Shown: positions 1-64,000 of the stretch, piece after piece
Layout: each line of letters starts with the position of its first letter
How positions within the stretch are numbered: position 1 is the first letter of the stretch
The notes under the pieces: generated by a model
What the model saw: the letters and a program-made list of their open reading frames with translations, nothing else
Told to the model about the DNA's origin: nothing
Databases searched by the model: none
Source of the DNA: Oscillospiraceae bacterium
GTDB taxonomy: Bacteria > Bacillota > Clostridia > UBA1212 > SIG427
DNA: 64,000 nt
Direction: 5' to 3'
Assembly (NCBI GenBank): GCA_015069135.1
Contig: SVJE01000004.1
Span: 62,001 to 126,000 of the forward strand
Position numbers and translations under genes: made by a program

Positions 1-306
1 CTTATTGCATTCTTAGCTCCTTTTGTGGCTTTTGTAAACACAATTCCTTCATGCGTAATGGGTGGTGTTTGTATGACTCTTTACGGATTCATTGCTGTTT
101 CCGGTTTGAAGATGATTAAAACAGTTAATCTTGAAGAAAACAGAAATCTGTTTGTTGTATCTGTAATCCTTATTGCAGGTATCGGTGGTCTGACACTTAC
201 ATTTGGTCAGATTACAATTACTTCTATTGCTTGTGCTTTGATTCTCGGTATTATCGTAAATCTTATCCTCGGCAAAGCTAAGAAAGAAGACTCTTCAGAA
301 GAATAA
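1..306 (+). CDS. uraA: Uracil permease (NCS2/UraA family), C-terminal part
   Basis: The open frame runs in from the left edge and stops at 304-306, so only about the last 101 residues are present. The protein shows three strongly hydrophobic segments and the NCS2 stretch around STIPSCVMGGVCMTLYG-like residues (here NTIPSCVMGG) followed by IAVSGLKMI and ENRNLFVV, which resembles the C-terminal third of UraA/PyrP proton-uracil symporters of the inner membrane. The tail is charged and cytoplasmic. A strong terminator follows directly. The family call is good; uracil rather than xanthine as substrate is inferred from local similarity. Some internal GTG/ATG codons could mimic a start but the frame is continuous from base 1. 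Confidence 0.85.
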   Translation, partial: LIAFLAPFVAFVNTIPSCVMGGVCMTLYGFIAVSGLKMIKTVNLEENRNLFVVSVILIAGIGGLTLTFGQITITSIACALILGIIVNLILGKAKKEDSSEE

Positions 307-323
307 TCTACACTACAAGCAGA

Positions 324-354
324 GAAGCCGACCAAAAAGGTCGGCTTCTTTTTT
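324..354 (+). terminator. Intrinsic terminator after uraA
   Basis: A perfect 10-bp stem (gaagccgacc at 324-333 with ggtcggcttc at 339-348) has a 5-nt loop and is followed by six T residues. It ends the permease transcript; the convergent exporter gene stops at 387. Confidence 0.93.
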
Positions 355-386
355 GTTCTCTTATAATGTAAAAAATAAGTGTTTAA

Positions 387-1301
387 TTACTCTCCTTCTA
401 AAACAGCCAGCATCAGTATACCAACAATGATAATTCCTATAAACAAATACTGTTTCTTTGTAAGTTTTTCTTTTAAGAAAACTCTTGAGAGCAACAATGA
501 AACAACACATACAGAAGAGAGAATAGGAGCTGCAATGGCACCGTTTCCGCTCATAGCATATACATAAGTAAGCTGTCCTGCTGTTTCACAAACAGCAGCT
601 AAAATTTTATCTTTCTGCTTTGGTAATTCAAATTTAACACCTTTACACTTCATGAAAATGAATAATATAATTCCGCAAATTGCAAATGTAAGTTCATAGG
701 AAACATTAGCCACCAATTCAATATTATCCTCTGTTATACCCACCAAAGGACTTGTTTCGATGTTATCAAGATAGAATATATCAAGAAAACTTCCCAGCGC
801 ATCAATAATTGCATAACAGAAAGGCATCAGAAAGGCAAAGAAAGCTAACTTTTTACCAAGCTTCTGTTTTCTGTTTACTTCACCGCTACGTTCTGTGTAA
901 GTTACACCTATAATACCAGCCACGATTATAGCGATCGCAATCCATACAGGAAGAGAAATTTTATCGCCTAAAAAGATTACACACAAAACAGAACACATTG
1001 CCCCGGCTGTGTTTTCTATAGGGTCTGCTAAAGATTCCTCTATAAATCTGATTCCAAAGAATGAACATGCCATTGATAATATGTAACACAATGAAACCGG
1101 TAAGTATTTAATAAGGTTTATAGGGTCATAGTTAATATCAGCAGTTAACAGTGTGAACACTGCATGAATTCCCATTACTGCACCAACTAAAATACATACT
1201 CTTAAATGATCATACTTTCTGTCTTCATGTGAGCCTTTTTTATAGAAAAGCTCTGCTGCGCCCCACAACAATGTTGTTGCAAGAGTAAAAACCAGCCACA
1301 T
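387..1301 (-). CDS. EamA/DMT-superfamily membrane transporter
   Basis: 304 residues with about ten hydrophobic helices arranged as two EamA-like halves (roughly 1-135 and 150-300), typical length for the drug/metabolite transporter superfamily. The C-terminal half carries the family-like pattern of a small-residue helix (GNGAIAAPILSS) followed by FLKEKLTKKQYLFIGIIIVG, the usual EamA signature region. It probably exports or imports a small metabolite across the cytoplasmic membrane; the substrate cannot be read from sequence. Start ATG at 1301 is preceded by an AGGAGG-like site (cctcct in the plus strand just beyond it). It stands alone, convergent with uraA and downstream of hpf on the same strand but separated from it by a terminator. 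Confidence 0.85.
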   Translation of the reverse strand: MWLVFTLATTLLWGAAELFYKKGSHEDRKYDHLRVCILVGAVMGIHAVFTLLTADINYDPINLIKYLPVSLCYILSMACSFFGIRFIEESLADPIENTAGAMCSVLCVIFLGDKISLPVWIAIAIIVAGIIGVTYTERSGEVNRKQKLGKKLAFFAFLMPFCYAIIDALGSFLDIFYLDNIETSPLVGITEDNIELVANVSYELTFAICGIILFIFMKCKGVKFELPKQKDKILAAVCETAGQLTYVYAMSGNGAIAAPILSSVCVVSLLLSRVFLKEKLTKKQYLFIGIIIVGILMLAVLEGE

Positions 1302-1396
1302 AAAATACCTCCTGTTACAAATGATGGTTGCTATGAATATGTTTTCTACCTTTTATATCATAAAATTATAATTATTTCAAATAAATTTAAGTATAA

Positions 1397-1430
1397 AAAA
1401 CAGACACAGCAGAATAAACTGCTGTGCCCA
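1397..1430 (-). terminator. Intrinsic terminator after hpf
   Basis: On the minus strand an 8-bp stem (cacagcag / ctgctgtg, 1405-1426) is followed by a T-rich run (tctgtttttt, toward 1395). It lies directly after the hpf stop codon. Confidence 0.85.
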
Positions 1431-1448
1431 TCTGTTGTATTGTAAAAT

Positions 1449-1991
1449 TTATCCGAGAGGTTCTATCAAACCATAATCACCGTCATTTCTAACATATACC
1501 ACACAGGTTGAATTGGTTTCGGAATTCATGAACATATAAAAATTGTGTCCCAGCATATTCATATTGAGAATTGCTTCCTGTACGGTCATCGGTTTCAACT
1601 CATATCTTTTGGTTCTGACAATTGAGTACTCATCTGGTTCTTCTTCATAAGCAATTGTTGAAAGAGGTGGCTCCGGTGTCTGGTGCTTATTTCTTGCCAA
1701 CTTTGTTTTACATTTTGTAATCTGACGTTCCATGATATCCATACCTTTGTCCAAAGCAGCAATTATACCATCTTTGTCAGATACTTCTGCTCTTAACTGA
1801 TAGCCACAGTAGGGCAGTGTAAGCTCTACTTTTTCTTTCAGTTTCTTCTGATCCGTAAGACGCACATAGAAAGTTGCATCTTCATCCTTACCGGAAAAGT
1901 ACTTGTCAAATCTTCTGTGAATTTTGCTCTCCATGCTTTCGAGAGTTTTATCAGAGATCTTGAATTCCTTTGCGTTAAACTTAACTAACAT
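1449..1991 (-). CDS. hpf: Ribosome hibernation promoting factor, long form
   Basis: 180 residues from the ATG at 1991, which has a GGAGGT site 6 nt upstream; an upstream in-frame ATG at 2063 lies in the promoter region and is rejected. The N-terminal ~100 residues form the S30AE/YfiA fold that binds the 30S A/P-site region; the C-terminal ~60 residues (starting YSIVRTKRYELKPMTVQEAI and containing MLGHNFYMFMN) are the dimerisation domain of long HPF, which pairs 70S ribosomes into inactive 100S dimers. Length matches the family. It is monocistronic between its own consensus-like promoter and a terminator, as expected for a gene induced in stationary phase. Confidence 0.95.
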   Translation of the reverse strand: MLVKFNAKEFKISDKTLESMESKIHRRFDKYFSGKDEDATFYVRLTDQKKLKEKVELTLPYCGYQLRAEVSDKDGIIAALDKGMDIMERQITKCKTKLARNKHQTPEPPLSTIAYEEEPDEYSIVRTKRYELKPMTVQEAILNMNMLGHNFYMFMNSETNSTCVVYVRNDGDYGLIEPLG

Positions 1992-2024
1992 AACATGACC
2001 TCCATTCGTTCTTTTGGTATATAT

Positions 2025-2053
2025 ATTATATACTATTGATAAAAAAATATCAA
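2025..2053 (-). promoter_or_regulatory. Sigma-A-type promoter for hpf
   Basis: On the minus strand: -35 TTGATA (2053-2048), 17-nt spacer, -10 TATAAT (2030-2025). The predicted start near 2018 leaves a leader of about 27 nt carrying the GGAGGT site. The -35 region also makes a TTGATA-N6/7-TATCAA dyad that could be a regulator site. Confidence 0.75.
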
Positions 2054-2088
2054 TATATAACATTTAATGTATCATAACTATTTGATTT

Positions 2089-2227
2089 GGGGTCTGCCCC
2101 CCGTCTTATTATGTAAAATGGGAAATAACATAAGTTCTACACTATGCGACATATTTTTACATGAATATTACGATTAGTTGTTGAAAAATATATTTTTTTG
2201 GGAAATAATACCTGCCCCCTGTCTTAG
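2089..2227. repeat. Composite palindrome-bounded element, copy 1 (~139 bp)
   Basis: Occupies most of the 387-bp gap between hpf and the acyl-CoA synthetase gene. It starts with half of the GGGGTC palindrome (ggggtctgccccccgtctt), then a gggaaataac box, about 85 AT-rich bases containing gcgacata and acgatta, then a second gggaaataa box joined to cctgccccctgtctta. The same order is seen, inverted, at 28430-28566 and, same strand, at 39574-39714, with lengths 137 and 141. No ORF or RNA gene recognised inside. Confidence 0.7.
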
Positions 2228-2294
2228 GTAAAATATATGCAAAAAGCTTTTTGAAAAGTACTGAAACATCGGTAACAGCGTTACTTAAAGGTGC

Positions 2295-2317
2295 CAGGAC
2301 AGGGGTCAGACCCCCAA
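2295..2317. repeat. GGGGTC palindrome copy
   Basis: Core aggggtcagaccccc with one degenerate arm (aggaca on the left, caaaat on the right). Lies just before the terminator of the acyl-CoA synthetase gene. Confidence 0.7.
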
Positions 2318-2334
2318 AATAAAAAGTATAAAAA

Positions 2335-2359
2335 AAGACACTGCAAAAGTGCAGTGCCT
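2335..2359 (-). terminator. Intrinsic terminator after the acyl-CoA synthetase gene
   Basis: Minus-strand stem ggcactgcac / (g)tgcagtgtc around a 4-5 nt loop followed by a run of seven T (toward 2329). It ends the XRE-cupin/acyl-CoA synthetase operon. Confidence 0.88.
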
Positions 2360-2378
2360 TTGAAAAATAACAGATATT

Positions 2379-4049
2379 TTAACCTTGGTCAATCTGACGA
2401 ATTTCCTTACGCTTTATTTTACCGGAGAGAGTCTTTGGAAGCTCGCCTACGAATTCCAATATACGAGGATACTTGTAAGGAGCAGTAACCTTTTTAACAT
2501 GGTTCTGAAGTTCTTTACGAAGCTCGTCTGTGGGCTGGAACTGGCCAGACTTAACTAATACAACAGTTGCCTTAACAACTTGTCCACGAAGTGGGTCAGG
2601 AGCTGCTGTTACAGCACATTCAAGCACAGCCGGGTGAGTAAGCAGGGCACTTTCAACTTCAAAGGGTCCGATACGGTAGCCGGAACACTTAATTACGTCG
2701 TCCTTACGTCCTTCAAACCAAATGTAGCCGTCGCTGTCACGCCAGGCAGTATCTCCCGTGTCATACATATCATTGTAAAATGCTGCAGCATTAGCTTCAG
2801 GATCTTTATAGTATTCCTTCAACAAACCTACAGGTCTGTTGGTGGACAGATTTTTTACAACTATGCTACCAACCACACCATCTTCGCAGGAGTTGCCTTC
2901 ATCATCCACGATGTCAATATCGTAAAGAGGGGATGGCTTACCTGTGGAGCCGGGTTTAATGGGGTCAAAACCAAAGTTGGCCATAAGAACGCTGGTTTCA
3001 GTTTGGCCAAATCCTTCATGTACAGCATGTCCTGTTGCTTCTAAGAATCGGTTATACACCTCAGGATTAAGAGGCTCGCCGGCAATAGAGCAGTGATGAA
3101 GTGTGGACAAATCATAAGATGCCAGGTCTTCTTTTATAAGGAATCGGTAAACTGTAGGTGGTGCACAGAAAGTAGTTAATTTCAAATGTTCCATAGTTTC
3201 CAGCAGATGTTTACCGTCGAATTTACCATTGGTATCATATGCTACAATAACTGCACCGCAAATCCACTGACCATAAATCTTGGACCAGCCAAATTTTGCC
3301 CAACCGGAGTCAGCAATGGTCATGTGAAGACCACCGTCTTCAACCTGTCCCCAGTATTTGGCTGTGGTTATATGGCCTAACGGATATGTAAAATCATGGG
3401 CGATCATCTTAGGCATACCGGTAGTACCGCTGGAAAAATACATCAGCATAATATCGTGGATATCAGGAGCATCTTCTCCTGTAGGACGAGGGAACTCTTC
3501 GTTATGGTCAGGTTGCATTTTACGGAAATCAAGACAACCTTCAGGAACATTCTCACCAACGATTGCAACGTTTTCCAGAGTAGGACACTTAGCACGAGAA
3601 TCTAAAATATGACCTAAAAGTTCATCGTCATCAACGGTGATAATCATTTTAACGGAAGCGGCGTTTACTCTGTAAACAATATCCTTTTCCATAAGCTGGA
3701 AGGTGGCAGGAATACAAATAGCGCCAATTTTATGAAGGGCAAGGAAGCATACCCAAACTTCAGGGCGCTGACGAAGCACCAACATAACCGCGTCACCTTT
3801 TTTTATGCCTTGAGCTTTTAAGAAGTTGGCAGCTCTGTTTGACATAAGGGACAAATCTTTAAATGTAAAACGCTTCTCATCCCCGTCGTCATTTACCCAT
3901 ACCAGAGCTTCTTTGTTTTCGTCCTGTTTTGCCCACTCGTCAACTACATCAAAGGCAAAGTTAAAATTCTCCGGTACATTTACTTTATAATTTTTCTTAA
4001 AATCCTCGTAGCTGTCAAAGTCTATACGAGGTAAAAATTTTTCTAACAT
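2379..4049 (-). CDS. AMP-dependent acyl-CoA synthetase (medium-chain ACS-like)
   Basis: 556 residues. ANL-superfamily adenylating enzyme: the phosphate-binding loop YFSSGTTGMPK is at about 204-214, the EGFGQTET motif and the YDTGDTAWRD hinge follow, and the C-terminal lysine region PKTLSGKIKRKEIR is intact. It should convert a carboxylic acid, ATP and CoA to acyl-CoA, AMP and PPi in the cytosol. The overall sequence resembles medium-chain/butyryl-type synthetases rather than acetyl-CoA synthetase, but chain length is not certain. Its ATG is 1 nt after the stop of the XRE-cupin gene, so the two are translationally linked and the regulator may sense the same acid or acyl-CoA. Confidence 0.9.
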   Translation of the reverse strand: MLEKFLPRIDFDSYEDFKKNYKVNVPENFNFAFDVVDEWAKQDENKEALVWVNDDGDEKRFTFKDLSLMSNRAANFLKAQGIKKGDAVMLVLRQRPEVWVCFLALHKIGAICIPATFQLMEKDIVYRVNAASVKMIITVDDDELLGHILDSRAKCPTLENVAIVGENVPEGCLDFRKMQPDHNEEFPRPTGEDAPDIHDIMLMYFSSGTTGMPKMIAHDFTYPLGHITTAKYWGQVEDGGLHMTIADSGWAKFGWSKIYGQWICGAVIVAYDTNGKFDGKHLLETMEHLKLTTFCAPPTVYRFLIKEDLASYDLSTLHHCSIAGEPLNPEVYNRFLEATGHAVHEGFGQTETSVLMANFGFDPIKPGSTGKPSPLYDIDIVDDEGNSCEDGVVGSIVVKNLSTNRPVGLLKEYYKDPEANAAAFYNDMYDTGDTAWRDSDGYIWFEGRKDDVIKCSGYRIGPFEVESALLTHPAVLECAVTAAPDPLRGQVVKATVVLVKSGQFQPTDELRKELQNHVKKVTAPYKYPRILEFVGELPKTLSGKIKRKEIRQIDQG

Positions 4050-4050
4050 T

Positions 4051-4614
4051 TTACTTTCTCCAATCCCATTCGTTAATTACTGTCAGAAACTTTGCATGAT
4101 TGCTTACAGCTTTCTGTCCATGTGGGACTCGTGGGTCGAAATAAATAGAATCACCTGCATTAAGGATAAATTCTTTGTTTTTTATAATAACGGCAACGGA
4201 ACCTTCCAGAACCATGTTGAACTCCTGACCACCGTGAGTAATCAGATCTGCAGGTTCATCGCTGGCTGAGACTTCAACAATCATAGGCTCCATGTCTCTG
4301 TTAATAAAGTTAGTTGCCAATGAACGGAAGCTGTAACCCGGGCATCTTTCAATAACCGCACCCTGATCTTTTCTTACAATAGTATAGCCGTCCATACGCG
4401 GTTTTTCGCCTGTCAGAAGCTCAGTAGGGTCAATACCAAAAATACCTGCGGTAGCATAAAGCACACCAATAGGAATATCGTCCTCACCATTTTCATATTT
4501 TAAATATTCAGCTTCAGAAATTCCCAATTGATTGGCAATTTCTGCTGTTTCCATATCTAATATTTCTCTCATTTCCCTGATTCGGGCTGCAATCTGTAAA
4601 ATCTGCTCATTCAT
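4051..4614 (-). CDS. XRE-family regulator with C-terminal cupin domain
   Basis: 187 residues from the ATG at 4614, preceded by a GAGGTG site; an in-frame upstream extension to 4740 is unlikely because it reads through the promoter region. Residues about 6-65 are an HTH_3/XRE DNA-binding domain (IANQLGISEAEYLKYENG); residues about 105-182 are a cupin barrel with H127 in HGGQEFNMVLEG and H165 in GDSIYFDPRVPHG. Such proteins sense a small ligand through the cupin and control adjacent genes. First gene of a two-gene operon with the acyl-CoA synthetase, which is the obvious target. Confidence 0.9.
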   Translation of the reverse strand: MNEQILQIAARIREMREILDMETAEIANQLGISEAEYLKYENGEDDIPIGVLYATAGIFGIDPTELLTGEKPRMDGYTIVRKDQGAVIERCPGYSFRSLATNFINRDMEPMIVEVSASDEPADLITHGGQEFNMVLEGSVAVIIKNKEFILNAGDSIYFDPRVPHGQKAVSNHAKFLTVINEWDWRK

Positions 4615-4777
4615 AGTATGGGAGCACCTCTTTTGCATATTTTTGCTTGAAGGATACAAGCAATCTAAAGTATAACATAAAACTATGCGGATTGAAAAGT
4701 TTTTACCGGTAAAATAGAACATTTTACCAAAAATCTTCATAGAATAAAGGTGAAAATATAAATTTTATGGGGATAGT

Positions 4778-5251
4778 ATGTATAAAAGAGTTCCTGACTT
4801 TATGGCATCGCTGTTTAAGCAACCAAGCGCCAGAGCGAATATCCGGGGTAATGAATTGTATCCGGATATAAAAGGGATGATTAAATTCTATCAGACCGGT
4901 TTCGGTGTTATTGTGTCGGTTCAGTTGTCCGAGCTTCCTGAAAATTCTGTACTGGGCTTTCATATCCACGATGGAGATAACTGCAAAGAGCTGAGCACCC
5001 ACTATAATCCGAGAAATGATTTGCATCCTTATCATGCAGGAGATCTGCCACCTGTATTTTCGGCAGGGGGATATGCTTTTTCTGCGGTACTTACCAATCG
5101 TTTTACTGTAAATGAGATTGTGGGGAGGACAGTAATTTTACATGGATTACCGGATGATTTTACTACCCAGCCTTCAGGAAAATCTGGGGAAAAGATAGCC
5201 TGTGGAGTTATTGATAGAGTGGCAGGGCGTTATCCATATAACTTTGATTGA
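4778..5251 (+). CDS. Cu/Zn superoxide dismutase-family protein, no signal peptide
   Basis: 157 residues. All metal ligands of SOD1 can be placed: H62, H64 and H122 for copper, H75 bridging, H83, H86 and D89 for zinc, and C69/C142 as the conserved disulfide pair. The electrostatic-loop sequence LHGLPDDFTTQPSGKSGEKIACGVI-like (positions 121-145) aligns with the usual active-site region, but the active-site arginine position holds lysine (K139). No signal peptide or lipobox is present, so it should be cytoplasmic, unlike most bacterial SodC. Dismutase activity is therefore plausible but not certain. It sits divergently from the XRE-cupin operon; the scfA promoter overlaps its stop codon. Confidence 0.85.
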   Translation: MYKRVPDFMASLFKQPSARANIRGNELYPDIKGMIKFYQTGFGVIVSVQLSELPENSVLGFHIHDGDNCKELSTHYNPRNDLHPYHAGDLPPVFSAGGYAFSAVLTNRFTVNEIVGRTVILHGLPDDFTTQPSGKSGEKIACGVIDRVAGRYPYNFD

Positions 5252-5277
5252 CTTTTTTCGTGGGACTGTGATAGAAT
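5248..5277 (+). promoter_or_regulatory. Promoter for scfA
   Basis: -35 TTGACT (5248-5253), 18-nt spacer, -10 TAGAAT (5272-5277); overlaps the sodC-like stop codon. A GGAGG site at 5299-5303 precedes the scfA ATG. Confidence 0.65.
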
Positions 5278-5312
5278 AAATTAAAATTTTGAATCACCGG
5301 AGGCTTAAAGTT

Positions 5313-5453
5313 ATGAAAATTAAAACTATTGATACTAAGAACCTTTGTGAAAGCGCTAAGAAGGGCGGATGCGGTGAGTGCCAGACATCTTGTCAGTCTG
5401 CTTGCAAGACAAGTTGTGGTATCGCAAATCAGCAGTGCGAAAATAAGAAATAA
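5313..5453 (+). CDS. scfA: SCIFF ranthipeptide precursor (six-cysteines-in-forty-five)
   Basis: A 46-residue peptide, ATG at 5313 with GGAGG 9 nt upstream. The sequence has the near-invariant SCIFF body GECQTSCQSACKTSCGIANQ at 21-40 and ends CENKK. Cysteines are at 12, 20, 23, 27, 31, 35 and 42, seven rather than the six that name the family; C12 is the extra one. The neighbouring radical-SAM enzyme is known in this family to make thioether links from cysteine to another residue's alpha carbon. The product's biological role is unsettled in the literature; it is nearly universal in Clostridia and has been linked to cell signalling. A terminator separates it from scfB, allowing more peptide than enzyme. 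Confidence 0.95.
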   Translation: MKIKTIDTKNLCESAKKGGCGECQTSCQSACKTSCGIANQQCENKK

Positions 5454-5469
5454 TTAAATTTGCACCAGG

Positions 5470-5504
5470 GGGCTGTCTTAAGTTTATATAGGACAGCCCT
5501 TTTT
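5470..5504 (+). terminator. Partial terminator between scfA and scfB
   Basis: Stem gggctgtc (5470-5477) / gacagccc (5492-5499), extended by tta/taa pairs, then five T. Its place between precursor and maturase suggests leaky termination that sets stoichiometry. Confidence 0.8.
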
Positions 5505-5542
5505 GTGTGGAAATATCAGCAGTAACAAGAGGAGAAATAACA

Positions 5543-6925
5543 ATGGTACATTGCTATAAATTAGGCGGTTTAAATATAGTTCTGGATATATTTTCCGGTT
5601 CAGTTCATGTGGTTGACGACGTGGCCTTTGACATGATTGAAATGTATGAAGAAAATGATAAGGAAACCATAATAGAAAAACTTTTGGAGAAATATCCTGA
5701 CAATCCGGAAGTAACAAAAGAAGAATTGGAAGAGGGTATGAGGCAACTTGAAGCTCTTAAAGAAGCAGGTAAGCTTTTTACTCCGGACACTTTTGAGCCT
5801 ATGGCTGACACCCTTAAGAAAAAAACTTCCGGTGTGGTGAAGGCTTTGTGTCTCCATGTTGCCCACACTTGTAATCTTAACTGTGCATATTGCTTTGCAA
5901 GCCAGGGGAAATATCAGGGTGACAGAGCTATTATGAGTCTTGAAGTCGGTAAAAGGGCTCTGGATTTCTTAATCGAGAATTCTCACGGTCGGCACAATTT
6001 AGAAGTGGACTTTTTCGGTGGTGAACCACTTATGAATTGGGATATGATTAAAGAATTGGTGGCTTATGCCAGAGTAAGGGAGAAGGAAGAAGGAAAGAAT
6101 TTCCGTTTTACCCTTACAACTAATGGAATGTTAATAAATGATGATGTAATTGAGTTTTCTAACAGGGAAATGAGCAATGTGGTACTTAGTCTGGATGGAC
6201 GAAAAGAAATTCACGACCGCTATCGTGTTGACTATGCAGGTAAGGGAAGTTGGGAACAGATTGTGCCTAAATTTCAAAAGTTTGTACAAGCTCGCGGTGG
6301 TAAAAATTACTATATGAGAGGGACTTTCACTCATGCAAACCCTGACTTTTTGAAAGACATTGAGGAAATGCTATCTTTAGGTTTTAACGAACTTAGCATG
6401 GAGCCTGTAGTTTGTGCACCGGAGGATTCTTCTGCATTGACTCCTGAAGATATGGAAATTGTTAAAAATCAGTATGAGAAGTTGGCGGAGTTGATGCTTG
6501 AAAGACATCGGGCAGGAAAACCATTTACATTTTACCATTATATGATTGACCTGAAGGGTGGTCCCTGTATTTACAAGAGAGTTTCCGGTTGTGGTTCAGG
6601 AACCGAGTATATGGCAGTAACCCCATGGGGAGACCTTTACCCATGTCACCAATTTGTAGGCGATGAAGCCTTCCGACTGGGAGATATCTGGAAAGGTGTA
6701 ACCAACACTGAAAAACAAAATGAATTTGCAGCTTGTAACGTATATTCAAGACCTGAGTGCAAGGATTGTTGGGCGAAGCTTTATTGTTCCGGAGGCTGTG
6801 CGGCCAATGCTTACCATGCTACCGGTTCCGTTACCGGTACATACAAAAACGGTTGCGAGCTTTTCCGCAAGCGTATGGAATGTGCAATAATGTTAGAAGT
6901 TGCTAAAACATTAGACGAGGAATAA
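5543..6925 (+). CDS. scfB: SCIFF radical SAM maturase (SPASM/twitch type)
   Basis: 460 residues from the ATG at 5543, chosen because AGGAG lies 8 nt upstream; a GTG at 5507 is within the terminator tail. An N-terminal RiPP-recognition-like region (about 1-95) binds the leader; the radical-SAM core begins at HTCNLNCAYC with C110, C114 and C117 for the SAM cluster, and DFFGGEP is the SAM-binding GGE motif. The last ~120 residues are a cysteine-rich SPASM domain (GGPC, SGCGSG, YPCHQF, SRPECKDCWAKLYCSGGC, NGCELF) for two auxiliary FeS clusters. It installs thioethers on ScfA. Stop codon and next start are 1 nt apart, so the decarboxylase gene is co-transcribed. Confidence 0.95.
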   Translation: MVHCYKLGGLNIVLDIFSGSVHVVDDVAFDMIEMYEENDKETIIEKLLEKYPDNPEVTKEELEEGMRQLEALKEAGKLFTPDTFEPMADTLKKKTSGVVKALCLHVAHTCNLNCAYCFASQGKYQGDRAIMSLEVGKRALDFLIENSHGRHNLEVDFFGGEPLMNWDMIKELVAYARVREKEEGKNFRFTLTTNGMLINDDVIEFSNREMSNVVLSLDGRKEIHDRYRVDYAGKGSWEQIVPKFQKFVQARGGKNYYMRGTFTHANPDFLKDIEEMLSLGFNELSMEPVVCAPEDSSALTPEDMEIVKNQYEKLAELMLERHRAGKPFTFYHYMIDLKGGPCIYKRVSGCGSGTEYMAVTPWGDLYPCHQFVGDEAFRLGDIWKGVTNTEKQNEFAACNVYSRPECKDCWAKLYCSGGCAANAYHATGSVTGTYKNGCELFRKRMECAIMLEVAKTLDEE

Positions 6926-6926
6926 A

Positions 6927-8279
6927 ATGAACACTCCCATTTGCGATTTTGTAAAAAAATATTCTGAGAGCAATAAAATCCGACTACATATGCCCGGCCA
7001 TAAAGGTCAGGGCTTTTTGGGTATTGAGCATCTGGACATAACAGAGATTGATGGTGCAGATGTACTTTACAAAGCAGAAGGGATAATACAAGAAAGCCAG
7101 GATAATGCAAGTTCTCTTTTCGGAAGTGGCCGTACATTTTATAGTACAGAGGGTTCGTCCCTGGCAATAAGGGCTATGCTTTTTTTGGTAAAAAAATTTT
7201 CTCAGGACGGGGGTCTGCCCCCTGTCTTGGTGGCGTGTCGAAATGCCCACAAAACTTTTGTTACTGCTGCTGCAATTCTCGACATTGATGTAAAATGGAT
7301 ATGGCCTGAAAATGAAGAAAATATTCTTTCCTGTAAAATATCTCCATCATATCTTGATGAATTTCTTTCCAACCAAAAAGAAAAACCTACAGCGGTATAT
7401 GTTACAAGCCCTGATTATCTGGGCAACATGTCTGATATTTCAGGTTTAGCTCAGGTATGCCACAAGCATGGAATTTTGCTTTTAGTAGATAATGCTCATG
7501 GTGCTTATCTTAAATTTTTGCCGGAGTCAATGCACCCAATAGATTTAGGGGCTGATATGTGCTGTGATTCAGCTCATAAAACACTGCCTGTGTTGACCGG
7601 TGGTGCATATCTTCATGTTTCAAAAGATGCACCTGTGATGTTCAGACAGCAGGGAGAAAATGCTCTTTCCTTATTCGCATCCACTAGTCCGTCCTATTTA
7701 ATTTTACAGTCGTTGGATTATGCTAATAAATATCTGACTGAAGGTTACAGAGAAAAGGTAGCTGATTTTATTGGTAAAATGAACTCTTTAAGAGAACACT
7801 TGGTTAGCTTAAAGTATACCTTGGTTGGAACAGAACCTTTGAAAATTACTATAGATGCCAGAAGTATAGGCTATACCGGTACAGAAATGGCAGAAATCTT
7901 ACAAAAAAAAGACATAGTGTGCGAATTTTCCGATCCTGATTACCTGGTACTTATGCTGACACCGGAAATTTCAAGAGAAAAAATAGACTACATTAAATCG
8001 ACATTTTCTGAGGTTTTTTTAAAAAAAACCAAGACGGGGGTCAGACCCCCGTCTTGGGCAAAGGAATACCCGTTGCATAAAATCGACGCGGGTAAAGCGA
8101 TTTTCATGTCTAGTGAGGAATTGCCTGTTGAACAGTGTCTGGGTAGGGTATTGGCTTCTCCAACAGTAAGTTGCCCCCCTGCAATTCCAATTGTGGTTTG
8201 CGGAGAGACAATTAATGAATCTGCTATTGAATTATTTAAATATTATGGAATAAAAAAATGTAATGTAATTAAAGAATAG
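6927..8279 (+). CDS. Orn/Lys/Arg decarboxylase-family PLP enzyme carrying two in-frame palindromic elements
   Basis: 450 residues. Fold-type I PLP domain with HMPGHKG at 21-27, STEGSSLA (phosphate region), VDNAHGAY and SAHKTLPVLTGG with the PLP lysine K218; C-terminal domain from about 375. Such short Firmicutes members (YaaO-like) may decarboxylate arginine, lysine or ornithine; the substrate cannot be read. Two copies of the GGGGTC palindrome lie inside, in frame: residues 93-101 (SQDGGLPPV region) and 368-377 (KTGVRPPSW region), both at expected loop or domain-junction positions, so the protein may tolerate them. Co-transcribed with scfB. The last 11 bp overlap the 3' end of ilvN on the other strand. 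Confidence 0.85.
   Translation: MNTPICDFVKKYSESNKIRLHMPGHKGQGFLGIEHLDITEIDGADVLYKAEGIIQESQDNASSLFGSGRTFYSTEGSSLAIRAMLFLVKKFSQDGGLPPVLVACRNAHKTFVTAAAILDIDVKWIWPENEENILSCKISPSYLDEFLSNQKEKPTAVYVTSPDYLGNMSDISGLAQVCHKHGILLLVDNAHGAYLKFLPESMHPIDLGADMCCDSAHKTLPVLTGGAYLHVSKDAPVMFRQQGENALSLFASTSPSYLILQSLDYANKYLTEGYREKVADFIGKMNSLREHLVSLKYTLVGTEPLKITIDARSIGYTGTEMAEILQKKDIVCEFSDPDYLVLMLTPEISREKIDYIKSTFSEVFLKKTKTGVRPPSWAKEYPLHKIDAGKAIFMSSEELPVEQCLGRVLASPTVSCPPAIPIVVCGETINESAIELFKYYGIKKCNVIKE
7204..7230. repeat. GGGGTC palindrome inside decarboxylase gene, copy A
   Basis: aggacgggggtctgccccctgtcttgg: degenerate outer arms, intact core. Read as Q-D-G-G-L-P-P-V-L in frame, with no frameshift. Confidence 0.8.
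8029..8057. repeat. GGGGTC palindrome inside decarboxylase gene, copy B
   Basis: A perfect 12-bp inverted repeat (ccaagacggggg / cccccgtcttgg) around tcaga. Read in frame as K-T-G-V-R-P-P-S-W between catalytic and C-terminal domains. Confidence 0.88.
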
Positions 8280-8772
8280 ACTTTCTTATGGTGTCGTCAC
8301 CTTTTTCCAGGGCTACGATACCTGTACGACAAATTTCAAGAATAGAATATTGTCTCATTAAATTTATAAAGTCATCAATCTGGTCACTGGTACCGGTTTT
8401 CTGGAAAATAACAGCTTTATCTGTAAAATCCATGATTTTACCATCGTGACTTAAAGCATCTTTTTTCATGGCATCAAAGCACTCGGGCTGAATCTCCATT
8501 TTAATTAAAACCAGCTCGCCGATTACGGATTCATCGTCTGAAAGCTCTTTTATAAAGCAAACATCCGGCAGCTTGTAAAGCTGATTTATAAGCTGCTGCT
8601 TGTTCATTTCGTCCCCGACAAAAATTACTGTAATACGGGAATATTCGTTAGACTCTGTTTCACTAACGGTAAGGGCGCTGATATTAAATTGTCGGCGTCT
8701 GAACATACTGGTTACACGATTCAGAACACCAAAATGGTTTTTTACAAGTACAGCTACTGTATATTTATTCAT
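8269..8772 (-). CDS. ilvN: Acetolactate synthase small (regulatory) subunit
   Basis: 167 residues; N-terminal ACT domain (VLVKNHFGVLNRVTSMFRRRQFNI, residues about 8-31) and a C-terminal ALS_ss_C domain. It binds the IlvB catalytic subunit and confers valine feedback control in the cytosol. Last gene of leuA-leuC-leuD-leuB-ilvB-ilvN; its ATG at 8772 is 1 nt after the ilvB stop. The 3' end overlaps the convergent decarboxylase gene by 11 bp, and no separate terminator is visible. Confidence 0.95.
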   Translation of the reverse strand: MNKYTVAVLVKNHFGVLNRVTSMFRRRQFNISALTVSETESNEYSRITVIFVGDEMNKQQLINQLYKLPDVCFIKELSDDESVIGELVLIKMEIQPECFDAMKKDALSHDGKIMDFTDKAVIFQKTGTSDQIDDFINLMRQYSILEICRTGIVALEKGDDTIRKSIL

Positions 8773-8773
8773 T

Positions 8774-10441
8774 TTAGTTACCTACCTTTGTTATCAAATC
8801 ATCTACAGAGCCTTGGGGCGGTAGCATTGGAAGCACCAGTTCATCTTTGTCTATGGTGCAATCAATTACATAAGGTCCTTCATGGTAAAATGCATTATTA
8901 AGTGCGTCCTCAAGTTCAGCTGTTGAATTTACTTTTTCACCTGTGGCGCCGAAAGCCTTAGCCAGTGCTACAAAGTCAGTCTTACGACAAAGCTCCGTGT
9001 TGGAATAATGTCTGTTAAAAAACAGTGTTTGCCACTGGCGTACCATACCTAACACACCATTGTTCATTATGAGAATAACTACAGGCACATTATATGTAAC
9101 CAAAGTTGCCAGCTCGTTTAAGCTCATGCCGAAACTACCATCGCCTGTAATTAAAACAGTTCTTTTACCGGTTCCCATAGAGGCTCCCATAGCAGCACCT
9201 AAACCAAAGCCCATAGTGCCGAGACCGCCACTGGAAATAAACTGCCTTTTACCGGTGAACTTAAGATACTGGGCAGACCAAACCTGATGTTGACCTACGT
9301 CTGTGGCAACAGGCGTATTGTCACCTATGTATTTATTAAGTGTAAGAATTACATTTTTAGGTGTCATGCCACCACGATTGTCAGCATGCTCACATCCGGC
9401 TTTCTTGTAAGAAGCAATCTCCTCATTCCATTCCGGATGTTTAGCCTCATTTATAAGAGGCAACAACTTCTGTAAAGTCATTTTAACGTCAGCCCTTAAT
9501 GTATGGTGAGCATAAATTGTTTTATTAAGTTCGGAGCCGTCAATATCAATGTGAACAATGTTGGCTTTTTCTGCAAATTTAAGCTTGTCTCCGGTAACCC
9601 GGTCGTTGAAGCGCACACCTAAAGCAATAATCAGATCGGCATTATTCATAGCTGTAGTTGATGCGTAATCACCGTGCATTCCCTGCATACCTAAAAATCT
9701 CGGATGATGTGAGGGAAGGGCCGAGAGTCCCATCATGGTAGAGCCTAAAGGGGCGTCAATCTTTTCTGCCAGCTCCAGCATTTCGTCACAGGCGTCTCCG
9801 GAAACAATACCGCCGCCAAAGAATATAAAGGGTCGTTGTGCTTTGTTTATACATTCTGCCGCCTCTTGAATACGAATATCTTTAGCTGCAAATTTTTCTT
9901 CCGGTAAAATGCGTGGTTTAACCTCATATTCACACATGGCTACCTGTACATCTTTGGGAACATCAATTAAAACAGGGCCGGGACGACCGGACATAGCAAG
10001 GCGAAAAGCTTCTCTTACTGTGTCAGCCAATTCTTCAACGGAAGCTACAAAATAGTTATGCTTAGTAATAGGTAATGTAATGCCTGTAATATCTATTTCC
10101 TGGAAACTGTCAGAACCAATCTGGGAAGTGGAAACATTTCCCGTGATTGCAACTAAAGGTACAGAATCAAGGTGTGCTGTGGCAATTCCGGTAACCAAAT
10201 TAGTAGCTCCGGGACCTGATGTGGCAATAACAACACCAACCTTACCGGTAGCTCTTGCATAACCATCTGCTGCGTGGGCAGCTCCTTGCTCGTGAGCAGT
10301 AAGAACATGCTTGATTTCTTTACTATATTTATAAAGAGAATCATAAACATCAAGAATCTGACCTCCGGGATAACCGAAGACCAGATCTGTGCCTTGTTCT
10401 ATTAAAGTTTTAATTATAATGTCTGCACCACTTAACAGCAT
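8774..10441 (-). CDS. ilvB: Acetolactate synthase large (catalytic) subunit
   Basis: 555 residues, the usual length. ThDP-dependent enzyme: catalytic glutamate in LTAHEQGAAHAADGYARATGKVG (residues about 44-66), central FAD-binding-type domain, and C-terminal ThDP/Mg motif GDGSFGMSLNEL...NNGVLGM. It condenses two pyruvates to 2-acetolactate, or pyruvate and 2-oxobutyrate to acetohydroxybutyrate, the first shared step to valine, leucine and isoleucine. Placed after leuB with a 5-nt gap and before ilvN, its regulatory subunit. Confidence 0.97.
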   Translation of the reverse strand: MLLSGADIIIKTLIEQGTDLVFGYPGGQILDVYDSLYKYSKEIKHVLTAHEQGAAHAADGYARATGKVGVVIATSGPGATNLVTGIATAHLDSVPLVAITGNVSTSQIGSDSFQEIDITGITLPITKHNYFVASVEELADTVREAFRLAMSGRPGPVLIDVPKDVQVAMCEYEVKPRILPEEKFAAKDIRIQEAAECINKAQRPFIFFGGGIVSGDACDEMLELAEKIDAPLGSTMMGLSALPSHHPRFLGMQGMHGDYASTTAMNNADLIIALGVRFNDRVTGDKLKFAEKANIVHIDIDGSELNKTIYAHHTLRADVKMTLQKLLPLINEAKHPEWNEEIASYKKAGCEHADNRGGMTPKNVILTLNKYIGDNTPVATDVGQHQVWSAQYLKFTGKRQFISSGGLGTMGFGLGAAMGASMGTGKRTVLITGDGSFGMSLNELATLVTYNVPVVILIMNNGVLGMVRQWQTLFFNRHYSNTELCRKTDFVALAKAFGATGEKVNSTAELEDALNNAFYHEGPYVIDCTIDKDELVLPMLPPQGSVDDLITKVGN

Positions 10442-10446
10442 TAAAA

Positions 10447-11544
10447 TTATTCCTTTCTAAGATTCTCTACAATAAGGTCACCACACTGACTGCAACCGAT
10501 TTTTGTACAAGCCAGAGCTTCATTTTCGTCAGCCGGTAAAATGTCAGCTGTGCGATAGCCTTTATCAAGTATAACAGATATTGCCCTTTCAATACAATCC
10601 GCCTCTTCAGCCATATCAAAACTGAACCTTAACATCATGGCAGCGGATAAAATTGTACCAATAGGATTTGCAATGTTTTTTCCTGCAATGTCAGGGGCAG
10701 AACCGTGAATGGGTTCGTATAAGCCACAGGATGTTCCGCCTAAACTGGATGATGGAATCATTCCGATAGAGCCTGTAATCATGGAAGCCTCATCAGAAAG
10801 AATATCACCAAACATATTCTCTGTAACAATTACATCAAACTGAGAAGGATCCTTTACAATCTGCATAGCACAATTATCTACAAGCATATGGGTCAGAGTT
10901 ACCTCAGGATACTCTGAAGCTAACTTAATCATAATGGACTTCCAAAGACGGCTGGAATCCAACACGTTACTTTTTTCAACAGAACAAAGCTTTTTGTTAC
11001 GCTTAAGGGCAGTTTCAAAGCCTATACGACCAATTCTTTCAATTTCAGATTCGGTATATTGAAGCACATCAACAGCTTTCTGCTCACCGTTTTCTTCAAA
11101 AGTTTTATGCTCTCCAAAATATATACCACCAATAAGTTCACGGACGATTATAAAATCAATACCTTTGTCTACAATTGACTTCCTTAATGGGGAAGCGGAT
11201 GCCAGCTGTGGCCATATTTTAGCAGGACGGTTGTTACTGTAAACACCCATGCCGGCACGAAGACGAAGCAATCCCTTTTCAGGTCTCATGTGACCGGGTA
11301 CAATATTCCACTTTTCCCCGCCTACAGCACCTAAAAGTACGCTGTCAGAAGCCACGCACTTGTCAAGCATTTCCTGTGGGAGAGGGTCTCCCCATTTATC
11401 TATGGCAATGCCACCCATGTCAACTTCAGTATAAGTAAAAGTATGGCCATACATTTTACCAACTGCATCTAATACCTTTATAGCTTCATTTATAATCTCG
11501 GGACCAATACCATCGCCGGGAATAATTGCAATATTTTTATTCAT
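10447..11544 (-). CDS. leuB: 3-isopropylmalate dehydrogenase
   Basis: 365 residues. Typical N-terminus [13 protein letters not shown], substrate loop [11 protein letters not shown], metal-binding [17 protein letters not shown] and NAD-binding [18 protein letters not shown] motifs. It oxidises and decarboxylates 3-isopropylmalate to 4-methyl-2-oxopentanoate with NAD+, the third committed leucine step. Overlaps the 3' end of leuD by 8 nt, consistent with translational coupling. Confidence 0.97.
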
Positions 11545-12034
11545 TTTTGCTTTCCCCTTTCAAAGAAGCCAGCAAACCACCGGCCTTGATTATATTCTGA
11601 ATAAAAGGTGGGAAAGGTTGAGCCATGTATTCCTTACCGGAAGTGAGATTTGAAATTTTACCGGTATCGAAATCCACCTTAACTTCATCGCCGACCTGTA
11701 TTTCTTCAGCAGCTTCAACACACTCCAGAATAGGAAGACCGATGTTTATGGCATTACGGTAAAATATTCTGGCGAAACTTTTGGCTATTACGCAGCCTGT
11801 ACCACAGGTTTTAATTACTAAAGGTGCATGTTCACGGGAAGAACCGCAACCAAAATTCCAACCGGCTACAATTACATCTCCGTCTTTTACTTCTTTCACA
11901 AAATTCTTGTCTATATCTTCCATACAGTGCTGAGCAAGTTCTTTTGCATCAGGTGTATTTAAGTAACGGGCAGGAATGATTACATCTGTATCTACATTAT
12001 CGGGATACTTAAAAACTTTACCTTGTGTATTCAT
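11537..12034 (-). CDS. leuD: 3-isopropylmalate dehydratase small subunit
   Basis: 165 residues from the ATG at 12034, 1 nt after the leuC stop; a 14-codon upstream extension would overlap leuC and lacks similarity. Aconitase swivel domain with [15 protein letters not shown] and [15 protein letters not shown]. With LeuC it isomerises 2- to 3-isopropylmalate. Short (archaeal/bacterial LeuD2-like) form without extra domains. Confidence 0.96.
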
Positions 12035-12035
12035 T

Positions 12036-13295
12036 TTACGCCTCCTTGTATTCTGTAATGTAGCCTGTAAGGGCACTGGCTGCCGCAGTGTATGGGGATG
12101 CTAAGTATACTTCGCTTTCTACATGGCCCATACGACCTACAAAGTTACGGTTTGTAGTTGCAACACATTTTTCTCCCGCTGCCAATATTCCCATGTAACC
12201 ACCAAGGCATGGTCCGCAGGTAGGGGTTGAAACCACGGCGCCTGCATCCATGAAGGCTGTTACATAGCCACGCTCAATGCACTCACGCATTATCTGCATT
12301 GTGGCCGGGATTATAATAACGCGGATGCCATCAGCAACCTTTTTACCGTTGAGGATTTTGTAGGCTGCCTCCATATCTTCCATACGACCATTGGTACAGC
12401 TTCCTATAACTACCTGGTCAATTTTTATGTGGGAAAGCTCTTTGGCAGGCTTTGTATTTTCAGGAAGGTGAGGGCAGGCTACTGTTGGTAAAATGGAACA
12501 TAAATCTATGTCAATTGTTTTTTCATATTCAGCATCCTCATCAGCTTCATATATAACCGGGGTACGCTCACAGCGACCTTCCATGTATTCCTTTGTTTTT
12601 TCATCTACAGGGAAAATTCCGTTTTTAGCACCGGCTTCAATTGCCATGTTGCAGATACAAAGTCTGTCATCTATAGAAAGGGAAGAAACACCCTCTCCCG
12701 AAAACTCCATACTTTTGTATAAAGCTCCGTCAACACCTATCATACCGATAATAGTGAGGATTACATCTTTACCGCTACAGTTAGAAGGTAACTTTCCTGT
12801 AAGGTTAAATTTAATTGCAGCAGGAACCTTAAACCAAGCCATACCTGTCGCCATTCCGGCAGCCATATCAGTGCTTCCTACACCTGTGGCGAAGGCACCT
12901 AAGGCACCGTAAGTACAAGTGTGGCTGTCAGCGCCTATAATACAGTCGCCTGCAGTAACAACACCTTGTTCAGGAAGAAGGGCATGTTCAATACCCATTT
13001 TACCAACGTCGTAAAAATGACTTACACAATGTGAGCAGGCAAATTCTCTGCAAGTTTTGGACTGTTCAGCTGCTTTAATATCTTTATTAGGAACAAAGTG
13101 ATCAAGCACTATAGCTATTCTGTCCTTATCAAAAACTTCTGTAAATCCTGCTTTTTTAAATTCGTTGACAGCTACAGGAGTTGTAATATCATTTCCCAGA
13201 ACTATATCAAGGCTGGCGTTAATAAGTTGTCCCGGTACTACTTTATCAAGACCGGCATGAGCAGCCAATATTTTTTGTGTCATTGTCATTCCCAT
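12036..13295 (-). CDS. leuC: 3-isopropylmalate dehydratase large subunit
   Basis: 419 residues from the ATG at 13295, which has a GAGGTG site 6 nt upstream ([15 protein letters not shown]). Aconitase-type [4Fe-4S] enzyme: cysteines in GSCTNGR and in [14 protein letters not shown] ligate the cluster; [23 protein letters not shown] is the conserved catalytic stretch. Cytosolic, oxygen-sensitive, works with LeuD. Of the LeuC2 class (about 420 rather than 465 residues), matching the short LeuD. Confidence 0.96.
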
Positions 13296-13309
13296 AAAAA
13301 ACACCTCTT

Positions 13310-14980
13310 TTACTTTACATTAATCATGTTGTTATATGCGCTTAACAACGCATTGGCACCGGCATGAATAATGTCAGTGTCTGTTCCTACACCCCAGTTC
13401 ATTGCGCCATCGGGAGCTTTAATACCGATATAAGCTGCAGCCACAGAACCGGAACCTCGTTCCTGCATACTGTGCTCTGTATAAACTTGCAATTCGTATT
13501 CTGCTCCTGTATATGTTTTGAGAGCATTGCTGACAGCGTCCAGAGAACCGTTTCCGGAAGCTTTAACTGTAGTAGGAATTCCGTCTTTAACAAAATCTAT
13601 TTCGATTTCTACACCATTACCACGCCTGAAGAAGTGCATATCTCCTACAGAAATTGCAGATGCGTGGAGGAAGTAATTGTTTTTGAATATTTCCAGAACT
13701 TCTGCAGGCTTAAGCTCTTTATGAAGCTGGTCTGAAACACCTTTGCAAAGATAGCTTAAGTGTTCCTTCATGCCGGCAGGCAGAACATACCCATAGTTCT
13801 GTTCCAGCAAGTATCCGATACCGCCTTTGCCACTCTGGGAGTTAACTCTTATTACATCTGCATCGTAAGTTCTGCTGATGTCGTGAGGATCAAGCGGAAT
13901 ATATGGTACATTCCACTGATGTAGCTCCTTTTCTTCTCTGTATTTCATACCCTTGGCAATGGCATCCTGATGACTTCCGGAAAATGCTGCAAATACCAGA
14001 GCACCGGCATAGGGAGCTCTTTCGTTTACTTTCATACCTGTAGTTTTTTCGTATTTTTCTACCAGGTAAGGCATATTGGAAAAATCAAGTTTAGGATCCA
14101 CACCGTGGGTGTACATATTCATTGCTAATGTAATAATGTCCACATTACCTGTACGCTCGCCGTTGCCGAAAAGTGTTCCTTCTACACGGTCAGCACCGGC
14201 TAAAAGTGCCAGCTCAGTATCAGCCACTCCTGTACCTCTGTCGTTATGAGGGTGTAGGGAGAGGGTAACGTACTCTCTGTATTTTAAGTTTTCACTTATG
14301 TATTCCACCTGGCTTGCATAAATGTGCGGAAGACTCATTTCTACAGTAACCGGCAGATTTATAATTACATTATTTGTTTCAGATGGCTCTAACACATCCA
14401 ACACAGCATTACAAACTTCCAGAGCATATTCGGGTTCTGTACCTGTGAAACTCTCCGGTGAATACTCAAAACGGAAATTTCCTTCATACTCTGAAGCTAA
14501 CTTTTTTACTAGCTTTGCACCATCTACCGCAATTTTTTTTATTTCGTCTTTAGACTTCTTAAAAACCTGCTCACGCTGTGCCACACTTACTGAGTTGTAG
14601 AAATGTATAATTGCACTGGGTGCACCTTTACAGGCGTCAAAAGTTTTCCTGATTATGTGTTCTCTGCACTGAGTAAGCACCTGGACTGTAACGTCGTCAG
14701 GAATCATTTTACCGTCAATTAATGTGCGCAAAAACTCATACTCAGTTTCACTGGCTGCCGGGAAACCTACCTCGATTTCCTTAAAACCAACATCTAAGAG
14801 TACCTTAAAATACTCAAGCTTCTCTTCCAGACTCATGGGTATTACCAGACTCTGGTTGCCGTCACGCATATCAACACTACACCACACCGGTGGCTTTTCA
14901 ATGTGATCTTTTGTTACCCATTTGTTGTAAGTGCCCGGTGGGGTAAAATATCCTACTTTGTACTTACTTGCATCCATCAT
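13310..14980 (-). CDS. leuA: 2-isopropylmalate synthase (LeuA2/yeast-type)
   Basis: 556 residues from the ATG at 14980, preceded by AAAGGAG about 11 nt upstream; an extension to 15070 would run through the leader terminator. DRE-TIM metallolyase: [13 protein letters not shown] near residues 33-45 starts the TIM barrel, [13 protein letters not shown] and [10 protein letters not shown] carry metal and substrate residues, and the last ~130 residues form the leucine-binding regulatory LeuA dimer domain. It condenses acetyl-CoA with 3-methyl-2-oxobutanoate, committing carbon to leucine. First gene of the operon, with an attenuator-like leader. Confidence 0.97.
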
Positions 14981-15008
14981 TTTTTTGATTTCTCCTTTAT
15001 GAAGGGTA

Positions 15009-15043
15009 TAAAAAAACGCCTCAAAGTTCTGTCCTTTGAGACG
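15009..15043 (-). terminator. Leader terminator (attenuator) upstream of leuA
   Basis: Minus-strand stem cgtctcaaag (15043-15034) / ctttgaggcg (15026-15017), one U-G wobble, 7-nt loop, then T6-A-T. It lies between promoter and leuA start, so read-through must be controlled. A competing pairing of ccttgag (15082-15076) with ctcaaagg (15040-15033) would break it, and a gaggt/acctc hairpin (15078-15062) could compete with that. Confidence 0.85.
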
Positions 15044-15089
15044 GTGTAATTTCAACACTGGAGGTACCACTCACCTCAAGGTTCTGCAT
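15021..15089 (-). CDS. Putative 22-residue leader peptide of the leu operon, apparently leaderless
   Basis: The ATG at 15089 is 8 nt downstream of the last base of a perfect -10 box, so transcription should start within a base or two of it and there is no room for a ribosome-binding site. The ORF reads MQNLEVSGTSS... and ends ...RTEL with stop TGA at 15023-15021. It holds two Leu (CTT) codons, codon 4 within the candidate antiterminator strand and codon 22 in the descending arm of the terminator. Geometry suits ribosome-dependent attenuation. No homology recognised; coding status is an inference from position. Confidence 0.5.
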   Translation of the reverse strand: MQNLEVSGTSSVEITPSQRTEL

Positions 15090-15096
15090 GTGGCTT

Positions 15097-15125
15097 ATTA
15101 TATCATTGGTAAAATGTAGTGTCAA
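15097..15125 (-). promoter_or_regulatory. Consensus promoter of the leu-ilv operon
   Basis: -35 TTGACA (15125-15120), exactly 17 nt, -10 TATAAT (15102-15097), both perfect. Predicted start at 15090-15089. The spacer contains a copy of ATTTTACC. Confidence 0.85.
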
Positions 15126-15217
15126 TGTGGCGGTGGCGGGCTGCTGGGGTTTTCCGGCACTGTAAAATTTTCGTATTTCCCATTTTACAGTACTTTAAAT
15201 CAATGGAAACCGGAATA

Positions 15218-15246
15218 TTGTAACTTCTTTTTTAATAGTGTATAAT
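15218..15246 (+). promoter_or_regulatory. Promoter for the MarR-FakB/fakA operon
   Basis: -35 TTGTAA (15218-15223), 17 nt, -10 TATAAT (15241-15246); predicted start near 15253, about 56 nt before the ATG. Divergent from the leu promoter, whose -35 is ~90 bp away. Confidence 0.7.
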
Positions 15247-15251
15247 TAACC

Positions 15252-15267
15252 TGTTGACAAATCAACA
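15252..15267. promoter_or_regulatory. Candidate MarR-type operator at the fakB transcription start
   Basis: TGTTGA-CAAA-TCAACA, a perfect 6-bp dyad with 4-bp spacer, sits on the predicted start site. A second dyad, gacaaa...ttttgtc, overlaps it (15257-15277). Size and place fit autorepression by the MarR domain encoded immediately downstream. Confidence 0.45.
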
Positions 15268-15308
15268 AATTTTGTCGGCAAATCTTGGAAGAGGAGTTTT
15301 TTACTTAT

Positions 15309-16658
15309 ATGACCAGTAGATTCGAACACTTTTCTGTTGTCATTACAAATGTATATCGTCAGTGGATGAAAATTTCTGCAGCAGAGCTTGAGAAGTATGA
15401 AATCCGTGGACAATATGCTATTTTCATTGTAACAATGCAGCGATATCCTGACGGAGTGTCTGCGGAAGATCTGGCCGATTTGTGTGGCAGAGAAAAAATA
15501 GACGTAATTCGGTCCATGACTATATTAACAAGAAAAGGTCTCGTGGAGAAAAATCCTGCGGACAACGATATATATACCGGTGTGCTTAAGCTTACAGAAG
15601 AAGGTGATAAGCTGGCAACCGTATTAAGAGAAAAAATAAGCTTGGCTGTTGACCTTTCCTGTAAGGGTGTGTCTGCCAGAGACAGGGTGATATTCTTCAG
15701 AACATTGGAAAAAATGTCTAACAATATGCACCTTATTCTTGAGAGGGGCTTACCCTCAGAAAATATTTCTAATAAGAAAGGAACTGATACTATGGGAAAT
15801 TATGTTATTTTTACTGATTCCGGATGTGATATTAAACCTGAAATGTTAGCTGAGTGGGGTGTACCTTACAAGAGCCTTACTTTCAGATTTACTGATGATA
15901 ATGTGGAACATTCCAACGAAGATATGGACGCGTTGACATTTTACAATAAAATGCGTGAGGGAGGCGTGGCAAAGACTGCAGCGGTAAATGTAGATTCTTT
16001 TGCTGCTGATTTTGAGGAAATTCTTAAAAATGGTTTAGATATCCTTTATATCGGATTCTCCAGCGGATTAAGTACTACATATAACAGTGCACGATTAGCG
16101 GCAGACCAGTTAAGAGAAAAATATCCTGAGCGCAAGATTATTACAATAGATACATTGGCAGCTTCTGCAGGTCAGGGCCTTATTGTTTATCTGGCAGTTG
16201 AGCAGAAAAAGAAAGGTGCTACAATAGATGAAGTCAAAGCTTATGTTGAAGACCTTATTCCTCGCATGGGCATCTGGTTTACAGTTGATGATCTTGAGTA
16301 CCTTAAGAGGGGTGGACGTGTAAGTCCTACAGCAGCTTTTGTAGGTAATATGCTTGGTATCAAGCCTGTTTTATACATGGATGATGAGGGTCATCTTACA
16401 CCAAGAATGAAGGTAAGAGGAAGAAAGACAGCAATTAGCACACTTGCTCAGAAATATGCGGAAATGGCTGTAGACCACAGCAACGGAACTGTATTTATTT
16501 CCCATGGTGATTGCATTAAAGATGCTGAATTACTTGCATCTATGCTTAAGGATAAACATGGTGTAGAAGTTAAGGTTATTACAGATGTAGGTCCTGTTAT
16601 CGGTGCTCATTCCGGCCCGGGTACATTGGCTTTATTCTTTGTAGGTACTTCAAGATAG
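15309..16658 (+). CDS. MarR-like winged-helix domain fused to a DegV/FakB fatty-acid-binding protein
   Basis: 449 residues from the ATG at 15309 (AAGAGGAG upstream; a TTG at 15285 is the other option). Residues 1-~150 look like MarR: helices flank a winged HTH (DGVSAEDLADLCGREKIDVIRSMTILTRKGLVEKN). From M162 on (GNYVIFTDSGCDIKPEML) it is a full-length DegV protein: GFSSGLSTTYNSA, DTLAASAGQGL, LEYLKRGGRVS and a final GAHSGPGTLALFF. DegV proteins (FakB) bind a fatty acid for phosphorylation by FakA, encoded 10 nt downstream. An AAAGGA box 9 nt before the M162 codon could give a separate FakB. The joined form suggests a lipid-responsive regulator, comparable in logic to FabT, a MarR protein of fatty-acid synthesis. 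Function of the fusion is inferred. Confidence 0.85.
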   Translation: MTSRFEHFSVVITNVYRQWMKISAAELEKYEIRGQYAIFIVTMQRYPDGVSAEDLADLCGREKIDVIRSMTILTRKGLVEKNPADNDIYTGVLKLTEEGDKLATVLREKISLAVDLSCKGVSARDRVIFFRTLEKMSNNMHLILERGLPSENISNKKGTDTMGNYVIFTDSGCDIKPEMLAEWGVPYKSLTFRFTDDNVEHSNEDMDALTFYNKMREGGVAKTAAVNVDSFAADFEEILKNGLDILYIGFSSGLSTTYNSARLAADQLREKYPERKIITIDTLAASAGQGLIVYLAVEQKKKGATIDEVKAYVEDLIPRMGIWFTVDDLEYLKRGGRVSPTAAFVGNMLGIKPVLYMDDEGHLTPRMKVRGRKTAISTLAQKYAEMAVDHSNGTVFISHGDCIKDAELLASMLKDKHGVEVKVITDVGPVIGAHSGPGTLALFFVGTSR

Positions 16659-16668
16659 GAGATATTTT

Positions 16669-18318
16669 ATGTCCGATTATTTGTATATTGACGGCGCCCT
16701 TATGGGTAAAATGGCCATGGGTGGTGCCGCAAGACTTCGTGCGAATGCTGATGAAGTAAATAAACTTAATGTGTTTCCTGTGCCTGACGGTGATACAGGA
16801 GACAATATGCTGATGACCATTGAAAGCGGTGTAGCTGCTTTGGCAAAGGTCAATTCAGATAATATTTCTGAGGTAATGAATATATTTTCCAAAGGAATGT
16901 TATTAGGTGCCAGAGGTAACTCCGGAGTAATTCTTTCACAATTTTTTGCAGGTATTGCAAAAGGTTTTGATGGTCTTGAAAAGGCAACTGTGGAGGAAGT
17001 AGGACAGGCTTTTGAAAGCGGTGTTAAGCAGGCTTACACAGCGGTTATGAAACCAACAGAGGGAACTATCCTTACTGTAGCCAGAGAAGGTGTAGAGAAG
17101 GCGGTAAAATGTATAAATGAGTCTTCTACTGTCTATACTTTCTTTGATGATTTAGTAAAGGAGATGGAGGCTTCTCTTAAGAGAACTCCTGAAATATTGC
17201 CTGTGCTTAAGGAAGCTAACGTGGTGGACAGTGGCGGAGCCGGTCTTTTGTATATTATAGACGGATTGAATCGTGTGCTTAACGGTGAGGAAGTGCCGGA
17301 AGAAGCTTTTTCTGTTGTTTCTTCAAAAGCTTCAGTTGTAGACACTTCTTCTTTTGGTCCTGACAGCGAAATGACTTATGGTTACTGTACTGAGCTTTTG
17401 GTTCAGCTTCAGAACAGAAAAACAAATATTGATCGCTTTGATGTGGAAGAACTTAAGGCTTTCCTTATGGGTATCGGTGATTCAATTGTAGCCTTTAAGA
17501 CTGACAGCATTGTTAAAATTCATGTTCATACTTTTAAGCCTGATAAGGTTTTGGCACACTGTCGTAAGTTTGGTGAATTCTTAACTGTTAAGATAGAGAA
17601 TATGTCTGTTCAGCATACTTCACAGGTAGAAGAAGACGAAGAAATTATAATGAAAAAATACGGTATTGTGGCTGTATGTTCCGGTCCCGGTATCGAAAAT
17701 CTTTACAAAGAAATGGGCACAGATCAGGTTGTACAGGGTGGCCAGACACAGAATCCTTCCACCAATGACTTCCTGGATGCATTTTCAAAAGTTCATGCAG
17801 AGCATATATTTGCATTCCCTAATAACGGAAACATTTTACTGGCAGCTCAGCAAGCAGCAGAGCTTTATGATAAGGCTATAGTTCATGTTATTCCAAGTAA
17901 AAATGTGGGCTCAGGCTATGTCGCTATCTCTTCTGCAGACTTTTCAAATCCTGATCCTGAAGCTATTGTTTCAGAGATGATGGAAGCAATGTCTAATGTA
18001 ACTGCCGGCTATGTATCTCCTTCTATCAGAGATGCCGAAATTGGTGGTGTACACATTGAAAATGGTGATACAATAGGTGTAATAGAAAAAGAAATTGTGC
18101 TTTCCAAGAAAGATAGATTGGAAGCTGCAAGTGCTCTTGTGGATATGCTTATGGCAGACGAGGAGAAGTTTATGCTTACTGTATTTACAGGAAAGGATGC
18201 AACCGCTGAGGAGCAGGCAGAACTTTCAGCACGAATTTCTGAGAGCCAGCCATCTGCAGAGGTATACTTTGTTGAAGGTGGTCAGGATATTTATCCATAT
18301 ATATTTGTAGCGGAGTAA
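16669..18318 (+). CDS. fakA: Fatty acid kinase catalytic subunit FakA (DhaL/YloV family)
   Basis: 549 residues, the usual length. N-terminal DhaL kinase domain with the nucleotide/Mg site NVFPVPDGDTGDNM (residues about 34-47) and GARGNSGVILSQ; central FakA domain (SEMTYGYCTELLVQ, IVKIHVHT) and C-terminal DegV-like domain (IVAVCSGPGIENLYKEMG onward). It phosphorylates the fatty acid carried by FakB using ATP; acyl phosphate then enters phospholipid synthesis through PlsX/PlsY. Encoded 10 nt after the MarR-FakB gene and 3 nt before the HAD gene. Confidence 0.93.
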   Translation: MSDYLYIDGALMGKMAMGGAARLRANADEVNKLNVFPVPDGDTGDNMLMTIESGVAALAKVNSDNISEVMNIFSKGMLLGARGNSGVILSQFFAGIAKGFDGLEKATVEEVGQAFESGVKQAYTAVMKPTEGTILTVAREGVEKAVKCINESSTVYTFFDDLVKEMEASLKRTPEILPVLKEANVVDSGGAGLLYIIDGLNRVLNGEEVPEEAFSVVSSKASVVDTSSFGPDSEMTYGYCTELLVQLQNRKTNIDRFDVEELKAFLMGIGDSIVAFKTDSIVKIHVHTFKPDKVLAHCRKFGEFLTVKIENMSVQHTSQVEEDEEIIMKKYGIVAVCSGPGIENLYKEMGTDQVVQGGQTQNPSTNDFLDAFSKVHAEHIFAFPNNGNILLAAQQAAELYDKAIVHVIPSKNVGSGYVAISSADFSNPDPEAIVSEMMEAMSNVTAGYVSPSIRDAEIGGVHIENGDTIGVIEKEIVLSKKDRLEAASALVDMLMADEEKFMLTVFTGKDATAEEQAELSARISESQPSAEVYFVEGGQDIYPYIFVAE

Positions 18319-18321
18319 TTT

Positions 18322-19047
18322 ATGGGTGTAAAGTATGTCCTTTTTGATCTTGATGGTACATTGTTACCTATGGACCAGGAAGTATTTATAAAATCATATT
18401 TTGGGAAACTAGCAAAGAAATTGGTTTCTTATGGCTATGACACAGAGGAAGTTATTACTCATACCTGGAATGGTGCCCGAAGAATGGTGAAGAACGATGG
18501 AAGAGCTACAAATGCGGAAGTGTTCTGGGAATATTTTACGAGTGTTTATGGTGCGGAAAGGATATCTAAGGATATGCCTGTGTTTGATGAATTTTACCGG
18601 GTTGATTTTGATTTGGTAAAGGCAGATTGTGGCTTTAATCCTGAAGCAGCAGCTACTGTAAGGGCTATTCGTGATATGGGATTAAAGGTTTTTCTAGCTA
18701 CCAACCCTATTATTCCTGCTACGGCAACGGAGCATCGTATCAGATGGGCAGGACTTGAACCTTCCGATTTTGAAATTTATACCACATTTGAAAATTGTTG
18801 TTACGCTAAACCGAATCCTAAATACTATCTGGAACTTCTTGATAAAATCGGTGCAAAACCGGAGGAGTGTCTTATGGTTGGCAATGATGTGGATGAGGAT
18901 ATGATGACGAGAGAACTTGGAATGAAGGTGTTTTTGTTAACTGATTGCCTGATTAATAAAAATAATAAGGATATTTCACAGTATCCAAAGGGATCTTTTT
19001 GTGATTTATTGAAATATATTGATTCTGAAATTTTACAGGTAAAATAA
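18322..19047 (+). CDS. HAD-superfamily hydrolase
   Basis: 241 residues. Motif I FDLDGTLLPMD (residues 8-18), motif II in LATNPIIPA, motif III/IV around AKPNPKYY and MVGNDVDEDMM; alpha-helical cap in between. A cytosolic phosphatase of small metabolites; substrate not evident. Third gene of the fakB-fakA run (3-nt gap), so a role linked to lipid phosphate metabolism is possible but unproven. Confidence 0.85.
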   Translation: MGVKYVLFDLDGTLLPMDQEVFIKSYFGKLAKKLVSYGYDTEEVITHTWNGARRMVKNDGRATNAEVFWEYFTSVYGAERISKDMPVFDEFYRVDFDLVKADCGFNPEAAATVRAIRDMGLKVFLATNPIIPATATEHRIRWAGLEPSDFEIYTTFENCCYAKPNPKYYLELLDKIGAKPEECLMVGNDVDEDMMTRELGMKVFLLTDCLINKNNKDISQYPKGSFCDLLKYIDSEILQVK

Positions 19048-19066
19048 AAATAGAATATATCGGATT

Positions 19067-19579
19067 TTAATATGTTGATTCTCCACCAATATCAGGAGTG
19101 AGTATTGGTGTTGGTTCGGGAGTTATTTCTGGGGTGGGAACTGTTTCTGTATCAGGTTCCACCTCTGTTTTTAATGAATTCATTGCTTCGGTGATTTCAT
19201 TGTAGAATTTTTCTGTAGCTTCTATTGTTTTACAATTGAATACTGTGTAACTGTCGTTGGTTTTTAAGATGATAAATTTTTCCACATTGTTGTACACAGT
19301 AAGTTTGTGTGGTCCAAACTGTGTTGATGAAAACCAACCGCATTTTACCTTGAAATTCTGAAATGCCATACTGGGCATAGCTGTATCAACGCTGTCATAA
19401 AGTAAACATTCCTCTATTTCAGAGAGCATAATTTCCGCATCTGCTGAAAGTGTGCTTTCTACAATAATGGTATCTTTTTCAACTTTAGGGGATACTGAAC
19501 CCATAAAGAAATACAGACATAGACCTGCAATAAATAAAACAGCAAGTATGATTCTTAAAACAACATTCTGACCCTTCAT
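19067..19579 (-). CDS. Single-pass membrane protein with Thr/Pro-rich tail, unknown function
   Basis: 170 residues from the ATG at 19579; only a distant AAAGGA is seen upstream. A membrane anchor (about 7-27, ILAVLFIAGLCLYFFMG) is followed by an extracellular domain of ~110 residues and a tail of TPEITPEPTPILTP type. No family recognised. The Thr/Pro tail matches linkers in PrkC, the DUF4846 lipoprotein and the 54.7-kb lipoprotein, marking it as surface-exposed. A longer reading to 19660 would enter the 20-bp tandem repeat and is rejected. Confidence 0.6.
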   Translation of the reverse strand: MKGQNVVLRIILAVLFIAGLCLYFFMGSVSPKVEKDTIIVESTLSADAEIMLSEIEECLLYDSVDTAMPSMAFQNFKVKCGWFSSTQFGPHKLTVYNNVEKFIILKTNDSYTVFNCKTIEATEKFYNEITEAMNSLKTEVEPDTETVPTPEITPEPTPILTPDIGGESTY

Positions 19580-19637
19580 TTGGCTAAATATAGTCCTTTC
19601 AAAGAATATGAATATTATACACCAGAAATATTTTTTC

Positions 19638-19697
19638 CACAATACAGTTATGGGGTCCACAATACAGTTATAGGGTTCACAATACAGTTATAGGGTC
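19638..19697. repeat. Three tandem 20-bp repeats
   Basis: Units at 19638-19657, 19658-19677 and 19678-19697 read cacaatacagttatRgggtY, differing at two positions. The last unit runs into gggtctgcc, the same sequence as the start of the dispersed GGGGTC palindrome. Confidence 0.9.
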
Positions 19698-19808
19698 TGC
19701 CTTTTATTGTGCTTTACCTTTTACCACATGGTTTATGCTATATAAAACACATATTGACAGAAATACGCATATATTATTGTGAATGATATTTTACCGGGAG
19801 CGTTCATA

Positions 19809-21641
19809 ATGTGTGCCATAGCAGGAGAGGTTAATATTAAAGATGGGATAGGTTTTGCCCCATATCATGCAGATATGATTTCAGTTATGAAAAAAAGGGG
19901 ACCGGACGATGACGGAATGTATTGTGATAATTGTGCCGTTTTGCTCCATGCAAGACTGGCGGTTATAGATCCAAAAAACGGGCGACAGCCTATGAGTTCA
20001 ACTACAGGGGAAAATTATTTTACCATTGTGTATAATGGTGAACTTTATAACACTGGTGAACTTCGGAGCGAGTTGGAGCTTTTGGGACATCGTTTTCATA
20101 CTCACAGTGACACAGAGGTAGTTTTAAGGGCATATATTCAATATGGGGAAAGCTGCGTGGAGCGCTTTAACGGAATTTTTGCTTTTGCTATTTGGGAAGA
20201 GGAAAGCCGGACTTTGTTCGTGGCCAGGGACAGAATGGGAGTTAAGCCTTTTTTCTATGCTATAAGGGGTGGTAGCTTCATATTTGCTTCGGAAATCAAA
20301 GGGATTTTACAGCATCCTTCAGTAGAACCGGTTATTGGTAAAACAGGTCTTTCTGAAATAGTGTTTATGGGGCCCGGTAGGACACCTGGTTGTGGTGTTT
20401 TTGAAGGCGTAGAAGAACTTCGTCCGGGACATTTCGGGTATTTTACCAAAGCTGGTCTCAGAGTAAAACAATACTGGAAGTATGAAGACAAACATCATGA
20501 GGACAATCTGCAGGACACAATTTTAAAGGTAAAATCACTGGTTTTTGATTCGGTAAAAAGGCAGATGGTCAGTGACGTGCCTATTGGTACTTTTTTGTCC
20601 GGGGGTCTGGACTCAAGTTTGATTTCTGCTATTGTGGCGGAGCAGTTGGCTCTTAGAGGACAGCAGCTTAAAACCTTCACTATAACCTACAAAGATAATG
20701 CTAAATATTTTACCGGAAGTAAATTTCAACCAAACAGTGACGACGATTTTGTTGGTGTTATGGTTAATTTTTTAAATTCAGACCACACCCGGGTGGTTAT
20801 TGATACGCCACAGTTGGTTAAGGCCCTTTATGCTGCGGTGGAGGCCAGGGATTTGCCGGGAATGGCAGATGTGGATGCGTCATTGCTTCTTTTCTGTAAG
20901 GAGATTAAGGAGCAGGTGACAGTAGGTCTGTCGGGAGAATGTGCAGATGAAATATTTGGCGGCTATCCCTGGTACCGGGACGAAAAAATACGGGCAGCTT
21001 ACGGTTTCCCCTGGGCTCAGAGCACGGCTTATAGGGCAGGTTTTGTAGCTAAGAATCTGGCAGGAGAGTTAGATGGAGCAGGGTATATTAATAAAAGGTA
21101 TGAGGATTCTTTGGCTGAGGTTTCTATGCAGCATGAACTTGATAAGGAAGAGGCCCGGATGCGCCAGATGGTGCATCTTAATACCTATTGGTTTATGCAG
21201 ACATTGCTGGACAGAAAAGACCGTATGAGTATGTATAGCGGTCTGGAAGTACGCGTGCCTTTTTGTGATCATCGTATTGCTGAATATATGTACAGTGTGC
21301 CTTGGTCTATGAAAAATTTAGGTGGTCGGGAGAAGGGACTTCTTCGTGCAGCTATGCAAGGGGTGCTTCCTTCTGAAATATTGTGGCGCAAAAAAAGTCC
21401 TTATCCCAAAACTCATAATCCGGCGTACACAAAGGCTTTATCCGGTATTATCTGTGATCTATTATCTGATGGAGATTCGCCATTGTTTCAGATTATGGAC
21501 AGAGGGGCTGTGGCGTCTCTGTTGTCAACGGAGCGGGCGGAACCCTGGTATGGTCAGTTGATGACAACTCCTCAGACAATGGCTTATATGATTCAGGTGA
21601 ATTATTGGATGGAGAAGTATGGGGTAAAGGTAAAATTGTGA
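19809..21641 (+). CDS. asnB: Asparagine synthase (glutamine-hydrolysing)
   Basis: 610 residues from the ATG at 19809, which gives Met-Cys so that Cys2 can be the glutaminase nucleophile; GGGAG lies upstream. N-terminal class II glutamine amidotransferase domain (MCAIAGEV, VYNGELYN, HSDTEVVLRAY), then the ATP-pyrophosphatase domain with SGGLDSSLISA near residues 266-276 and GLSGECADEIFGGYPWY. Makes asparagine from aspartate, glutamine and ATP. Monocistronic, flanked by repeat-rich intergenic regions. Confidence 0.95.
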   Translation: MCAIAGEVNIKDGIGFAPYHADMISVMKKRGPDDDGMYCDNCAVLLHARLAVIDPKNGRQPMSSTTGENYFTIVYNGELYNTGELRSELELLGHRFHTHSDTEVVLRAYIQYGESCVERFNGIFAFAIWEEESRTLFVARDRMGVKPFFYAIRGGSFIFASEIKGILQHPSVEPVIGKTGLSEIVFMGPGRTPGCGVFEGVEELRPGHFGYFTKAGLRVKQYWKYEDKHHEDNLQDTILKVKSLVFDSVKRQMVSDVPIGTFLSGGLDSSLISAIVAEQLALRGQQLKTFTITYKDNAKYFTGSKFQPNSDDDFVGVMVNFLNSDHTRVVIDTPQLVKALYAAVEARDLPGMADVDASLLLFCKEIKEQVTVGLSGECADEIFGGYPWYRDEKIRAAYGFPWAQSTAYRAGFVAKNLAGELDGAGYINKRYEDSLAEVSMQHELDKEEARMRQMVHLNTYWFMQTLLDRKDRMSMYSGLEVRVPFCDHRIAEYMYSVPWSMKNLGGREKGLLRAAMQGVLPSEILWRKKSPYPKTHNPAYTKALSGIICDLLSDGDSPLFQIMDRGAVASLLSTERAEPWYGQLMTTPQTMAYMIQVNYWMEKYGVKVKL

Positions 21642-21658
21642 GGATGAGAGTCTGACCA

Positions 21659-21833
21659 TACAGTGATTTTGCTTAAATCGGTAAAATCACTACACGAATT
21701 TGCTAAAACGTACAGTGATTACGTAAAAATTGTGCTAAACACTACACAAAACACACAGTGATTTGATCGGTTGTTACCAAAACACTGTATCTTCATGTAG
21801 TGATTTTATTAAAATCCACTAATACACTGTATG
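21659..21833. repeat. Array of four inverted-repeat units built on TACAGTGATT
   Basis: The 289-bp gap between asnB and trmK carries about eight copies of (T)ACAGTGATT or TGTAGTGATT alternating in orientation: forward near 21659, 21711, 21755 and 21797, reverse near 21685, 21738, 21781 and 21823. Successive forward/reverse pairs make hairpins, e.g. agtgatttt / aaaatcact, perfect over 9 bp. No T-runs mark them as terminators and no ORF is present. Confidence 0.75.
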
Positions 21834-21930
21834 GTAGCGTGGTTGCACCCGGTGTTTTAGTTGCAAAAATCTATGGATTTATATAAAATACTGGGTGTGT
21901 GATATTTTACCGAAACTCCGGAGTTTTTGA

Positions 21931-22611
21931 ATGCAGAATTTAAGTCCCAGAATTGAAAAGTTGTGGCAGTTGGCAGGCCATTGTCGATGTCTTGGTGACG
22001 TGGGTACAGACCATGGTTTTGTGCCGGTTCGTATGGTGGAGAACGGCCTGGTTGAATGTGCTATTGCTTCTGACATTAATAAGGGACCCTTAGAGCGTGC
22101 AAGAGTCCATGTGGACGAGGCGGGACTTGCAGACAAGATTCAGCTGCGCCTTGGTTCCGGAATGACAGTGTACAAGCCGGGAGAGTGTGATGTCTTTATA
22201 GTTGCAGGAATGGGCGGACTTCTTATTGCTGATATTTTACAGGCCAGCCGTGATGTGGCCGAGAGCGCAGGTAGGCTTATTTTACAGCCAAACACTTGCA
22301 TACCGGACCTTCGAAAATATTTGTGGGATAATGGTTTTACCATTCTGGATGAGGACACACTGGCGGAAAAAGAGCATACATATATTTTTTTAACGGTAAA
22401 ATACACCGGTGAAATCAGAACCAGTTACAGTCAGCTGGATTTGGAGATGGGGGATATTTTACAGGGAAAGCCTGACGGTAAAATTTACTACAAGGCGCTT
22501 CATACTAAAACTACACGAAAGTTGGCAGGGCTGAAGAAAGCCGCCAACGTAAATCAAGAGGAAATCCGGGCAGCGGAGAAACTTATAGAAGCTCTGGAGG
22601 AACATTTATGA
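21931..22611 (+). CDS. trmK: tRNA (adenine(22)-N1)-methyltransferase
   Basis: 226 residues. SAM-binding motif LGDVGTDHGFVPV (residues 21-33), ASDINKGPLERA, and the family motif VAGMGGLLIADIL, with QPNTCIPDLRKYL; C-terminal coiled-coil extension from about 190. Methylates A22 of tRNA in the cytosol. Its stop overlaps the start of the Nif3-family gene (ATGA), a conserved Firmicutes pairing. Confidence 0.93.
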   Translation: MQNLSPRIEKLWQLAGHCRCLGDVGTDHGFVPVRMVENGLVECAIASDINKGPLERARVHVDEAGLADKIQLRLGSGMTVYKPGECDVFIVAGMGGLLIADILQASRDVAESAGRLILQPNTCIPDLRKYLWDNGFTILDEDTLAEKEHTYIFLTVKYTGEIRTSYSQLDLEMGDILQGKPDGKIYYKALHTKTTRKLAGLKKAANVNQEEIRAAEKLIEALEEHL

Positions 22612-23360
22612 AAGTAAAAGATTATTTGAATATAATTGAAGATTTTGCACCTAAGTCTTTGGCCTTTGATTGGGACAATGTGGGGCTTATGCTTGGTAAT
22701 CCGGACATGGAAGTAACTTCTGTGGTGGTGGCTATGGATCTTACTTTTAAGGTTCTGGAAGAAGCAAAGAAGCAAGGCGCAAACCTGATTGTTACACATC
22801 ATCCGGTGATTTTTCATCCTGTGGGAACACTACGTGAAGATGATTTTAGCGGTAAAATTTTATCAGAGTCTATAAGGCAAGGGGTGGCTGTGATTTCAGC
22901 TCATACAAATCTTGATCTGGCGCCTGATGGTGTGAATTTTAACCTTGCAAAGGCTTTGGGACTTTCAGATATTCAGCTTTGTGATGACGGTTTCCACTAT
23001 TATGGTGAGCTTAATGAGTCTATAACGGCGGCGGAAATGTCGAAAAATGTGGAAAAATTGCTGGACACTAAGTGCAGATGTTTATATAATAAGGGCGCTG
23101 ATTGCAAGGTTAAGCGAGTGGGAGTATCCTGCGGTGCTTTTGACGATGAGGTAAAATGGCTTCGCGACTGTGGTGTAGATGTTTTGGTTACAGGTGAGGC
23201 AAAACATTCCGGGGTTCTGGAACTTTCCCATGAGGATTTTACAGTGATATTGGCTGGTCATTATGCAACAGAAATGCCGGGATTGGGAGTTTTGGCAAGT
23301 ATTTTACCGGGAAAAGTAACATTGTTTGAAGAAAAAACCGGAGACGGACTTTTAGTATAG
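22608..23360 (+). CDS. Nif3-like dinuclear metal centre hexameric protein
   Basis: 250 residues, short form without the central PII-like insert. Metal ligands visible in THHPVIFHP, SAHTNLDLAPDGVN and the C-terminal HYATEMPGL. The family (YqfO/YbgI, once called GTP cyclohydrolase 1 type 2) has no settled reaction. Overlaps trmK by 4 nt and precedes trmB by 8 nt, suggesting co-expression with tRNA modification enzymes. Confidence 0.93.
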   Translation: MKVKDYLNIIEDFAPKSLAFDWDNVGLMLGNPDMEVTSVVVAMDLTFKVLEEAKKQGANLIVTHHPVIFHPVGTLREDDFSGKILSESIRQGVAVISAHTNLDLAPDGVNFNLAKALGLSDIQLCDDGFHYYGELNESITAAEMSKNVEKLLDTKCRCLYNKGADCKVKRVGVSCGAFDDEVKWLRDCGVDVLVTGEAKHSGVLELSHEDFTVILAGHYATEMPGLGVLASILPGKVTLFEEKTGDGLLV

Positions 23361-23368
23361 GAGATTTT

Positions 23369-23998
23369 ATGAGACCGAGAGCAAAAAAACATTTAGAGGA
23401 GCGTCTGGCGCGCTGTGAGAGTATAACTGTGTTGGAGCCTACAGAAATGAAGGGCAAGTGGAAGAACGGGGACAGACCTTTACACCTGGAAATTGGTTGC
23501 GGTAAGGGAAACTTTGTTTTGGGAATGGCCGAGAAGCATCCGGAGATTGATTTTGTGGCTGTGGAGCTTGTTCGTGATGTTATTGTTATGGCAATGGAGA
23601 AGGTTCTGGCAGCCGGTGTTACCAATGTAAGATTTATTTCTTGTGATGCCCGTATTTTAGGTGAAATTTTTGCGCCGGGAGAGGTGGACAGGGTTTATCT
23701 TAACTTCAGCGACCCTTGGAAAAAGAGCAGACAGCATAAGAGAAGACTTACTTTCCCTACTTTTCTTAAGATTTATGAGGAAATTATGGGTGGTCATGGT
23801 GAAATTCATCAGAAAACAGACAACCGTGATTTGTTTGATGCTTCTTTGGAGTATTTTAAGAGTGAAAACTGGGCTCTTCGCAATGTGACTTTTGATTTGC
23901 ACGGCGAGGGTGCACCTGTGGACAGTGTTATAACTGAGTATGAGAGCAGGTTTATGGATTTGGGTCAGCCGATACATAGAGTTGAGGCGTATAAATAA
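23369..23998 (+). CDS. trmB: tRNA (guanine(46)-N7)-methyltransferase
   Basis: 209 residues, typical length. SAM motif LEIGCGKGNFVLGMAEKHP (residues 40-58), the SDPWKKSRQHKRRL active-site region and EIHQKTDNRDLFD, ITEYESRF. Methylates G46 in the tRNA variable loop. Third gene of trmK-nif3-trmB; GGAG precedes the ATG. Confidence 0.96.
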   Translation: MRPRAKKHLEERLARCESITVLEPTEMKGKWKNGDRPLHLEIGCGKGNFVLGMAEKHPEIDFVAVELVRDVIVMAMEKVLAAGVTNVRFISCDARILGEIFAPGEVDRVYLNFSDPWKKSRQHKRRLTFPTFLKIYEEIMGGHGEIHQKTDNRDLFDASLEYFKSENWALRNVTFDLHGEGAPVDSVITEYESRFMDLGQPIHRVEAYK

Positions 23999-24012
23999 TT
24001 AAGGAGGCTTAC

Positions 24013-24291
24013 ATGAGAAGGAATAATATTGCAACAGCCTTAAAAGTTTTAGGAGCGGTTATATTGATTTGTAGCATCGCTATTGGATTTGCTATGATAC
24101 AGAATAATTCTACAGAATATGTAGTAGGAACCGGAATTGGTATTATGTTTGCAGGCTTGGCCAGTTGCTTATTTCTTATGGGGCTTGCAGAAATTATTGA
24201 GTTGTTACAAAAAAATATTGACAAGCAAGATGAAGTTATTGATGTTATAAAGCAACAAACGATTATTAGGAATAATAAAAAGGAAGAATAA
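24013..24291 (+). CDS. Small membrane protein with two helices, unknown function
   Basis: 92 residues; AAGGAGG at 24001-24007 supports the ATG at 24013. Two hydrophobic helices (about 9-28 and 38-61) are followed by a charged C-terminal helix (EIIELLQKNIDKQDEVIDVIKQQ) that could form a coiled coil. It follows trmB by 14 nt and ends before a strong terminator, so it is probably the last gene of that operon. No family recognised. Confidence 0.7.
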   Translation: MRRNNIATALKVLGAVILICSIAIGFAMIQNNSTEYVVGTGIGIMFAGLASCLFLMGLAEIIELLQKNIDKQDEVIDVIKQQTIIRNNKKEE

Positions 24292-24305
24292 AAATTGGTA
24301 AAATG

Positions 24306-24341
24306 AAACTGCCTCAGTGGAAAAACTGAGGCAGTTTTTTT
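24306..24341 (+). terminator. Strong intrinsic terminator of the trmK operon
   Basis: 13-bp perfect stem (aaactgcctcagt, 24306-24318 / actgaggcagttt, 24325-24337) followed by T4-G. Confidence 0.93.
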
Positions 24342-24348
24342 GTGTTTT

Positions 24349-24372
24349 CAGCCAGGGGTCAGAGCCCTGTGC
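24349..24372. repeat. GGGGTC palindrome copy, cagcc-arm variant
   Basis: cagccaggggtcagagccctgtgc, degenerate. Forms the left boundary of a 188-bp stretch that ends in another copy at 24510-24536; between them is AT-rich DNA with a gacataatatgtc dyad and no ORF. Confidence 0.65.
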
Positions 24373-24509
24373 ATAACTTTTATTTAGATTGGACTTCTCA
24401 AACTGTCAAAAAGTGACATAATATGTCAAAAATTGCTCTAAAAAAGTTTATTATTTTCAATAAAGTGTTATGTTTGTCGAAAATGTTTAGTGTTTTATTT
24501 TATTATTAA

Positions 24510-24536
24510 ACAGCCAGGGGTCAGACCCCCGGCTGT
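24510..24536 (-). terminator. GGGGTC palindrome acting as terminator of ddh
   Basis: acagccaggggtcagacccccggctgt: 11-bp arms around tcaga-like centre, followed on the minus strand by tttaataataaaat. Lies 6 bp past the ddh stop. A repeat-family member that probably serves as terminator. Confidence 0.7.
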
Positions 24537-24542
24537 AAAAAA

Positions 24543-25532
24543 TTAAAGCAACTTCTTTCTCAATTCTTCAGCACTCATTGGTGAAAGATATCCCGGTGCC
24601 ACATCGAACACCGTCTTACAACCTTTAAGTCCTTCCTTGTTCATACGAGCCGCTGCTCTTGCGTAAGCTGTAAGAACAGAAGCAGTAAACTCAGGGTTTG
24701 AGTCAAGTTTCAGGCTGTACTCGATAACGTGATGGTTTTCGTTGTTAAGACCTGTTGTACCGGTTCTGATAACAAAACCACCGTGAGGAATACCTTTGTG
24801 ATCTCTGTCCAGCTCTTCCTGAGAAATAAAGTGAACAGTTGTGTCGTAGTCTGCAAAATAGTTAGGCATTGTAACAATTTCCTGTTCTATTTTACCAAGA
24901 TCCGCACCATCTTCTGCCACAACAAAGCACTCTCTTGTGTGCTTCTGGCGGGTTGTAAGTTCGGGGCAACTTCCGCTTCGAACTTGCTCTAAGGCTGCCT
25001 CTACAGGGATTGTGTACTGACGAGCATCTTTAACACCTTCAATGCGTCTTATAGCATCCGAATGTCCCTGACTGACACCTTTTCCCCAGAAAGTGTAGTC
25101 CTTTCCGTTTGGTAAAACAGCTCCTGCATACATTCTGTTAAGAGAAAACATTCCCGGATCCCAGCCCACGGAAATAATACCGATTTTTCCGGATTTTTGA
25201 GCTTCAGCATCAACGCTGGCAAAATGCTCAGGGATCTTAGCGTGAGTATCAAAACTATCTATAACATTAAAATATTTTACAAACTCAGGGGTCTGCTTTG
25301 GCAAATCAGTTGCACTACCTCCGCACATCATAAGAACATCAATTTTGTCTGTAAAATTCATTATGTCATCAGTGTGGTAAACAGGTGCGTTAGTAAGAGT
25401 CTTCACTGTTTCAGGATTTCTTCTTGTGAAAACGCCCACAAGCTCCATGTCAGTAGAATTTGTTACTGCGGCTTCAATTCCTTTTCCCAGGTTTCCGTAG
25501 CCCATAATGCCGATTCTGATTTTGTTATTCAT
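24543..25532 (-). CDS. ddh: meso-Diaminopimelate D-dehydrogenase
   Basis: 329 residues from the ATG at 25532 with AAGGA upstream; a longer reading to 25658 would cross the double palindrome and is rejected. Rossmann motif IGIMGYGNLGKGIE (8-21), then MMCGGSATDLP, DSFDTHAKIP and GWDPGMFSLNRMYAGAVLP, characteristic of Ddh, and TTRQKHTRECFVV / GIPHGGFVIR in the DAP-binding domain. It reductively aminates tetrahydrodipicolinate to meso-DAP with NADPH, a one-step lysine/peptidoglycan branch. Confidence 0.95.
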   Translation of the reverse strand: MNNKIRIGIMGYGNLGKGIEAAVTNSTDMELVGVFTRRNPETVKTLTNAPVYHTDDIMNFTDKIDVLMMCGGSATDLPKQTPEFVKYFNVIDSFDTHAKIPEHFASVDAEAQKSGKIGIISVGWDPGMFSLNRMYAGAVLPNGKDYTFWGKGVSQGHSDAIRRIEGVKDARQYTIPVEAALEQVRSGSCPELTTRQKHTRECFVVAEDGADLGKIEQEIVTMPNYFADYDTTVHFISQEELDRDHKGIPHGGFVIRTGTTGLNNENHHVIEYSLKLDSNPEFTASVLTAYARAAARMNKEGLKGCKTVFDVAPGYLSPMSAEELRKKLL

Positions 25533-25607
25533 TGTGATTCCTTCTTTCAAATAGGATTTACAGGCGAAAGTATACCACAAAAAACGACAAAAGCATAGAG
25601 AAAAAAA

Positions 25608-25656
25608 CAGGACGGGGGTCTGCCCCCTGTCTTGGGACCAAGACAGGGGGCAGACC
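25608..25656. repeat. Two GGGGTC elements head to head, forming a 19-bp perfect inverted repeat
   Basis: First copy caggacgggggtctgccccctgtcttgg (25608-25635). Its right part ggtctgccccctgtcttgg (25617-25635) is repeated inverted at 25638-25656 with only 2 nt between. Lies between the divergent ddh start and the rnpB promoter. Confidence 0.9.
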
Positions 25657-25669
25657 ATATGTTTTGCAT

Positions 25670-25698
25670 TTTACCAAAACGGAAAAATGTAGTATAAT
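25670..25698 (+). promoter_or_regulatory. Promoter of rnpB
   Basis: -10 TATAAT at 25693-25698; a weak -35 TTTACC at 25670-25675 with 17-nt spacing. Start predicted near 25705. Confidence 0.6.
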
Positions 25699-25703
25699 GT
25701 TCC

Positions 25704-26045
25704 CTGCAAGTAGGCTAAACGGTCGCTGGCACAAAGTCGAAAGGCTGTGCTTGAGGAAAGTCCGGGCTTCACAAGGCAGGGTGCCGGGTAATACCCGGTG
25801 GAGGCGACTCCCAGGAAAGTGCAACAGAAAATTACCGCAGGTTTTACCTGTAAGGATGAAAAGGCGAGGTAAGAGCTCACCGGGCCTATGGTAACATAGG
25901 TCGCTGTGTAAACCCCACCTGAAGCAACACCGTAGTGGAACAAATGGTTTGCCCGACCGTTCCCCTGGTGGCTAGAGTGGTGCAGTAATGTACCGCCCAG
26001 ATAGATGACCGTTCCCGACAGAACCCGGCTTACAGGCTTGCTTGT
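25704..26045 (+). ncRNA. rnpB: RNase P RNA, class A
   Basis: Catalytic RNA that removes 5' leaders from pre-tRNA. Hallmarks: GAGGAAAGTCCGGGC at 25753-25767 (CR-I), the GAAACCGCCACGG-like centre in degenerate form, ACAGAACCCGGCTTACAG at 26018-26035 (CR-V), and P1 closing arms gcaag (25706) and cttgc (26037-26041). The internal loops agree with the class A (E. coli-like) architecture usual in Clostridia, not the Bacillus class B form. Ends are estimated to within about 5 nt. Confidence 0.95.
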
Positions 26046-26060
26046 AAAATAAAAATAAGG

Positions 26061-26094
26061 AGCTACCTTAATTATTGAGGGTAGTTCTTTTTTT
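26061..26094 (+). terminator. Intrinsic terminator of rnpB
   Basis: agctacctt (26061-26069) pairs with gagggtagtt (26077-26086), with two G-U pairs, then CTTTTTTT. Confidence 0.85.
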
Positions 26095-26106
26095 ACGACA
26101 AAAAAT

Positions 26107-26133
26107 GAAGACTAGGGTTTGACCCCCGTCCGG
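26107..26133. repeat. Degenerate GGGGTC palindrome
   Basis: aagactagggtttgacccccgtccgg; left arm mutated, right arm intact. Confidence 0.6.
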
Positions 26134-26167
26134 GGTTTTAAATGGTGGCGGGAGAATTTTCGACAAC

Positions 26168-26204
26168 GAGAAACACCCTCCGGGGGAAGTGGAGGGTGTT
26201 TCTC
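26168..26204. terminator. Long hairpin between rnpB and the sigma factor gene
   Basis: Perfect 14-bp stem gagaaacaccctcc / ggagggtgtttctc with a 9-nt loop. It lacks a clear T-run on either strand, so it may be a bidirectional terminator or an mRNA 3'-end stabiliser for the convergent sigma gene. Confidence 0.6.
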
Positions 26205-26268
26205 TGCATTGAAATATGAGAATTTAAGGAAGATATAGTATCAAAAGTTGAAAACTGCATTTTACCGA

Positions 26269-27177
26269 CTATGCGAAAGCACGGATGCTTCCGGCGGTAA
26301 CTGATGTTCTCAGCTTTTTCATGGCTATTGTTTCAAGCTGGCGTACACGTTCACGAGTGATACCCATGTTTTTACCAATTTGTTCCAAAGTCATTGGCGT
26401 GCCACCTTCAAGACCGTAACGAGAACGGATGATATACGCTTCTCGGGGATCCATTGTGTCCAGAACCTCTCTGATTGTGTCACACAACATTTCATGGGAG
26501 GTTTCTTCATAAACAGGATCGGCAGGTCCGTTGTTTACAAAATTCATAAGTTCACAATTATCGTCATCTCCTACTGTGTAATTGAGAGATGCCACTTGTG
26601 TATTCACTGTTTTATACAATTTATATTCTTTCGGTGTCATTTTAACGGTTTCAGCCAGCTCTTCGTAAGTTGGTTCCCGTCCGTTGACCTCTTTGAAAGA
26701 TGTCTCTGCTTTCGAAATTGTGGTAAATTTTTCGCTCATGTGTACAGGTACCCGGATTGCGTTTTCAACTTCATAGATGTGGCGGACAATACTTTGTCTG
26801 ATCCACCAGATTGCATAAGTGCTGAAAGCATAACCTCTTTGGTACTCAAATTTTTCCACAGCTCTCATTAAACCTATGTTGCCGGCTTGAATAAGATCTG
26901 TTAAAGGGACATTGGATTTATATGATTGTTTAATGACTTTTGCATATTTTACCACCAATTTCAGATTGTGGGTAACCATTTTACTGAAAGCGTCACGATC
27001 ACCTTGCTGAATCAGTTTAAAAAGTTCAATTGTTTCGTCATTTGTCAGCAATTTGTATCTTCCGATTTCCGACAAATATGTTGAAAGGCAATCTGTATCG
27101 CTATATGTTACAGAGTCTGTGTCTGTTTCCGGTAAAAGCAAATTTTCATCTAAGCTTTCAAATTCGTTATAGCTCAT
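26269..27177 (-). CDS. Sigma-70 family RNA polymerase sigma factor (group 2-like)
   Basis: 302 residues, too short for the primary RpoD and lacking region 1.1. Region 1.2 around DCLSTYLSEIGRYKLLT, region 2 with LIQAGNIGLMRAVEKFEYQRGYAFSTYAIWWIRQSI (about 93-128; the -10 recognition helix), region 3 (about 140-215) and region 4 with PREAYIIRSRYGLEGGTPMTLEQIGKNMGITRERVRQLE (-35 HTH). Region 2.4 resembles the housekeeping sigma, so its promoters are probably sigma-A-like. An acidic Ser/Thr/Asp-rich N-terminus (1-30) is distinctive. GGAGG precedes the ATG at 27177. Stand-alone, so its regulon cannot be read here. Confidence 0.9.
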   Translation of the reverse strand: MSYNEFESLDENLLLPETDTDSVTYSDTDCLSTYLSEIGRYKLLTNDETIELFKLIQQGDRDAFSKMVTHNLKLVVKYAKVIKQSYKSNVPLTDLIQAGNIGLMRAVEKFEYQRGYAFSTYAIWWIRQSIVRHIYEVENAIRVPVHMSEKFTTISKAETSFKEVNGREPTYEELAETVKMTPKEYKLYKTVNTQVASLNYTVGDDDNCELMNFVNNGPADPVYEETSHEMLCDTIREVLDTMDPREAYIIRSRYGLEGGTPMTLEQIGKNMGITRERVRQLETIAMKKLRTSVTAGSIRAFA

Positions 27178-27384
27178 AAAATCAACCTCCTTCTAAATCA
27201 GGATTTTACCAACCCTGTGAGTTACAGTATATGATACAACAATTACAAATCAATTTTGACGAAATTAAGTATTTCCCAAAAAAAAATAAACAAATTCTAA
27301 ACGTTTTACAGGTAAAATTGGAAAATTAAAATTCAGATTATTTGAAATAATAGTTTTGTGGCCGCGAATATATTTTTGTGTAAA

Positions 27385-27400
27385 ACATAAAATTTTATGT
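27385..27400. promoter_or_regulatory. Perfect palindrome upstream of the MazEF-type pair
   Basis: ACATAAAATTTTATGT, 16 bp with no spacer, 47 bp before the antitoxin ATG. Place suits an autoregulatory operator for a ribbon-helix-helix antitoxin. The rest of the 269-bp gap shows only AT-rich sequence. Confidence 0.45.
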
Positions 27401-27446
27401 ATTCACTTGTAAATTTGTGGTTACACTTTGATTGGAGGGTTTTATA

Positions 27447-27710
27447 ATGGCCGAAAGTAAAAAGGTTCTGATAACTCTTCCGGAGAGCTTGTTAAGCGAG
27501 GTTGACTATCTGGCGTCACTGGATAATAAGGATAGAAGTCAGTTTATCGGTGAAGCCATGCAGCATTACCTTCAGGAGCGAAAAAGAACTGAATTTAATA
27601 CTAAGATGATTCAGGGATACAGTAAAATGGCTGAAATTAATCAAAAGATTTCGGAGGAGTGGTTAGAAGCAGAAAACGAAGCAATGGATTTGTGGGCAAG
27701 CAAAGAATAA
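27447..27710 (+). CDS. Ribbon-helix-helix antitoxin (EndoAI/MazE type)
   Basis: 87 residues from the ATG at 27447, preceded by GGAGGG. N-terminal RHH DNA-binding fold (KKVLITLPESLLSEVDYLASLDNKDRSQFIGEAM) and an acidic, helical C-terminus (EEWLEAENEAMDLWASKE) of the kind that occupies the MazF RNA groove. It should neutralise the toxin encoded 18 nt downstream and repress the operon. Confidence 0.9.
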   Translation: MAESKKVLITLPESLLSEVDYLASLDNKDRSQFIGEAMQHYLQERKRTEFNTKMIQGYSKMAEINQKISEEWLEAENEAMDLWASKE

Positions 27711-27728
27711 TTTTAGGAGTGAAATGCC

Positions 27729-28067
27729 TTGATTAAAAGGGGAGACATATTTTACGCAGATTTGCGACCGGTAGTTGGTTCGGAACAGGGCGGGATCCGT
27801 CCCGTCCTTATTATTCAAAATGATATAGGAAACAAATATAGTCCTACTGTTATTGTTGCGGCGGTTACAAGCCAGATTAACAAATCAAAGTTACCTACGC
27901 ATCTTGAATTGGATGCTAAAGAATTCGGATTGAGCAAGGACTCGGTAGTGCTTCTTGAGCAGGTGAGAACCATAGATAAATCCCGCTTACGGGAAAAAGT
28001 GTGTCATTTAGATGATAATTTTATGTGGCAGATAGACAGGAGCTTGCGAGTGAGTCTTGGTCTTTAA
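27729..28067 (+). CDS. ndoA: MazF/EndoA-type mRNA interferase toxin
   Basis: 112 residues starting at TTG 27729 with TAGGAG upstream. PemK/MazF fold: [31 protein letters not shown], the conserved [10 protein letters not shown](I)NKSKLPTH and [13 protein letters not shown]. The family cleaves single-stranded mRNA at short sites (UACAU in B. subtilis EndoA). Terminated by a GGGGTC palindrome that overlaps the last codon region. Confidence 0.94.
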
Positions 28068-28104
28068 AATACAAGACGGGGGTCTGCCCCCCGTCTTGTA
28101 TTTT
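28066..28104. repeat. Extended GGGGTC palindrome at the end of ndoA
   Basis: aaaatacaagacggggg ... ccccgtcttgtatttt, arms of about 16 bp around tctgc; the T-rich right flank makes it a workable terminator on the plus strand and, by symmetry, on the minus strand for the next gene. Confidence 0.88.
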
Positions 28105-28106
28105 CA

Positions 28107-28385
28107 TTACAATTTCCAACCAGCAATTGCTTTAGTTTTCTTTTTGGTTTCTTTGTAATGACAATATTTAGACACCGATGTGAAGTTTTCTTTTTCACAG
28201 CAAGTCTTACATAAAGAGAGTTTTCCCTTTCTGGTAAGTGTCATTTTCGTTTGAACATGGAATTTGAATTTTCCTCTGAGTTTGATTTTGTGGCAGCAGT
28301 CACATCTGGGCAGAATTTCAGGAATATATATAATGAAAACCAACAAGGCAAATATAAGAATTTTTACAGTTAAAACTAAATCCAT
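28107..28385 (-). CDS. Small membrane-anchored protein with two CxxC pairs, unknown function
   Basis: 92 residues. One N-terminal hydrophobic helix (about 4-24) is followed by a basic domain with CDCC at 28-31 and CKTCC at 59-63, likely binding one zinc ion as a treble-clef or ribbon. pI is high, so nucleic-acid or phospholipid contact is possible. No clear ribosome-binding site upstream of the ATG at 28385, which lowers confidence. No family recognised. Confidence 0.55.
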   Translation of the reverse strand: MDLVLTVKILIFALLVFIIYIPEILPRCDCCHKIKLRGKFKFHVQTKMTLTRKGKLSLCKTCCEKENFTSVSKYCHYKETKKKTKAIAGWKL

Positions 28386-28429
28386 AATTAATAATATTCT
28401 TCGTCATAAATAGATATTACTTTGGTAAA

Positions 28430-28566
28430 AAGACAGGGGGCAGGTCTTATTTCCCGAAAAACACAAAGAATCGTCACAAATATGCTGATTTTATGTCGTC
28501 TTTTACAGATATGTATCGAAAAAAGTTATTTCCCGTTTTTGCGCCACAGGACGGGGGGCAAACCCC
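28430..28566. repeat. Composite palindrome-bounded element, copy 2, inverted (~137 bp)
   Basis: Fills much of the 325-bp gap between the small Cys protein and the SASP gene. Read on the minus strand it gives ggggtttgccccccgtcc, gggaaataac, ~85 bp with cgacata and gacgatt, gggaaataagacctgccccctgtctt: the same order and spacing as the 2089 and 39574 copies. Nothing coding was seen within. Confidence 0.72.
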
Positions 28567-28633
28567 ATATTCTTATATTAATTAAATATTAAACAAAAAA
28601 GTATACAATATACGATAAATATTATTATTGTAA

Positions 28634-28662
28634 AATTAAAAGAGACGGCGTTGGCCGTCTCT
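28634..28662 (-). terminator. Terminator of the SASP gene
   Basis: agagacggc / gccgtctct stem with 4-nt loop (28641-28662), then tttaatttt on the minus strand. Confidence 0.85.
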
Positions 28663-28710
28663 AAAATGGTTGATTTTAAGAGGAAAGACAAATTTTACAA
28701 AAAGATAAAT

Positions 28711-28902
28711 TTATTTGTCACCTTTGTAGTAGTTGTTACCTGTATAGCTTTCAAATACCTTACGGACGATGTTACCACCAATTGTACCAGCTTCTTTAGA
28801 AGTAAGGTCACCATTGTAACCTTCTTTCAAATTAACACCAGTTTCCTTTGCAATCTCGTACTTCATTTTATCAAAGTTTGTTTTATTTTTACTATTAGAC
28901 AT
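28711..28902 (-). CDS. Alpha/beta-type small acid-soluble spore protein
   Basis: 63 residues. Matches the SASP alpha/beta family: YEIAKETGV near residues 15-23 with the germination-protease site between E16 and I17, LTSKEAGTIGGNIVRKVFESY in the second helix. It coats and protects spore DNA and is degraded at germination. GGAGGT lies just before the ATG. Direct evidence that the host forms endospores; expected to be sigma-G dependent. Confidence 0.95.
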   Translation of the reverse strand: MSNSKNKTNFDKMKYEIAKETGVNLKEGYNGDLTSKEAGTIGGNIVRKVFESYTGNNYYKGDK

Positions 28903-28986
28903 TTTAAATTACCTCCAAATTTTCTTCGTAATCAGCTCTTGCTGACAATCATATTATTAACTGTTGATTCGTTTTAATACTGGGAA

Positions 28987-29205
28987 TTAATCCCTTGCGT
29001 GGGCTTCGGCATTGCGGAACAACAAACTGATAGAATAAAGACCGCAAACACCTACTAAAGAATAAACTATTCTGCTAAGCAGGCTGCTCATTCCGCCAAA
29101 AAGGGCAGCAACAATATCAAACTGGAATAAACCAACAGATAACCAGTTAAGGGCACCGATAATAACAATAATCAATGCAAATCTATCTAAACCGGTTCTT
29201 GCCAT
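28987..29205 (-). CDS. DUF378 family small membrane protein
   Basis: 72 residues with two transmembrane helices. The N-terminal ALIIVIIGALNWLSVGLFQFDIVAALFGG is the family signature, with RIVYSLVGVCGLYSISLLF forming helix two. Function of DUF378 is unknown. AGGAG precedes the ATG at 29205. It lies beside the SASP gene; whether it is sporulation-linked is not known. Confidence 0.9.
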   Translation of the reverse strand: MARTGLDRFALIIVIIGALNWLSVGLFQFDIVAALFGGMSSLLSRIVYSLVGVCGLYSISLLFRNAEAHARD

Positions 29206-29272
29206 TTTAAATCAGCTCCTTTCGCATTTATGATTTCCCGAAATGTAAAAAATATGTTAGAATTCTTTTGTT

Positions 29273-30025
29273 ATGAAAAATGTGGAAAATACGACAAAAA
29301 AAGATAATAAAATTTGCATAATTAATAGTAAAGCTCCAAAACCAATAATAAAAAATTTAGAATTATTGGGCTATGAGGTGCTACTTCTTCCCCCATTAAA
29401 AGGATTAGCGTCAAAAGAGAGTAGGCACGTTGATATGCAGCTGTGCCGTATTTCAGAACAGGAAATAGTATTTGCGCCCGGTGTAGATGGTGAAATACTA
29501 ACTGCAATTGAGAAAAGAAATTTTACCGTTATAGAAGGCAATACTTTATTAAAACGGAATTATCCTGAAAATATTGCATACAATGTGCTTGTAACGGACA
29601 CAATGTTTCTTCATAATACAAAATTTACGGATAGCCAAATTTTAAAAAAATTGCAAGACGGGGGTCTGACCCCCGTCTTGACAAAACAGGGGTATTCAGC
29701 TTGTAGTGCAATTGCTCTTTCGACAAAAAACAACAGCACAATTATATTAACGGGGGACTGCGGGATTTTTAAAATATGTAGGGAAAAAGGTATAGAAACA
29801 ATATTTTGCGAAGGTGTTGAAAATATCAGACTTGCAGGATACAACCACGGTTTTGTGGGTGGATGCTGCGGCAAAGACGGTAAAGTATTGTATACTTGTG
29901 GAAGCTTTGAAAAAACATTTTACAACGGAAGAAAAATTAGAGATAGCCTTAAAAAACAAGGAATTAATGTTGTTAATCTTTGGGGAGGAAAGCTAAGGGA
30001 TATAGGTGGCATGTTGATTTTGTAA
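29273..30025 (+). CDS. DUF6873-type protein (guanidino-group modifying enzyme fold) with in-frame palindrome
   Basis: 250 residues. Resembles clostridial DUF6873 proteins, which are assigned a GME (amidinotransferase/ADI-like) fold: N-terminal IINSKAPKPIIKNLELLGYEV, HVDM at about 44, KQGYSACS, TGDCGI, and GGCCGKDG near 200 with a possible catalytic Cys. No reaction is established. Residues 128-136 (Q-D-G-G-L-T-P-V-L) are encoded by a perfect copy of the GGGGTC palindrome, directly before the conserved KQGYSACS segment, without breaking the frame. Start has no strong RBS visible. Tentative family call. Confidence 0.72.
   Translation: MKNVENTTKKDNKICIINSKAPKPIIKNLELLGYEVLLLPPLKGLASKESRHVDMQLCRISEQEIVFAPGVDGEILTAIEKRNFTVIEGNTLLKRNYPENIAYNVLVTDTMFLHNTKFTDSQILKKLQDGGLTPVLTKQGYSACSAIALSTKNNSTIILTGDCGIFKICREKGIETIFCEGVENIRLAGYNHGFVGGCCGKDGKVLYTCGSFEKTFYNGRKIRDSLKKQGINVVNLWGGKLRDIGGMLIL
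29654..29680. repeat. GGGGTC palindrome inside the DUF6873-type gene
   Basis: Perfect 11-bp arms caagacggggg / cccccgtcttg around tctga, in frame. Confidence 0.9.
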
Positions 30026-30035
30026 TTTTTTTTAC

Positions 30036-30059
30036 AGGACAGGGGTCAGACCCCCGTCT
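30036..30059. repeat. GGGGTC palindrome after the DUF6873-type gene
   Basis: aggacaggggtcagacccccgtct followed by a-rich sequence; 11 bp beyond the stop codon, possibly a terminator. Confidence 0.75.
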
Positions 30060-30151
30060 AACAAAATTTGTTTATTTGAGCATTGAAACTTTGAACCAGG
30101 TACATAAATCCATTCATATAATGGAATTATGAATCTCTGGGGAGTGGTAAT

Positions 30152-30922
30152 ATGCGATGCATAAAGCTGTTAAGCGAAGATAAGGAATTAACCAGATATT
30201 TTACCTGTAAAGTGTGCCGTGTGGATGAAGAACATAACGGGTTTATGTGTTATGTGGAAAGAGAAAATATCGAATCTTTTTGTGAAATGTTGTCGGATTA
30301 TATATGGAATAATCAAATAAAGAAATTTCTTTGCTCATATACAAGAAAAAATGTTTTACTGACAGCGGAAGAGAATATGGAAATAGCTGCAAAAGCTTTG
30401 TCGATTGCCATGGGGATTAAAGACGGTTGCGATGTAATCAAAGAAAAGTTGTACGAGATTTTTGTTCAAAAGTGCCAGTGGATGTCATTAGAAGGCTTTG
30501 TAAGATTCCGCCTTAGAGAATTAAAAAAAGATTTATGTTCCCTGGCCGATTTATGCGCGGATGAGCTGATTGCAAAGAGAGAGTATGAGGATTTTATAGA
30601 GCTTTTAAAAAGTTTTGTGGAGTTGCAAAAACCTTCCAAAGAACCGGTGTATATTAAAGTTGAAAGAGATGGGACCCATAAACTTCTGGATACAAAAGGT
30701 AAGGAAATTTTATCCCCGGAAGAAAAGTCCGCCGGAATTGCCCCGGATGATTTGTTACTTTCTGCGTTGGTGTCCTGCTCTCCCGGTAAAATATTCTTAT
30801 TCAACGAAAAGTACAGTAAAAATCCACAGATACTTGATACAATAAAAAGTATTTTTACAGGCAGAGTTTTTTCTGTCAGCGAGGAATTTTCTTTTCCGGC
30901 ATCACCAGGTTTTTGGCAGTAA
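30152..30922 (+). CDS. YtxC-like sporulation protein
   Basis: 256 residues, typical of the YtxC family, whose members are sporulation-associated with unknown biochemistry. Recognisable stretch WMSLEGFVRFRLRELKKDLCSLADLCADELIAKREYEDFIELLKSFVELQ (about 110-160) and the C-terminal LLSALVSCSPGKIFLFNEKYSKNPQILDTIKSIFTGRV. The GGAG site precedes the ATG at 30152. The 3' end overlaps the convergent P-loop/Asp23 gene by 47 bp. Confidence 0.82.
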   Translation: MRCIKLLSEDKELTRYFTCKVCRVDEEHNGFMCYVERENIESFCEMLSDYIWNNQIKKFLCSYTRKNVLLTAEENMEIAAKALSIAMGIKDGCDVIKEKLYEIFVQKCQWMSLEGFVRFRLRELKKDLCSLADLCADELIAKREYEDFIELLKSFVELQKPSKEPVYIKVERDGTHKLLDTKGKEILSPEEKSAGIAPDDLLLSALVSCSPGKIFLFNEKYSKNPQILDTIKSIFTGRVFSVSEEFSFPASPGFWQ

Positions 30923-31712
30923 GGGTGATAGAATGGATATTTAGTGTTGTCCACTTTTCTATTTCTTCTGAAATAGCTTCGCGAATCTGAGTGAAAACTT
31001 GAGGAATAGGATATCCATAATAAAGCACCACGTCTGCGTCAATAGAAATTCCGTCAATTTTTTGCTCTGCTCTAAAACGTGAAAACTTACATACAGCAGG
31101 ATTTTTCAAGCTGACATGTTCTGCAAGTTTGTAAAGAGTTACATCAGAAATTGTATAGCTTCCGAGATAACTGAAGGTAGGGCGTACTACAGATTTTTCT
31201 CCCACAGTATCCAAACCGCTACCGGAGCCTTGCTTTTTCAACATGTTAAGAGGATCCAACATGAATCCTGAAAAGTCCTTTTTCAGCTCCAAAGATGGTA
31301 CAGGAATAACATGCTTGCCCTGGCTTCGTCTCGTGTTGAGAGCCTGCTGTATTTCAGCAGGAGTTGAAATGTTTTCGATTCTGATAATTTCATCAACACC
31401 AGGAAAACCAAGTCTCTGAGCAATTTTAATAACCATGTTGTCAGAAGTTCCCAAAATCAAAAGTTTGGCTTCAGGATCTTTTTTTAAAGCCTGACTGACC
31501 TCAAAAGCGTGGTCATCGTTGGTAAAAACAGCAGTTTTAACAGAACCGATACGAGTAGATTCCTTCTTGGCTGATTTTCCCGCAACAACAGTGCCTCCGC
31601 AAATCAGGAGGCCATCGTCAATGATGTATTTAATTTGATGTTGTCTTGCTACACCTAAAGCTCTGTGACTTTTTCCGGTGCCGCTGGGACCAACCAAAGC
31701 ATAAACAAACAT
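30876..31712 (-). CDS. P-loop NTPase fused to an Asp23/Gls24-like domain
   Basis: 278 residues. Walker A GPSGTGKS at 8-15 starts an NTPase domain reaching ~165; residues about 180-265 (FSYLGSYTISDVTLYKLAEHVSL ... VVLYYGYPIPQVFTQIREAISEEIEKWTTLNIHSITLTAKNLV) look like Asp23/Gls24 (DUF322), normally a separate membrane-associated stress protein. The pair suggests an ATP/GTP-dependent envelope or stress role; no reaction is known. Stop overlaps ytxC; the DUF6062-type gene is immediately upstream (stop and start adjoin), so the two form an operon. Confidence 0.75.
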   Translation of the reverse strand: MFVYALVGPSGTGKSHRALGVARQHQIKYIIDDGLLICGGTVVAGKSAKKESTRIGSVKTAVFTNDDHAFEVSQALKKDPEAKLLILGTSDNMVIKIAQRLGFPGVDEIIRIENISTPAEIQQALNTRRSQGKHVIPVPSLELKKDFSGFMLDPLNMLKKQGSGSGLDTVGEKSVVRPTFSYLGSYTISDVTLYKLAEHVSLKNPAVCKFSRFRAEQKIDGISIDADVVLYYGYPIPQVFTQIREAISEEIEKWTTLNIHSITLTAKNLVMPEKKIPR

Positions 31713-32384
31713 TTAATAACCTACAATCTTTCCTGTGCTACGCTCCAAAGCGTCCTTGGAATTTTTCCATGGTTCATCCTTGAAACGATAGTCAAATTTT
31801 TTAGTAAACCAGTTTACATCTTCTTTAATACGTTTAATGTTTTTAAGCTGAAGATTTATAAGCTCAGCTGCAAATTCTTTTCTGGTAAAACGTCCCAGAT
31901 ATTTTTGGGCACCTTCTAACATCATGGTAAAATGTTCAGTGCAAAAACCTTTACTATTATTAAATTTTGCACGAAAGGCCTCATCTTTGTGCCATTGTTG
32001 CAATATAACTTCTATGTATCGCTCCATTGTATAATCAAGTTTTTCGCAAATACAACACTTCTCCTGATGCTCCTTAAGATATTTAATAAGATCTTCCGGC
32101 TTTTTTGCTAATTTTACCATGTGCTCTGACTGTTTTTCTATATAAGTATCAATTACAAGACCTAACCCCAGTCTGTTAGCTCTTGAATCCAGAAGCATTT
32201 GAAAATGTTTGCGACAGAAACCTTTATCATTGGTTTCAATGCGATTTTCCGGTTGCATAAGGGAAGGTCCTAAAAAATAGTTTATATTATCTTCCTGAAA
32301 CCTTTTGTACATGTCGCAAAGGGGGCATTCACTTTCCGAATTGAAGGCATCATTAACCGGTATGGTGTAAATCGTTTCTTTCAT
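31713..32384 (-). CDS. DUF6062-type protein with duplicated CxxC...CxxxH sites
   Basis: 223 residues. Two similar halves: ECPLCDMY ... GFCRKHFQMLL (about 20-65) and KCCICEKL ... GFCTEHFTMML (about 110-155). Each gives C-x2-C and C-x3-H, a plausible zinc or FeS site. The pattern matches clostridial proteins of unknown function called DUF6062. Soluble, probably cytosolic. Adjacent to and transcribed with the P-loop/Asp23 gene. An upstream ATTTTACC (32446) reads TGGTAAAAT on this strand and may serve as extended -10. Confidence 0.8.
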   Translation of the reverse strand: MKETIYTIPVNDAFNSESECPLCDMYKRFQEDNINYFLGPSLMQPENRIETNDKGFCRKHFQMLLDSRANRLGLGLVIDTYIEKQSEHMVKLAKKPEDLIKYLKEHQEKCCICEKLDYTMERYIEVILQQWHKDEAFRAKFNNSKGFCTEHFTMMLEGAQKYLGRFTRKEFAAELINLQLKNIKRIKEDVNWFTKKFDYRFKDEPWKNSKDALERSTGKIVGY

Positions 32385-32497
32385 AAATTACTCTCCTTTG
32401 TTAAGAATATAATACCACAATTAAAAGCTCTCTAACAAGTTGCATTTTACCATGTAATGGGGTAAAATTATAAAGATATATCGAGGAGGATTTTATT

Positions 32498-33520
32498 GTG
32501 AAAAAAAAGGTGCTTGGATTAGTGTATATTGTTGTAACTTTAGCGATAACACTTGGAATCTGCCTTTTTACAACAGAAGATTTCACACCCTTAATCGATG
32601 TTATTCAGAATATAGACTGGTGGTGGCTTTTAGGCGGTCTGGGATGTATGATTGTCTACTTTGTTTTTGAGGCCATGCCACAATATATAATATACAAAAA
32701 TCACGGATATTCACTTCCTTTTCTTCAGTCTGTGAAGGTAGGCCTTATAGGTCTCTATTATTCAGGAATTACCCCCAGTGCGACAGGCGGACAGCCTATG
32801 CAGATATATTATCTATCAAAATTGGATCTTCCGGTGGGAGTATCTTCTTTTATTTCAGTACTTAAACTTATATTTTTCCAGGGTACAATGACGGTCTTTT
32901 GTTTTGCGGGATACCTTGTTAAAATGGATTATATTAATGAGCACTATTACGTTGCCAGATATTTTATGTATCTTGGACTTGCCATTAATGTGATTTTAAT
33001 TGCCGGGGTAATGGTGCTTTTGTATAAACCCTCTATTTTATTCCGTTTCGTAAAAGTTCTTATGAGGTTTATTGCAAAATTTATCGGGAGAAAAGCAGTG
33101 AAACTCAGAAGAAAAACTATGATTGAACTGGAAGGTTTTTACCGGTCCTATAAAGAAAGTAAAAAGGATTTCCGGGATGCAATGGCAGTTTTGGCATGCT
33201 CTGTAATTCAGATTATATCATATTTAAGTGTATCATTTTTCATATACCATGCTTTTGGCATGTCAGGGGAGAATTTTATAACTCTGTTCGCCATACAGGC
33301 TATGGTAGTGTGTGCAGTTTCATTTTTCCCCTTGCCGGGCTCTGCAGGCGCTCAGGAGTTGGGGTATGGATCATTTTTTATGCCTATATTCGGGGACCAT
33401 GCAATATTTCCGGCTATGATTTTGTGGAGAATTTTGTCATCTTATCTGGCTATTATTTCGGGGGCAGTGATGGTTACTGTTGACACTGCAAAGGGTTTAA
33501 GAAAAAAGTCTTCCAAGTAA
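32498..33520 (+). CDS. Lysylphosphatidylglycerol synthase TM-region (UPF0104) family protein
   Basis: 340 residues starting at GTG 32498 after GGAGGA. About eight transmembrane helices; family motifs GLYYSGITPSATGGQPMQIYYL (near 90-112) and FFPLPGSAGAQELGYGSFF. This is the flippase-like membrane half of MprF without the aminoacyltransferase domain; such proteins may translocate glycolipids or isoprenoid-linked lipids. Activity cannot be deduced. Monocistronic between divergent DUF6062 gene and fucI. Confidence 0.9.
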   Translation: MKKKVLGLVYIVVTLAITLGICLFTTEDFTPLIDVIQNIDWWWLLGGLGCMIVYFVFEAMPQYIIYKNHGYSLPFLQSVKVGLIGLYYSGITPSATGGQPMQIYYLSKLDLPVGVSSFISVLKLIFFQGTMTVFCFAGYLVKMDYINEHYYVARYFMYLGLAINVILIAGVMVLLYKPSILFRFVKVLMRFIAKFIGRKAVKLRRKTMIELEGFYRSYKESKKDFRDAMAVLACSVIQIISYLSVSFFIYHAFGMSGENFITLFAIQAMVVCAVSFFPLPGSAGAQELGYGSFFMPIFGDHAIFPAMILWRILSSYLAIISGAVMVTVDTAKGLRKKSSK

Positions 33521-33619
33521 CACTGTATTCGTTGCGTGGGAGTTTTTATTATGGTAAAATGTAAATAGCTTTTTGAGTTATTTTAATTTTATATTAATTA
33601 TATTTTGGAGGAATTTATT

Positions 33620-35434
33620 ATGGCTGAAAACAGATTAATTGGCGATTATCCTGTTATTGGTATTCGTCCTACAATTGACGGTCGTCGTGGACCTTTAAAG
33701 GTAAGAGAGTCATTGGAAGACCAGACGATGAATATGGCCAAGGCTGCTGCCAAGCTTATTTCTGAGAATTTGTGTTATTCCAACGGTGAGCCCGTAAAAG
33801 TTGTTATTGCCGACACTACTATCGGTCGTGTAGCAGAAGCTGCTGCATGTGCTAACAAGTTTAAAAAAGAGGGTGTTGATATCACTTTGACAGTTACACC
33901 TTGTTGGTGTTATGGTGCTGAAACAATGGACATGGATCCTATGACCATTAAAGCTGTTTGGGGATTTAACGGTACAGAGCGTCCCGGTGCTGTTTACTTG
34001 GCATCTGTTCTGGCAACACATGCACAGAAAGGCCTTCCTGCATTTGGAATTTACGGTCACGATGTTCAGAATTTGGACGAAGTTACAGATATTCCTGCGG
34101 ACGTTCAGGAGAAAATCTTGCGTTTTGCTCGTGCTGCTGTAGCTGTTGCTACAATGAGAGGTAAGTCATACTTGCAGATTGGTTCTATCTGTATGGGTAT
34201 CGGCGGTTCAATTATTGATCCTGCATTTATTGAAGAATACCTTGGAATGAGAGTAGAATCTGTGGATGAAGTTGAAATCATCCGTCGTATGACAGAAGGT
34301 ATTTATGACCATGCTGAATTTGAGAAGGCTTTGGCTTGGGCTAAGGCTAACTGCATTGAAGGATTTGACAAGAACCCTGAGAATATGCAGAAATCCCGTG
34401 AAGAAAAAGATGCTCAGTGGGAATTTGTTGTTAAAATGATGGTTATTATTAAAGACCTGATGAATGGTAACAAGAACCTTCCTGAAGGTTGTGAAGAGGA
34501 AATGGTTGGTCACAATGCAATTGCCGCCGGTTTCCAGGGTCAGCGTCAGTGGACAGACTTCTATCCTAACTGTGACTTCCCAGAATCAATGCTTAACACT
34601 TCCTTTGACTGGAATGGTGCTCGTGAGCCTTACATTTTGGCTACAGAAAACGACGTATTGAATGGACTTGGAATGCTCTTTATGAAGCTGTTAACAAACA
34701 GAGCTCAGATGTTCGCTGATGTTCGTACATACTGGAGCCCTGAGGCTGTTAAGAGAGCTACAGGTTATGATGTAACCGGTAAGGCTGCCGAAAACGGCGG
34801 ATTCATTCACCTGATAAACTCCGGTGCGTGTTGCTTAGATGCTAACGGCGAAGCTAAGGACGAAAACGGTAATGCTCTTATCAAAGAGTGGTACAATGTT
34901 ACTGAGGCTGATCAGAAAGCTATTATGGAAAACAGCACATGGAACTTTGCTGACTTGGGATACTTCCGTGGTGGCGGATATTCTTCCAGATTTGTAACTA
35001 AGGCTGAGATGCCTGCTACTATGATTCGTCTTAACCTGGTAAAAGGTTTAGGTCCTGTTCTTCAGATTGCTGAAGGTTGGACAGTAGCACTTCCTGATGA
35101 TGTTACTGATACATTGTGGAAGAGAACTGACTACACATGGCCTTGCACTTGGTTTGCTCCTCGTTGTGATGGTAAGGAAGGCAGCCCGTTCAAGACAGCT
35201 TACGATGTAATGAATAACTGGGGTGCTAACCATGGCGCTATCAGCTACGGTCACATTGGTGCTGATCTTATTACAATGTGCTCTATGTTGAGAATTCCTG
35301 TATGTATGCACAACGTTGAAGATGCAAAAATCTTCCGTCCTGCAGCATGGAATGCTTTCGGTATGGATAAAGAGGGCCAGGACTACAGAGCATGTGATGC
35401 ATATGGTCCAATGTACAAAAACATCAGAAAGTAA
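33620..35434 (+). CDS. fucI: L-fucose isomerase
   Basis: 604 residues from the ATG at 33620 with GGAGG upstream. Typical FucI: N-terminal [43 protein letters not shown] and [11 protein letters not shown] with metal-binding residues, and a C-terminal [24 protein letters not shown]. Converts L-fucose to L-fuculose using Mn2+ in the cytosol; may also accept D-arabinose. Codon use is strongly biased and the common GGTAAAAT word is absent, which suggests high expression. A GH29 fucosidase lies 18 kb away; fuculokinase and aldolase are not in the window. Confidence 0.96.
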
Positions 35435-35466
35435 TTCTTTTGCAAAATACAAATTAGTATTTGATA

Positions 35467-35496
35467 AAAAGGCATTCCTCTGGGGATGCCTTTTTT
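35467..35496 (+). terminator. Terminator of fucI
   Basis: aaaaggcat / gatgcctttttt stem with short central mismatch loop, then T6. Confidence 0.85.
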
Positions 35497-35532
35497 GTGT
35501 GTCGAAAAAATTAAAGCATAAGGCCTGCAATC

Positions 35533-35553
35533 AAGACGGGGGTCAGACCCTAT
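35533..35553. repeat. GGGGTC palindrome, right arm lost
   Basis: caagacgggggtcagaccc then diverges; upstream of the cytidine deaminase promoter. Confidence 0.7.
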
Positions 35554-35577
35554 GTATTAAAGCACTGTGCTTTAAGC

Positions 35578-35606
35578 TTGTTCACGTTGTAACTGTATGG
35601 TAGAAT
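35578..35606 (+). promoter_or_regulatory. Promoter of the cytidine deaminase gene
   Basis: -35 TTGTTC (35578-35583), 17 nt, extended -10 TGGTAGAAT (35598-35606). Predicted start near 35613 excludes the TTG/ATG codons before it as translation starts. Confidence 0.65.
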
Positions 35607-35649
35607 GAATCAAATAAATTTTCAAATTAAATGTAATGGGGTAAGTATT

Positions 35650-36054
35650 ATGTGGAATAAATTATATGATGCAGCTGTCAAAGTGCAAAACGGTCGAACG
35701 ATTTCACCATTTATAGATGCAGGTGGTGTTGCAGCAGCTATTCTTACAAAACAAGGAAATGTTTATGTTGGTGTTTGTATAGATACTGCCTCAACACTTG
35801 GCATGTGTGCTGAAAGAAATGCTATTGCCAATATGATTACAAATGGCGAGAGTGAAATTGATAAGGTTGTAGCCGTAATGCCGGATGGCAAGGTTGGATC
35901 TCCATGTGGTGCTTGTCGTGAGTATATGATGCAGTTAGATAAGAATAGTGGAGAAATTGAAATCCTGCTTGACCTTGAAACACAAAAAACAGTGAAATTG
36001 AAAGAGCTGATCCCGGATTGGTGGGGGCATAATAGATTTGAGAAATTTGAATAA
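35650..36054 (+). CDS. Cytidine deaminase-like protein
   Basis: 134 residues from the ATG at 35650, downstream of the predicted transcription start. Zinc deaminase motifs CAERNAIANM (Cys plus catalytic Glu, about 58-67) and PCGACREYM (about 91-99). Hydrolytically deaminates cytidine or a related nucleoside in pyrimidine salvage; the length is that of tetrameric CDD, but a blasticidin-S-deaminase-like role is possible because substrate-binding N-terminal residues are not fully typical. Confidence 0.85.
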   Translation: MWNKLYDAAVKVQNGRTISPFIDAGGVAAAILTKQGNVYVGVCIDTASTLGMCAERNAIANMITNGESEIDKVVAVMPDGKVGSPCGACREYMMQLDKNSGEIEILLDLETQKTVKLKELIPDWWGHNRFEKFE

Positions 36055-36060
36055 CAAATA

Positions 36061-36096
36061 AAAATCCTCCCTGTGATATTTTCACGGGGAGGATTA
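36061..36096. terminator. Bidirectional terminator between cdd-like and DUF4846 genes
   Basis: aatcctccctgtga / tcacggggaggatt hairpin with G-T pairing, A-rich on the left and T/A-rich on the right, between convergent genes. Confidence 0.85.
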
Positions 36097-36135
36097 ATAG
36101 TTTTAAGAACAAATGTATTAAAGGCAGGTTTTTAA

Positions 36136-37101
36136 TTAGTAATCAAATCTTCTGAGATACTGACCAGGACATGTCCATGTCTTGTCTTTGTAATCCTGGA
36201 TTGCTTCGTCAAATACTGTTTTTGTTATAGATAAAGTACCATCTTCTGCTAAAGGAATCCAGTAACCGTATGTGGTGTCATTGTGTTTAGCCAATGAAAT
36301 CTGGGTTGCGGGAGTAGTGCCTTCAAATATTAAGTAAAGCTTTTCGCCAGCTTCATTTACACACATGTCTGCAATAAATACAGCATGTCCCAGGTTTTCA
36401 TCCATCTGCCAGGAAGTAATAACAAAGCAGTCACCAATCTGAATATCGTTGCTGGACACAGGCGTCATCTGAGTCTGTAATGATTCTGTGTTGGCAAACT
36501 GATAAACAAAGTCAAGATACTTATCAAAAGTTGCTCTATCAGTGCTGGGATCTGCTTTCTCTACCCAGGTGCATTTACTGCCATTAACCTTAACGCGTTT
36601 ACCTTCACTCCAGTTTTTAAAATCACATTTGAAACCTGTTGTAAAATCAAAAGAAATTTTATCATATTCGTTATTTTCGTAAAGATACTCAGCATACAAT
36701 CTCATGATGGAGTCCGCACACTGTTGCCATCTTGTAATATCCTGATTGAATACTGCTATTGCAGCACCTGCAGCGGTTGATATATCAGAAGCAGCGCCTG
36801 TGTCTTTGTTCCATACATAAGCCGGATCGCCCATAGGTTTCAATTCAAAGTTCTGTAAGTAAGCACCAAAAGAACCTGCAGGAGCTTCTACTCTTGTATA
36901 TCCATCCGGTGGGATAAAACGATCTTTAATTGTAGTACCCTCTGCATTCACAGGAATGGCCGTTGGCCCCGGAATTTCTGTAGGAGCGGCCGGTGCCTTT
37001 GTTGCTTCAGGCTGGTTCCCGGAACAACCGGAAATCATAAGAATTCCGCACAAAGCAAAGATTGCTGCTAAAAGCATAATAATTTTACCAATATTATTCA
37101 T
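36136..37101 (-). CDS. DUF4846 domain lipoprotein
   Basis: 321 residues. Signal peptide with lipobox ISGC (Cys26), then a Thr/Pro/Ala linker (ATKAPAAPTEIPGPTAIP), then a DUF4846 domain starting IKDRFIPPDGYTRVEAPAGSFGAYLQNFELKP and containing QCADSIMRLYAEYLYE, GDCFVITSW and HAVFIADM. Anchored outside the membrane; function unknown, possibly carbohydrate-related. Overlaps the start region of DUF624 gene's end by 8 nt (ATG inside the upstream gene), so the two are coupled. Confidence 0.88.
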   Translation of the reverse strand: MNNIGKIIMLLAAIFALCGILMISGCSGNQPEATKAPAAPTEIPGPTAIPVNAEGTTIKDRFIPPDGYTRVEAPAGSFGAYLQNFELKPMGDPAYVWNKDTGAASDISTAAGAAIAVFNQDITRWQQCADSIMRLYAEYLYENNEYDKISFDFTTGFKCDFKNWSEGKRVKVNGSKCTWVEKADPSTDRATFDKYLDFVYQFANTESLQTQMTPVSSNDIQIGDCFVITSWQMDENLGHAVFIADMCVNEAGEKLYLIFEGTTPATQISLAKHNDTTYGYWIPLAEDGTLSITKTVFDEAIQDYKDKTWTCPGQYLRRFDY

Positions 37102-38158
37102 TTTTGTTATCCTCCTCTGTTTGATCGTCTAAATCCATTATTTCAGTGTGTTTAAGATATTCTGCATATTCCTCATCGTCCAGATAACGTCCGTTTACAA
37201 ATCTCTGCATACCGGGTGTCGGTACGAACTCCGGAAACTCTTGTTTTGTTTCTTTCTTTTCTGACTTATCAGCAACCGGATTGTCAATCATAAACTTCTT
37301 TATTAAGGGATAAGCATAAAATGTGTTTGTGAAGTCTATAAGTGCCGGCGTAATAAATATGTACAAAGCTACGGTTACATAGAATGATAATGTTCCGGGG
37401 ATTAGCCACAAAGGAAGGGCGATGATAAGAAAATCAGCCAATAAAATTAACATGTTTGGCAACCAGCGTATCATAGCAAATATGAAGGCATTTTTATAAA
37501 GCTGCTTTATAGTAATATTAAATGTAACCATCATAGGGTATATAAAAAGATTCATCATGGCAAAAAGTGCAGCAGCAAATATAATAAAAATTGCGGCAAT
37601 AAACATTATAAACCATGGAATATTTGCATAGATTCCTGTGTCTGCTCCTGCAATTAAAAGGTAAACAACTGCATCCAGCAAAAGAAAGAATCCTACAAGA
37701 CCGTTGATAAGACCTACCTTAAGTCCTAACTTTCTGTTACTTCGCATTTTAGTGGAGAAGTCTGTCCAGGTAAATACCGGCTCTCCTTTAACATAACTTT
37801 TTGAAAGAAAATTAAGGCCGGCTCTAACTGGACCCAGTGCAAAAATAGGCACAGAGGTGCACATAAAAGCAAAGGTCAGAACAATACGGTAAAATGTATC
37901 AATGTTAAGATCCTGAGCGCCCCATTCGTTAAAATCCATACCTCTCATTGTAACTGCCAATGAGAACATGAAGTACATTAAAACAAGTGTGATTAATAAA
38001 ACAATAAGGTTAAATCCAAAATAAAGAAGATTTCCCTGAAGAATTTTAAATCTTTTTGCCCAAAGCATTTCAATATATCTGAAAAAGGCTCTTTTCTGGG
38101 GCTCGTCCTTTTCAATTCCAGGTCCTTCTTTGTCGTAATTTATTTTAAATAGGCTCAT
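37094..38158 (-). CDS. DUF624 (YesL-like) membrane protein
   Basis: 354 residues from the ATG at 38158 with AGGAG 8 nt upstream; a longer reading to 38200 includes the promoter zone. About six transmembrane helices between 55 and 300, with the DUF624 feel of PVRAGLNFLSKSYVKGEPVFTWTDFSTKMRSNRKLGLKVGLING, and an acidic cytoplasmic tail (300-354). YesL-type proteins sit near carbohydrate uptake genes, function unknown. Operon with the DUF4846 lipoprotein. Confidence 0.82.
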   Translation of the reverse strand: MSLFKINYDKEGPGIEKDEPQKRAFFRYIEMLWAKRFKILQGNLLYFGFNLIVLLITLVLMYFMFSLAVTMRGMDFNEWGAQDLNIDTFYRIVLTFAFMCTSVPIFALGPVRAGLNFLSKSYVKGEPVFTWTDFSTKMRSNRKLGLKVGLINGLVGFFLLLDAVVYLLIAGADTGIYANIPWFIMFIAAIFIIFAAALFAMMNLFIYPMMVTFNITIKQLYKNAFIFAMIRWLPNMLILLADFLIIALPLWLIPGTLSFYVTVALYIFITPALIDFTNTFYAYPLIKKFMIDNPVADKSEKKETKQEFPEFVPTPGMQRFVNGRYLDDEEYAEYLKHTEIMDLDDQTEEDNKNE

Positions 38159-38209
38159 TACTGTTACTCCTGATATATAAAGTATAGAACATTTTACCAT
38201 GAAAATTGG

Positions 38210-38238
38210 TTTTCATCAATGACAAATCGTGGTATAAT
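38210..38238 (+). promoter_or_regulatory. Promoter of the UspA-like gene
   Basis: -35 TTTTCA (38210-38215), 17 nt, extended -10 TGGTATAAT (38230-38238). Predicted start near 38245; supports the ATG at 38273. Confidence 0.65.
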
Positions 38239-38272
38239 ATATTGCAAGATAAAGAATGGAGAGTGTCTCAAA

Positions 38273-38689
38273 ATGGAACATAATATTGCTGGCGGACCGG
38301 TTTTGGTATGGATTACAAATCCGGAAGCTTGTCAGAGAATAGTAGCTGCAGGTAAAAGACTGGCAGAAGAGTTAAATGCGGAGTTGTTTATTGTAAGCAT
38401 TCAGAATAAAGCATATGGCACATGGCTAAAACAGGCTGAAGATCTGGAACTTTTGCATAGAGCAGCCAGAGGTGTAGGTGCGGAATTGACAGTGGTTTAT
38501 TCAGACAATGCATTTAAAGCAGCAGCGGAAGTTGTTGAAAATACAAATCCACAGGCTATGATTACCGGTCTTCCCGGAACCCAGGGACGAAGTGCTTTTC
38601 TGGATTACATATTTAATATTAATGATAATGTACAGTCTTACCTGGTTGATGCTTCAGGAAATGTGGTCCGGGCAGACATACTGGGATAA
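38273..38689 (+). CDS. Universal stress / KdpD-like nucleotide-binding domain protein
   Basis: 138 residues from the ATG at 38273. Single Rossmann-like USP fold similar to the KdpD sensor USP domain: VLVWITNPEACQRIVAAGKRLAEELNAELFIVSIQN, then AAEVVENTNPQAMITGLPGTQGRSAFLDYI. Likely a cytosolic ligand- or nucleotide-binding regulator. No kinase domain attached. Followed by the PdaB-like gene after 46 nt. Confidence 0.78.
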   Translation: MEHNIAGGPVLVWITNPEACQRIVAAGKRLAEELNAELFIVSIQNKAYGTWLKQAEDLELLHRAARGVGAELTVVYSDNAFKAAAEVVENTNPQAMITGLPGTQGRSAFLDYIFNINDNVQSYLVDASGNVVRADILG

Positions 38690-38735
38690 GTGGAAGCATA
38701 GTATTTATCACAAACTGCAAAAAGTGGTGAATATT

Positions 38736-39518
38736 ATGAGATTTAGAACAATTAAAATAAAGCCGTATACAATCCCTGTTTTGCTTGTAGCTTTAGCAGG
38801 GATTATTTTATTGGCTGTTTTTACCACCGGTAAAACTATAGGTGATGCGTTGGTTTCGGCTTCTGCGCGGAAACTACCTGTGTATGCTGTAGACAACGAG
38901 GGGAGTGGTGACATTGCCCTTACTATAAACTGTGCATGGGGTGCTGACGATATCCCTGATATATTAAAAATTCTTGAAAAATACAATATAAAATGTACTT
39001 TTTTTGTGTTGGGGGTCTGGGTGGAGAAAAATCCTGAGGCATTGAAAGCTATTGTTGACCAGGGGCATGAAGTCGGAAATCATTCATATTCCCACAGATT
39101 ACCATCACAAAGTGACGAAAAGCAAATAGAAGATGAAATAAAAAAGTGTAGCGAAGTGGTTTATTCCAGGACGGGGGTCAATCCCCAGGTCTATCGTGCA
39201 CCTTCGGGGGATTACAATAATTCGACAATAGAGATTGCCGAAAAATACGGAATGACAGCAGTGCAATGGTCTGTAGATAGTATTGACTGGTTAAAGGACA
39301 GAAGTGCAGCTGAAATTATAAACAGAGTAACCGGAAAGACGGTTTCAGGTAGCATTATATTGTTTCACAATGATACAAACCATACTGTTGAAGTGTTGCC
39401 GGAGATAATTGAACATCTGCAAAATGAGAACTATACCTTCGTTAAAGTCAGTGAATTATTGTTGCCCGGTTCTACATACATCGACAATCAGGGAGTGCAA
39501 CATATAAAAAAACAATGA
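38736..39518 (+). CDS. PdaB-like polysaccharide deacetylase, membrane anchored, catalytic Asp position is Asn
   Basis: 260 residues from the ATG at 38736. N-terminal membrane anchor (about 11-30) and a NodB domain: ALTINCAWGADD (61-72), metal-binding HSYSH (H116, H120), YRAPSGDYN, and C-terminal GSIILFHND. The PdaB/clostridial version normally reads TFD(A/I)xWG; here the base aspartate is N65, while the metal Asp (D71/D72) remains. Related proteins act on spore cortex or cell-wall glycans. The change may lower or alter activity. A GACGGGGGTCaaTCCCC stretch at 39168-39184 encodes the native TGVxP segment. Confidence 0.83.
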   Translation: MRFRTIKIKPYTIPVLLVALAGIILLAVFTTGKTIGDALVSASARKLPVYAVDNEGSGDIALTINCAWGADDIPDILKILEKYNIKCTFFVLGVWVEKNPEALKAIVDQGHEVGNHSYSHRLPSQSDEKQIEDEIKKCSEVVYSRTGVNPQVYRAPSGDYNNSTIEIAEKYGMTAVQWSVDSIDWLKDRSAAEIINRVTGKTVSGSIILFHNDTNHTVEVLPEIIEHLQNENYTFVKVSELLLPGSTYIDNQGVQHIKKQ

Positions 39519-39546
39519 AATAATATTATGTATAACATATATTGGA

Positions 39547-39573
39547 GTTAACGTATATAGGGTTAACGTATAT
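39547..39573. repeat. Two tandem 15-bp repeats
   Basis: gttaacgtatat at 39547-39558 and 39562-39573, joining directly to gggg of the composite element, like the 19638 array. Confidence 0.75.
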
Positions 39574-39714
39574 GGGGATTGACCCCCGTCTTGCAAACTT
39601 TGTGTTTGTTATAGCAGTTGTTTGACAAAATATGACATATTTAAATAGGTTGTAACGGTTTTTCGCAGGGAAATAAGGTATAACTTGGGAAATAAAGCCT
39701 GCCCCCTGTCTTGA
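39574..39714. repeat. Composite palindrome-bounded element, copy 3 (~141 bp)
   Basis: In the 341-bp gap after the PdaB-like gene: ggggattgacccccgtcttg, ~90 bp with gacatatttaa and gtaacg, two gggaaataa boxes (39668 and 39687) and cctgccccctgtcttg. The right end continues into an imperfect 17-bp inverted repeat (39698-39737, gtcaagaaagagggcag). No ORF recognised. Confidence 0.72.
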
Positions 39715-39765
39715 CAACCGGTCAAGAAAGAGGGCAGACTCCCGACGACACCAAACATAAGCTAC

Positions 39766-39795
39766 TTGCTTTTTTACCAACAAATGTAATATAAT
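39766..39795 (+). promoter_or_regulatory. Promoter of the SSB-like gene
   Basis: -35 TTGCTT (39766-39771), 18 nt, -10 TATAAT (39790-39795); predicted start near 39802. Confidence 0.6.
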
Positions 39796-39859
39796 TACTC
39801 TCTGCTAAAGCAAAACACAAGACGAAGTTTTATCAAAGTACTTTTGAGGAGAAATATAT

Positions 39860-40507
39860 ATGGATTTTACAGGTGACATGAGCGAGCGCAACAGTGCCGT
39901 TATATCAGGAAAAATAGAAACAGAACTTGCTTTCAGCCATGAAGTATATGGCGAAGGTTTTTATTGTTTCAACGTAAGTGTTATGAGATTAAGTAATACA
40001 TACGATGTGATTCCGGTTATCGTATCAGAAAGACTGATGGAGTCATCTGAATATAAGATTGGTCGTTTTGTTAAAATAGAAGGACAATTCAGATCATACA
40101 ATTCACTTAGTGGTGGACCAAAGCTTTCCTTGATGGTGTTTGCCAGAGATGTGTTCTTCCCTGAAATAGAGGAGGAGCAGGAAGATATCAACCAGGTTGT
40201 TTTAAATGGTTTCATATGCAAGCCACCGGTTTACAGAACAACACCGTTCAACAGAGAAATTACAGATATTTTACTGGCAGTAAACAGAGCGTATAACAAA
40301 TCTGACTACATTCCATGTATTTCGTGGGGTAGAAATGCCAGATATTGTGGCAGACGTCAGGTTGGTGACAACGTAATAATTACAGGCCGTATTCAAAGTC
40401 GTAAATATCAGAAAAAATTACCTGACGGCAATGTGCTGGACAAAGTTGCATACGAGGTATCAATTTCCAAACTAGAGCTGATTAATAAAGAAGAAATTCA
40501 GGCATAA
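39860..40507 (+). CDS. Single-stranded-DNA-binding-like protein with two OB folds
   Basis: 215 residues; AGGAG precedes the ATG. Residues about 10-100 and 112-208 each look like an OB fold: the second (NQVVLNGFICKPPVYRTTP-FNREITDILLAVNRAY...YIPCISWGRNARYC) resembles SSB/PriB closely. Two-OB proteins of this kind are common in Clostridia. It probably binds ssDNA during replication or repair; priA lies 0.6 kb downstream. It is not the usual rpsF-ssb-rpsR SSB. Confidence 0.78.
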   Translation: MDFTGDMSERNSAVISGKIETELAFSHEVYGEGFYCFNVSVMRLSNTYDVIPVIVSERLMESSEYKIGRFVKIEGQFRSYNSLSGGPKLSLMVFARDVFFPEIEEEQEDINQVVLNGFICKPPVYRTTPFNREITDILLAVNRAYNKSDYIPCISWGRNARYCGRRQVGDNVIITGRIQSRKYQKKLPDGNVLDKVAYEVSISKLELINKEEIQA

Positions 40508-40511
40508 CCCC

Positions 40512-40540
40512 TTGTCAGACGCTACGTTTTATGCTACACT
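40512..40540 (+). promoter_or_regulatory. Promoter of the small P-loop gene
   Basis: -35 TTGTCA (40512-40517), 17 nt, extended -10 TGcTACACT (40532-40540). GGAGG sits before the ATG at 40576. Confidence 0.65.
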
Positions 40541-40575
40541 AATTACATGATAAACACGTACGGAGGTGCATTAAA

Positions 40576-40983
40576 ATGGTTAAAGTATTTTATGGCAAGA
40601 AGGGCACTGGAAAGACTAAACATATGTTGGATTCTGCTAATGGTTTAGTAGCTCAGTCTAAAGGAAACGTTATATATATTGATGACAGCAACGAGCTGAG
40701 ACTCAAATTAGATCACGCTATTCGTTTTGTAAACATTCTTGATTACCCGGTTAAGGGTGCAGATGCATTCCTGGGATTCCTTTGCGGTATCGCTTCTCAG
40801 AACTATGACATTGAGACAATTTTCATTGATGGTCTCACATATATCGTAGAGCAGGGTGCAGAAGAACTTAATAAATTCTTTGATGGAATTGATCAAATTT
40901 CAAAGGGCAACAATGTTGATTTCTACATGAGTATTAATGGCGACGAAGCAAATACTCCTGAATTCATCAAAAAGTATCTTTGA
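40576..40983 (+). CDS. Small P-loop NTPase, unknown function
   Basis: 135 residues. Walker A GKKGTGKT at 7-14, Walker B-like ETIFIDGLTYI at about 79-89. About half the size of typical ATPases of this type, so probably a minimal RecA/thymidine-kinase-like core. No partner domain. Cytosolic. Followed by its own terminator; the promoter is clear. Function unknown. Confidence 0.7.
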   Translation: MVKVFYGKKGTGKTKHMLDSANGLVAQSKGNVIYIDDSNELRLKLDHAIRFVNILDYPVKGADAFLGFLCGIASQNYDIETIFIDGLTYIVEQGAEELNKFFDGIDQISKGNNVDFYMSINGDEANTPEFIKKYL

Positions 40984-41006
40984 TTAACATAATTTAGCAT
41001 TAAGTG

Positions 41007-41037
41007 GGACTGCTTCATAGCTTGGAGCAGTCCTTTT
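41007..41037 (+). terminator. Terminator of the small P-loop gene
   Basis: ggactgct (41007-41014) / agcagtcc (41026-41033), then TTTT. Confidence 0.78.
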
Positions 41038-41071
41038 GAATATCATAGGAAAAAGAGGTTGTTCTGGTAAA

Positions 41072-43306
41072 ATGGTTGCAGAAGTATATTTGCTGCAGAC
41101 AAATCAGTCTGTCGGTGGTAAATTTACATATGGAATAAAAGACGAAGAGGCTTCAGGTATAAGACCGGGAGTCTTTGTTAAAGTTCCTTTTGGTTCCGGC
41201 AACACACTTAAAGATGCTGTGGTATGGTCAGTTTCTGAAAATCAGACGGTAAAATACAAATTAAAATATATAAAAGGGTTAAATCCTCACATAGATCCTA
41301 TTTCAGAAAAAGAAATGCATTTAGCGGAAAAAATGCAAAAACTGTATCTTTGTCCTATGGGTGACTGCATAAAATGTCTTATTCCACCGGAGGGAAATAA
41401 AGGTCGTGTTGTAAAATTTGCCTGTATAAACGGTTCTGTCAAGGAATTAGAAGATATTATACTTACTCATAAATTCCGTAACATTTCACAAATCAGATTT
41501 TTAGAATACCTTAAAGATTGTGGTGGCAAGGCTCAGGTATCCCAAATTATCAAAGATATAGGATGTACAGCCAGCGTGGCAAACACCCTTGAGAAAAATG
41601 GGTATATAAACATAGTACAGGAAAAAACGGAGCAATCTCATGTAAAAGAAGAACAGATTGAGTCATATCCTGCTCAAAAACTTACAGAAATTCAACAGAA
41701 GGCATACAACACACTTGAAAAGATGCTGGATGCAGGTTTTGGAAGAGCGCTTTTACATGGGGTAACCGGTAGCGGAAAAACAGAAATTTATCTTCAGCTC
41801 ATTGAAAGAGTAATAGAACAGGGTGGGAATGCCATAGTGTTGGTACCGGAAATTTCCCTGACACCTCAGATGTCAGCACGTTTTACAGGAAGATTCGGAG
41901 ATAAAGTTGCTATCTTGCACAGCCGTTTATCTAATTCAGAGAGAAACCGACAGTGGAAGCGTATCCGACATGGTGAAATAAGGGTAGTGTTAGGAGCACG
42001 CTCTGCGGTTTTTGCTCCTTTTGAAAAAATCAATCTGATAATTCTGGATGAAGAACATGAGCTTACGTATAAATCAGAGGAGCAACAACCAAGATATCAC
42101 GCTGGTGAAATAGCGGCTCTCCGTTGTAAAATGGACAGTGGACTTGTGATTCTTGGTTCAGCGACTCCGTCTGTGGGGTCATTTTACCAGGCTCATACCG
42201 GTAAAATAGAATACATATCTCTTTCTGAAAGAGTTAACAACAAACCCTTGCCAGGCGTGGAAATTATTGATATGCGTATGGAATTAAATGCAGGTGGTCG
42301 AGGAATTTTTAGTGGAAGACTTATTGATGAAATCCGTAGGAATCTGGAATCGGGCCAGCAAACTGTGCTTTTTGTTCACAGAAGAGGCTTTTCAGGTCAT
42401 GTGGTATGTACCGGTTGCGGTAAGAGTATGAAGTGCGGCAAATGTAATATTCCCATGACTTATCATTCCGGAATGAAACGACTCATATGTCATTATTGCG
42501 GAAATACAGCTCATATGCCGGATGCTTGTCCCGGTTGCGGTACAAAGATATTTTCTCAGAAAGCTTTTGGTACCCAAAAGGTACAGGAGGAACTTTCCAA
42601 GCTGTTCCCGGAAGCAAAAATTGTCAGGATGGATGCGGACACAACTTTAGGTAAAGAAGGTCATGCAAAAGTTATTGATGATTTTGTAAAGGGTGGTGGT
42701 GATATTATTGTGGGCACCCAGATGATAGCCAAGGGACATGATTTTCCCAATGTTACTTTAGTAGGTGTTATTTCGGCAGATAGTCTTTTGAATGCACAGG
42801 ATTACAGAGCAGGGGAAAGAGCTTTTCAGCTTTTAACTCAGGTAGCAGGAAGAGCAGGGCGTGGAAATATTCCGGGCAGGGTTATAGTCCAGGCTTTTGA
42901 TATAGACAGCTATGTGTTAGAAGCAGCCTGTCATCAAGATTATGAGGCATTTTACAGACCGGAAATTAATTTGAGAAAACAGCTTAACTTTCCGCCGTTT
43001 TGTACAATGGCTGTGGTGGGAATCAGCGGTACTGATGACAGAGCAGTTTTTGATTATGGTGTTACATACAGGCAGGGGCTGTCTCTGGAGGCTGTTCGGT
43101 TGTTTGGTGATTGTTCCGGTATTGAAGTGTTGGGGCTTACCAGAGCTAGTGTGCCAAAGATAAACAATAAATATAGGTGGCGTATTCTTATCAAAGCCCC
43201 TGACAGGCGAATGCTTCTCAAGTTGTTTGAAAGTTTCAAGGAACCTAAGGCCAACCATAAAATTACCGGGGTGATTAAAGATATAAATCCGGGGAACGTA
43301 TTCTGA
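41072..43306 (+). CDS. priA: Primosomal replication protein N' (PriA helicase)
   Basis: 744 residues from the ATG at 41072 (AGAGG 13 nt upstream; a TTG at 41036 is possible). N-terminal 3'-OH-binding domain, winged helix, then helicase core with GVTGSGKTEIYL, LDEEHELTYKSEEQQPRYHAGE and GSATPS; a zinc-binding insert with eight cysteines (CTGCGKSMKCGKC ... CHYCG ... CPGCG) and MDADTT, GTQMIAKGHDFPNVTLVGV. Restarts stalled replication forks by loading the replicative helicase. Head of the classical priA-def-fmt cluster, here separated from def by xth and rbr. Confidence 0.97.
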   Translation: MVAEVYLLQTNQSVGGKFTYGIKDEEASGIRPGVFVKVPFGSGNTLKDAVVWSVSENQTVKYKLKYIKGLNPHIDPISEKEMHLAEKMQKLYLCPMGDCIKCLIPPEGNKGRVVKFACINGSVKELEDIILTHKFRNISQIRFLEYLKDCGGKAQVSQIIKDIGCTASVANTLEKNGYINIVQEKTEQSHVKEEQIESYPAQKLTEIQQKAYNTLEKMLDAGFGRALLHGVTGSGKTEIYLQLIERVIEQGGNAIVLVPEISLTPQMSARFTGRFGDKVAILHSRLSNSERNRQWKRIRHGEIRVVLGARSAVFAPFEKINLIILDEEHELTYKSEEQQPRYHAGEIAALRCKMDSGLVILGSATPSVGSFYQAHTGKIEYISLSERVNNKPLPGVEIIDMRMELNAGGRGIFSGRLIDEIRRNLESGQQTVLFVHRRGFSGHVVCTGCGKSMKCGKCNIPMTYHSGMKRLICHYCGNTAHMPDACPGCGTKIFSQKAFGTQKVQEELSKLFPEAKIVRMDADTTLGKEGHAKVIDDFVKGGGDIIVGTQMIAKGHDFPNVTLVGVISADSLLNAQDYRAGERAFQLLTQVAGRAGRGNIPGRVIVQAFDIDSYVLEAACHQDYEAFYRPEINLRKQLNFPPFCTMAVVGISGTDDRAVFDYGVTYRQGLSLEAVRLFGDCSGIEVLGLTRASVPKINNKYRWRILIKAPDRRMLLKLFESFKEPKANHKITGVIKDINPGNVF

Positions 43307-43326
43307 TATTTGGTCGGTTGGTAAAA

Positions 43327-43572
43327 TGTCGCCGACGAAATCGGTGAAATTTAATATTGTCGTTGAAAATGTCAAAAACTCGCCTACAGAGAGAAATAAA
43401 AAATACTTTGTCGGCGAGTTTTTTTTGATTTTTGCTTAAAATTATATATAAAAGACCTAAAAAATGAAAAAAAGCTTTAAAAATCATCGACAGTATGGTT
43501 AAAAAACATACTTGTCGGCGACTTTTTAGTCAGGTCATCGACAAAATCAATAAAAACAGGGTTTTGTCGGCG
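43327..43572. repeat. CGCCGAC repeats in the priA-xth gap
   Basis: The 273-bp gap holds CGCCGAC at 43330-43336 and its complement GTCGGCG at 43410, 43514 and 43567, the last two 53 bp apart, the period of the array at 63741-64000. Other shared pieces are gtcgttgaaaa and aaaactcgcc. One pair forms the priA terminator. Confidence 0.72.
43374..43427 (+). terminator. Terminator of priA made from the CGCCGAC repeat
   Basis: aaaaactcgcctaca (43374-43388) pairs with ttgtcggcgagttttt (43409-43424), one mismatch, ~20-nt loop, then T-run. By symmetry it may also serve xth. Confidence 0.75.
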
Positions 43573-43579
43573 AGCTTTC

Positions 43580-44332
43580 TTACTCTAACACCAATTCAAC
43601 AGGGCAATGATCTGAACCATACACCTCCGTATGAATAGAAGCTCCTTTTAGGCGACTCTGCAAACGGTCAGAGCATACAAAATAGTCAATACGCCAACCT
43701 GCGTTCTTTTCCCTGGCGTGAAAACGATAAGACCACCAAGAATAAATGTTTTCCATGTCAGGATAGAAGTAACGGAAAGTATCTGTGAAACCACTTTCAG
43801 TAACTGTGGTAAACTTAGCACGTTCCTCATCAGTAAAACCGGCATTTTTTCTGTTAGTCTTAGGATTCTTAAGATCAATCTCTTTATGAGCTACGTTAAG
43901 GTCTCCGCAATAAATAACAGGCTTCTTTTCATCAAGCTTCTTTATGTAGGCCAGAAAAGCATCCTCCCATGTCATACGGTAGGGCAATCTGGCCAGTCCA
44001 TCCTGTGAGTTAGGCACATAAACGGTAATAATGTAGAAATCCGGATATTCCAAAGTAATAACTCTGCCTTCGTGGTCGTGCTCTTCAATTCCAAGACCAT
44101 AAAATACAGATAGAGGTTCATGTTTGGTAAAAATTGCAGTACCGGAGTAGCCTTTTTTCTCGGCGTAGTTCCAGTAACAGTAATAACCTTCGGGGGCAAA
44201 ATCAATTTGTCCTTCCTGAAGCTTAGTTTCTTGCAAACAGAAAAAATCTGCACCTTGCTGAGAAAAGAAATCAGCAAAACCTTTGCCCATGCAGGCACGA
44301 AGACCATTTACATTCCAGGATATAAATTTCAT
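43580..44332 (-). CDS. xth: Exodeoxyribonuclease III / AP endonuclease
   Basis: 250 residues from the ATG at 44332 (a TTG 6 nt earlier overlaps the rbr stop). EEP-fold DNA repair enzyme: [25 protein letters not shown] (metal Glu), [18 protein letters not shown] (Asp/Asn), [20 protein letters not shown] and the final GSDHCPV (catalytic His). Cleaves DNA 5' to abasic sites and removes 3' blocks. Co-transcribed with rubrerythrin, giving an oxidative-damage unit. Confidence 0.95.
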
Positions 44333-44334
44333 AA

Positions 44335-44874
44335 TCAATAATTCTTAGCCAAGACCTGAAAATAGCTTTGAGGATGACTGCAAACAGGACAAACCTGTGG
44401 GGCTTCCTTACCCTTGTGAATGTGACCGCAATTTAAGCAAATCCATTCAGTTTCTTCCTGCTTGGAGAAAACTTCGTTATCCTTTACATTTTCAAGTAAC
44501 TTTCTGTAGCGGTTTTCATGTTCTGTTTCTACAGCTGCAACAGCTCTGAATTTAGCGGCAATATCCATAAAACCTTCTTCCTCTGCATCCTTGGCAAACT
44601 CAGGATACATAGAAGACCACTCATAATGCTCGCCATCAGCAGCTTTGCTAAGGTTACCGGCTGTAGCACCGATACCGCCCTCTAAAAGCTTAAACCAGAT
44701 TTTGGCATGTTCCCTTTCATTTTTTGCGGTTTCCTCAAAGATTGTTGCAATCTGTTCGAAACCGTCTTTTTTTGCTTTGGCTGCATAGTACATATACTTG
44801 CAAGCCGCCTGAGATTCACCGCCGAAAGCTGCTAAAAGATTAGCATGTGTTTTTGAGTTAGTTAAATCTGCCAT
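44335..44874 (-). CDS. rbr: Rubrerythrin
   Basis: 179 residues. Ferritin-like di-iron domain with carboxylate helices ([43 protein letters not shown]) and C-terminal rubredoxin domain with two CxxC pairs ([17 protein letters not shown]). Reduces hydrogen peroxide using NAD(P)H via electron carriers; a standard defence of anaerobes. AGGAG-like site before the ATG at 44874. Divergent from def with a shared palindromic promoter zone. Confidence 0.96.
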
Positions 44875-44919
44875 AAATAACTCCTCCCTTCGGAAGGTAT
44901 TATCTCAAATATTGGTAAA

Positions 44920-44952
44920 AGTATACCATAAATTTTAACTTTATGGTATACT
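44920..44952. promoter_or_regulatory. Symmetrical divergent promoter/operator between rbr and def
   Basis: Perfect 13-bp inverted repeat agtataccataaa - ttttaac - tttatggtatact. Each arm contains TGGTATACT, an extended -10 element pointing outward, so the dyad encodes both divergent promoters and may be a regulator site. Confidence 0.6.
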
Positions 44953-44987
44953 AATGCCAAGTATGTATATTAGGAGAGGTAGATTCG

Positions 44988-45461
44988 ATGGCTTTACGAA
45001 AAATCAGAACAGAAGGCGATGACTGCTTAAGATTGCAGTGTAAACCTGTCAAAGAAATAAACAACAATATCCGTATGCTTATAGACGATATGTTTGATAC
45101 AATGTACGAGGCAAACGGCGTAGGACTTGCTGCACCACAGATAGGTATAGTAAAGCAGATTGTAGTAATAGACGACTATGAGGGTAACGTGTTTGCCCTT
45201 ATTAATCCAAAGCTCGAACAGATAGGAGATGAGATGCAGACTTCCACAGAAGGGTGTCTTAGTCTGCCAGGTTACAGCGGAAACGTTCAGCGTCCTAAGA
45301 AAGTAAGAGTAACAGCTCTTAATGAGGACGGGGACGAAATTGAAATAATTGCAGAAGACATGTTAGCTGTAATTTTCTGTCACGAAATAGATCATTTGTC
45401 GGGAGTGCTTTACAAAGACAAGGCTGAAAACTACGGTAAAATAGAATCTCAGGAAGGCTGA
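44988..45461 (+). CDS. def: Peptide deformylase
   Basis: 157 residues. The three motifs are intact: GVGLAAPQIG (43-52), EGCLSLPG (metal Cys) and HEIDHL (metal His pair and Glu). Removes the N-formyl group from nascent proteins. AGGAGAGG precedes the ATG. First gene of def-fmt-rlmN-stp-prkC-rsgA-rpe. Confidence 0.97.
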   Translation: MALRKIRTEGDDCLRLQCKPVKEINNNIRMLIDDMFDTMYEANGVGLAAPQIGIVKQIVVIDDYEGNVFALINPKLEQIGDEMQTSTEGCLSLPGYSGNVQRPKKVRVTALNEDGDEIEIIAEDMLAVIFCHEIDHLSGVLYKDKAENYGKIESQEG

Positions 45462-45468
45462 TATTTTA

Positions 45469-46416
45469 ATGAGTAATAAAAACCTTAAAATTGTTTTCAT
45501 GGGTACACCGGATTTTGCTATCCCCACCATGGAAGCACTTTGCGAAAATTATACAGTGGTATCGGTTGTAACCAAGGTAGATAAACCAAAGGGCAGAGGC
45601 AACAAAATGGCATCTCCTCCGGTAAAAGACCTGGCTATAGCAAAGGGTATTCCTGTGCTACAGCCGGAAACCGTAAAAACAGAAGAATTTGTAAAAGAAC
45701 TTAAATCTTTTGGTGCAGACCTTTTTGTTACTTGTGCTTACGGTAAAATTTTACCCCAGGCTGTGTTGGATATCCCACCTATGGGTACAATTAACGTACA
45801 TGCCAGCCTGCTTCCTAAATACAGAGGCTCAGCCCCCTTGTGGCACATGGTAATTAATGGTGAAAAAGAAGTGGGAGTAACCACTATGCTTACAGATATC
45901 GGTATGGATACCGGTGATATGCTTCTTAAATATTCAATGCCGTTAGGTGAAGACACCACTATGGGAGAGGTTCACGATATGCTATCCAAAGCCGGTGGTA
46001 AGCTTATAGTTGATACAATAGAGGGAATTTTACAGGGAACGATAACACCTGTACCTCAACAAGATGAAGAAGCTACCCATGCACCTATGATTTCGAAAGA
46101 AGATGGTGTGATTAATTGGAGTAAGCCGGCCTCTGCAATACACAACTTAGTCAGAGGCATGAACCCGTTTCCGGCAGCATCCACAACTAAAGATGGAGAA
46201 GTACTGAAAATTTATGCCACAAAGCCTGACATGGATGCTTCAACAGGAGATAAAGCACCGGGAACAGTAATTAAAACAGGTGACGGTATCTGGGTTACAA
46301 CAGGACAAGGTGTAATCGTAATAAAAGAATTGCAAGGTCAGGGGGCCAAGAGAATGGATGCAAAAGCATACCTTAACGGGCACCCTATAAAAGAAGGAAC
46401 GGTATTAGGAAAATGA
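45469..46416 (+). CDS. fmt: Methionyl-tRNA formyltransferase
   Basis: 315 residues. VFMGTPDFAIPTMEAL start, folate-binding and catalytic NVHASLLPKYRGSAP and DTGDMLL, C-terminal tRNA-binding OB domain. Formylates initiator Met-tRNA from 10-formyl-THF. The stop overlaps rlmN start by 4 nt. The usual rsmB between fmt and rlmN is missing. Confidence 0.97.
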   Translation: MSNKNLKIVFMGTPDFAIPTMEALCENYTVVSVVTKVDKPKGRGNKMASPPVKDLAIAKGIPVLQPETVKTEEFVKELKSFGADLFVTCAYGKILPQAVLDIPPMGTINVHASLLPKYRGSAPLWHMVINGEKEVGVTTMLTDIGMDTGDMLLKYSMPLGEDTTMGEVHDMLSKAGGKLIVDTIEGILQGTITPVPQQDEEATHAPMISKEDGVINWSKPASAIHNLVRGMNPFPAASTTKDGEVLKIYATKPDMDASTGDKAPGTVIKTGDGIWVTTGQGVIVIKELQGQGAKRMDAKAYLNGHPIKEGTVLGK

Positions 46417-47444
46417 AGAAGAACCTGCTGGATTTTTCAGCCAGAGAATTAAATCTGTTTATGAAGGAACACGGAGTTCCGGCTTTTAGAGGCACCCAGA
46501 TAAGAAAATGGATTTATCAGGGAGTAGAAGACTTCGACCAGATGACAGACCTTCCTAAAGATTTAAGGGAGTGGCTTACGCAATATTTTTCCACAGGAGC
46601 ACTTAAAATAAAGAGGCTGCTAAAATCATCTATGGATGGAACATGTAAGTTTCTTTTTGACCTGGGGGACGGTAACTACATAGAAAGTGTACTTATGAAG
46701 TATAGCTATGGTTATTCTCTTTGTATTTCTTCCCAGGTAGGCTGTAAAATGGGTTGTAAATTCTGCGCTTCAACAGGTGCAGGTTTTGTAAGAAACTTAA
46801 CAGCCGGGGAGATGCTGGGTCAGATTATTACAGTAAACAGAGAACGTGGAATACGTATAGGACATGTGGTTATAATGGGTGTTGGTGAGCCTATGGATAA
46901 CTACGATAATGTGGTAAAATTTTTAAGAGAAGCTCAGGCTCCGGACGGACTGGGAATAAGCTTCAGACATCTTTCACTTTCCACCTGTGGCGTAGTTCCC
47001 GGAATCAATAAACTAGCAGAAGAAAAAATGCCTGTAACTCTGGCTATTTCGTTACACTCACCTTTTAACGAGCAGAGGTCCGAAATAATGCCTATAAACA
47101 GAAGATATCCGTTAGAGGAATTAATGGAAGCTTGCAGGTCATATATACTTTCAGGTGGTAGACGAATAACCTTTGAATATGCTATGATTAGAGATGTAAA
47201 CGATACTAAAGAACATGCTTATGAATTATGTAAATTACTTAAGGGAGTACAAAGTCATGTGAACTTAATTCCCATGAACAATATACCGGGAAGCGAGTTT
47301 TCCCGAAGTAAACCGGAAGATGTAGAAAGGTTTACAAAAATACTGACTGATAAAGGGATAGAAGTTACAGTCCGCAGAGAGCTGGGCAGAGATATAAGTG
47401 CAGCCTGTGGTCAGCTGAGACGGTCAGAAACAAAAGAAGGTTAA
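46413..47444 (+). CDS. rlmN: 23S rRNA (adenine(2503)-C2)-methyltransferase RlmN
   Basis: 343 residues. Radical-SAM CxxxCxxC in GCKMGCKFCAST (about 110-121), the family VVIMGVGEPMDNYDNV, and the C-terminal catalytic Cys in DISAACGQL. Methylates C2 of A2503 and also A37 of some tRNAs. Overlaps fmt by 4 nt; 3 nt before stp. Confidence 0.97.
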   Translation: MKKNLLDFSARELNLFMKEHGVPAFRGTQIRKWIYQGVEDFDQMTDLPKDLREWLTQYFSTGALKIKRLLKSSMDGTCKFLFDLGDGNYIESVLMKYSYGYSLCISSQVGCKMGCKFCASTGAGFVRNLTAGEMLGQIITVNRERGIRIGHVVIMGVGEPMDNYDNVVKFLREAQAPDGLGISFRHLSLSTCGVVPGINKLAEEKMPVTLAISLHSPFNEQRSEIMPINRRYPLEELMEACRSYILSGGRRITFEYAMIRDVNDTKEHAYELCKLLKGVQSHVNLIPMNNIPGSEFSRSKPEDVERFTKILTDKGIEVTVRRELGRDISAACGQLRRSETKEG

Positions 47445-47447
47445 AAA

Positions 47448-48203
47448 ATGGTATTTAGTGCAAAAACTGATGTTGGTCGTGTAAGACCCCATAACGAAGA
47501 CTGCTTCGGGAGTTATGTTTCCGAAGATGGTAGCGTATTGTTCCTTGTGGTAGCTGACGGTATGGGTGGTCAGAATGCAGGAGAAGTTGCCAGTAAAATG
47601 CTGGTTGACTGCTTCATGAACAAAACATCATTTTTAAATAAAAAAAACTTAACACCAGAACAGTTGCAGGATTTTCTTACAGATACTATAAAAGAGGCCA
47701 ATCTGAACATTTTAAAAGAGGCTAAGGACAACTCTGAACAGTCAGGAATGGGCACTACAGCGGTGGCATGTATTTTACAGGAAGACAAGTTGATAGTAGC
47801 CAACGTGGGTGACAGCAGAGCTTATGTAAGCTCACAAAGTGTTCTCGCAAAAGTAACAGAGGACCACTCATATGTGGAAGATTTGGTGAGAAAAGGTGCT
47901 ATAAGTCAGGAACAGGCCAGAAATCATCCGGATAAGAATATAATCACAAGAGCTGTGGGTTGTATGGATGATGTTGAGGTTGATACATTTGTAAAAGATT
48001 TTGATAAAAACAGTGTTCTTCTTATGTGTTCAGATGGTCTTTCAAATATGATTGAAGACGACTATATGCAAAGAATTATAAGAAGAAATAAAAACATGGA
48101 TAAATTGGCTGAAAGGCTTATTTATGTGGCTAAAAAGAATGGCGGTACTGACAATATTACTGTCATAGTTGCACGAAGAAGTGACGAGGTAATCCATGGC
48201 TAA
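47448..48203 (+). CDS. stp: PP2C-type Ser/Thr phosphatase (Stp/PrpC)
   Basis: 251 residues. PP2C motifs: DVGRVRPHNEDCFG, VVADGMGGQNAGEVAS, GTTAVACIL, NVGDSRAYV, DHSYVEDLV and a GGTDNITVIVA metal site. Mn2+-dependent phosphatase opposing PrkC. Overlaps prkC by 8 nt, the standard arrangement. Confidence 0.95.
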   Translation: MVFSAKTDVGRVRPHNEDCFGSYVSEDGSVLFLVVADGMGGQNAGEVASKMLVDCFMNKTSFLNKKNLTPEQLQDFLTDTIKEANLNILKEAKDNSEQSGMGTTAVACILQEDKLIVANVGDSRAYVSSQSVLAKVTEDHSYVEDLVRKGAISQEQARNHPDKNIITRAVGCMDDVEVDTFVKDFDKNSVLLMCSDGLSNMIEDDYMQRIIRRNKNMDKLAERLIYVAKKNGGTDNITVIVARRSDEVIHG

Positions 48204-50517
48204 TTTTGCAGAAGGTAAAATTTTAGATAAAAAATATGAGGTTTTGGAGCTTATAGGCTCCGGAGGAATGGCCTATGTCTATAAAGCCCGTGAAATCGCT
48301 ACTAACAGATTTGTGGCTATTAAGGTTCTCAAAAGAGAATATTGTGATAATCAGGAATACATAAGAAAATTTAATAATGAAGCAAAGGCCGTTACAAATC
48401 TGATACATCCTAACATTGTACAGATTTATGATATAGGTAATGTAGGAAATGTACACTATATTACAAGAGAATATGTAGAGGGAATTACTCTTAAAGACTA
48501 TATTGAAGCAAGAGCATCTATCCCCTGGAATGAGGCATTGTCCATTGCAGGTCAACTTCTGGAAGCAGTTGAAGCTGCTCATAAACAGCACGTAATCCAC
48601 AGAGATATTAAGCCTATGAATGTGCTTATCACCAATGAGGGCACAGTTAAGCTGTCTGACTTTGGTATTGCCAAAGCTGTTTCAGGCACCACTATTCAGG
48701 CAACTAAAAACAGTGTGGGTTCAGTTCACTATGTTTCTCCTGAGCAGGCCAGGGGTGGCTTTGTAGATGAGAGAAGTGATATTTATTCTATCGGTGTCAC
48801 ACTATATGAAATGATAGTCGGTACTGTACCTTTTGACGGAGATTCACATGTTTCTATTGCTCTTAAACATTTAAGTGGCACATATATTCCTCCCCATGAT
48901 GCGGACCCTGATATACCTATGGGTATAAATGATCTGGTTGTTATGGCCATGATGAAAGACCCCGGAGCAAGGTTCCAGTCTGCGACAGATATGTTAAGAC
49001 GTTTGGAAAAAGTTTGTGAGAATCCTGAGATAGGATTTTTAGACATTGTTCCTGCAGATGACAGCGATATGAAAGTTGTGGGTGGTAAAGACACAGTTAG
49101 CAGATTCGTTGTAAGAGAAGAGGAAGAACCGGAAACATTAAAGCCGGAAGATAATATTGAAATAATGGTGGCAACACCTGCCAACAAAAAGAAGAAAGAA
49201 AAAACACCTCCCGAAGTGATTAAAGAACGTGTCCTGAAGATTTCTTCTTATGTTGCCGGACTTTTGGCTGCCGGACTTTTGGTATGGTTTGTGTTAAGTG
49301 CAGTTTACTATGTGGTTGATAAGAGCTATATTTTATCGAAGGCAACATATACCTTGGGGGATTATAAAGGTTACGAGGCTGTAGACATAGTTAATATGCT
49401 GGAGGCAGAAAAAATCTTTGTAGAACAGGAATTGGTAGTGGATGAAAACTACCTGGGTGCAGGTTATATCATTTCCCAAGAGCCCGGTCCAGGTAAAACT
49501 ATGCGTAAAGGTGACGTAGTTAAGTTCAGGGTATCTGCAGAGGAAGGTTCTTTCCTTGTTCCTGATATGAAGGATAAAAATAAAGATCAGGTTCTGGATG
49601 AATTTAGAAAATTGGGAATGATTACGGAAGTGGTCATGGTTAAAAATAATGACATTCCTTCAGGAATGGTTGTTAAGACAATACCTGCAGCCGGTGCTGT
49701 AGTAACAAAAGATGATATTATGACTGTATATGTAAGTGAAGGAGAACTTTACAATGCTGTTACAGTTCCTAATTTAGAGGGCAAAACCCTTGCTGAGGCA
49801 AAAGCAGAACTTGCTGAGTTAGGACTAAAGGTTGGCAAAATATATCCTCAGCCTAAACAGAATATTACATTTATTCTGAATCCTACACCAAGTCCTTTGC
49901 CAACACCGGAGCCAACAGCTGTTCCGACAGCAGCTCCTACGGAAGCTCCCACACCGGAGCCAACCATGATGCCTACTTATGATCCTATGGGTGGATATGA
50001 CGGACCTACGTCAACAGATATGGCTGAAAATGCTACTCCGGAAGTTACAGAAGAACCAACACCTGAACCGACTCCTGTACCTACAGCCATACCGGTTATA
50101 ACTCCATCTCCTATACCGACTATTCCACCTAGTGAATATATATATGCATCTGATACTGTGCAGTATCAATATCCTCCGGCAGGTACGGTTCTTTACGAAA
50201 ATGAAACGGTTGATTTGTATTTTTATGATATAAGCACACCAACAAGAGATAAAAGTAACAAGTTGGTTTCAGTACGAGACTATAAAACTGTTATTATTCC
50301 GGAACCTGATGGAATAGGTAATAAATCTCAGGTTTATTTCAGAATAACCGCAAGACCTAACGATACGGGTAAACTTGAAAATGTATATGATCCTAAAACT
50401 CCTATATACACTTCATTGTTTCCGCTTACCGTTAAGATTCCGGTTTCATATAACGGTGGTACTACTGTGTCAATATATGTGGACAACAAACTATATTGCC
50501 AATATGTAAGTAAATAA
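48196..50517 (+). CDS. prkC: PASTA-domain Ser/Thr kinase with Thr/Pro-rich insertion in the third PASTA domain
   Basis: 773 residues. Kinase domain about 14-275: glycine loop GSGGMAYVYK (21-30), Lys43, HRDIKP with D137, DFG 155-157, GSVHYVSPEQA. Juxtamembrane Lys-rich 330-345, transmembrane helix about 347-372, then extracellular PASTA 1 (378-449) and PASTA 2 (452-516). PASTA 3 begins at 521 (VTVPNLEGKTLAEAKAELAELGLKVG) but is interrupted by about 85 Thr/Pro residues (563-647) before resuming at 652 (TVQYQYPPAGTVLYENETVDLY). A further ~90-residue domain ends the protein. Senses peptidoglycan fragments and controls growth, spore germination or wall synthesis. Operon with stp, rsgA. Confidence 0.95.
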   Translation: MANFAEGKILDKKYEVLELIGSGGMAYVYKAREIATNRFVAIKVLKREYCDNQEYIRKFNNEAKAVTNLIHPNIVQIYDIGNVGNVHYITREYVEGITLKDYIEARASIPWNEALSIAGQLLEAVEAAHKQHVIHRDIKPMNVLITNEGTVKLSDFGIAKAVSGTTIQATKNSVGSVHYVSPEQARGGFVDERSDIYSIGVTLYEMIVGTVPFDGDSHVSIALKHLSGTYIPPHDADPDIPMGINDLVVMAMMKDPGARFQSATDMLRRLEKVCENPEIGFLDIVPADDSDMKVVGGKDTVSRFVVREEEEPETLKPEDNIEIMVATPANKKKKEKTPPEVIKERVLKISSYVAGLLAAGLLVWFVLSAVYYVVDKSYILSKATYTLGDYKGYEAVDIVNMLEAEKIFVEQELVVDENYLGAGYIISQEPGPGKTMRKGDVVKFRVSAEEGSFLVPDMKDKNKDQVLDEFRKLGMITEVVMVKNNDIPSGMVVKTIPAAGAVVTKDDIMTVYVSEGELYNAVTVPNLEGKTLAEAKAELAELGLKVGKIYPQPKQNITFILNPTPSPLPTPEPTAVPTAAPTEAPTPEPTMMPTYDPMGGYDGPTSTDMAENATPEVTEEPTPEPTPVPTAIPVITPSPIPTIPPSEYIYASDTVQYQYPPAGTVLYENETVDLYFYDISTPTRDKSNKLVSVRDYKTVIIPEPDGIGNKSQVYFRITARPNDTGKLENVYDPKTPIYTSLFPLTVKIPVSYNGGTTVSIYVDNKLYCQYVSK

Positions 50518-50526
50518 GGAGTGTGC

Positions 50527-51411
50527 ATGACAGAACAAGGTGTAATCATAAAAGGCTTGGGTGGTTTGTACACTGTAGCATTTCAGAACAAGATATATGC
50601 TTGTCCAGCCAGAGGAATATTCCGTAAAGAAGGTTTTAAACCAATGATAGGCGATATGGTGGAACTTTCAGAAATTAACGAAGCTGAAGGTACCGCTGTA
50701 ATAGAGAATATTTTACCGAGAAAAAATCAATTGATAAGACCGGCTGTTGCCAATGTGGATCAGATTGTAATTGTTATGGCAGCACGCTCTCCGGCTCCTG
50801 ATCTTCTCCTTATAGACAAGCTTCTCATTAGCGCAAGAAATAAAAATGTACCGGTAATTATGGTTATAAACAAAACCGATCAAAGCCCGGAACTGGCAGA
50901 GGAGTGGCATGCTCAATATGCTAATGCTGTGCCGGAAATTCTTATGTGCTGCGCAAAAGATGGAGTAGGCGGAAAAGCTTTGAAAGATTTTCTTAAAGGT
51001 AAAATTTCTGTTATGGCAGGTCAGTCCGGAGCAGGAAAATCCACACTGCTTAATTTACTTTTGGGAGATACGGTTATGGAAACCGGTGGATTAAGTAAAA
51101 AAACTGACAGAGGCCGCCACACCACTAGACATAATGAGATGTTTATGTTGGATGACAGCTTTATTATTGACTCTCCGGGCTTCAGTCTTTTTGAAATGGA
51201 AGAGTTGGAGCCTTTAGCCTTGCAGACACTGTACTCTGAGATATATAATAACTCGGGTAGTTGCTTTTTTCCTGATTGCAGTCACACCGGTGAGCCTAAA
51301 TGTTTTGTGAAAGAACTTATAGAAACAGGTGTTTTCCACAGGGAAAGATACGAACGCTATAAGCTCTTATACAAGGAGCTTAAAGAGCGTGAGAAGAATA
51401 AATACAAATAG
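50527..51411 (+). CDS. rsgA: Ribosome small-subunit-dependent GTPase A
   Basis: 294 residues from the ATG at 50527, AAGGA upstream; GTG at 50521 is the alternative. N-terminal OB fold, circularly permuted GTPase (G4 MVINKTDQS, G1 GQSGAGKSTLLN, G3 DSPGF) and C-terminal zinc finger with SCFFPDCSHTGEPKC. Assists late 30S maturation. Follows prkC by 9 nt. Confidence 0.96.
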   Translation: MTEQGVIIKGLGGLYTVAFQNKIYACPARGIFRKEGFKPMIGDMVELSEINEAEGTAVIENILPRKNQLIRPAVANVDQIVIVMAARSPAPDLLLIDKLLISARNKNVPVIMVINKTDQSPELAEEWHAQYANAVPEILMCCAKDGVGGKALKDFLKGKISVMAGQSGAGKSTLLNLLLGDTVMETGGLSKKTDRGRHTTRHNEMFMLDDSFIIDSPGFSLFEMEELEPLALQTLYSEIYNNSGSCFFPDCSHTGEPKCFVKELIETGVFHRERYERYKLLYKELKEREKNKYK

Positions 51412-51429
51412 AAGGATGGTATTTTTAAT

Positions 51430-52080
51430 ATGAGAGAAATTAAAGTTGCTCCCTCCATATTATCAGCAGATTTTTCTAAGCTGGGAGAGGAAATTGTTAA
51501 AATAGATAAAGCAGGCGCTGACTATGTACACATTGATGTTATGGATGGTCACTATGTGCCAAACTTAACTTTCGGTGCCCCTGTGGTAAAATGTGTTCGT
51601 CCTGTTACTGATATGGTTTTCGACGTACATCTTATGATTGAAAATGCTGACAGATATATTGATGATTTCTGTGCAGCAGGAGCTGATATTATCACTGTTC
51701 ATCAGGAGGCTTGTACTCATCTTCACAGAGTAATTCAGTATATTAAGAGCAAGGGTAAAAAGGCCGGTGTTGCTATAAATCCAGCAACTCCTCTTTGTAT
51801 GATTAAGCCTATCTTAGGAGAGGTTGATATGGTACTTCTTATGTCTGTTAACCCGGGCTTTGGTGGTCAGAAATATATTTCTTTGGTTACAGATAAGATA
51901 AAAGAATTAAGAGAAATTTACGACGGGGATATTGAAGTTGACGGCGGTATTGATGCAAATACTGTAGCCCAGGTTGTTGAGGCAGGTGCTAATGTTTTGG
52001 TGGCAGGTTCTGCGGTTTACGGTGCAAAAGATATTCCTGCTATGATTAAATTACTTAAAAACGGCGGAAAGGAAGAATAA
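51430..52080 (+). CDS. rpe: Ribulose-phosphate 3-epimerase
   Basis: 216 residues. TIM barrel with [47 protein letters not shown] and EVDGGI. Interconverts ribulose-5-P and xylulose-5-P in the pentose phosphate pathway. Typical neighbour of rsgA in Firmicutes; thiN usually follows, but here an aminotransferase begins 1 nt later. Confidence 0.97.
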
Positions 52081-52081
52081 T

Positions 52082-53263
52082 ATGTTTTCAAAAGAAATTA
52101 CAGCTAATGTTAATAACGGCTCAGAAATAAGAGCAATGTTTGAGCAGGGGGCAAAGCTCCGTGCTAAATTTGGTGCAGAAAATGTATTTGACTATTCTTT
52201 AGGTAACCCTGACCCTGAAGCAGATGACAAGGTTACAGAAAGTATTATTGAATATGCAAAAACTCCCGGCATACATAAATATATGGCCAACGCAGGTTAT
52301 CCTGATGTAAGAGAAAAAGTTGCTGAGTATACAGCTAAGGAGTCCGGAATTACACTTAAAGGTGAGAACGTACTTATGGTAGCCGGTGCCGCTGCAGGTC
52401 TTAATGTGGTATTTAAGGCTATACTTAATCCCGGTGACGAAGTTATTGCTATAGCCCCTTACTTTGTAGAATATGGTGCTTATGTAAGAAACCACAGAGG
52501 TGTATTTAAGATTGTAAACGCAAAGGCTGAAACTTTTGACTTGGATGTGGAAGCTATTTCCGCTGTTATTACAGAAAATACAAAGGCTATTATTCTTAAT
52601 TCACCTAACAATCCTACAGGTGTTGTATATTCTGAAGAAACTTTATGTAAATTAGCAGAGGCTCTTAAAGCTGCTGAAGAAAAAATCGGACATCCAATAT
52701 TTGTTGTTTCTGATGAACCTTATGTAAAAATTGTATATGACGGAGTAAAGGTTCCTCCTATGCTTAAAATATTCCCACATTCTTTGGTGGTTAACTCTTT
52801 CAGTAAGTCTTTGGCATTACCTGGTGAAAGAATTGGTTATATTATTGCAAATCCTTCTATTCCGGAAGTTGAACTTCTTATGCAGTGCATGATTCTTTGC
52901 GCAAGAACATTAGGATATGTAAATGCACCATCACTTTTTCAGAAAGTTATTGCTGATAACCTGGATTTGGCAACAGGACTTGAGTCTTATAAAGAAAGAA
53001 GAGATGTGTTGTATGACATCATTACAAGAGCCGGTTTTAGCTGTCGCTTGCCTGAAGGTGCATTTTACCTGTTTGTAAAAAGCCCTATTGAGGATGACAG
53101 AGCTTTTTGTGCGGCGGCTCTTAAGCACAATCTTATATTAGTAAGCGGTTCCGGCTTTGGTTGTCCCGGATATTTCCGTTTAGCTTATTGCGTAAGCATG
53201 GATTCTATTAAAAATTCTGAAAAAGCATGGATGGCACTTGGAAAGGAGTTTGATTTAATATGA
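52082..53263 (+). CDS. Class I/II PLP-dependent aminotransferase
   Basis: 393 residues. Fold-type I: YSLGNPDPEADDKV, HKYMANAGYPDVREKVAEY, NSPNNPTGVVYSEE, SDEPYVKIVYDG, PLP lysine in NSFSKSLALPGERIGY and C-terminal FRLAYCVSM with the substrate-binding Arg. Resembles aspartate/aromatic aminotransferases of Clostridia; exact amino acid unknown. Overlaps the fucosidase start by 4 nt and follows rpe by 1 nt, so it is part of the long operon. Confidence 0.9.
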   Translation: MFSKEITANVNNGSEIRAMFEQGAKLRAKFGAENVFDYSLGNPDPEADDKVTESIIEYAKTPGIHKYMANAGYPDVREKVAEYTAKESGITLKGENVLMVAGAAAGLNVVFKAILNPGDEVIAIAPYFVEYGAYVRNHRGVFKIVNAKAETFDLDVEAISAVITENTKAIILNSPNNPTGVVYSEETLCKLAEALKAAEEKIGHPIFVVSDEPYVKIVYDGVKVPPMLKIFPHSLVVNSFSKSLALPGERIGYIIANPSIPEVELLMQCMILCARTLGYVNAPSLFQKVIADNLDLATGLESYKERRDVLYDIITRAGFSCRLPEGAFYLFVKSPIEDDRAFCAAALKHNLILVSGSGFGCPGYFRLAYCVSMDSIKNSEKAWMALGKEFDLI

Positions 53264-54495
53264 TACCAAAACCTGAAAAAAGAATTTATGATTTTGAACG
53301 CTACGGCCTTGGTATGTTTATTCACTACGGACTTTACTCTGTTATGGGTGAAGGTGAATGGATTCAGGATTTCAAGAAGATTTCTCCTGAGGACTATGCT
53401 CCTTTAATAAACAAGTTCACTGCTGAGAACTTTAGTGGTGAAGAAATTGCTAAAATGGCTTCTGAGGCAGGTATTAAATATGCGACTCTAACAACACGTC
53501 ATCACGATGGTTTCTCCTTGTACGATACAAGAGGATTGAATACTTTTGATGCTGTACATTCACCTGCAAAACGTGACTTGGTTGAAGATTTCGTAAATGG
53601 TTGTAACAAGTATGGTGTAATCCCGTTCTTCTACCACACAACTCTTGACTGGAGAGTACCTGAATTTTATAGCGACTTTCCGGCATATCAGCAGTACCTT
53701 CGTGAAAGTGTAAAAATTCTCTGTACTCAGTACGGTAAGATCGGTGGCTTGTGGTTCGACGGTAACTGGTCTAAAGAAGCAGACTGGGAAGAGGATGCTT
53801 TATACGGCATGATCAGACAGTATCAGCCTGAGGCTATGATTATAAACAACACAGGTCTTAATGCTCTTGGTGAGACAGGACACTATGAAATTGACTCTGT
53901 TACTTTTGAAAGAGGTAAGCCATTCCCAATTAACGGTGAAGGTGCAAGAAAGTACCTTGGCAGCGAAGTGTGTGAGGTTTTAAACAGCCACTGGGGATAT
54001 GCAGAAAATGACTTTTCATATAAGAGTGTAACAAGCCTTATTCAGGAATTTGCTACATGCCGCCGTTATGGTGCTAACTTCTTATTAAATGTTGGTCCTA
54101 TGGGAGATGGTAGCATAAGACCTTTGGATAAATGCACATTTGAAATGATCGGTAAATGGGCAAATATTTATAAAGAGGCTCTTTATAATGTTCGTCCAGC
54201 AGCCGGTGTTGAGTGTGACGGTGAGAAGTTCATTGTTAAGGCGGATGAGCCAGGTGTATACTATATGTTTGTTCCTAACCTTGGTATTGCCGGTTCTGCT
54301 AACGTTGTGGCTCAGGTCGAGAACATGGTTAAGGCTAATGTTACAGGTTTCCCTGAGAAAATCAAGAATATCCATTGGATTGAAAACGGTGAGGAACTTT
54401 CATTTACTCAGGATGGTGACAAGGTTGAAGTTTTGTGCTCACAGTATGAGTACGGTCGTAACTATGTAGTGAGAGTTGCTAAGATAAGAGTTTAA
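53260..54495 (+). CDS. Alpha-L-fucosidase (GH29), intracellular
   Basis: 411 residues, no signal peptide. GH29 barrel: RYGLGMFIHYGLYSVMGEGEW (14-34), TTRHHDGFSLYD (78-89) and the nucleophile D167 in GGLWFDGNW; C-terminal beta-sandwich from about 325. Releases L-fucose from short imported fucosylated oligosaccharides in the cytosol. Its 4-nt overlap with the aminotransferase gene shows co-translation within a housekeeping operon. fucI for the next step is elsewhere in this window (33620). Confidence 0.94.
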   Translation: MIPKPEKRIYDFERYGLGMFIHYGLYSVMGEGEWIQDFKKISPEDYAPLINKFTAENFSGEEIAKMASEAGIKYATLTTRHHDGFSLYDTRGLNTFDAVHSPAKRDLVEDFVNGCNKYGVIPFFYHTTLDWRVPEFYSDFPAYQQYLRESVKILCTQYGKIGGLWFDGNWSKEADWEEDALYGMIRQYQPEAMIINNTGLNALGETGHYEIDSVTFERGKPFPINGEGARKYLGSEVCEVLNSHWGYAENDFSYKSVTSLIQEFATCRRYGANFLLNVGPMGDGSIRPLDKCTFEMIGKWANIYKEALYNVRPAAGVECDGEKFIVKADEPGVYYMFVPNLGIAGSANVVAQVENMVKANVTGFPEKIKNIHWIENGEELSFTQDGDKVEVLCSQYEYGRNYVVRVAKIRV

Positions 54496-54514
54496 TCTGA
54501 ATATTAAGAGAGTT

Positions 54515-54545
54515 GGGTTGGCTTAAGAAAGCCAGCCCTTTTTCT
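54515..54545 (+). terminator. Terminator of the def...fucosidase operon
   Basis: gggttggctt (54515-54524) / aagccagccc (54529-54538), then T5. Confidence 0.88.
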
Positions 54546-54667
54546 ATGTATTTTTATATTAAAAGTTATCAGGGAAACATCTTGTGGAGGTATGCATGTA
54601 TAATTGAAGTATAAACAAGGGCGTGTTTTAGTAAATCACAAGTTTTATATTTTGAGGAGTGATGTAT

Positions 54668-55228
54668 ATGAAAAAAACTATGTGTCTTTTAATCGTTATA
54701 TCTATTTTATTTGCTTTTATTGGTTGTGGTGAAAAGACGGTAAATCCAACGGCAACACCAATTCCTCAGGATAGTATTGATACTGTAACAGAGGGGAATG
54801 GTTCACAGTTAGGTGGTGCTGGAAATAAGCAAACTTCTGCACCGAGTTCTTCTGAAACATCAAAGCCACAGGAGAGTCCGGAACCTTCACCTACAATATA
54901 TTGGTCGGACTTAAAACCGGAAGGACAGAATGCATTTTACGGAGTGCAAAAAAAGTTAGTACCAACCAATAAAGTTGTTGCAGAGAGTAATATATGGAGG
55001 ACAAATAAATCAAAAAATCTGGACGCATTTATATATAACGATTCTACTGTTAACACTTCCACACCATATTTAAAAATGCACTCAAAGGCTGCTAATGTTA
55101 TTACAACAAAGTGGGTTGAAATGGTTGAATCATATTTTACAAGTGGCAATTATCTGAAAGTTTTGAAAAAGACCGGACAAACAACCAATCAGACACTTGA
55201 AAGACTGGATTCATATATTAAAGAATAA
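54668..55228 (+). CDS. Small lipoprotein of unknown function
   Basis: 186 residues from the ATG at 54668, GAGGAG upstream. Signal peptide MKKTMCLLIVISILFAFIGC with lipobox FIGC (Cys20), then a Thr/Pro/Ser-rich linker (to about 80) and a ~105-residue domain starting YWSDLKPEGQNAFYGVQKKLVP. No family recognised. Exported and lipid-anchored. Monocistronic. Confidence 0.75.
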   Translation: MKKTMCLLIVISILFAFIGCGEKTVNPTATPIPQDSIDTVTEGNGSQLGGAGNKQTSAPSSSETSKPQESPEPSPTIYWSDLKPEGQNAFYGVQKKLVPTNKVVAESNIWRTNKSKNLDAFIYNDSTVNTSTPYLKMHSKAANVITTKWVEMVESYFTSGNYLKVLKKTGQTTNQTLERLDSYIKE

Positions 55229-55240
55229 TGTTATTTACTA

Positions 55241-55270
55241 AAAGAGCTGCCTCCTGGTAGCTCTTTCTTA
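55241..55270 (+). terminator. Weak terminator of the lipoprotein gene
   Basis: aaagagct / agctcttt stem (55241-55248, 55259-55266) with a 10-nt loop and a short T-rich tail. Confidence 0.55.
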
Positions 55271-55271
55271 G

Positions 55272-55525
55272 TGGTGTACACCCATACTTTAGACTTGGAT
55301 TGGTTTGGGTGTACTTTTAAGGGTTCTGTATTGTTTTATATGGAAATAGGAGGAACCCATTGGCGAGGGAATCGACCTGTTGGGTTCCCTTTTCAGAAAA
55401 AAAGGAACCCAAAGCAAGGTGTTTTCTTGCCGGTGGGTGTATGTTTTTTTAGGTTTTTTTGAGAGAAACTTGAAAAAAGGAACCCAAAGCGGATTTTTAT
55501 ACAGCATTGGGTGTAGTGTTAATGT
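55272..55525. repeat. Cluster of short direct and inverted repeats in a 376-bp gap
   Basis: Between the lipoprotein and nrdG. GGAACCC at about 55351, 55404 and 55479 and its complement GGGTTCCC at 55382; ggaacccaaagc occurs twice in direct orientation; GTACACCC/GGGTGTA at 55274, 55306, 55435 and 55509; tttttgagagaaac and tttttaggttttt runs. Possible short reading frames here have no support, being biased by the repeats. No RNA gene recognised. Confidence 0.65.
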
Positions 55526-55536
55526 TATTGCAAACA

Positions 55537-55566
55537 AAATCCCCCGGGCTTTCCACCCGGGGGATT
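55537..55566 (-). terminator. Terminator of nrdD-nrdG
   Basis: aaatcccccgggc / (gc)ccgggggattt hairpin with GC-rich 10-bp stem, then tttgtttgc on the minus strand. Confidence 0.75.
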
Positions 55567-55604
55567 TCACTGAAAGGAGATTATGATGTTTATTTACATC
55601 CTGA

Positions 55605-56126
55605 TCATTCTTCCCACATAACCGGTTTGCCGGTTTTTAATGTTTCAGGCAAGTTAAGTATTCGCTGGTTCTCAGAACCTCTGAACTTAAGCCTGATGTT
55701 TTTCTTTTCAAGAACAAATCTTCCGTCTACCAGAACATCTATCATAGAAAGCAGTTCATCAGTTACTTCACATCTTGGATGTGGTTCTTTTGAAAGAAGT
55801 TGTTCTATTGTGAATCCTGAAAAAGCCCATACATTCTTATCAGGATATTTTTCTTTAACCTTTTTCACAAAAGAAACTAAGGTTCTCTGGTTCTCTGGCT
55901 CGAAGGGTTCGCCACCTAATAGTGTAAGTCCGTTAATGTAGCTTGGAGCTAACATGTTTAGTATTTCTTCTTCGGTTTCCTTGGTAAAAGGTTTACCATA
56001 GCAGAAATCCCATGTTTCAGGTTGAAAACAGCCTTCACATCTGTTAGTGCATCCGGAAACAAACAATGTTACCCGGACACCCTGACCGTTGGCTATATCA
56101 CAATTTTTAATCTGACCGTAGTGCAT
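55605..56126 (-). CDS. nrdG: Anaerobic ribonucleotide reductase activating protein
   Basis: 173 residues. Radical-SAM activase with CTNRCEGC (about 31-38, CxxxCxxC) and LLGGEPFEPEN. Generates the glycyl radical on NrdD. One nt after the nrdD stop, so operonic. Typical length. Confidence 0.97.
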   Translation of the reverse strand: MHYGQIKNCDIANGQGVRVTLFVSGCTNRCEGCFQPETWDFCYGKPFTKETEEEILNMLAPSYINGLTLLGGEPFEPENQRTLVSFVKKVKEKYPDKNVWAFSGFTIEQLLSKEPHPRCEVTDELLSMIDVLVDGRFVLEKKNIRLKFRGSENQRILNLPETLKTGKPVMWEE

Positions 56127-56127
56127 T

Positions 56128-58302
56128 TTACAGATGTAATACTCTTTCCTTGATTTCCTGTGTTCTTCCCTGGTTCCAGTACTGTGTACCGATGTATCCG
56201 CAGGTACGACGGGCTACATTCATTTTATCCTGATCTGAGTTACCACAGTTAGGACATTTCCAGATAAGCTTACCGTCTTCTTCAACTACTTGGATTTCGC
56301 CGTCGAAGCCACATTCCTGACAATAGTCAGACTTTGTGTTAAGTTCAGCGTAGATAATGTTGTCATATATAAACTTCATTACCTGGAGAACAGCTTCTAA
56401 GTTGTCCTGCATATTAGGTACTTCAATGTAGCTGATAGCTCCACCCGGTGAAAGATGCTGGAACTGAGCTTCGAAACGAAGTTTCTCAAAAGCATCAATT
56501 TCTTCAGATACATGAACATGGTAGCTGTTTGTAATGTATCCTTTATCGTTTACGCCAGGAACAATACCGAATCTCTTCTGGAGACATTTAGCAAATTTAT
56601 ATGTTGTAGACTCCAATGGAGTACCATACAAACTGAAGTCAATATTATGGGCTGCTTTCCAACCACGGCAAGCTTCGTTCATTTTCTCCATTACTTCAAG
56701 AGCAAATGGTGTTGCCTCAGGATCAGTGTGGCTCTTACCGGTCATGTATTTTACGCACTCATAAAGACCTGCGTAACCTAAGGAGATAGTTGAGTAGCCA
56801 CCAAAGAGAAGCTTGTCGATAGGTTCGCCTTTTTCAAGACGGGCAAGAGCACCGTGTTGCCATAAAATTGGAGCCGCATCGGATAATGTGCCTTTTAATC
56901 TTTCGTGACGGCACATTAAAGCCTGATGACAAAGTTCAAGTCTTTCGTCGAAAATCTTCCAGAATTTCTCTTTATCGCCACCGGAAGAAAGGGCTACGTC
57001 TACCAAGTTAATTGTAACAACACCCTGGTTGAAACGTCCGTAGTATTTAGCCTTGCCGTTTTCATCTACATAAGGAGTCAAGAAGCTACGACAACCCATA
57101 CATGTATAGCAATGACCTTCGCCGTTCTTGTCTACCTTAAGCTCTAACATCTTCTTTTCAGAGATGTAATCAGGTACCATTCTCTTAGCCGTACATTTAG
57201 CAGCTAACTTTGTAAGATACCAATATTTAGAATCCTCGTGGATGTTATCTTCTTCTAAAACATAGATAAGTTTAGGGAAGGCAGGAGTTACCCAAATGCC
57301 TTTTTCATTTTTAACGCCCTGGTATCTCTGCAAGAGAACTTCTTCGATAATCATAGCCAGATCGTCTTTTTCCTGCTGATTTTTAGTTTCGCCTAAGTAC
57401 ATAAATACTGTAACGAAAGGAGCCTGACCGTTGGTAGTAAGAAGTGTAACTACCTGATACTGTATTGTCTGAACGCCTCTGCTGATTTCTTCACGAAGTC
57501 TCTTTTCAGTCATTTCAGTAATCTTTTCATCAGATACTTCAACACCTAAGTCTTCAACCTCAGCAATAACCTGCTTACGGATTTTTTCTCTTGATACCTG
57601 AACGAAAGGTGCTAAGTGTGTGAGAGAAATAGACTGACCGCCGTACTGGTTAGAAGCAACCTGAGCAATAATCTGTGTAGCAATGTTACATGCTGTAGAA
57701 AAACTGTGTGGTCTTTCAATTAAAGTACCGGTAATAACTGTTCCGTTCTGAAGCATATCCTCTAAGTTTACAAGATCACAGTTATGCATATGCTGAGCAA
57801 AATAGTCAGAATCATGGAAGTGTATAATTCCTTCGTTGTGTGCATCCACAATTTCCTTAGGCAAAAGGATTCTGTTTGTAATATCTTTGGAAACTTCACC
57901 GGCCATGTAGTCTCTCTGTGTAGAGTTAACTACAGGATTCTTATTGGAATTCTCCTGCTTTGCCTCTTCATTATTACATTCAATTAATGACAGAATCTTA
58001 TCGTCGGTGGTATTGCTTTTACGCACTAATGAACGTGTATATCTGTATGTGATATAGTTCTTGGCAACCTCAAAGGCACCATGAGCCATAATTTTTTTCT
58101 CAACTAAGTCCTGAATTTCTTCGACTGTAGGAGCACGTCCTAAAGCTTCACAGGAAATAACTACAGATTCAGTAATTCTCTTAATCTGTAAATCAGTCAT
58201 TCTGTCAGCTTCATCTACAGACTCATTAGCCTTGGTGATAGCAATTCTGATCTTATCCTCGTTAAAATTCTCTTCTGCACCGTTTCTTTTGATAATTCTC
58301 AT
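56128..58302 (-). CDS. nrdD: Anaerobic ribonucleoside-triphosphate reductase
   Basis: 724 residues. N-terminal ATP-cone (RIIKRNGAEENFNEDKIRIAI...) for allosteric control, active-site region with HMHNCDLVNLEDMLQNG and CYTCMGCRSFLTPY, C-terminal zinc site (CQECG ... CPNCG) and glycyl-radical motif RRTCGYIGTQ. Reduces NTPs to dNTPs with formate in the absence of oxygen. Codon usage is highly biased and GGTAAAAT words are absent. Expression is probably under NrdR (two boxes in the promoter). Confidence 0.98.
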   Translation of the reverse strand: MRIIKRNGAEENFNEDKIRIAITKANESVDEADRMTDLQIKRITESVVISCEALGRAPTVEEIQDLVEKKIMAHGAFEVAKNYITYRYTRSLVRKSNTTDDKILSLIECNNEEAKQENSNKNPVVNSTQRDYMAGEVSKDITNRILLPKEIVDAHNEGIIHFHDSDYFAQHMHNCDLVNLEDMLQNGTVITGTLIERPHSFSTACNIATQIIAQVASNQYGGQSISLTHLAPFVQVSREKIRKQVIAEVEDLGVEVSDEKITEMTEKRLREEISRGVQTIQYQVVTLLTTNGQAPFVTVFMYLGETKNQQEKDDLAMIIEEVLLQRYQGVKNEKGIWVTPAFPKLIYVLEEDNIHEDSKYWYLTKLAAKCTAKRMVPDYISEKKMLELKVDKNGEGHCYTCMGCRSFLTPYVDENGKAKYYGRFNQGVVTINLVDVALSSGGDKEKFWKIFDERLELCHQALMCRHERLKGTLSDAAPILWQHGALARLEKGEPIDKLLFGGYSTISLGYAGLYECVKYMTGKSHTDPEATPFALEVMEKMNEACRGWKAAHNIDFSLYGTPLESTTYKFAKCLQKRFGIVPGVNDKGYITNSYHVHVSEEIDAFEKLRFEAQFQHLSPGGAISYIEVPNMQDNLEAVLQVMKFIYDNIIYAELNTKSDYCQECGFDGEIQVVEEDGKLIWKCPNCGNSDQDKMNVARRTCGYIGTQYWNQGRTQEIKERVLHL

Positions 58303-58411
58303 GATTTTTGCTCGCTTTCTTTATATTAACTGCTAAAGTCTATTGGCGGCAAAATAAAGCCTTTTTCAGGCTGAAATGCCGATTTTCATTTGTAAAAAAC
58401 CGTAAAAAATA

Positions 58412-58477
58412 GCACAATATATTGTGCCGACTGAATTAGAACACATACATTATATAGTACATATTGTGTGGTGTCAA
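58412..58477 (-). promoter_or_regulatory. nrdD promoter with two NrdR boxes
   Basis: -35 TTGACA (58477-58472), 17 nt, -10 TATAAT (58454-58449). Box 1 gcacaatatattgtgc (58412-58427) lies just downstream of the predicted start near 58442; box 2 acacaatatgtactat (58469-58454, minus strand) overlaps the promoter spacer. Centres are 42 bp apart, four helical turns, in keeping with cooperative NrdR binding. The leader (58303-58440) also folds cggca...ggcttta...tgccg with an inner agcc/ggct stem. NrdR itself is not in the window. Confidence 0.8.
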
Positions 58478-58555
58478 GGTGATTTATACTATAAATTGAA
58501 ATGTTTACAATTACATTATTTGGTAATTGATTAAGGAGAAGGTATATACAATACT

Positions 58556-58584
58556 TTGACAACAGGCTAGCGGAAATATATAAT
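58556..58584 (+). promoter_or_regulatory. Consensus promoter of the phosphoesterase gene
   Basis: -35 TTGACA (58556-58561), 17 nt, -10 TATAAT (58579-58584), both perfect; start near 58591, 31 nt before the ATG. Confidence 0.8.
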
Positions 58585-58621
58585 TGAGACAGTGTATAAA
58601 GCATGAAAGAAGGCGAAGATA

Positions 58622-59767
58622 ATGAAAAGATTTTTGTCCATTTTAGTGGCTATATTTTTTTTAATAACTATGGTTGTTTCTGCAGAAGAAAAGGAAGTGC
58701 CTTTGTTTACTATTGCCTGTTTTTCTGATCTTCATATAGATTACGGTATTCAGTTCTGGGATACACCAATAAGAAAAACTACAATTGAGGCTGTTGATTT
58801 TGTCCGGGATGAACTTGGCGGTGCAGACCTGGTTATGGTTGGTGGGGATATTACCAGTCAGAATGATAAAAATGCCACCTGGACTAATGATGCTATTAAT
58901 AAAGTAAGAGACTGCGTACATAATACTGTGTCACAGGCTTCAAAGGATGGAAAAGTTCTTTATGTTACGGGAAATCACGATTCTCAGGCAAGCGTGGCAG
59001 CAGGTGGCAGTTTCTGGTCCGGAGATTATGAGAAATATATGAAAGGAGAGCTGGGAACTTATGATGCTGCATTTTACCGTGAGGGCAGCAAGTATGAGGA
59101 GCTTTTGTGTTACAGATATAATATACGTGGCCTTGAGTTTATAGGCATAAATACTCCCAGTATTGCAGACGGAAGTAGTGTTACATATTTAAGCCAGATT
59201 GAGTGGGTAGCAGATGAACTTTCTAAAATTGGCAAAGACAAAACGGTTATAATTCTTTGTCATTATCCGGTTTCCAGTCTGACTGATCCTACGGCAGGGA
59301 AGGATGCTACGGTAAGTCGCATGAGGGAAGTTCTGGAGGAATATCCTAATATAATATATTGTTACGGACATGTGCATGGTAGCGATGAAAGATATGCGTG
59401 GAGAGAAACGTCGGAACTGGTAGAGGTTAGAAAATCAGGAGGCATTACTTGTCACATGGGCTCTATGGCATATTATATGAACCAGTTCCACGATGATTGG
59501 TTGACGGTGGATGAGCCACAAATTGTACAGCTTATGATGATTTCATTTTATGAGGACCATATTGAATTTCAAATGTATAACACAGGAGAAAAATCTGCAG
59601 TGGAAGGTGTTTACCAGCTTAAGCCTTTTACAGTGGAAAGAAATATGGACGATCAGATAACTTCAGGGGCGCCTTTTGTGCCTGTAACTATTATTGCTGC
59701 TGTAGTGGTGGCAGGTGTGGCTGTGGTAGTAGCGCTGAAGAGCAGGGATAAGAAAGAAAACAGCTGA
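58622..59767 (+). CDS. Secreted, membrane-anchored calcineurin-like phosphoesterase
   Basis: 381 residues. Signal peptide (1-21), metallophosphatase domain with SDLHID (35-40), GGDIT (about 73-77), GNHDSQ, LCHYP and GHVHGS, together giving the dimetal site. The C-terminus has a second hydrophobic segment (VPVTIIAAVVVAGVAVVVAL, about 351-371) followed by KSRDKKENS, so the enzyme is held at the outer face by its tail. It probably hydrolyses phosphate esters of nucleotides or wall components. Monocistronic, two hairpins follow. Confidence 0.88.
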   Translation: MKRFLSILVAIFFLITMVVSAEEKEVPLFTIACFSDLHIDYGIQFWDTPIRKTTIEAVDFVRDELGGADLVMVGGDITSQNDKNATWTNDAINKVRDCVHNTVSQASKDGKVLYVTGNHDSQASVAAGGSFWSGDYEKYMKGELGTYDAAFYREGSKYEELLCYRYNIRGLEFIGINTPSIADGSSVTYLSQIEWVADELSKIGKDKTVIILCHYPVSSLTDPTAGKDATVSRMREVLEEYPNIIYCYGHVHGSDERYAWRETSELVEVRKSGGITCHMGSMAYYMNQFHDDWLTVDEPQIVQLMMISFYEDHIEFQMYNTGEKSAVEGVYQLKPFTVERNMDDQITSGAPFVPVTIIAAVVVAGVAVVVALKSRDKKENS

Positions 59768-59778
59768 TAAAAGAAATT

Positions 59779-59822
59779 CAGTATACCCAAAATAGAAGGG
59801 ATTTTATAAATTGGGTATACTG
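59779..59822 (+). terminator. Hairpin after the phosphoesterase gene
   Basis: Perfect 12-bp stem cagtatacccaa / ttgggtatactg with a 20-nt loop; no T-run, so probably assists the next hairpin. Confidence 0.55.
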
Positions 59823-59844
59823 CAATGACTTATCCTGTAAAAAC

Positions 59845-59881
59845 AAATGAGATGTCTCAATTTGTTTAAGACATCTCATTT
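59845..59881. terminator. Bidirectional terminator between phosphoesterase gene and malQ
   Basis: aaatgagatgtct / agacatctcattt, 13 bp perfect, flanked by tatttta on the right and tgttttta on the minus strand. Confidence 0.88.
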
Positions 59882-59884
59882 ATT

Positions 59885-61387
59885 TTATATTCTTCCGAAA
59901 TCCTTATTAAGTTGCCAATACCAACCTCTGTCAATCTTATTAAGACTATCCCAGGTGATTCTGATATTCCAGTTTCCTTCAGCAACTCCCGGTCTGTTAA
60001 ATCTGGTATCTCTACCCCAACCGGCTACATCCTGATAAGGAATTACAGTAAGATTAGCCTTGGACTGCCATAAACAACGGGCGACAGCCCTTACCAAAGG
60101 AGCTCCCGGACCACCTATAGTCCATACATCTTTTTCAGTTAAACCAATGTATCTTAAAGCATAATCCCTTTCCCATTCAGGGGCTTCGTAGAAATAGCCA
60201 AGTATTGTGTTGTTATCGTGAGTTCCTGTGTACGCAGCCACATTTTCAGAATAGTTGTGGGGAAGATGTGGTTCATTACAAGGTGCAAAAGCAAATTGCA
60301 TTACTCTCATTCCCGGATAACCTGTATCATCAATAAGTTTATACACATCTTCGTCCAAAGAACCTAAGTCTTCAGCTAAAATATTTGCATCAGGATATAC
60401 TTCCTTAACCTTAGTAAAAAGTTTCATGCCGGGTCCTTTAACCCAGCAACCGGCTTTGGCAGACTCACTGCCAGCAGGAATAGACCAAAATGCAGAAAAA
60501 CCTCTGAAATGATCAATGCGAACCGCATCATAAGTTTCCAAGGCACTTCCGATTCTTGCAAGCCACCATTTGTAACTGTCTTTATCCATGGCATCCCAGT
60601 TATACAAAGGATTTCCCCAAAGCTGACCGTCTTCGTTGAAAAAGTCAGGAGGGCAACCTGCAACTTCTGTAAGTTTGCCGTCTTCAACCTGGAAAAGTTC
60701 CGGGTGAGACCATAAATCTGCTGAACGGAAAGATGGGTAAATAGGCATATCACCCAGAATCTTTACGCTATGGTTATTGGCATAATTGTGTAAATCTTTC
60801 CATTGCTTTGAAAGAACCCACTGAACGAAAATATGGTAGCTATACTCCTGTAAGTTTTCTTCACGGAATTTTGTCAAAGATTCCTCGTCTCTGTTTGAAT
60901 AGGGAATAGGCCACTTAGTCCAGTCTGCATCTCCCATAACCTTAACCAAAGTCATAAAAAGGGCATAGTCAGGAAGCCAGTAGCTTTCTTCTTTGGTAAA
61001 ATCATCAATTTCTTTCTGGATCTCAGAATTTACACGGGTAAAAGCAATTCTTAAAGCAGTTTCTCTTAATACTTTAACAGCATCAAAGTCAACCCAATAT
61101 TCCTGCCCCTGCCATCTGGCTGCCTGTTCCTCTTCCTGAGTAAGAAGCCCCCATTCTGCTAAAAGACCGGGGTCAGCCAACAAAGGATTAAGGGCAAAAG
61201 CTGAAAAAGCGGTATAGGGACTATCTCCTAAATCCGGGTGGCCTAAAGGTAATACCTGCCACCAGGAAAAACCGCTTTCCTTTAACATATCTACAAAAAG
61301 CCGGGACTCTTTACCAAAAGTGCCGGAACCATAGGGCCCCGGCAACATGGTTATATGAGCCAATAATCCGGATGAACGATTAAACAT
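59885..61387 (-). CDS. malQ: 4-alpha-glucanotransferase (GH77)
   Basis: 500 residues, no signal peptide. GH77 motifs: SGLLAHITMLPGPYGSGTFG at the start, WWQVLPLGHPDLGDSPY, nucleophile region AVRIDHFRGF (Asp near 291), acid/base in ILAEDLGSLDEDVYKLI and TGTHDNNTILGYF. Transfers glucan segments in maltodextrin or glycogen metabolism. GGAGG before the ATG at 61387. Follows the GH3 gene by 23 nt on the same strand, probably as an operon. Confidence 0.96.
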   Translation of the reverse strand: MFNRSSGLLAHITMLPGPYGSGTFGKESRLFVDMLKESGFSWWQVLPLGHPDLGDSPYTAFSAFALNPLLADPGLLAEWGLLTQEEEQAARWQGQEYWVDFDAVKVLRETALRIAFTRVNSEIQKEIDDFTKEESYWLPDYALFMTLVKVMGDADWTKWPIPYSNRDEESLTKFREENLQEYSYHIFVQWVLSKQWKDLHNYANNHSVKILGDMPIYPSFRSADLWSHPELFQVEDGKLTEVAGCPPDFFNEDGQLWGNPLYNWDAMDKDSYKWWLARIGSALETYDAVRIDHFRGFSAFWSIPAGSESAKAGCWVKGPGMKLFTKVKEVYPDANILAEDLGSLDEDVYKLIDDTGYPGMRVMQFAFAPCNEPHLPHNYSENVAAYTGTHDNNTILGYFYEAPEWERDYALRYIGLTEKDVWTIGGPGAPLVRAVARCLWQSKANLTVIPYQDVAGWGRDTRFNRPGVAEGNWNIRITWDSLNKIDRGWYWQLNKDFGRI

Positions 61388-61410
61388 AAGTCATCCTCCA
61401 AAGGAATATT

Positions 61411-63603
61411 TTACAGAACAAAACTCTTAATCTGATTTTCAAATCTTACAATATATTCACCATGCTCGATTTCTTTTTCAGATTTTTCGTTAATGAAATA
61501 GAAATCATCATAGCCAAGATCAAATGCGACCACTTTGCTTTCACCTGGTTCAAGATAAATCTTGTCAAAACCACGGAGTCTGTGAACATAAGGTGTAATA
61601 CGGCAACAAACGTCAGTTAAGTACATAAGTACTGCGTGCTTAGAAGCCATTTTACCAATATTCTTTACAGTAACTTCAACGTGAGCTGTGCCGGCTTTTT
61701 CGTCAGTTGTAATATTAAGATCTGAATATTCAAATTCTGTATATGAAAGACCATAGCCAAATGGGTAAAGCGGATGAGGCGTTTCAAATACATAGTCTCT
61801 TCCGGGATGCTCAGGTGAACCACCTGCTTTGTAGTAACCTCTGGCACTTGGCTTGTGGTTATAGAAGCAAGGAATCTGTCCTGTAACTTTAGGGAAGGTA
61901 ATAGGTAAACGACCGGATGGTGATACATCACCAAAAATAATGTCGCAAAGAGCATTACCGCCCTGTTCGCCGGGATACCAGGCCTCAATAACTGCCTTGG
62001 AAAGTTCAGCCTCTTTTCCTATGCAGTAAGGACGACCTGTTTCCAATACTAAGATTACAGGTGTACCTGTAGCAGCAACTTCATTAAGAAGATTTCTCTG
62101 ACATTCCGGTAAAATAAGTTCTGTAAGGTCAAAACCTTCGCCACAAGTAACACCGGCACCAACGCCCGGGTCACCCCAACCGATACCACCAAAGAAGTTA
62201 CTGTTATCGCCCAGTACTAAAATAGCAACGTCAGCGTCTTTAGCAAGACGCGCAGCAGCTTCAATTTCTCCTGTATCAGAAGCTACTGTACCGCAACCTC
62301 TTGCAAAGAGTACGTTTTCGCTACCCAATACATTTTCCATAGCCTTACGGAGAGTAATAGCATTTTCGCCTGCAAAAGGTGGAGTGTAGTCACCTAACTG
62401 AACTACGTCAGCATTAGGTCCCATGACTGCAATCTTCTTAATCTTTGATTTATCTAATGGTAAAATGCCGTCGTTCTTCAAGAGTACTGTTGATTCCTGT
62501 GCTGCAATTCTTGCCAGCTTAACGTCATTTTCATTTCTTAAGTAATTTGTACCGTTTTCGTCAATGTATGGGTTTTCAAAAAGGCCTAAGCGGAACTTAA
62601 CAGAAAGAATTCTGGAAACAGCCAGGTCAACTTCTTCCATAGGAATAATACCGTCTTTAATCTGCTGTACAAATTCTTCGTTGAAGCCGTATGGGTCAGG
62701 AGCTTCCATATCCATACCGGCGTGAAGCGCCATTTTACCGGCTTCAACAGGAGACGGTGCTACGTGATGTAAGAAGTGAAGCATTCCTACTGCGCTGTAG
62801 TCAGAAATTGTAAATCCGTCAAAGCCAAGCTCGTCTCTTAAAATATCTGTAAGATAATATCTGGAGCCATGAACAGGAATACCGTCGATTTCGCCATAAG
62901 AAGGCATCAGAGACATAGCACCGGCTTCTGTAATAGCTGCTCTGAATGGCTCTAACATATTTTCTCTTAATTCTCTTTCGCCTACGTGTGCAGGAGCTAT
63001 GTTAAGGCCGCCTTCAGGGCTGCCGTAAGCTAAATAGTGTTTAGGAGCACAGGCTACACCGTATTCCTGAACTTTTTTTATGTATTCTGCACAAAGTCTT
63101 GATGTAAGGTATGGATCCTCACCATAGTTTTCCTCTGTACGACCCCAACGTGGATCTCTTGAAAGGTCAATGTTAGGGGCGTATGTGTGTCTTACACCAA
63201 CTGAAGAAGCCTCACGACCAATTGTATTAGCAATGTCTCTCATAAGGTTTTTATTAAATGTTGCACCAAGACCGATAGCCTGTGGGAACATTGTTGCGCC
63301 GGGACACATAAGTCCATGGATAGATTCACTGGCAACTAACATTGGAATACCCAATCTGGTGTTTTCCATAATATGCTTCTGAATACGGTTAAGCTCTTTA
63401 ATAGGCGCACTCTGAACATAGGTTGAGCTTGGCTCATATTCAGGGAAACAACCCTCGTCTAACCATTTATCAAGGTCTTTATAATCTGCGCTTAAACGCA
63501 TCTGGTTAACTTTATCCTCAACGGTCATTCTGCTTAAGAGATCTTTAACTCTATCTTCAACAGAAGCTTCAGGATTTTTATAAAGGGGAATATTGGTACT
63601 CAT
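61411..63603 (-). CDS. Beta-glucosidase-type glycoside hydrolase family 3, intracellular
   Basis: 730 residues without signal peptide. GH3 N-domain barrel (LGIPMLVASESIHGL, APNIDLSRDPRWGRTEENYGEDPYL, KHYLAYG, nucleophile D268 in FDGFTISDYSAVG), C-domain sandwich (IAVMGPNADVVQLGDYTPPF, GDNSNFFGG, GEGFDLTELILPECQ) and fibronectin-III-like end (YPFGYGLSYTEFEYSDL ...). Hydrolyses beta-linked di- or oligosaccharides taken up by the cell; beta-glucoside versus xyloside specificity is not certain. GGAG precedes the ATG. First gene of a GH3-malQ operon. Confidence 0.93.
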   Translation of the reverse strand: MSTNIPLYKNPEASVEDRVKDLLSRMTVEDKVNQMRLSADYKDLDKWLDEGCFPEYEPSSTYVQSAPIKELNRIQKHIMENTRLGIPMLVASESIHGLMCPGATMFPQAIGLGATFNKNLMRDIANTIGREASSVGVRHTYAPNIDLSRDPRWGRTEENYGEDPYLTSRLCAEYIKKVQEYGVACAPKHYLAYGSPEGGLNIAPAHVGERELRENMLEPFRAAITEAGAMSLMPSYGEIDGIPVHGSRYYLTDILRDELGFDGFTISDYSAVGMLHFLHHVAPSPVEAGKMALHAGMDMEAPDPYGFNEEFVQQIKDGIIPMEEVDLAVSRILSVKFRLGLFENPYIDENGTNYLRNENDVKLARIAAQESTVLLKNDGILPLDKSKIKKIAVMGPNADVVQLGDYTPPFAGENAITLRKAMENVLGSENVLFARGCGTVASDTGEIEAAARLAKDADVAILVLGDNSNFFGGIGWGDPGVGAGVTCGEGFDLTELILPECQRNLLNEVAATGTPVILVLETGRPYCIGKEAELSKAVIEAWYPGEQGGNALCDIIFGDVSPSGRLPITFPKVTGQIPCFYNHKPSARGYYKAGGSPEHPGRDYVFETPHPLYPFGYGLSYTEFEYSDLNITTDEKAGTAHVEVTVKNIGKMASKHAVLMYLTDVCCRITPYVHRLRGFDKIYLEPGESKVVAFDLGYDDFYFINEKSEKEIEHGEYIVRFENQIKSFVL

Positions 63604-63740
63604 ATCAAATCTCCTTGTCTTTCATTAATAATGCTGTGGCTAGTATAACACATTACTGTAAAATAGTGTAGAGGAAATGTTTGAAAAATTCTGCGTGAAG
63701 TGCTTTTAAAAAGAACTGCAGGTGAAAATATTGGTGAAGT

Positions 63741-64000
63741 CGCCGACGAAAGCAGGGAAATGAAGGTGGTGTCGTTGAGTTCGGTCGAAAACTCGCCGAC
63801 AAAAGCAGAAAATGAGAGAGATGTCGTGGAGTTTGGACGGAAAAGTCGCCGACGAAAGCAGAAAATGGGAGAGATGTCGTGGAGTTTGGACGGAAAAGTC
63901 GCCGACAAAAGCAGAAAAAGGGAGATTTGTGGTTGAGTTTGACTAAAACTCGCCGACGAAAGCAGGAAATGAGAGAGATGTCGTGGAGTTTGGACGGAAA
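63741..64000. repeat. 53-bp tandem repeat array (at least five units, runs off the window)
   Basis: CGCCGAC cores start at 63741, 63794, 63847, 63900 and 63951: spacings 53, 53, 53 and 51. The shared unit is cgccgacRaaagcagRaaat, gagagagatgtcgtggagt, ttggacggaaaagt. Units 2 and 3 are nearly identical. The period is not a multiple of three and the unit shows frame stops, so it is not protein coding. The 137 bp between the GH3 start and the array hold a TGTTATACT extended -10 for the GH3 gene (63649-63642) and nothing else recognised. Confidence 0.93.

Follow-up and report, generated by a model that had tools for sequence, protein, structure and literature searches.

A compact family of composite palindromic repeats in an Oscillospiraceae genome, likely of the REP/BIME kind

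Composite repeats in the window

The window analysed here is a stretch of 64,000 nucleotides (C7:62001-126000) from a host genome of 1.9 Mb in 11 contigs, and it carries three copies of a composite repeat. With lengths measured from the left GGGG up to the right GTCTT, copy c1 occupies 2089..2225 on the forward strand (137 bp, ATTT upstream), c2 28430..28566 on the reverse strand (137 bp, ATAT upstream) and c3 39574..39712 on the forward strand (139 bp, ATAT upstream). An earlier note on this DNA had described these three copies of about 140 bp as one unit of constant order and length, and the description holds beyond the window. Three further copies, c4 at C4:176447-176583 (137 bp), c5 at C11:30463-30599 (137 bp) and c6 at C7:45569-45696 (128 bp), make six copies of 128-139 bp on three contigs, and four of the six are exactly 137 bp long. 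The same note had argued that the arrangement is no chance pairing of small palindromes; the right-end pattern indeed matches the genome six times, against no match for a reversed control pattern. None of the six composites lies within an open reading frame (ORF) of at least 90 aa.

A profile of the type suggested in the note, built here from the six copies, recovers all of them at 89-107 bits (c1 107, c2 99 and c3 89 bits). It adds a seventh, diverged but full-length copy of ~163 bp near C4:162660 (30 bits, E 1.7e-7). The profile search covered 23 genome stretches amounting to 414 kb, and the remaining genome was searched with a 139-bp query and short patterns only. The sequence at 24349..24536 (strand unassigned) had been taken for a 188-bp variant of the unit. 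It is a relative, made of two related palindromes with the outer stem CAGCC/GGCTG and another interior, but we do not count it as a fourth copy because the profile match is partial and covers just 24431-24529 (E 4e-4).

The window holds other features besides the repeat. A class A RNase P RNA gene lies at 25707-26048, between modules at 25615-25660 and 26114-26132. A 53-bp tandem repeat (CGCCGACGAAAGCAG) fills 63737-64000 and reaches the window edge, and a 44-nt inverted repeat is found at 21655-21835, with 93 nt between arms that are 73% complementary.

Anatomy of the composite

The composite is modular, and its two ends carry the same module in the same orientation. At the left end ATAT is followed directly by GGGG and then by the module yTGmCCCCyGTC, which in the window copies gives the pattern GGGG[TA][CT]TG[AC]CCCCCGTC[TC]T. 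The right end (pattern GGGAAATAAnnCCTGCCCCCTGTCTT) starts with GGGAAATAnnn and continues with yCTGmCCCCyGTCTT. In c1, for example, the left-end module with its GGGG/CCCC hairpin lies at 2089..2107, the left gggaaataa box at 2120..2128 and the right end, box plus module, at 2200..2225, all on the forward strand; the corresponding right end of c2 lies at 28430..28455 on the reverse strand. The ends of the 137-bp unit are therefore direct repeats, and terminal inverted repeats are absent from it. ATAT stands directly 5' of the left end in five of the six copies. Target-site duplications, which the note had proposed to look for, are found in none of the seven copies, when a duplication is required to have at least 3 identical bases and to lie no more than 2 nt from the edges.

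The note had placed a gggaaataa box at both ends. This is true of the right box, whereas the left GGGAAATA (gggaaataa) box is present in only 4/6 copies, and c3 has both boxes at its right end (39668 and 39687, 19 bp apart). Paired boxes lie inside the AT-rich spacer, TTTCGAyA towards the left end and TGTyGAAA towards the right. The left module is followed at 28 nt by TTTCGATA in c2 and c4 and at 29 nt by TTTCTACA in c6, whereas in c1, c5 and c6 TGTyGAAA precedes the right module by 25 nt.

A shared interior had also been claimed, and this can be upheld for some copies only. We compared the interiors of all 15 pairs among the six copies, with the GGGAAATA box masked and z taken against shuffles. 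Strong homology that extends through the middle is seen for c2-c4 (z 10.9, 0/300 shuffles) and c1-c6 (z 5.2, 0/300 shuffles), and weaker similarity (z 2.6-3.6) for c5-c6, c3-c6 and c3-c4, while the remaining 10/15 pairs are not outstanding. The note had named interiors unrelated beyond AT-richness, together with variable spacing, as the result that would speak against a single unit. Some interiors are indeed unrelated beyond composition and others are homologous, and the spacing is constant save in the 128-bp and ~163-bp copies.

The upstream flanks are unrelated, with z never above 2.5 in the 15 pairs. Downstream flanks are similar in three of the 15 pairs (c1-c4, c1-c6 and c3-c5; z 4.7-5.3). 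We read this similarity as due to a further inverted module that follows the right end in c1 (2295..2315, reverse strand) and in c3-c6, degenerate in c3. Folded as single-stranded DNA, five of the six copies are no better than shuffles (c6 reaches z -2.8). The RNA consensus fold consists of just two short end hairpins, the right one weak, without a covarying pair.

A module family in the genome

The module CTGmCCCCyGTC occurs 73 times in the 211 kb that we scanned on C2, C4, C7 and C11, mostly as lone or paired hairpins, so that single palindromes, inverted pairs and composites all exist. Because the modules of the unit also occur singly and in pairs, the BIME-like label proposed in the note fits. 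The scanned sequence is 86-92% ORF, and 47 of the 73 modules lie between ORFs (about 8% of the sequence), the other 26 within ORFs of 90 aa or longer. In the window, solo palindromes of the family include one at 28072..28098 and one at 29654..29680 (strands unassigned), the latter in ORF 29273-30025 (DUF6873) with TTTCGACA 40 nt off. At its 3' end the module reads CGTC in 29/73 and TGTC in 44/73 cases. GTAG or GTGG is found within 16 nt of either hairpin foot in just 4/73 modules.

A second box accompanies many modules. An exact TTTCGACA, or its complement, lies no more than 60 nt from 17/73 modules, whereas 1.3% of random places have one so near; allowing one mismatch raises these figures to 44/73 and 12.8%. 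The commonest spacing between module and box is 27 nt, as in the left end of the composite. Since the box is spaced from the modules in this way, the composite can be described as two half-units around a spacer.

The family is regionally clustered. The genome has 40 exact palindromes GGGGNCWGNCCCC, every one of them on C4 or C7 (together 29.8% of the genome) and grouped in blocks, and C11 holds one composite and C2 two modules. We consider a binning artefact unlikely, as tetranucleotide profiles give no sign of C4 and C7 being foreign; their correlation between repeat-rich and repeat-poor stretches is 0.57-0.93, lowest with the C5 stretch, and a C3 stretch (GC 0.117) was excluded for presumed masked bases. 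Some words differ in frequency between such stretches. TGTCGAAA occurs 23 times in module-rich stretches of C7, C4 and C11, mostly at most 60 nt from a module, and twice in repeat-poor ones, and ATTTTACC/GGTAAAAT reaches about double the density in repeat-rich stretches (C7:1-126000 and C4 stretches), with 187 vs 94 occurrences in 152 and 160 kb.

Occurrence in other genomes

With up to one mismatch, the right-end pattern is found in 1/97 genomes of the relatives set, which is the host genome itself. Viral contigs contain no match to this pattern, and plasmids and phages gave no match to one composite copy used as query in each. An exact right-end match among genome contigs (L114) lies in a GC-rich stretch from another phylum, and we judged it to be chance coding sequence. 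For GGGGTCAGACCCC there was no match in the literature searched. The palindromes themselves are more widespread: among the order's 31 genomes, exact palindromes are found in 11, and six have at least 20. The outer stem varies among genomes with complementarity kept (AAGAC/GTCTT, GTGAC/GTCAC, GAAAC/GTTTC). In G020, which belongs to the same order and another family, the profile finds near-full-length matches of 125, 133 and 129 bp (E 8e-6, 1e-4 and 1e-3), and the outer stem is another one. At the place of AAGACCTGCCCCCTGTCTT in c2 and c4, one G020 element closes with GTGACCTGCCCCCTGTCAC. Loci of genus g9 (L100-L103, L109-L111) are dense in hairpins with a GGGG..CAG core, at about 1.4 per kb.

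These observations bear on the question of what the mobile piece is. One possibility, which we regard as unlikely but worth keeping in mind, is that the half-unit moves, a module hairpin with a TTTCGACA box 27 nt off, and that composites form wherever two such pieces come together, repeatedly and in BIME style. The numerical excess of modules over composites (73 vs 7), the TTTCGACA boxes and their preferred distance, and the many interior pairs that are not outstanding can all be understood in this way. Independent meetings would, however, vary in spacing, whereas five of the six copies measure exactly 137 bp (four copies) or 139 bp (one). Homology extends across the central part of the interior in c2-c4 and c1-c6, and the full-length matches of 125-133 bp in G020 also argue for an integral unit.

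Modules inside genes

Modules are also read in frame within ordinary genes. The decarboxylase-like gene at 6927-8279 contains a solo module (7203..7229) and a solo palindrome (8030..8056), both in frame and with strand unassigned, and a module-like sequence (39167..39187, reverse strand) falls on a conserved motif in the gene for a polysaccharide deacetylase (38592-39518). Further in-frame sites outside the window are found at C7:33192-37780 (L022), C2:53671 (L107) and C4:168509 (L019). We compared 11 of the 26 intragenic modules with related proteins: two in the decarboxylase-like protein, six in an NdvB-like enzyme of 2432 aa, and those in the deacetylase, a germination protease and a P-type ATPase. 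The NdvB-like comparison used 3/5 fetched relatives, the other two being split into two frames.

Insertion of 27 bp is expected to add nine residues, and such a gain is seen at 0/11 compared sites. Between conserved anchors, this genome has 16 residues against 14-17 in the relatives, 47 against 41-51, 10 against 11, 14 against 44, 55 against 58-68, 20 against 48, 40 against 40 and 16 against 16. The deacetylase alignment runs across the module without a gap, of two solved relatives of the germination protease one is 2 residues longer at the module and the other about 1 shorter, and the P-type ATPase is 9 residues shorter than the best solved relative. From these alignments, to relatives of about 25-55% identity and with two sites adjacent to large deletions and two within variable linkers, the intragenic modules look like replacements and not like insertions. 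Selection for intact proteins could conceal true insertions.

It is conceivable, if rather improbable, that modules and perhaps composites overwrite resident sequence and add none, a single-stranded hairpin being copied into DNA that matches it in part (templated conversion). The missing nine-residue gain would then be explained, and several sites equal the length of relatives exactly. The idea has a precedent, as Higgins et al. are said to have proposed in 1988 that REP sequences spread by gene conversion. In a specific form that we find just as doubtful, the half-unit of module and TTTCGACA would rewrite resident DNA through annealing and copying of the hairpin, and the 137-bp composite would be the full-length donor form. 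The distance of the relatives weakens the case, as do the sites beside deletions and in linkers among only 11 of 26 modules compared, and selection would remove disruptive insertions from view. Moreover, the supporting sites are all intragenic, whereas the composite is intergenic. Rickettsia palindromic elements (RPE) are likewise palindromes found in frame in ordinary genes, according to the available text of a published survey (PMC3733652). There RPE and other REPs are described as in-frame insertions, whereas here all 11 sites are without the nine-residue gain.

Candidate mobilisers

The host genome encodes one RAYT-like protein (268 aa) and two IS200-like Y1 proteins, and the repeat is absent from the 7-kb stretch around each of these three Y1 genes. 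Across the 31 genomes of the order, a longer Y1_Tnp gene is found in 7/10 genomes with at least two palindromes against 2/21 without (p 0.0013), an association confounded by five of the seven co-occurring genomes belonging to one genus. With the cut set at 20 palindromes the numbers are 4/6 and 5/25 (p 0.043). A Y1_Tnp match is absent in the two palindrome-richest genomes, G023 (192 palindromes; 88% complete) and G029 (88; 70% complete). In the genus with the five co-occurring genomes the motif abounds throughout, which is why its number around the RAYTs (28 in 17.9 kb) shows no enrichment over the remainder of the same stretches (75 in 52.6 kb, p 0.37). As this locus control failed, we can therefore only infer that a RAYT is the mobiliser.

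Two other candidate associations were rejected. A special association of GGGGACAG hairpins with the flanks of RAYT genes in genus g9 was dropped after the locus control (p 0.37), and the occurrences of GGGAAATA and GTCGAAA near RAYTs (7 and 14) were picked post hoc and included two doubled loci (L097 = L165, L098 = L162). In G020 the RAYT locus (L096, L104) has the gene flanked by a different hairpin, GAGCCACAGCGTCAGACGCTGTGGCTC.

Discussion

In this work we find that the composite belongs to a real and compact repeat family, which most likely represents passive mobile DNA akin to REP/BIME elements. The six copies with their sharp edges, near-constant length and unrelated upstream flanks count for a mobile unit. 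The explanation that we tentatively favour, at a little less than an even chance, is that of a non-autonomous, non-coding REP/BIME-like repeat moved by a single-strand route of the Y1/RAYT type. Outer stems that vary among genomes but keep their complementarity, the Y1 genes of the host and the co-occurrence of palindromes with longer Y1_Tnp genes speak for it. Weak single-strand folding in 5/6 copies, unflanked Y1 genes, the two palindrome-richest genomes without a Y1_Tnp match, the failed locus control, the rarity of GTAG/GTGG and the replacement-like modules in genes count against it.

Two further explanations fare less well. The composite would very probably not be a classical MITE, which is a DDE-type insertion sequence with an internal deletion that depends on the DDE transposase for its movement. 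The unit is of a size that suits such an origin, its interior is AT-rich and non-coding, its copies are scattered, and the further inverted module after c3, c5 and c6 could be read as part of a longer inverted pair; nevertheless the strict MITE label suggested in the note does not fit, because the ends are direct and two defining features, terminal inverted repeats in the 137-bp unit and target-site duplication (0/7), are absent. A structured RNA or transcription signal, that is a cis element or terminator recurring for a regulatory reason, would suit the hairpin ends and the position outside ORFs, but it is scarcely probable given the unrelated neighbouring genes in the window, the poor folding without covariation, and Rfam matches in the window limited to RNase P.

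The family resembles several known systems and is identical to none of those compared. With REP, BIME and REPIN elements it shares short palindromic modules in single, inverted-paired and composite form, a mostly intergenic location and the presence of a RAYT-like gene. BIMEs are mosaics in which palindromic units follow one another at spaced intervals, and the solo, paired and composite arrangements match this. REPs of the GTAG type carry a GTAG guide near the hairpin foot, whereas only 4/73 modules do so here, and, in contrast to REP/RAYT systems, an extra TTTCGACA box is found at 27 nt and the RAYT is unflanked by the repeat. A REPIN consists of two inverted REPs in one hairpin, whereas the composite modules are direct, though inverted pairs exist elsewhere in the genome.

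PATE-like elements are non-autonomous derivatives of IS200/IS605 type. Ends in direct orientation, no target-site duplication and a fixed 5' flank are the pattern expected of IS200/IS605-type single-strand transposition. The composite shares direct hairpin ends, the lack of target-site duplication and fixed bases by the left end with these derivatives, but here no parent IS with such ends is found among the Y1 genes, all three of which are unflanked, and the left hairpin begins at the very edge. It looks as if the composite works as an IS200/IS605-type passenger, its membership in that family being putative.

CGTC-tagged palindromes likewise end in CGTC or TGTC (73/73 modules here), show no dedicated transposase and have copies in genes, as far as the available text of Di Nocera et al. 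2013 (PMC3733652) describes them. In that text the tag is unpaired and stems almost invariably begin with complementary A-T; here CGTC pairs within the stem of perfect palindromes, and the stems do not share this beginning.

How might the composite move? In our preferred reading, the two directly oriented modules would fold into short hairpins around the AT-rich spacer with its paired inner boxes. A Y1/HUH tyrosine enzyme such as RAYT, acting in trans, might then recognise the folded ends on one strand and cut beside GTCTT, and the unit would be joined next to an ATAT-like sequence whose target is not duplicated. Guide and cleavage rules for IS200/IS605-type transposition are described in the available part of PMC8266576.

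The spread of palindromes without a dedicated transposase is an open question in the survey mentioned above (PMC3733652), and the available text of this survey contains no mention of Firmicutes or Clostridi-. The genome studied here encodes GerA, GerAC and germination protease, and judging by these genes the host is probably a spore-forming Firmicute-like bacterium. The most interesting loose end is the presence of modules in frame within genes without the expected gain in length. With fixed-length composites, a spaced second box, regional clustering and in-frame copies without gain, this family is one in which insertion and overwriting can be tested against each other.

Follow-up and report, generated by a model that had tools for sequence, protein, structure and literature searches.

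How can a leucine biosynthesis operon be preceded by a consensus promoter that fires almost directly into a transcription terminator, and does the short leader between them still sense anything? This question is raised by the operon leuA-leuC-leuD-leuB-ilvB (8774-14980) in the window, i.e., the whole stretch of 64,000 nt of DNA that was analysed. A sequence-only reading of the locus had proposed either a compact ribosome-mediated attenuator acting on a leaderless mRNA or a minimal tRNA-sensing RNA. T-boxes are thought to require stem I for tRNA recruitment. Here, we describe the leader, its relation to the leucine T-boxes of related bacteria and the occurrence of similar leaders in other genomes.

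Anatomy of the leu leader

The region contains the following elements:

15097-15125, minus strand: sigma-70 promoter TTGACA-17-TATAAT with an extended -10 TG, 12/12 matches
15021-15089, minus strand: 22-codon ORF, MQNLEVSGTSSVEITPSQRTEL, opened by an ATG near the predicted transcript start
15010-15043, minus strand: intrinsic terminator, 10 bp followed by seven T's
13310-14980, minus strand: leuA, first gene of the operon

The promoter is as perfect as originally described, with the -35 TTGACA at 15125-15120 and the -10 TATAAT at 15102-15097 separated by a 17-nt spacer. According to the purine rule, transcription is predicted to start at A15091 or A15089, which would place the ATG (15089-15087) at +3 or +1, respectively; the ATG is thus predicted to lie at or near the transcript start, and the ORF does end (TGA, 15023-15021) within the descending arm of the terminator. 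The terminator hairpin, CGTCTCAAAG-GACAGAA-CTTTGAGGCG, spans 15043-15017 with 10 bp and is followed by a T-tract of seven residues (15016-15010), one more than had been counted. The order is therefore promoter, 80-nt leader, terminator and leuA, whose ATG at 14980 is preceded by the ribosome binding site AAAGGAG. About 37 nt lie between the end of the terminator and this ATG, and the distance of 110 nt to leuA quoted for the ORF holds, approximately, only from the ORF start. Both the promoter and the terminator score beyond shuffles in the chance test. Upstream of its ATG the leuA frame continues without a stop across the terminator as far as GTG 15070 (13310-15070, minus strand); this is probably chance, since a good ribosome binding site sits before ATG 14980.

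The short open reading frame and translational attenuation

An ATG located 5-10 nt past the -10 box is expected by chance in about one in nine cases (~11%) and, given the ATG, a frame of at least 22 codons is open in 27% of dinucleotide shuffles. Because both its position and its length fall within chance, the 22-codon ORF is probably incidental. Leu codons are 2 of 22, with no run and no excess, a content equalled by 77% of the shuffled open frames.

In attenuators of the pyrBI type, any trailing ribosome opens the terminator. A translation-coupled attenuator of this kind could be envisaged here, in which ribosomes starting at the 5'-terminal ATG would trail RNA polymerase and keep the terminator unfolded; the controlling input would be general translation or coupling, or else leucine acting through the two Leu codons. 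The window leader shares with the pyrBI type an ORF that spans the leader and runs into the terminator arm, but it has no indications of translation or of a pause-based sensor. A partial precedent is the ilv-leu leader of S. aureus, likewise preceding a branched-chain amino acid operon and loosely T-box-like without stem I, where a short ORF and a terminator also occur and the attenuator peptide is leucine-rich and supported by mutants (PMC5794164); the window ORF, in contrast, has two Leu codons in 22. Moreover, the ORF has no Shine-Dalgarno sequence, none of the relatives searched was found to have a matching ORF or short leader, and no such ORF occurs in the truncated leuA leader of L013 described below. 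There is also an argument of sign: a ribosome stalled at the early Leu codon (codon 4) would occupy the 5' strand of the antiterminator and promote termination during starvation, which runs counter to the needs of the operon and makes leucine attenuation less likely. Taken with the ATG position and ORF length, these points make translational coupling unlikely, and the ribosome-mediated leucine attenuator suggested earlier is poorly supported. The same applies to its proposed analogy with actinobacterial leuA leaders: the LEU element likewise precedes leuA and has a short ORF, but a run of Leu codons there pairs with the leuA Shine-Dalgarno sequence, in addition to a pseudoknot (PMC1262725), whereas the window ORF contains no Leu run.

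Leucine T-boxes of relatives and homology of the module

The upstream regions of 80 loci encoding LeuA relatives were read, and in most of them a leucine T-box immediately precedes leuA or an operon of which leuA is part. In particular, relatives with ~78-82% identical LeuA have full leucine (CUC-specifier) T-boxes at the matching position; in L014, L020, L066 and L097, the region immediately ahead of leuA passes the gathering score of Rfam RF00230. A simple motif could read the specifier in 19 leaders, giving CTC (Leu) in 16 of them and ATC in the remaining three. These T-boxes end in AATTTGAG-TGGTACC-GCGAGTG...CACCCGT-CTCAAAG...CTTTGAG(A/G)CGGG-TTTTT, or a near variant, and the counterpart in the window leader is CCTTGAGGTGAG-TGGTACC-TCCAGTG...ACACCGT-CTCAAAGG...CTTTGAGGCG-TTTTTTT.

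A covariance model was built from the antiterminator-terminator modules of 28 relatives, with the window excluded, and it identifies the following element:

15010-15080, minus strand: module of antiterminator and terminator, homologous to leucine T-boxes in relatives

The match (15080-15010) has 37.3 bits and an E-value of 9e-7 over the 64 kb searched, and it is the top match genome-wide, above three full T-boxes of the genome that the model also detects, at 26-28 bits. In the Rfam search, no T-box is found in the window at the gathering score, and none within 14800-15400 even at E 10; weak matches on the window to AaHKsRNA82, SpF11 and queA are far under their cut-offs and were rejected. A standard T-box with stem I, which the sequence-only reading had set against its own proposal, is thus not found at this locus, and its remark that there is no room for a stem I holds, since helix A1 follows the predicted start by only ~10 nt. 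That reading had also pointed to the leuA upstream regions of relatives: the pairing is indeed homologous at the antiterminator-terminator end, but the relatives have full leucine T-boxes.

From the covariance match and the lack of a Rfam T-box, it follows that only the 3' half of a leucine T-box is present in the leader, which lacks stems I, II and III. Its origin, missed by the sequence-only reading, is very probably a leucine T-box of the kind found at the matching position in relatives, and the leader is not a novel type of attenuator. With the leucine T-boxes of RF00230 (L005, L014, L020 and L097) it shares the gene, the position, the antiterminator strands, the TGGTACC bulge and the terminator, and it differs from them in having no stems I, II and III or specifier, in the loss of a GCG, in the duplication of a TGAG and in giving no Rfam match. 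Class II T-boxes with an ultrashort stem I, such as those of actinobacterial ileS, also have a reduced sensor half; in these T-boxes a short stem I persists together with its specifier, and control is exerted on translation (PMC7583486, PMC1262725), whereas the window leader has no stem I at all and possesses a terminator.

Two other T-boxes met in this survey concern different genes. L086 (G000:C7:243994-244239), a full T-box whose specifier reads CTC (Leu) with the simple motif, precedes L171:3389-5914, which encodes an 842-aa protein in which a xylose-isomerase-like TIM barrel is fused to an acyl-CoA ligase; L087, a second T-box with ATC (Ile), lies ahead of a 476-codon ORF beginning like an XRE-type regulator. 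These genes may point to branched-chain amino acids made from branched short-chain acids.

What the remnant kept, lost and gained

Within the homologous module the following parts can be recognised:

15070-15081, minus strand: former 5' strand of helix A1 with a tandem TGAG duplication, CCTTGAGGTGAG versus AATTTGAG in relatives
15063-15069, minus strand: T-box bulge TGGTACC, intact
15041-15062, minus strand: degenerate helix A2, TCCAGTG...ACACCGT versus GCGAGTG...CACCCGT in relatives
15061-15077, minus strand: new 5' hairpin GAGGTG/TACCTC, competitor of the antiterminator
15033-15040, minus strand: 3' strand of helix A1, CTCAAAGG, common to antiterminator and terminator

The TGGTACC at 15069-15063, correctly recognised beforehand as a T-box sequence, has the form UGGN-ACC required of the bulge between helices A1 and A2. 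The mutually exclusive antiterminator and terminator of a T-box are also present, through the shared strand CTCAAAGG, and both this arrangement and the antiterminator pairing of CCTTGAG(GTGAGTG) with CACCGTCTCAAAGG agree with the earlier description. Other parts have changed. Relatives are invariant at the 5' strand of helix A1 (AATTTGAGTGGTACCGCG), and the tandem copy of TGAG in the window creates the 5' hairpin GAGGTG/TACCTC, a pairing already noted that in fact lies at 15077-15061 and not at 15078-15062. The GCG at the start of helix A2, invariant in 28/28 relatives, is TCC in the window, and the conserved G.U wobble at the A2 base (GCG...CGU) is lost. Stem I with its specifier loop is absent from the leader, and so is stem III with its flanking purine string, for which there is no room between the predicted start and A1.

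Folding of growing prefixes gives equilibrium energies, not kinetics, and in these terms the 5' hairpin structure (-9.8 kcal/mol) has P ~1.0 until the 3' strand of the antiterminator is made, P for an antiterminator (CCUUGAGGUG paired to CGUCUC-A-AAGG) rises to ~0.7 for a short interval only, and the terminator prevails once it is complete (P ~1). At the matching point helix A1 forms with P 0.77 in the window versus ~0.99 in most relatives, and the UG and ACC of the bulge are partly paired in the window, whereas they are mostly open in relatives.

These changes bear on the second proposal of the sequence-only reading, a minimal sensor in which the 3' end of uncharged tRNA would stabilise the antiterminator alone, without stem I. 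The TGGTACC is intact, with a U for the discriminator A, and fully canonical antiterminators do occur in other leaders that have no stem I (alaS and metS of G959, see below). However, the purine string of stem III and the G.U wobble at the A2 base, described as an aminoacylation-sensing sieve (PMC7583486), are both missing here, and the new hairpin partly sequesters the bulge. A tRNA sensor of this kind is thus very unlikely in the window leader, and sensing of the charge is less likely still because the A2 base is damaged.

A probable tRNA-blind partial terminator

The module is homologous to that of relatives, stem I is absent, the terminator is intact and the discriminator features are lost. 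We consider it likely, taking origin and function together, that the leader is a decapitated leucine T-box, now acting as a tRNA-blind partial terminator; for the mechanism by itself, this is what the balance of evidence favours. In an ancestral tRNA-Leu T-box ahead of leuA, a deletion would have removed everything between a point just past the transcription start and helix A1, i.e., stem I with the specifier, stem II and stem III, so that the promoter would now fire straight into the antiterminator and terminator. In each transcript the new 5' hairpin would form first and would in most cases be followed by the terminator, and a minority would read through when CCUUGAGGUG pairs momentarily with the 5' strand of the terminator. 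The outcome would be a low and roughly constant read-through into leuACDB-ilvB, with any leucine control acting elsewhere, for example on promoter activity. The leader has thus probably stopped sensing tRNA. The deletion itself is inferred from more distant relatives, as the family consists of two genomes and the nearest LeuA of the other is 58% identical. Against this reading, pure decay need not have preserved the bulge or a working alternative antiterminator, both of which are still present. Furthermore, a promoter-proximal terminator without a regulator would be costly, and therefore an unseen control may exist.

Two features lie upstream of the leader. An inverted repeat, CTGTAAAAT-N13-ATTTTACAG, at 15160-15190 is a possible operator, and an ORF of 457 aa at 15285-16658 (plus strand) combines a winged-helix-like N-terminal region with a DegV domain. 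A DNA-binding protein acting at the repeat could control the promoter, leaving the leader as a passive relic. The repeat is a perfect one of 9 bp between two divergent promoters, ~35 bp upstream of the leu -35, and the divergent gene has the HTH-like N-terminus joined to DegV; nevertheless, the repeat is single-copy in the window and inverted repeats of 9 bp are frequent by chance, so that control at this level seems doubtful, with little probability given to it.

Recurrence in other genomes

Decapitation of T-boxes is not confined to the window. A second leuA case, L013, shows a promoter, ~48 nt and a leu-type terminator, scores 27.9 bits and has also lost the bulge. In the order of L013, 394 genomes were scanned for a promoter followed by a leu-type terminator, and among the matches listed L013 alone is genuine; the others looked like chance or lay inside a full T-box (L131). 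Since the class-wide pattern AGNGTGGNACC cannot match leucine T-boxes (GAGTGG), GNGTGGNACC was used phylum-wide instead, and 398 Bacillota genomes were scanned for a promoter followed by it within 5-35 nt. After removal of matches in full T-boxes and at ribosome binding sites, the scan yielded, besides the window, the following leaders:

L172 2379-2500 (G959:C52): alaS leader without stem I
L173/L178 (G959:C3): metS leader without stem I
L174 ~2159-2300 (G830:C6), minus strand: promoter followed directly by GGGTGGTACCGCAG and a terminator
L175 ~2064-2180 (G1030:C10): promoter followed by AGGGTGGTACCGCG, without stem I, shortly before an ilvD ORF

The matches removed were promoter-like words inside full T-boxes, as judged by eye (L102, L105, L143, L144 and L158), and Shine-Dalgarno-like GGAGTGGNACC before genes (L141 and L154-L156). 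Decapitated leaders are thus rare, a handful in several hundred genomes, as counted by a pattern that required a nearby promoter and leaves other routes of decay uncounted.

The scan of the class of G959 took in 10 genomes. In G959, a distant genome, eight other T-boxes are full-length by Rfam (87-126 bits), and the alaS and metS leaders score 30 and 26 bits, respectively. A 12/12 promoter lies 15 nt ahead of GGGTGG at alaS and an 11/12 promoter 9 nt ahead at metS; at alaS the upstream gene ends 74 nt before the bulge, so there is no room for a stem I. Both antiterminators remain canonical and both terminators are kept. In a relative, G1007, the leaders of alaS and metS are complete, their promoters lying 225-242 nt upstream, and on both sides of the gap the two genomes agree in promoter as well as antiterminator sequence (at alaS the aligner misplaced the 5' side of the bulge, which was matched by eye). 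This agreement indicates that G959 has twice lost the stretch that extends from shortly past the start up to helix A1.

The G830 leader has a T-box-like antiterminator with a reverse transcriptase-like fragment downstream, and the regulated gene may be displaced. The G1030 ilvD leader retains the bulge and has no evident terminator. The cases look like a decay series, from G959 (antiterminator intact) through the window (A2 damaged) and L013 (bulge lost) to G1030 (terminator lost). As read from these sequences, decapitation is an independent event in a few other bacteria.

The independent truncated leaders in L013 (one) and G959 (two) also argue against an assembly artefact, in which the stem I segment would have been dropped from the contig. 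The genome consists of 11 contigs with ~93% completeness, and such an omission could be imagined, but the remaining module has diverged as relaxed selection predicts (GCG to TCC, TGAG duplication), beyond the loss of a segment, and we regard an artefact as very improbable.

Implications

In the papers searched, no account of stem-I-less promoter-proximal T-boxes was found. It is conceivable, though improbable, that decapitated T-boxes are a minimal class and not just relics, in which an antiterminator of ~45 nt at the 5' end senses the pool of uncharged tRNA or is kept by selection as a fixed attenuator; alaS and metS of G959, with their intact consensus, would then be members, and leuA of the window a reworked form. 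As a caution, TGGNACC together with a terminator does not prove tRNA sensing.

Natural leaders with a promoter, an antiterminator and a terminator but no sensor show a possible fate of a riboswitch after aptamer loss: the terminator survives this loss at essential genes (alaS and metS) and at leuA. They also bear on how regulators of essential operons vanish without killing expression. Such leaders are natural deletion mutants with which the tRNA response of the discriminator itself can be addressed, and their recurrence, which was unexpected, opens a direct experimental route to the capacities of a T-box discriminator that has no stem I.

Follow-up and report, generated by a model that had tools for sequence, protein, structure and literature searches.

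Gene content of the locus

We analyzed a 64,000-nucleotide stretch of DNA, here called the window, in which a first-pass annotation had described a MarR-like winged helix-turn-helix continuous with a complete DegV/FakB protein. Our analysis upholds this description. Positions 15309 to 16658 form a single open frame of 449 amino acids (translation table 11) that encodes an N-terminal MarR winged helix, then a flexible linker, and finally an entire FakB/DegV protein, and profiles and the predicted fold agree with this reading. By its sequence, the locus is a marR-fakB-fakA-HAD operon with the following features.

15218 to 15246, plus strand: sigma-70-like promoter TTGTAA-17-TATAAT (10/12 in a consensus scan; same layout in relatives)
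15217 to 15230, plus strand: degenerate remnant of a -35 operator, ATTGTAACTTCTTT (from the sequence and the twin-dyad spacing in relatives)
15252 to 15267, plus strand: operator dyad TGTTGA-CAAA-TCAACA, TGTTGACAAATCAACA (from the sequence and the family-wide motif)
15309 to 15761, plus strand: MarR-family domain (winged helix) of the fusion (profiles, alignment of relatives, predicted fold)
15762 to 15791, plus strand: linker, residues 152 to 161 (pLDDT, alignment with relatives)
15792 to 16658, plus strand: FakB (DegV family) part of the fusion (PF02645, FakB1 folds, carboxylate-site positions)
16669 to 18318, plus strand: fakA (YloV/FakA, fatty acid kinase; YloV 555 bits, FakA domains complete)
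18322 to 19047, plus strand: HAD-family hydrolase, last gene of the operon (profile search, gene order in relatives)

Residues 1 to 146 (1 to 161 at the widest) are MarR-like by profile (HTH_27, E = 7.7e-5; BilQ, 3e-8; SlyA, 4e-8), and comparison with PDB sequences matches the N-terminal region to solved SlyA-type regulators. AlphaFold2 predicts a canonical MarR winged helix for the isolated domain, with the helix and strand order and the wing of the family (mean pLDDT 87). Together with the PDB and HMM matches, the model shows dimer helices at both termini and the winged helix between them, the arrangement by which we recognized a MarR protein. The PDB fold matches listed for this model are MarR-family regulators only, including the FabT-DNA complex 6jbx.

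Residues 166 to 445 match DegV (PF02645, E = 3e-70), and the predicted structure of this part matches FakB1/DegV structures. Thr, Ser, and His are conserved at the positions aligned with the carboxylate site for fatty acids in FakB1 (T61, S93, and H266 in Staphylococcus aureus). A complete DegV fold, this site, and a linked FakA kinase identify the part as FakB; as annotated earlier, 10 nt separate the stop codon of the fusion from fakA, whose Dak2, middle, and C domains are all present. The HAD hydrolase begins 3 nt after fakA and is kept beside fakB/fakA in relatives. The range first assigned to the locus, 15309 to 18318, thus contains the fusion and fakA but leaves out this last gene of the same operon.

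Linker residues 146 to 160 are predicted to be disordered (pLDDT <50), and similarity to stand-alone relatives stops at GLPSE (residue 151). Residues 152 to 161 are probably the old marR-fakB intergenic spacer, including the FakB ribosome site. The AAAGGA motif, proposed in the first pass to serve a free FakB, is retained at 15777 to 15782, 9 nt ahead of the ATG at 15792 (the M162 codon). Both motif and start match those of the separate fakB genes in the relatives compared, and initiation at ATG 15792 would probably yield free FakB as a second product beside the fusion. Upstream of the gene, the dyad begins 5 bp past the TATAAT at 15241 to 15246, just downstream of the -10 element. The window keeps this downstream dyad intact and has a degenerate upstream dyad, where relatives often have a perfect one.

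We also observed other features of the window. On the minus strand, at 15017 to 15125, leuA is preceded by a perfect promoter of the extended -10 type (TTGACA-17-TATAAT with TG) and by a hairpin resembling a terminator; no Rfam family matches there, and attenuation of the leu operon is possible. A complete class A RNase P RNA lies at 25707 to 26048 (Rfam RF00010, 293 bits). At 27432 to 28067, a small gene of ribbon-helix-helix type precedes a PemK/MazF-like gene (translations judged by eye), and this pair is likely a toxin-antitoxin system.

Relatives of the regulator

We scanned GTDB contigs and 391 genomes of the class and obtained 84 distinct relatives of the MarR domain, from gut Clostridia and some Bacilli, including the isolate Traorella massiliensis (L064). 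None is fused to FakB: all 84 regulators have a gene of their own, and the proteins, of 140 to 193 amino acids, mostly end in GL/IPE followed by a stop. The idea of a MarR-FakB domain pair conserved across Clostridia is thereby rejected. The window's own genome carries a second, stand-alone MarR copy on contig 5 that is 45% identical to the fused domain, precedes an AMP-binding acyl ligase, and is itself preceded by a promoter that bears the same operator.

The gene that follows the regulator is DegV/FakB in 34 of the 84 relatives, an iron alcohol dehydrogenase (with an aldehyde dehydrogenase) in 12, a linear amide hydrolase in 5, an alpha/beta hydrolase in 3, and an acyl ligase and a BilR-like flavin enzyme in 2 each. 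A PlsC-like acyltransferase, a YhhN protein, and fabH (L139, a distant relative) follow it once each. Three relatives (L088, L094, and L104) carry marR-fakB-fakA as separate genes; there, FakB is 65 to 66% identical to the window FakB, marR has an ordinary stop, and the spacer is 28 to 51 nt.

At six loci (L179, L176, L077, L062, L064, and L075), regulators and operators mark pairs of iron alcohol and aldehyde dehydrogenases and YhhN genes. These dehydrogenase and YhhN (lysoplasmalogenase family) contexts suggest plasmalogen or fatty-aldehyde turnover. In Fournierella (L100 and L102), a gene for a BilR-like flavin reductase comes after the regulator, and other members of the same cluster lie beyond it.

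Operator and predicted regulon

The 16-bp dyad noted earlier at the promoter belongs to a motif of the whole family. An exact GTTGA-N4-TCAAC lies at most 200 bp upstream in 71 of the 85 family members (the 84 relatives and the window), compared to an average of 0.035 expected by dinucleotide shuffling and a maximum of 1 in 200 shuffles. The operator has the form (T/A)(T/A)GTTGA-N4-TCAAC(A/T)(A/T), and of the 102 TTGA/TCAA dyads found in the 85 upstream regions, 98 have a spacing of 4. In 52 cases the dyad encloses a -35 element that has a correctly spaced -10, and 47 dyads directly follow a -10; where a promoter has twin dyads, these are 36 to 37 bp apart in 20 of 22 instances. Because the dyads sit on the core promoter, the regulator would act by repression. 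Summed over 22 genomes with the regulator, we counted 42 full sites versus 5 reversed-control sites, while 22 genomes without a strong regulator match gave 10 of each.

In the 1.9-Mb genome of the window, we counted five copies of the exact core, distributed over four promoters (reversed control, 2), and all five sites are at promoters of lipid genes, in keeping with the earlier proposal that a MarR protein controls fatty-acid genes here.

15252 to 15267 of the window, plus strand: one exact site at the promoter of the fusion
Contig 5, C5:116957: one exact site at the promoter of the stand-alone paralogue and acyl ligase (exact-core search)
G000:C4:170790-172436 (L039): two exact sites (170790 and 170826), 36 bp apart around TATAAT, before a gene for a membrane protein of XRE type and another DegV gene, the second
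G000:C7:159721 (L041:751-1974), minus strand: one exact site on the -35 of a PlsC-like acyltransferase (exact-core search)

The operon with the second DegV is likely a further fatty-acid carrier operon, and a homologue of the PlsC-like protein (L106) adjoins the regulator gene in one relative. A search for the same dyad upstream of fab genes, suggested in the first pass, came back negative for the five exact sites of this genome. Allowing two mismatches gave 38 places versus 22 in the reversed control; since such sites are mostly background, we used only exact-core sites to define the regulon. In relatives, the core also lies away from the regulator gene, at acyl ligases (G279, G015), DegV (G217), an iron alcohol dehydrogenase (G279), and YhhN (G217). 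From these gene contexts, we conclude that the regulator family is predicted to control genes whose products incorporate and remodel fatty acids and aldehydes. The dyad set of the window's genome is a predicted exogenous-fatty-acid regulon, and this co-controlled gene set for fatty-acid uptake is previously undescribed.

Changes in the fused MarR domain

The first-pass annotation had proposed that sensing, substrate binding, and DNA binding lie in one chain. In such a single-chain, fatty-acid-responsive regulator, occupancy of FakB would alter how the MarR domain joined to it binds DNA at the promoter of the fusion. The MarR fold (as predicted), the carboxylate-site positions of FakB, and the operator at this promoter are all intact, and the recognition helix is still basic (+3, with R68 kept), as this explanation would have it. 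We nevertheless consider it unlikely. Position 67, beside the recognition Arg68, is Ser in all 84 relatives and Ile in the fusion, and the basic residue (R/K) of the wing, also present in 84/84, is missing. The tree branch of the fused MarR domain has a length of 1.28 against a median of 0.26, about five times longer. In an operon-matched set, the fusion has a MarR branch of 0.99 (others, 0.19 to 0.47) and a FakB branch of 0.34 (others, 0.19 to 0.45); the first is long and the second ordinary, which confines the change to the MarR part. The fusion is also unique among the 85 loci, the predicted disorder of the linker provides no built-in coupling, and FakB has kept an internal start. With an intact paralogue elsewhere in the genome, these data speak against the one-chain arrangement as an evolved device.

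The conserved core positions of the fused MarR domain mostly hold similar residues; therefore, the domain probably still folds. Judged from the residues lost at its DNA-contact surface, it is probably a weak or non-functional binder of the operator. Ile67 alone need not abolish binding, given that enterobacterial SlyA has Val at the equivalent position, and autoregulation by the fusion is possible because the operator upstream of it is perfect.

A domain that folds and binds DNA poorly might also act as an anti-repressor, forming poorly DNA-binding heterodimers with the intact paralogue; FakB loading would tune this, and in the presence of fatty acids the fusion would relieve repression. The dimer-building segments of MarR (N-terminal RFE.FS and C-terminal GLP) are kept while DNA-contact residues are lost, and the genome does encode an intact paralogue with the same operator. 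However, the two MarR sequences share just 45% identity, and many conserved positions outside the DNA surface of the fused domain have changed as well, which makes us regard this explanation as very doubtful. If it were true, the loading of the FakB carrier would directly set expression of the uptake regulon.

Origin of the fusion

Given that the regulator is encoded apart from FakB in 84 of 84 relatives, the fusion is most likely a private loss of the marR stop codon, with an assembly error less likely. A tandem stop, TAATAA, lies at 15770 to 15775 in another frame, with a single base between it and the ribosome site of FakB. The fusion could thus have come from a change of one base, whether genuine or introduced in assembly. 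This stop, and the split genes of every relative, are what one would expect had a base been lost or altered near 15760 to 15775 during sequencing or assembly, joining marR and fakB genes that are truly separate. Against such an error, about 20 conserved genes that we checked in the window proved intact (PriA, L-fucose isomerase, LeuABCD, IlvB-type, GH77, and others), which indicates a low indel rate. The accelerated, altered MarR domain suggests a true change of status, and in 7 of 68 relatives a single stop substitution would fuse the joint, so natural fusion is easy. We therefore regard a sequencing or assembly error as quite improbable.

In the family tree, the fused MarR domain sits on a long branch with no supported position, so its orthology with the marR-fakB-fakA operons rests on gene order. 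The nearest family relative, G001, has fakA-plsC-fakB without a MarR of this type and thus cannot date the fusion. In that genome, the only other one of the family, a fakA-like gene, PlsC, and FakB are adjacent (L186, G001:C13), again tying PlsC to the Fak system. A search of viral contigs for a same-species copy of the joint gave no match.

Comparison with known regulators

FabT is a MarR repressor of fatty-acid synthesis in streptococci, enterococci, and lactococci. The regulator described here resembles it in its MarR fold (6jbx is among the fold matches, at 16% identity), in being the first gene of the operon it would control, in its lipid-gene targets, and in its inverted TTGA/TCAA half-sites. 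In Streptococcus pyogenes, fakB4 is a FabT target, and the FabT box (ANTTTGATTATCAAATT, TTTGA-N3-TCAAA) has TTTGA arms and a spacing of 3 (PMC10138225). Here, in contrast, the arms are GTTGA and the spacing is 4; no FabT-type box occurs in the 85 upstream regions of the family, and we reject FabT membership by operator on this count and on the spacing of the dyads. FabT represses fab genes, with FakA, most FakB, and PlsX constitutive (PMC13046290), and acyl-ACP, its ligand (PMC9083066), acts as corepressor. Here, the incorporation genes bear the operator, none of the five exact sites in the window's genome lies at a fab gene, and only the distant L139 precedes fabH. By this comparison, the regulator is best described as a functional analogue of FabT, not as FabT by operator or gene set.

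We considered BilQ, the MarR regulator of bilirubin reductase operons (PMC10769871), for two reasons: among 47 family members, 46 have it as their top NCBIfam model, and two relatives precede a BilR-like flavin reductase. However, the members listed score 24 to 33 bits, far under the cutoff of 125, the window domain scores 33.5 bits against the same cutoff (NF045593), and the gene contexts of the family are mostly fatty-acid genes. We therefore rejected BilQ as an assignment; within a broader MarR clade, the family and the BilQ proteins of bilirubin operons may still be grouped together. SlyA/MarR regulators of known structure share the fold and the recognition-helix Arg but differ in operator and gene set, at <25% identity. 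The window's FakB resembles other FakB/DegV-FakA systems in its complete FakB and FakA domains and conserved Thr/Ser/His positions and differs from them in its N-terminal MarR domain. In a search of the open-access literature (subscription papers fall outside it), we found neither a MarR-DegV fusion nor this operator.

Proposed mechanism and implications

We propose, with moderate confidence, that the locus arose by a stop-loss fusion that left an impaired MarR binder, that the paralogue represses the four promoters, and that FakB serves as a carrier. In the ancestral family, the regulator would repress genes for the incorporation and remodelling of exogenous fatty acids through its operator on the core promoter. 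The stop between marR and fakB would then have been lost in this lineage, turning the former spacer into a linker, and the fused MarR domain would have kept its fold while its altered DNA-contact surface left operator binding weak or absent. The intact paralogue on contig 5 would repress all four promoters. The signal would be acyl-CoA, acyl-ACP, or a fatty acid, and this acyl ligand would either relieve or strengthen repression; FakB, fused or freed through ATG 15792, would pass fatty acids to FakA.

The best-studied bacteria with FabT are described as incorporating exogenous fatty acids constitutively (PMC13046290), whereas the operator found here marks genes for incorporation and remodelling. 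The fusion offers a natural test of a repressor welded to the ligand carrier under its control. For uncultured gut bacteria, our analysis predicts regulated scavenging of host or diet lipids, together with plasmalogen turnover.
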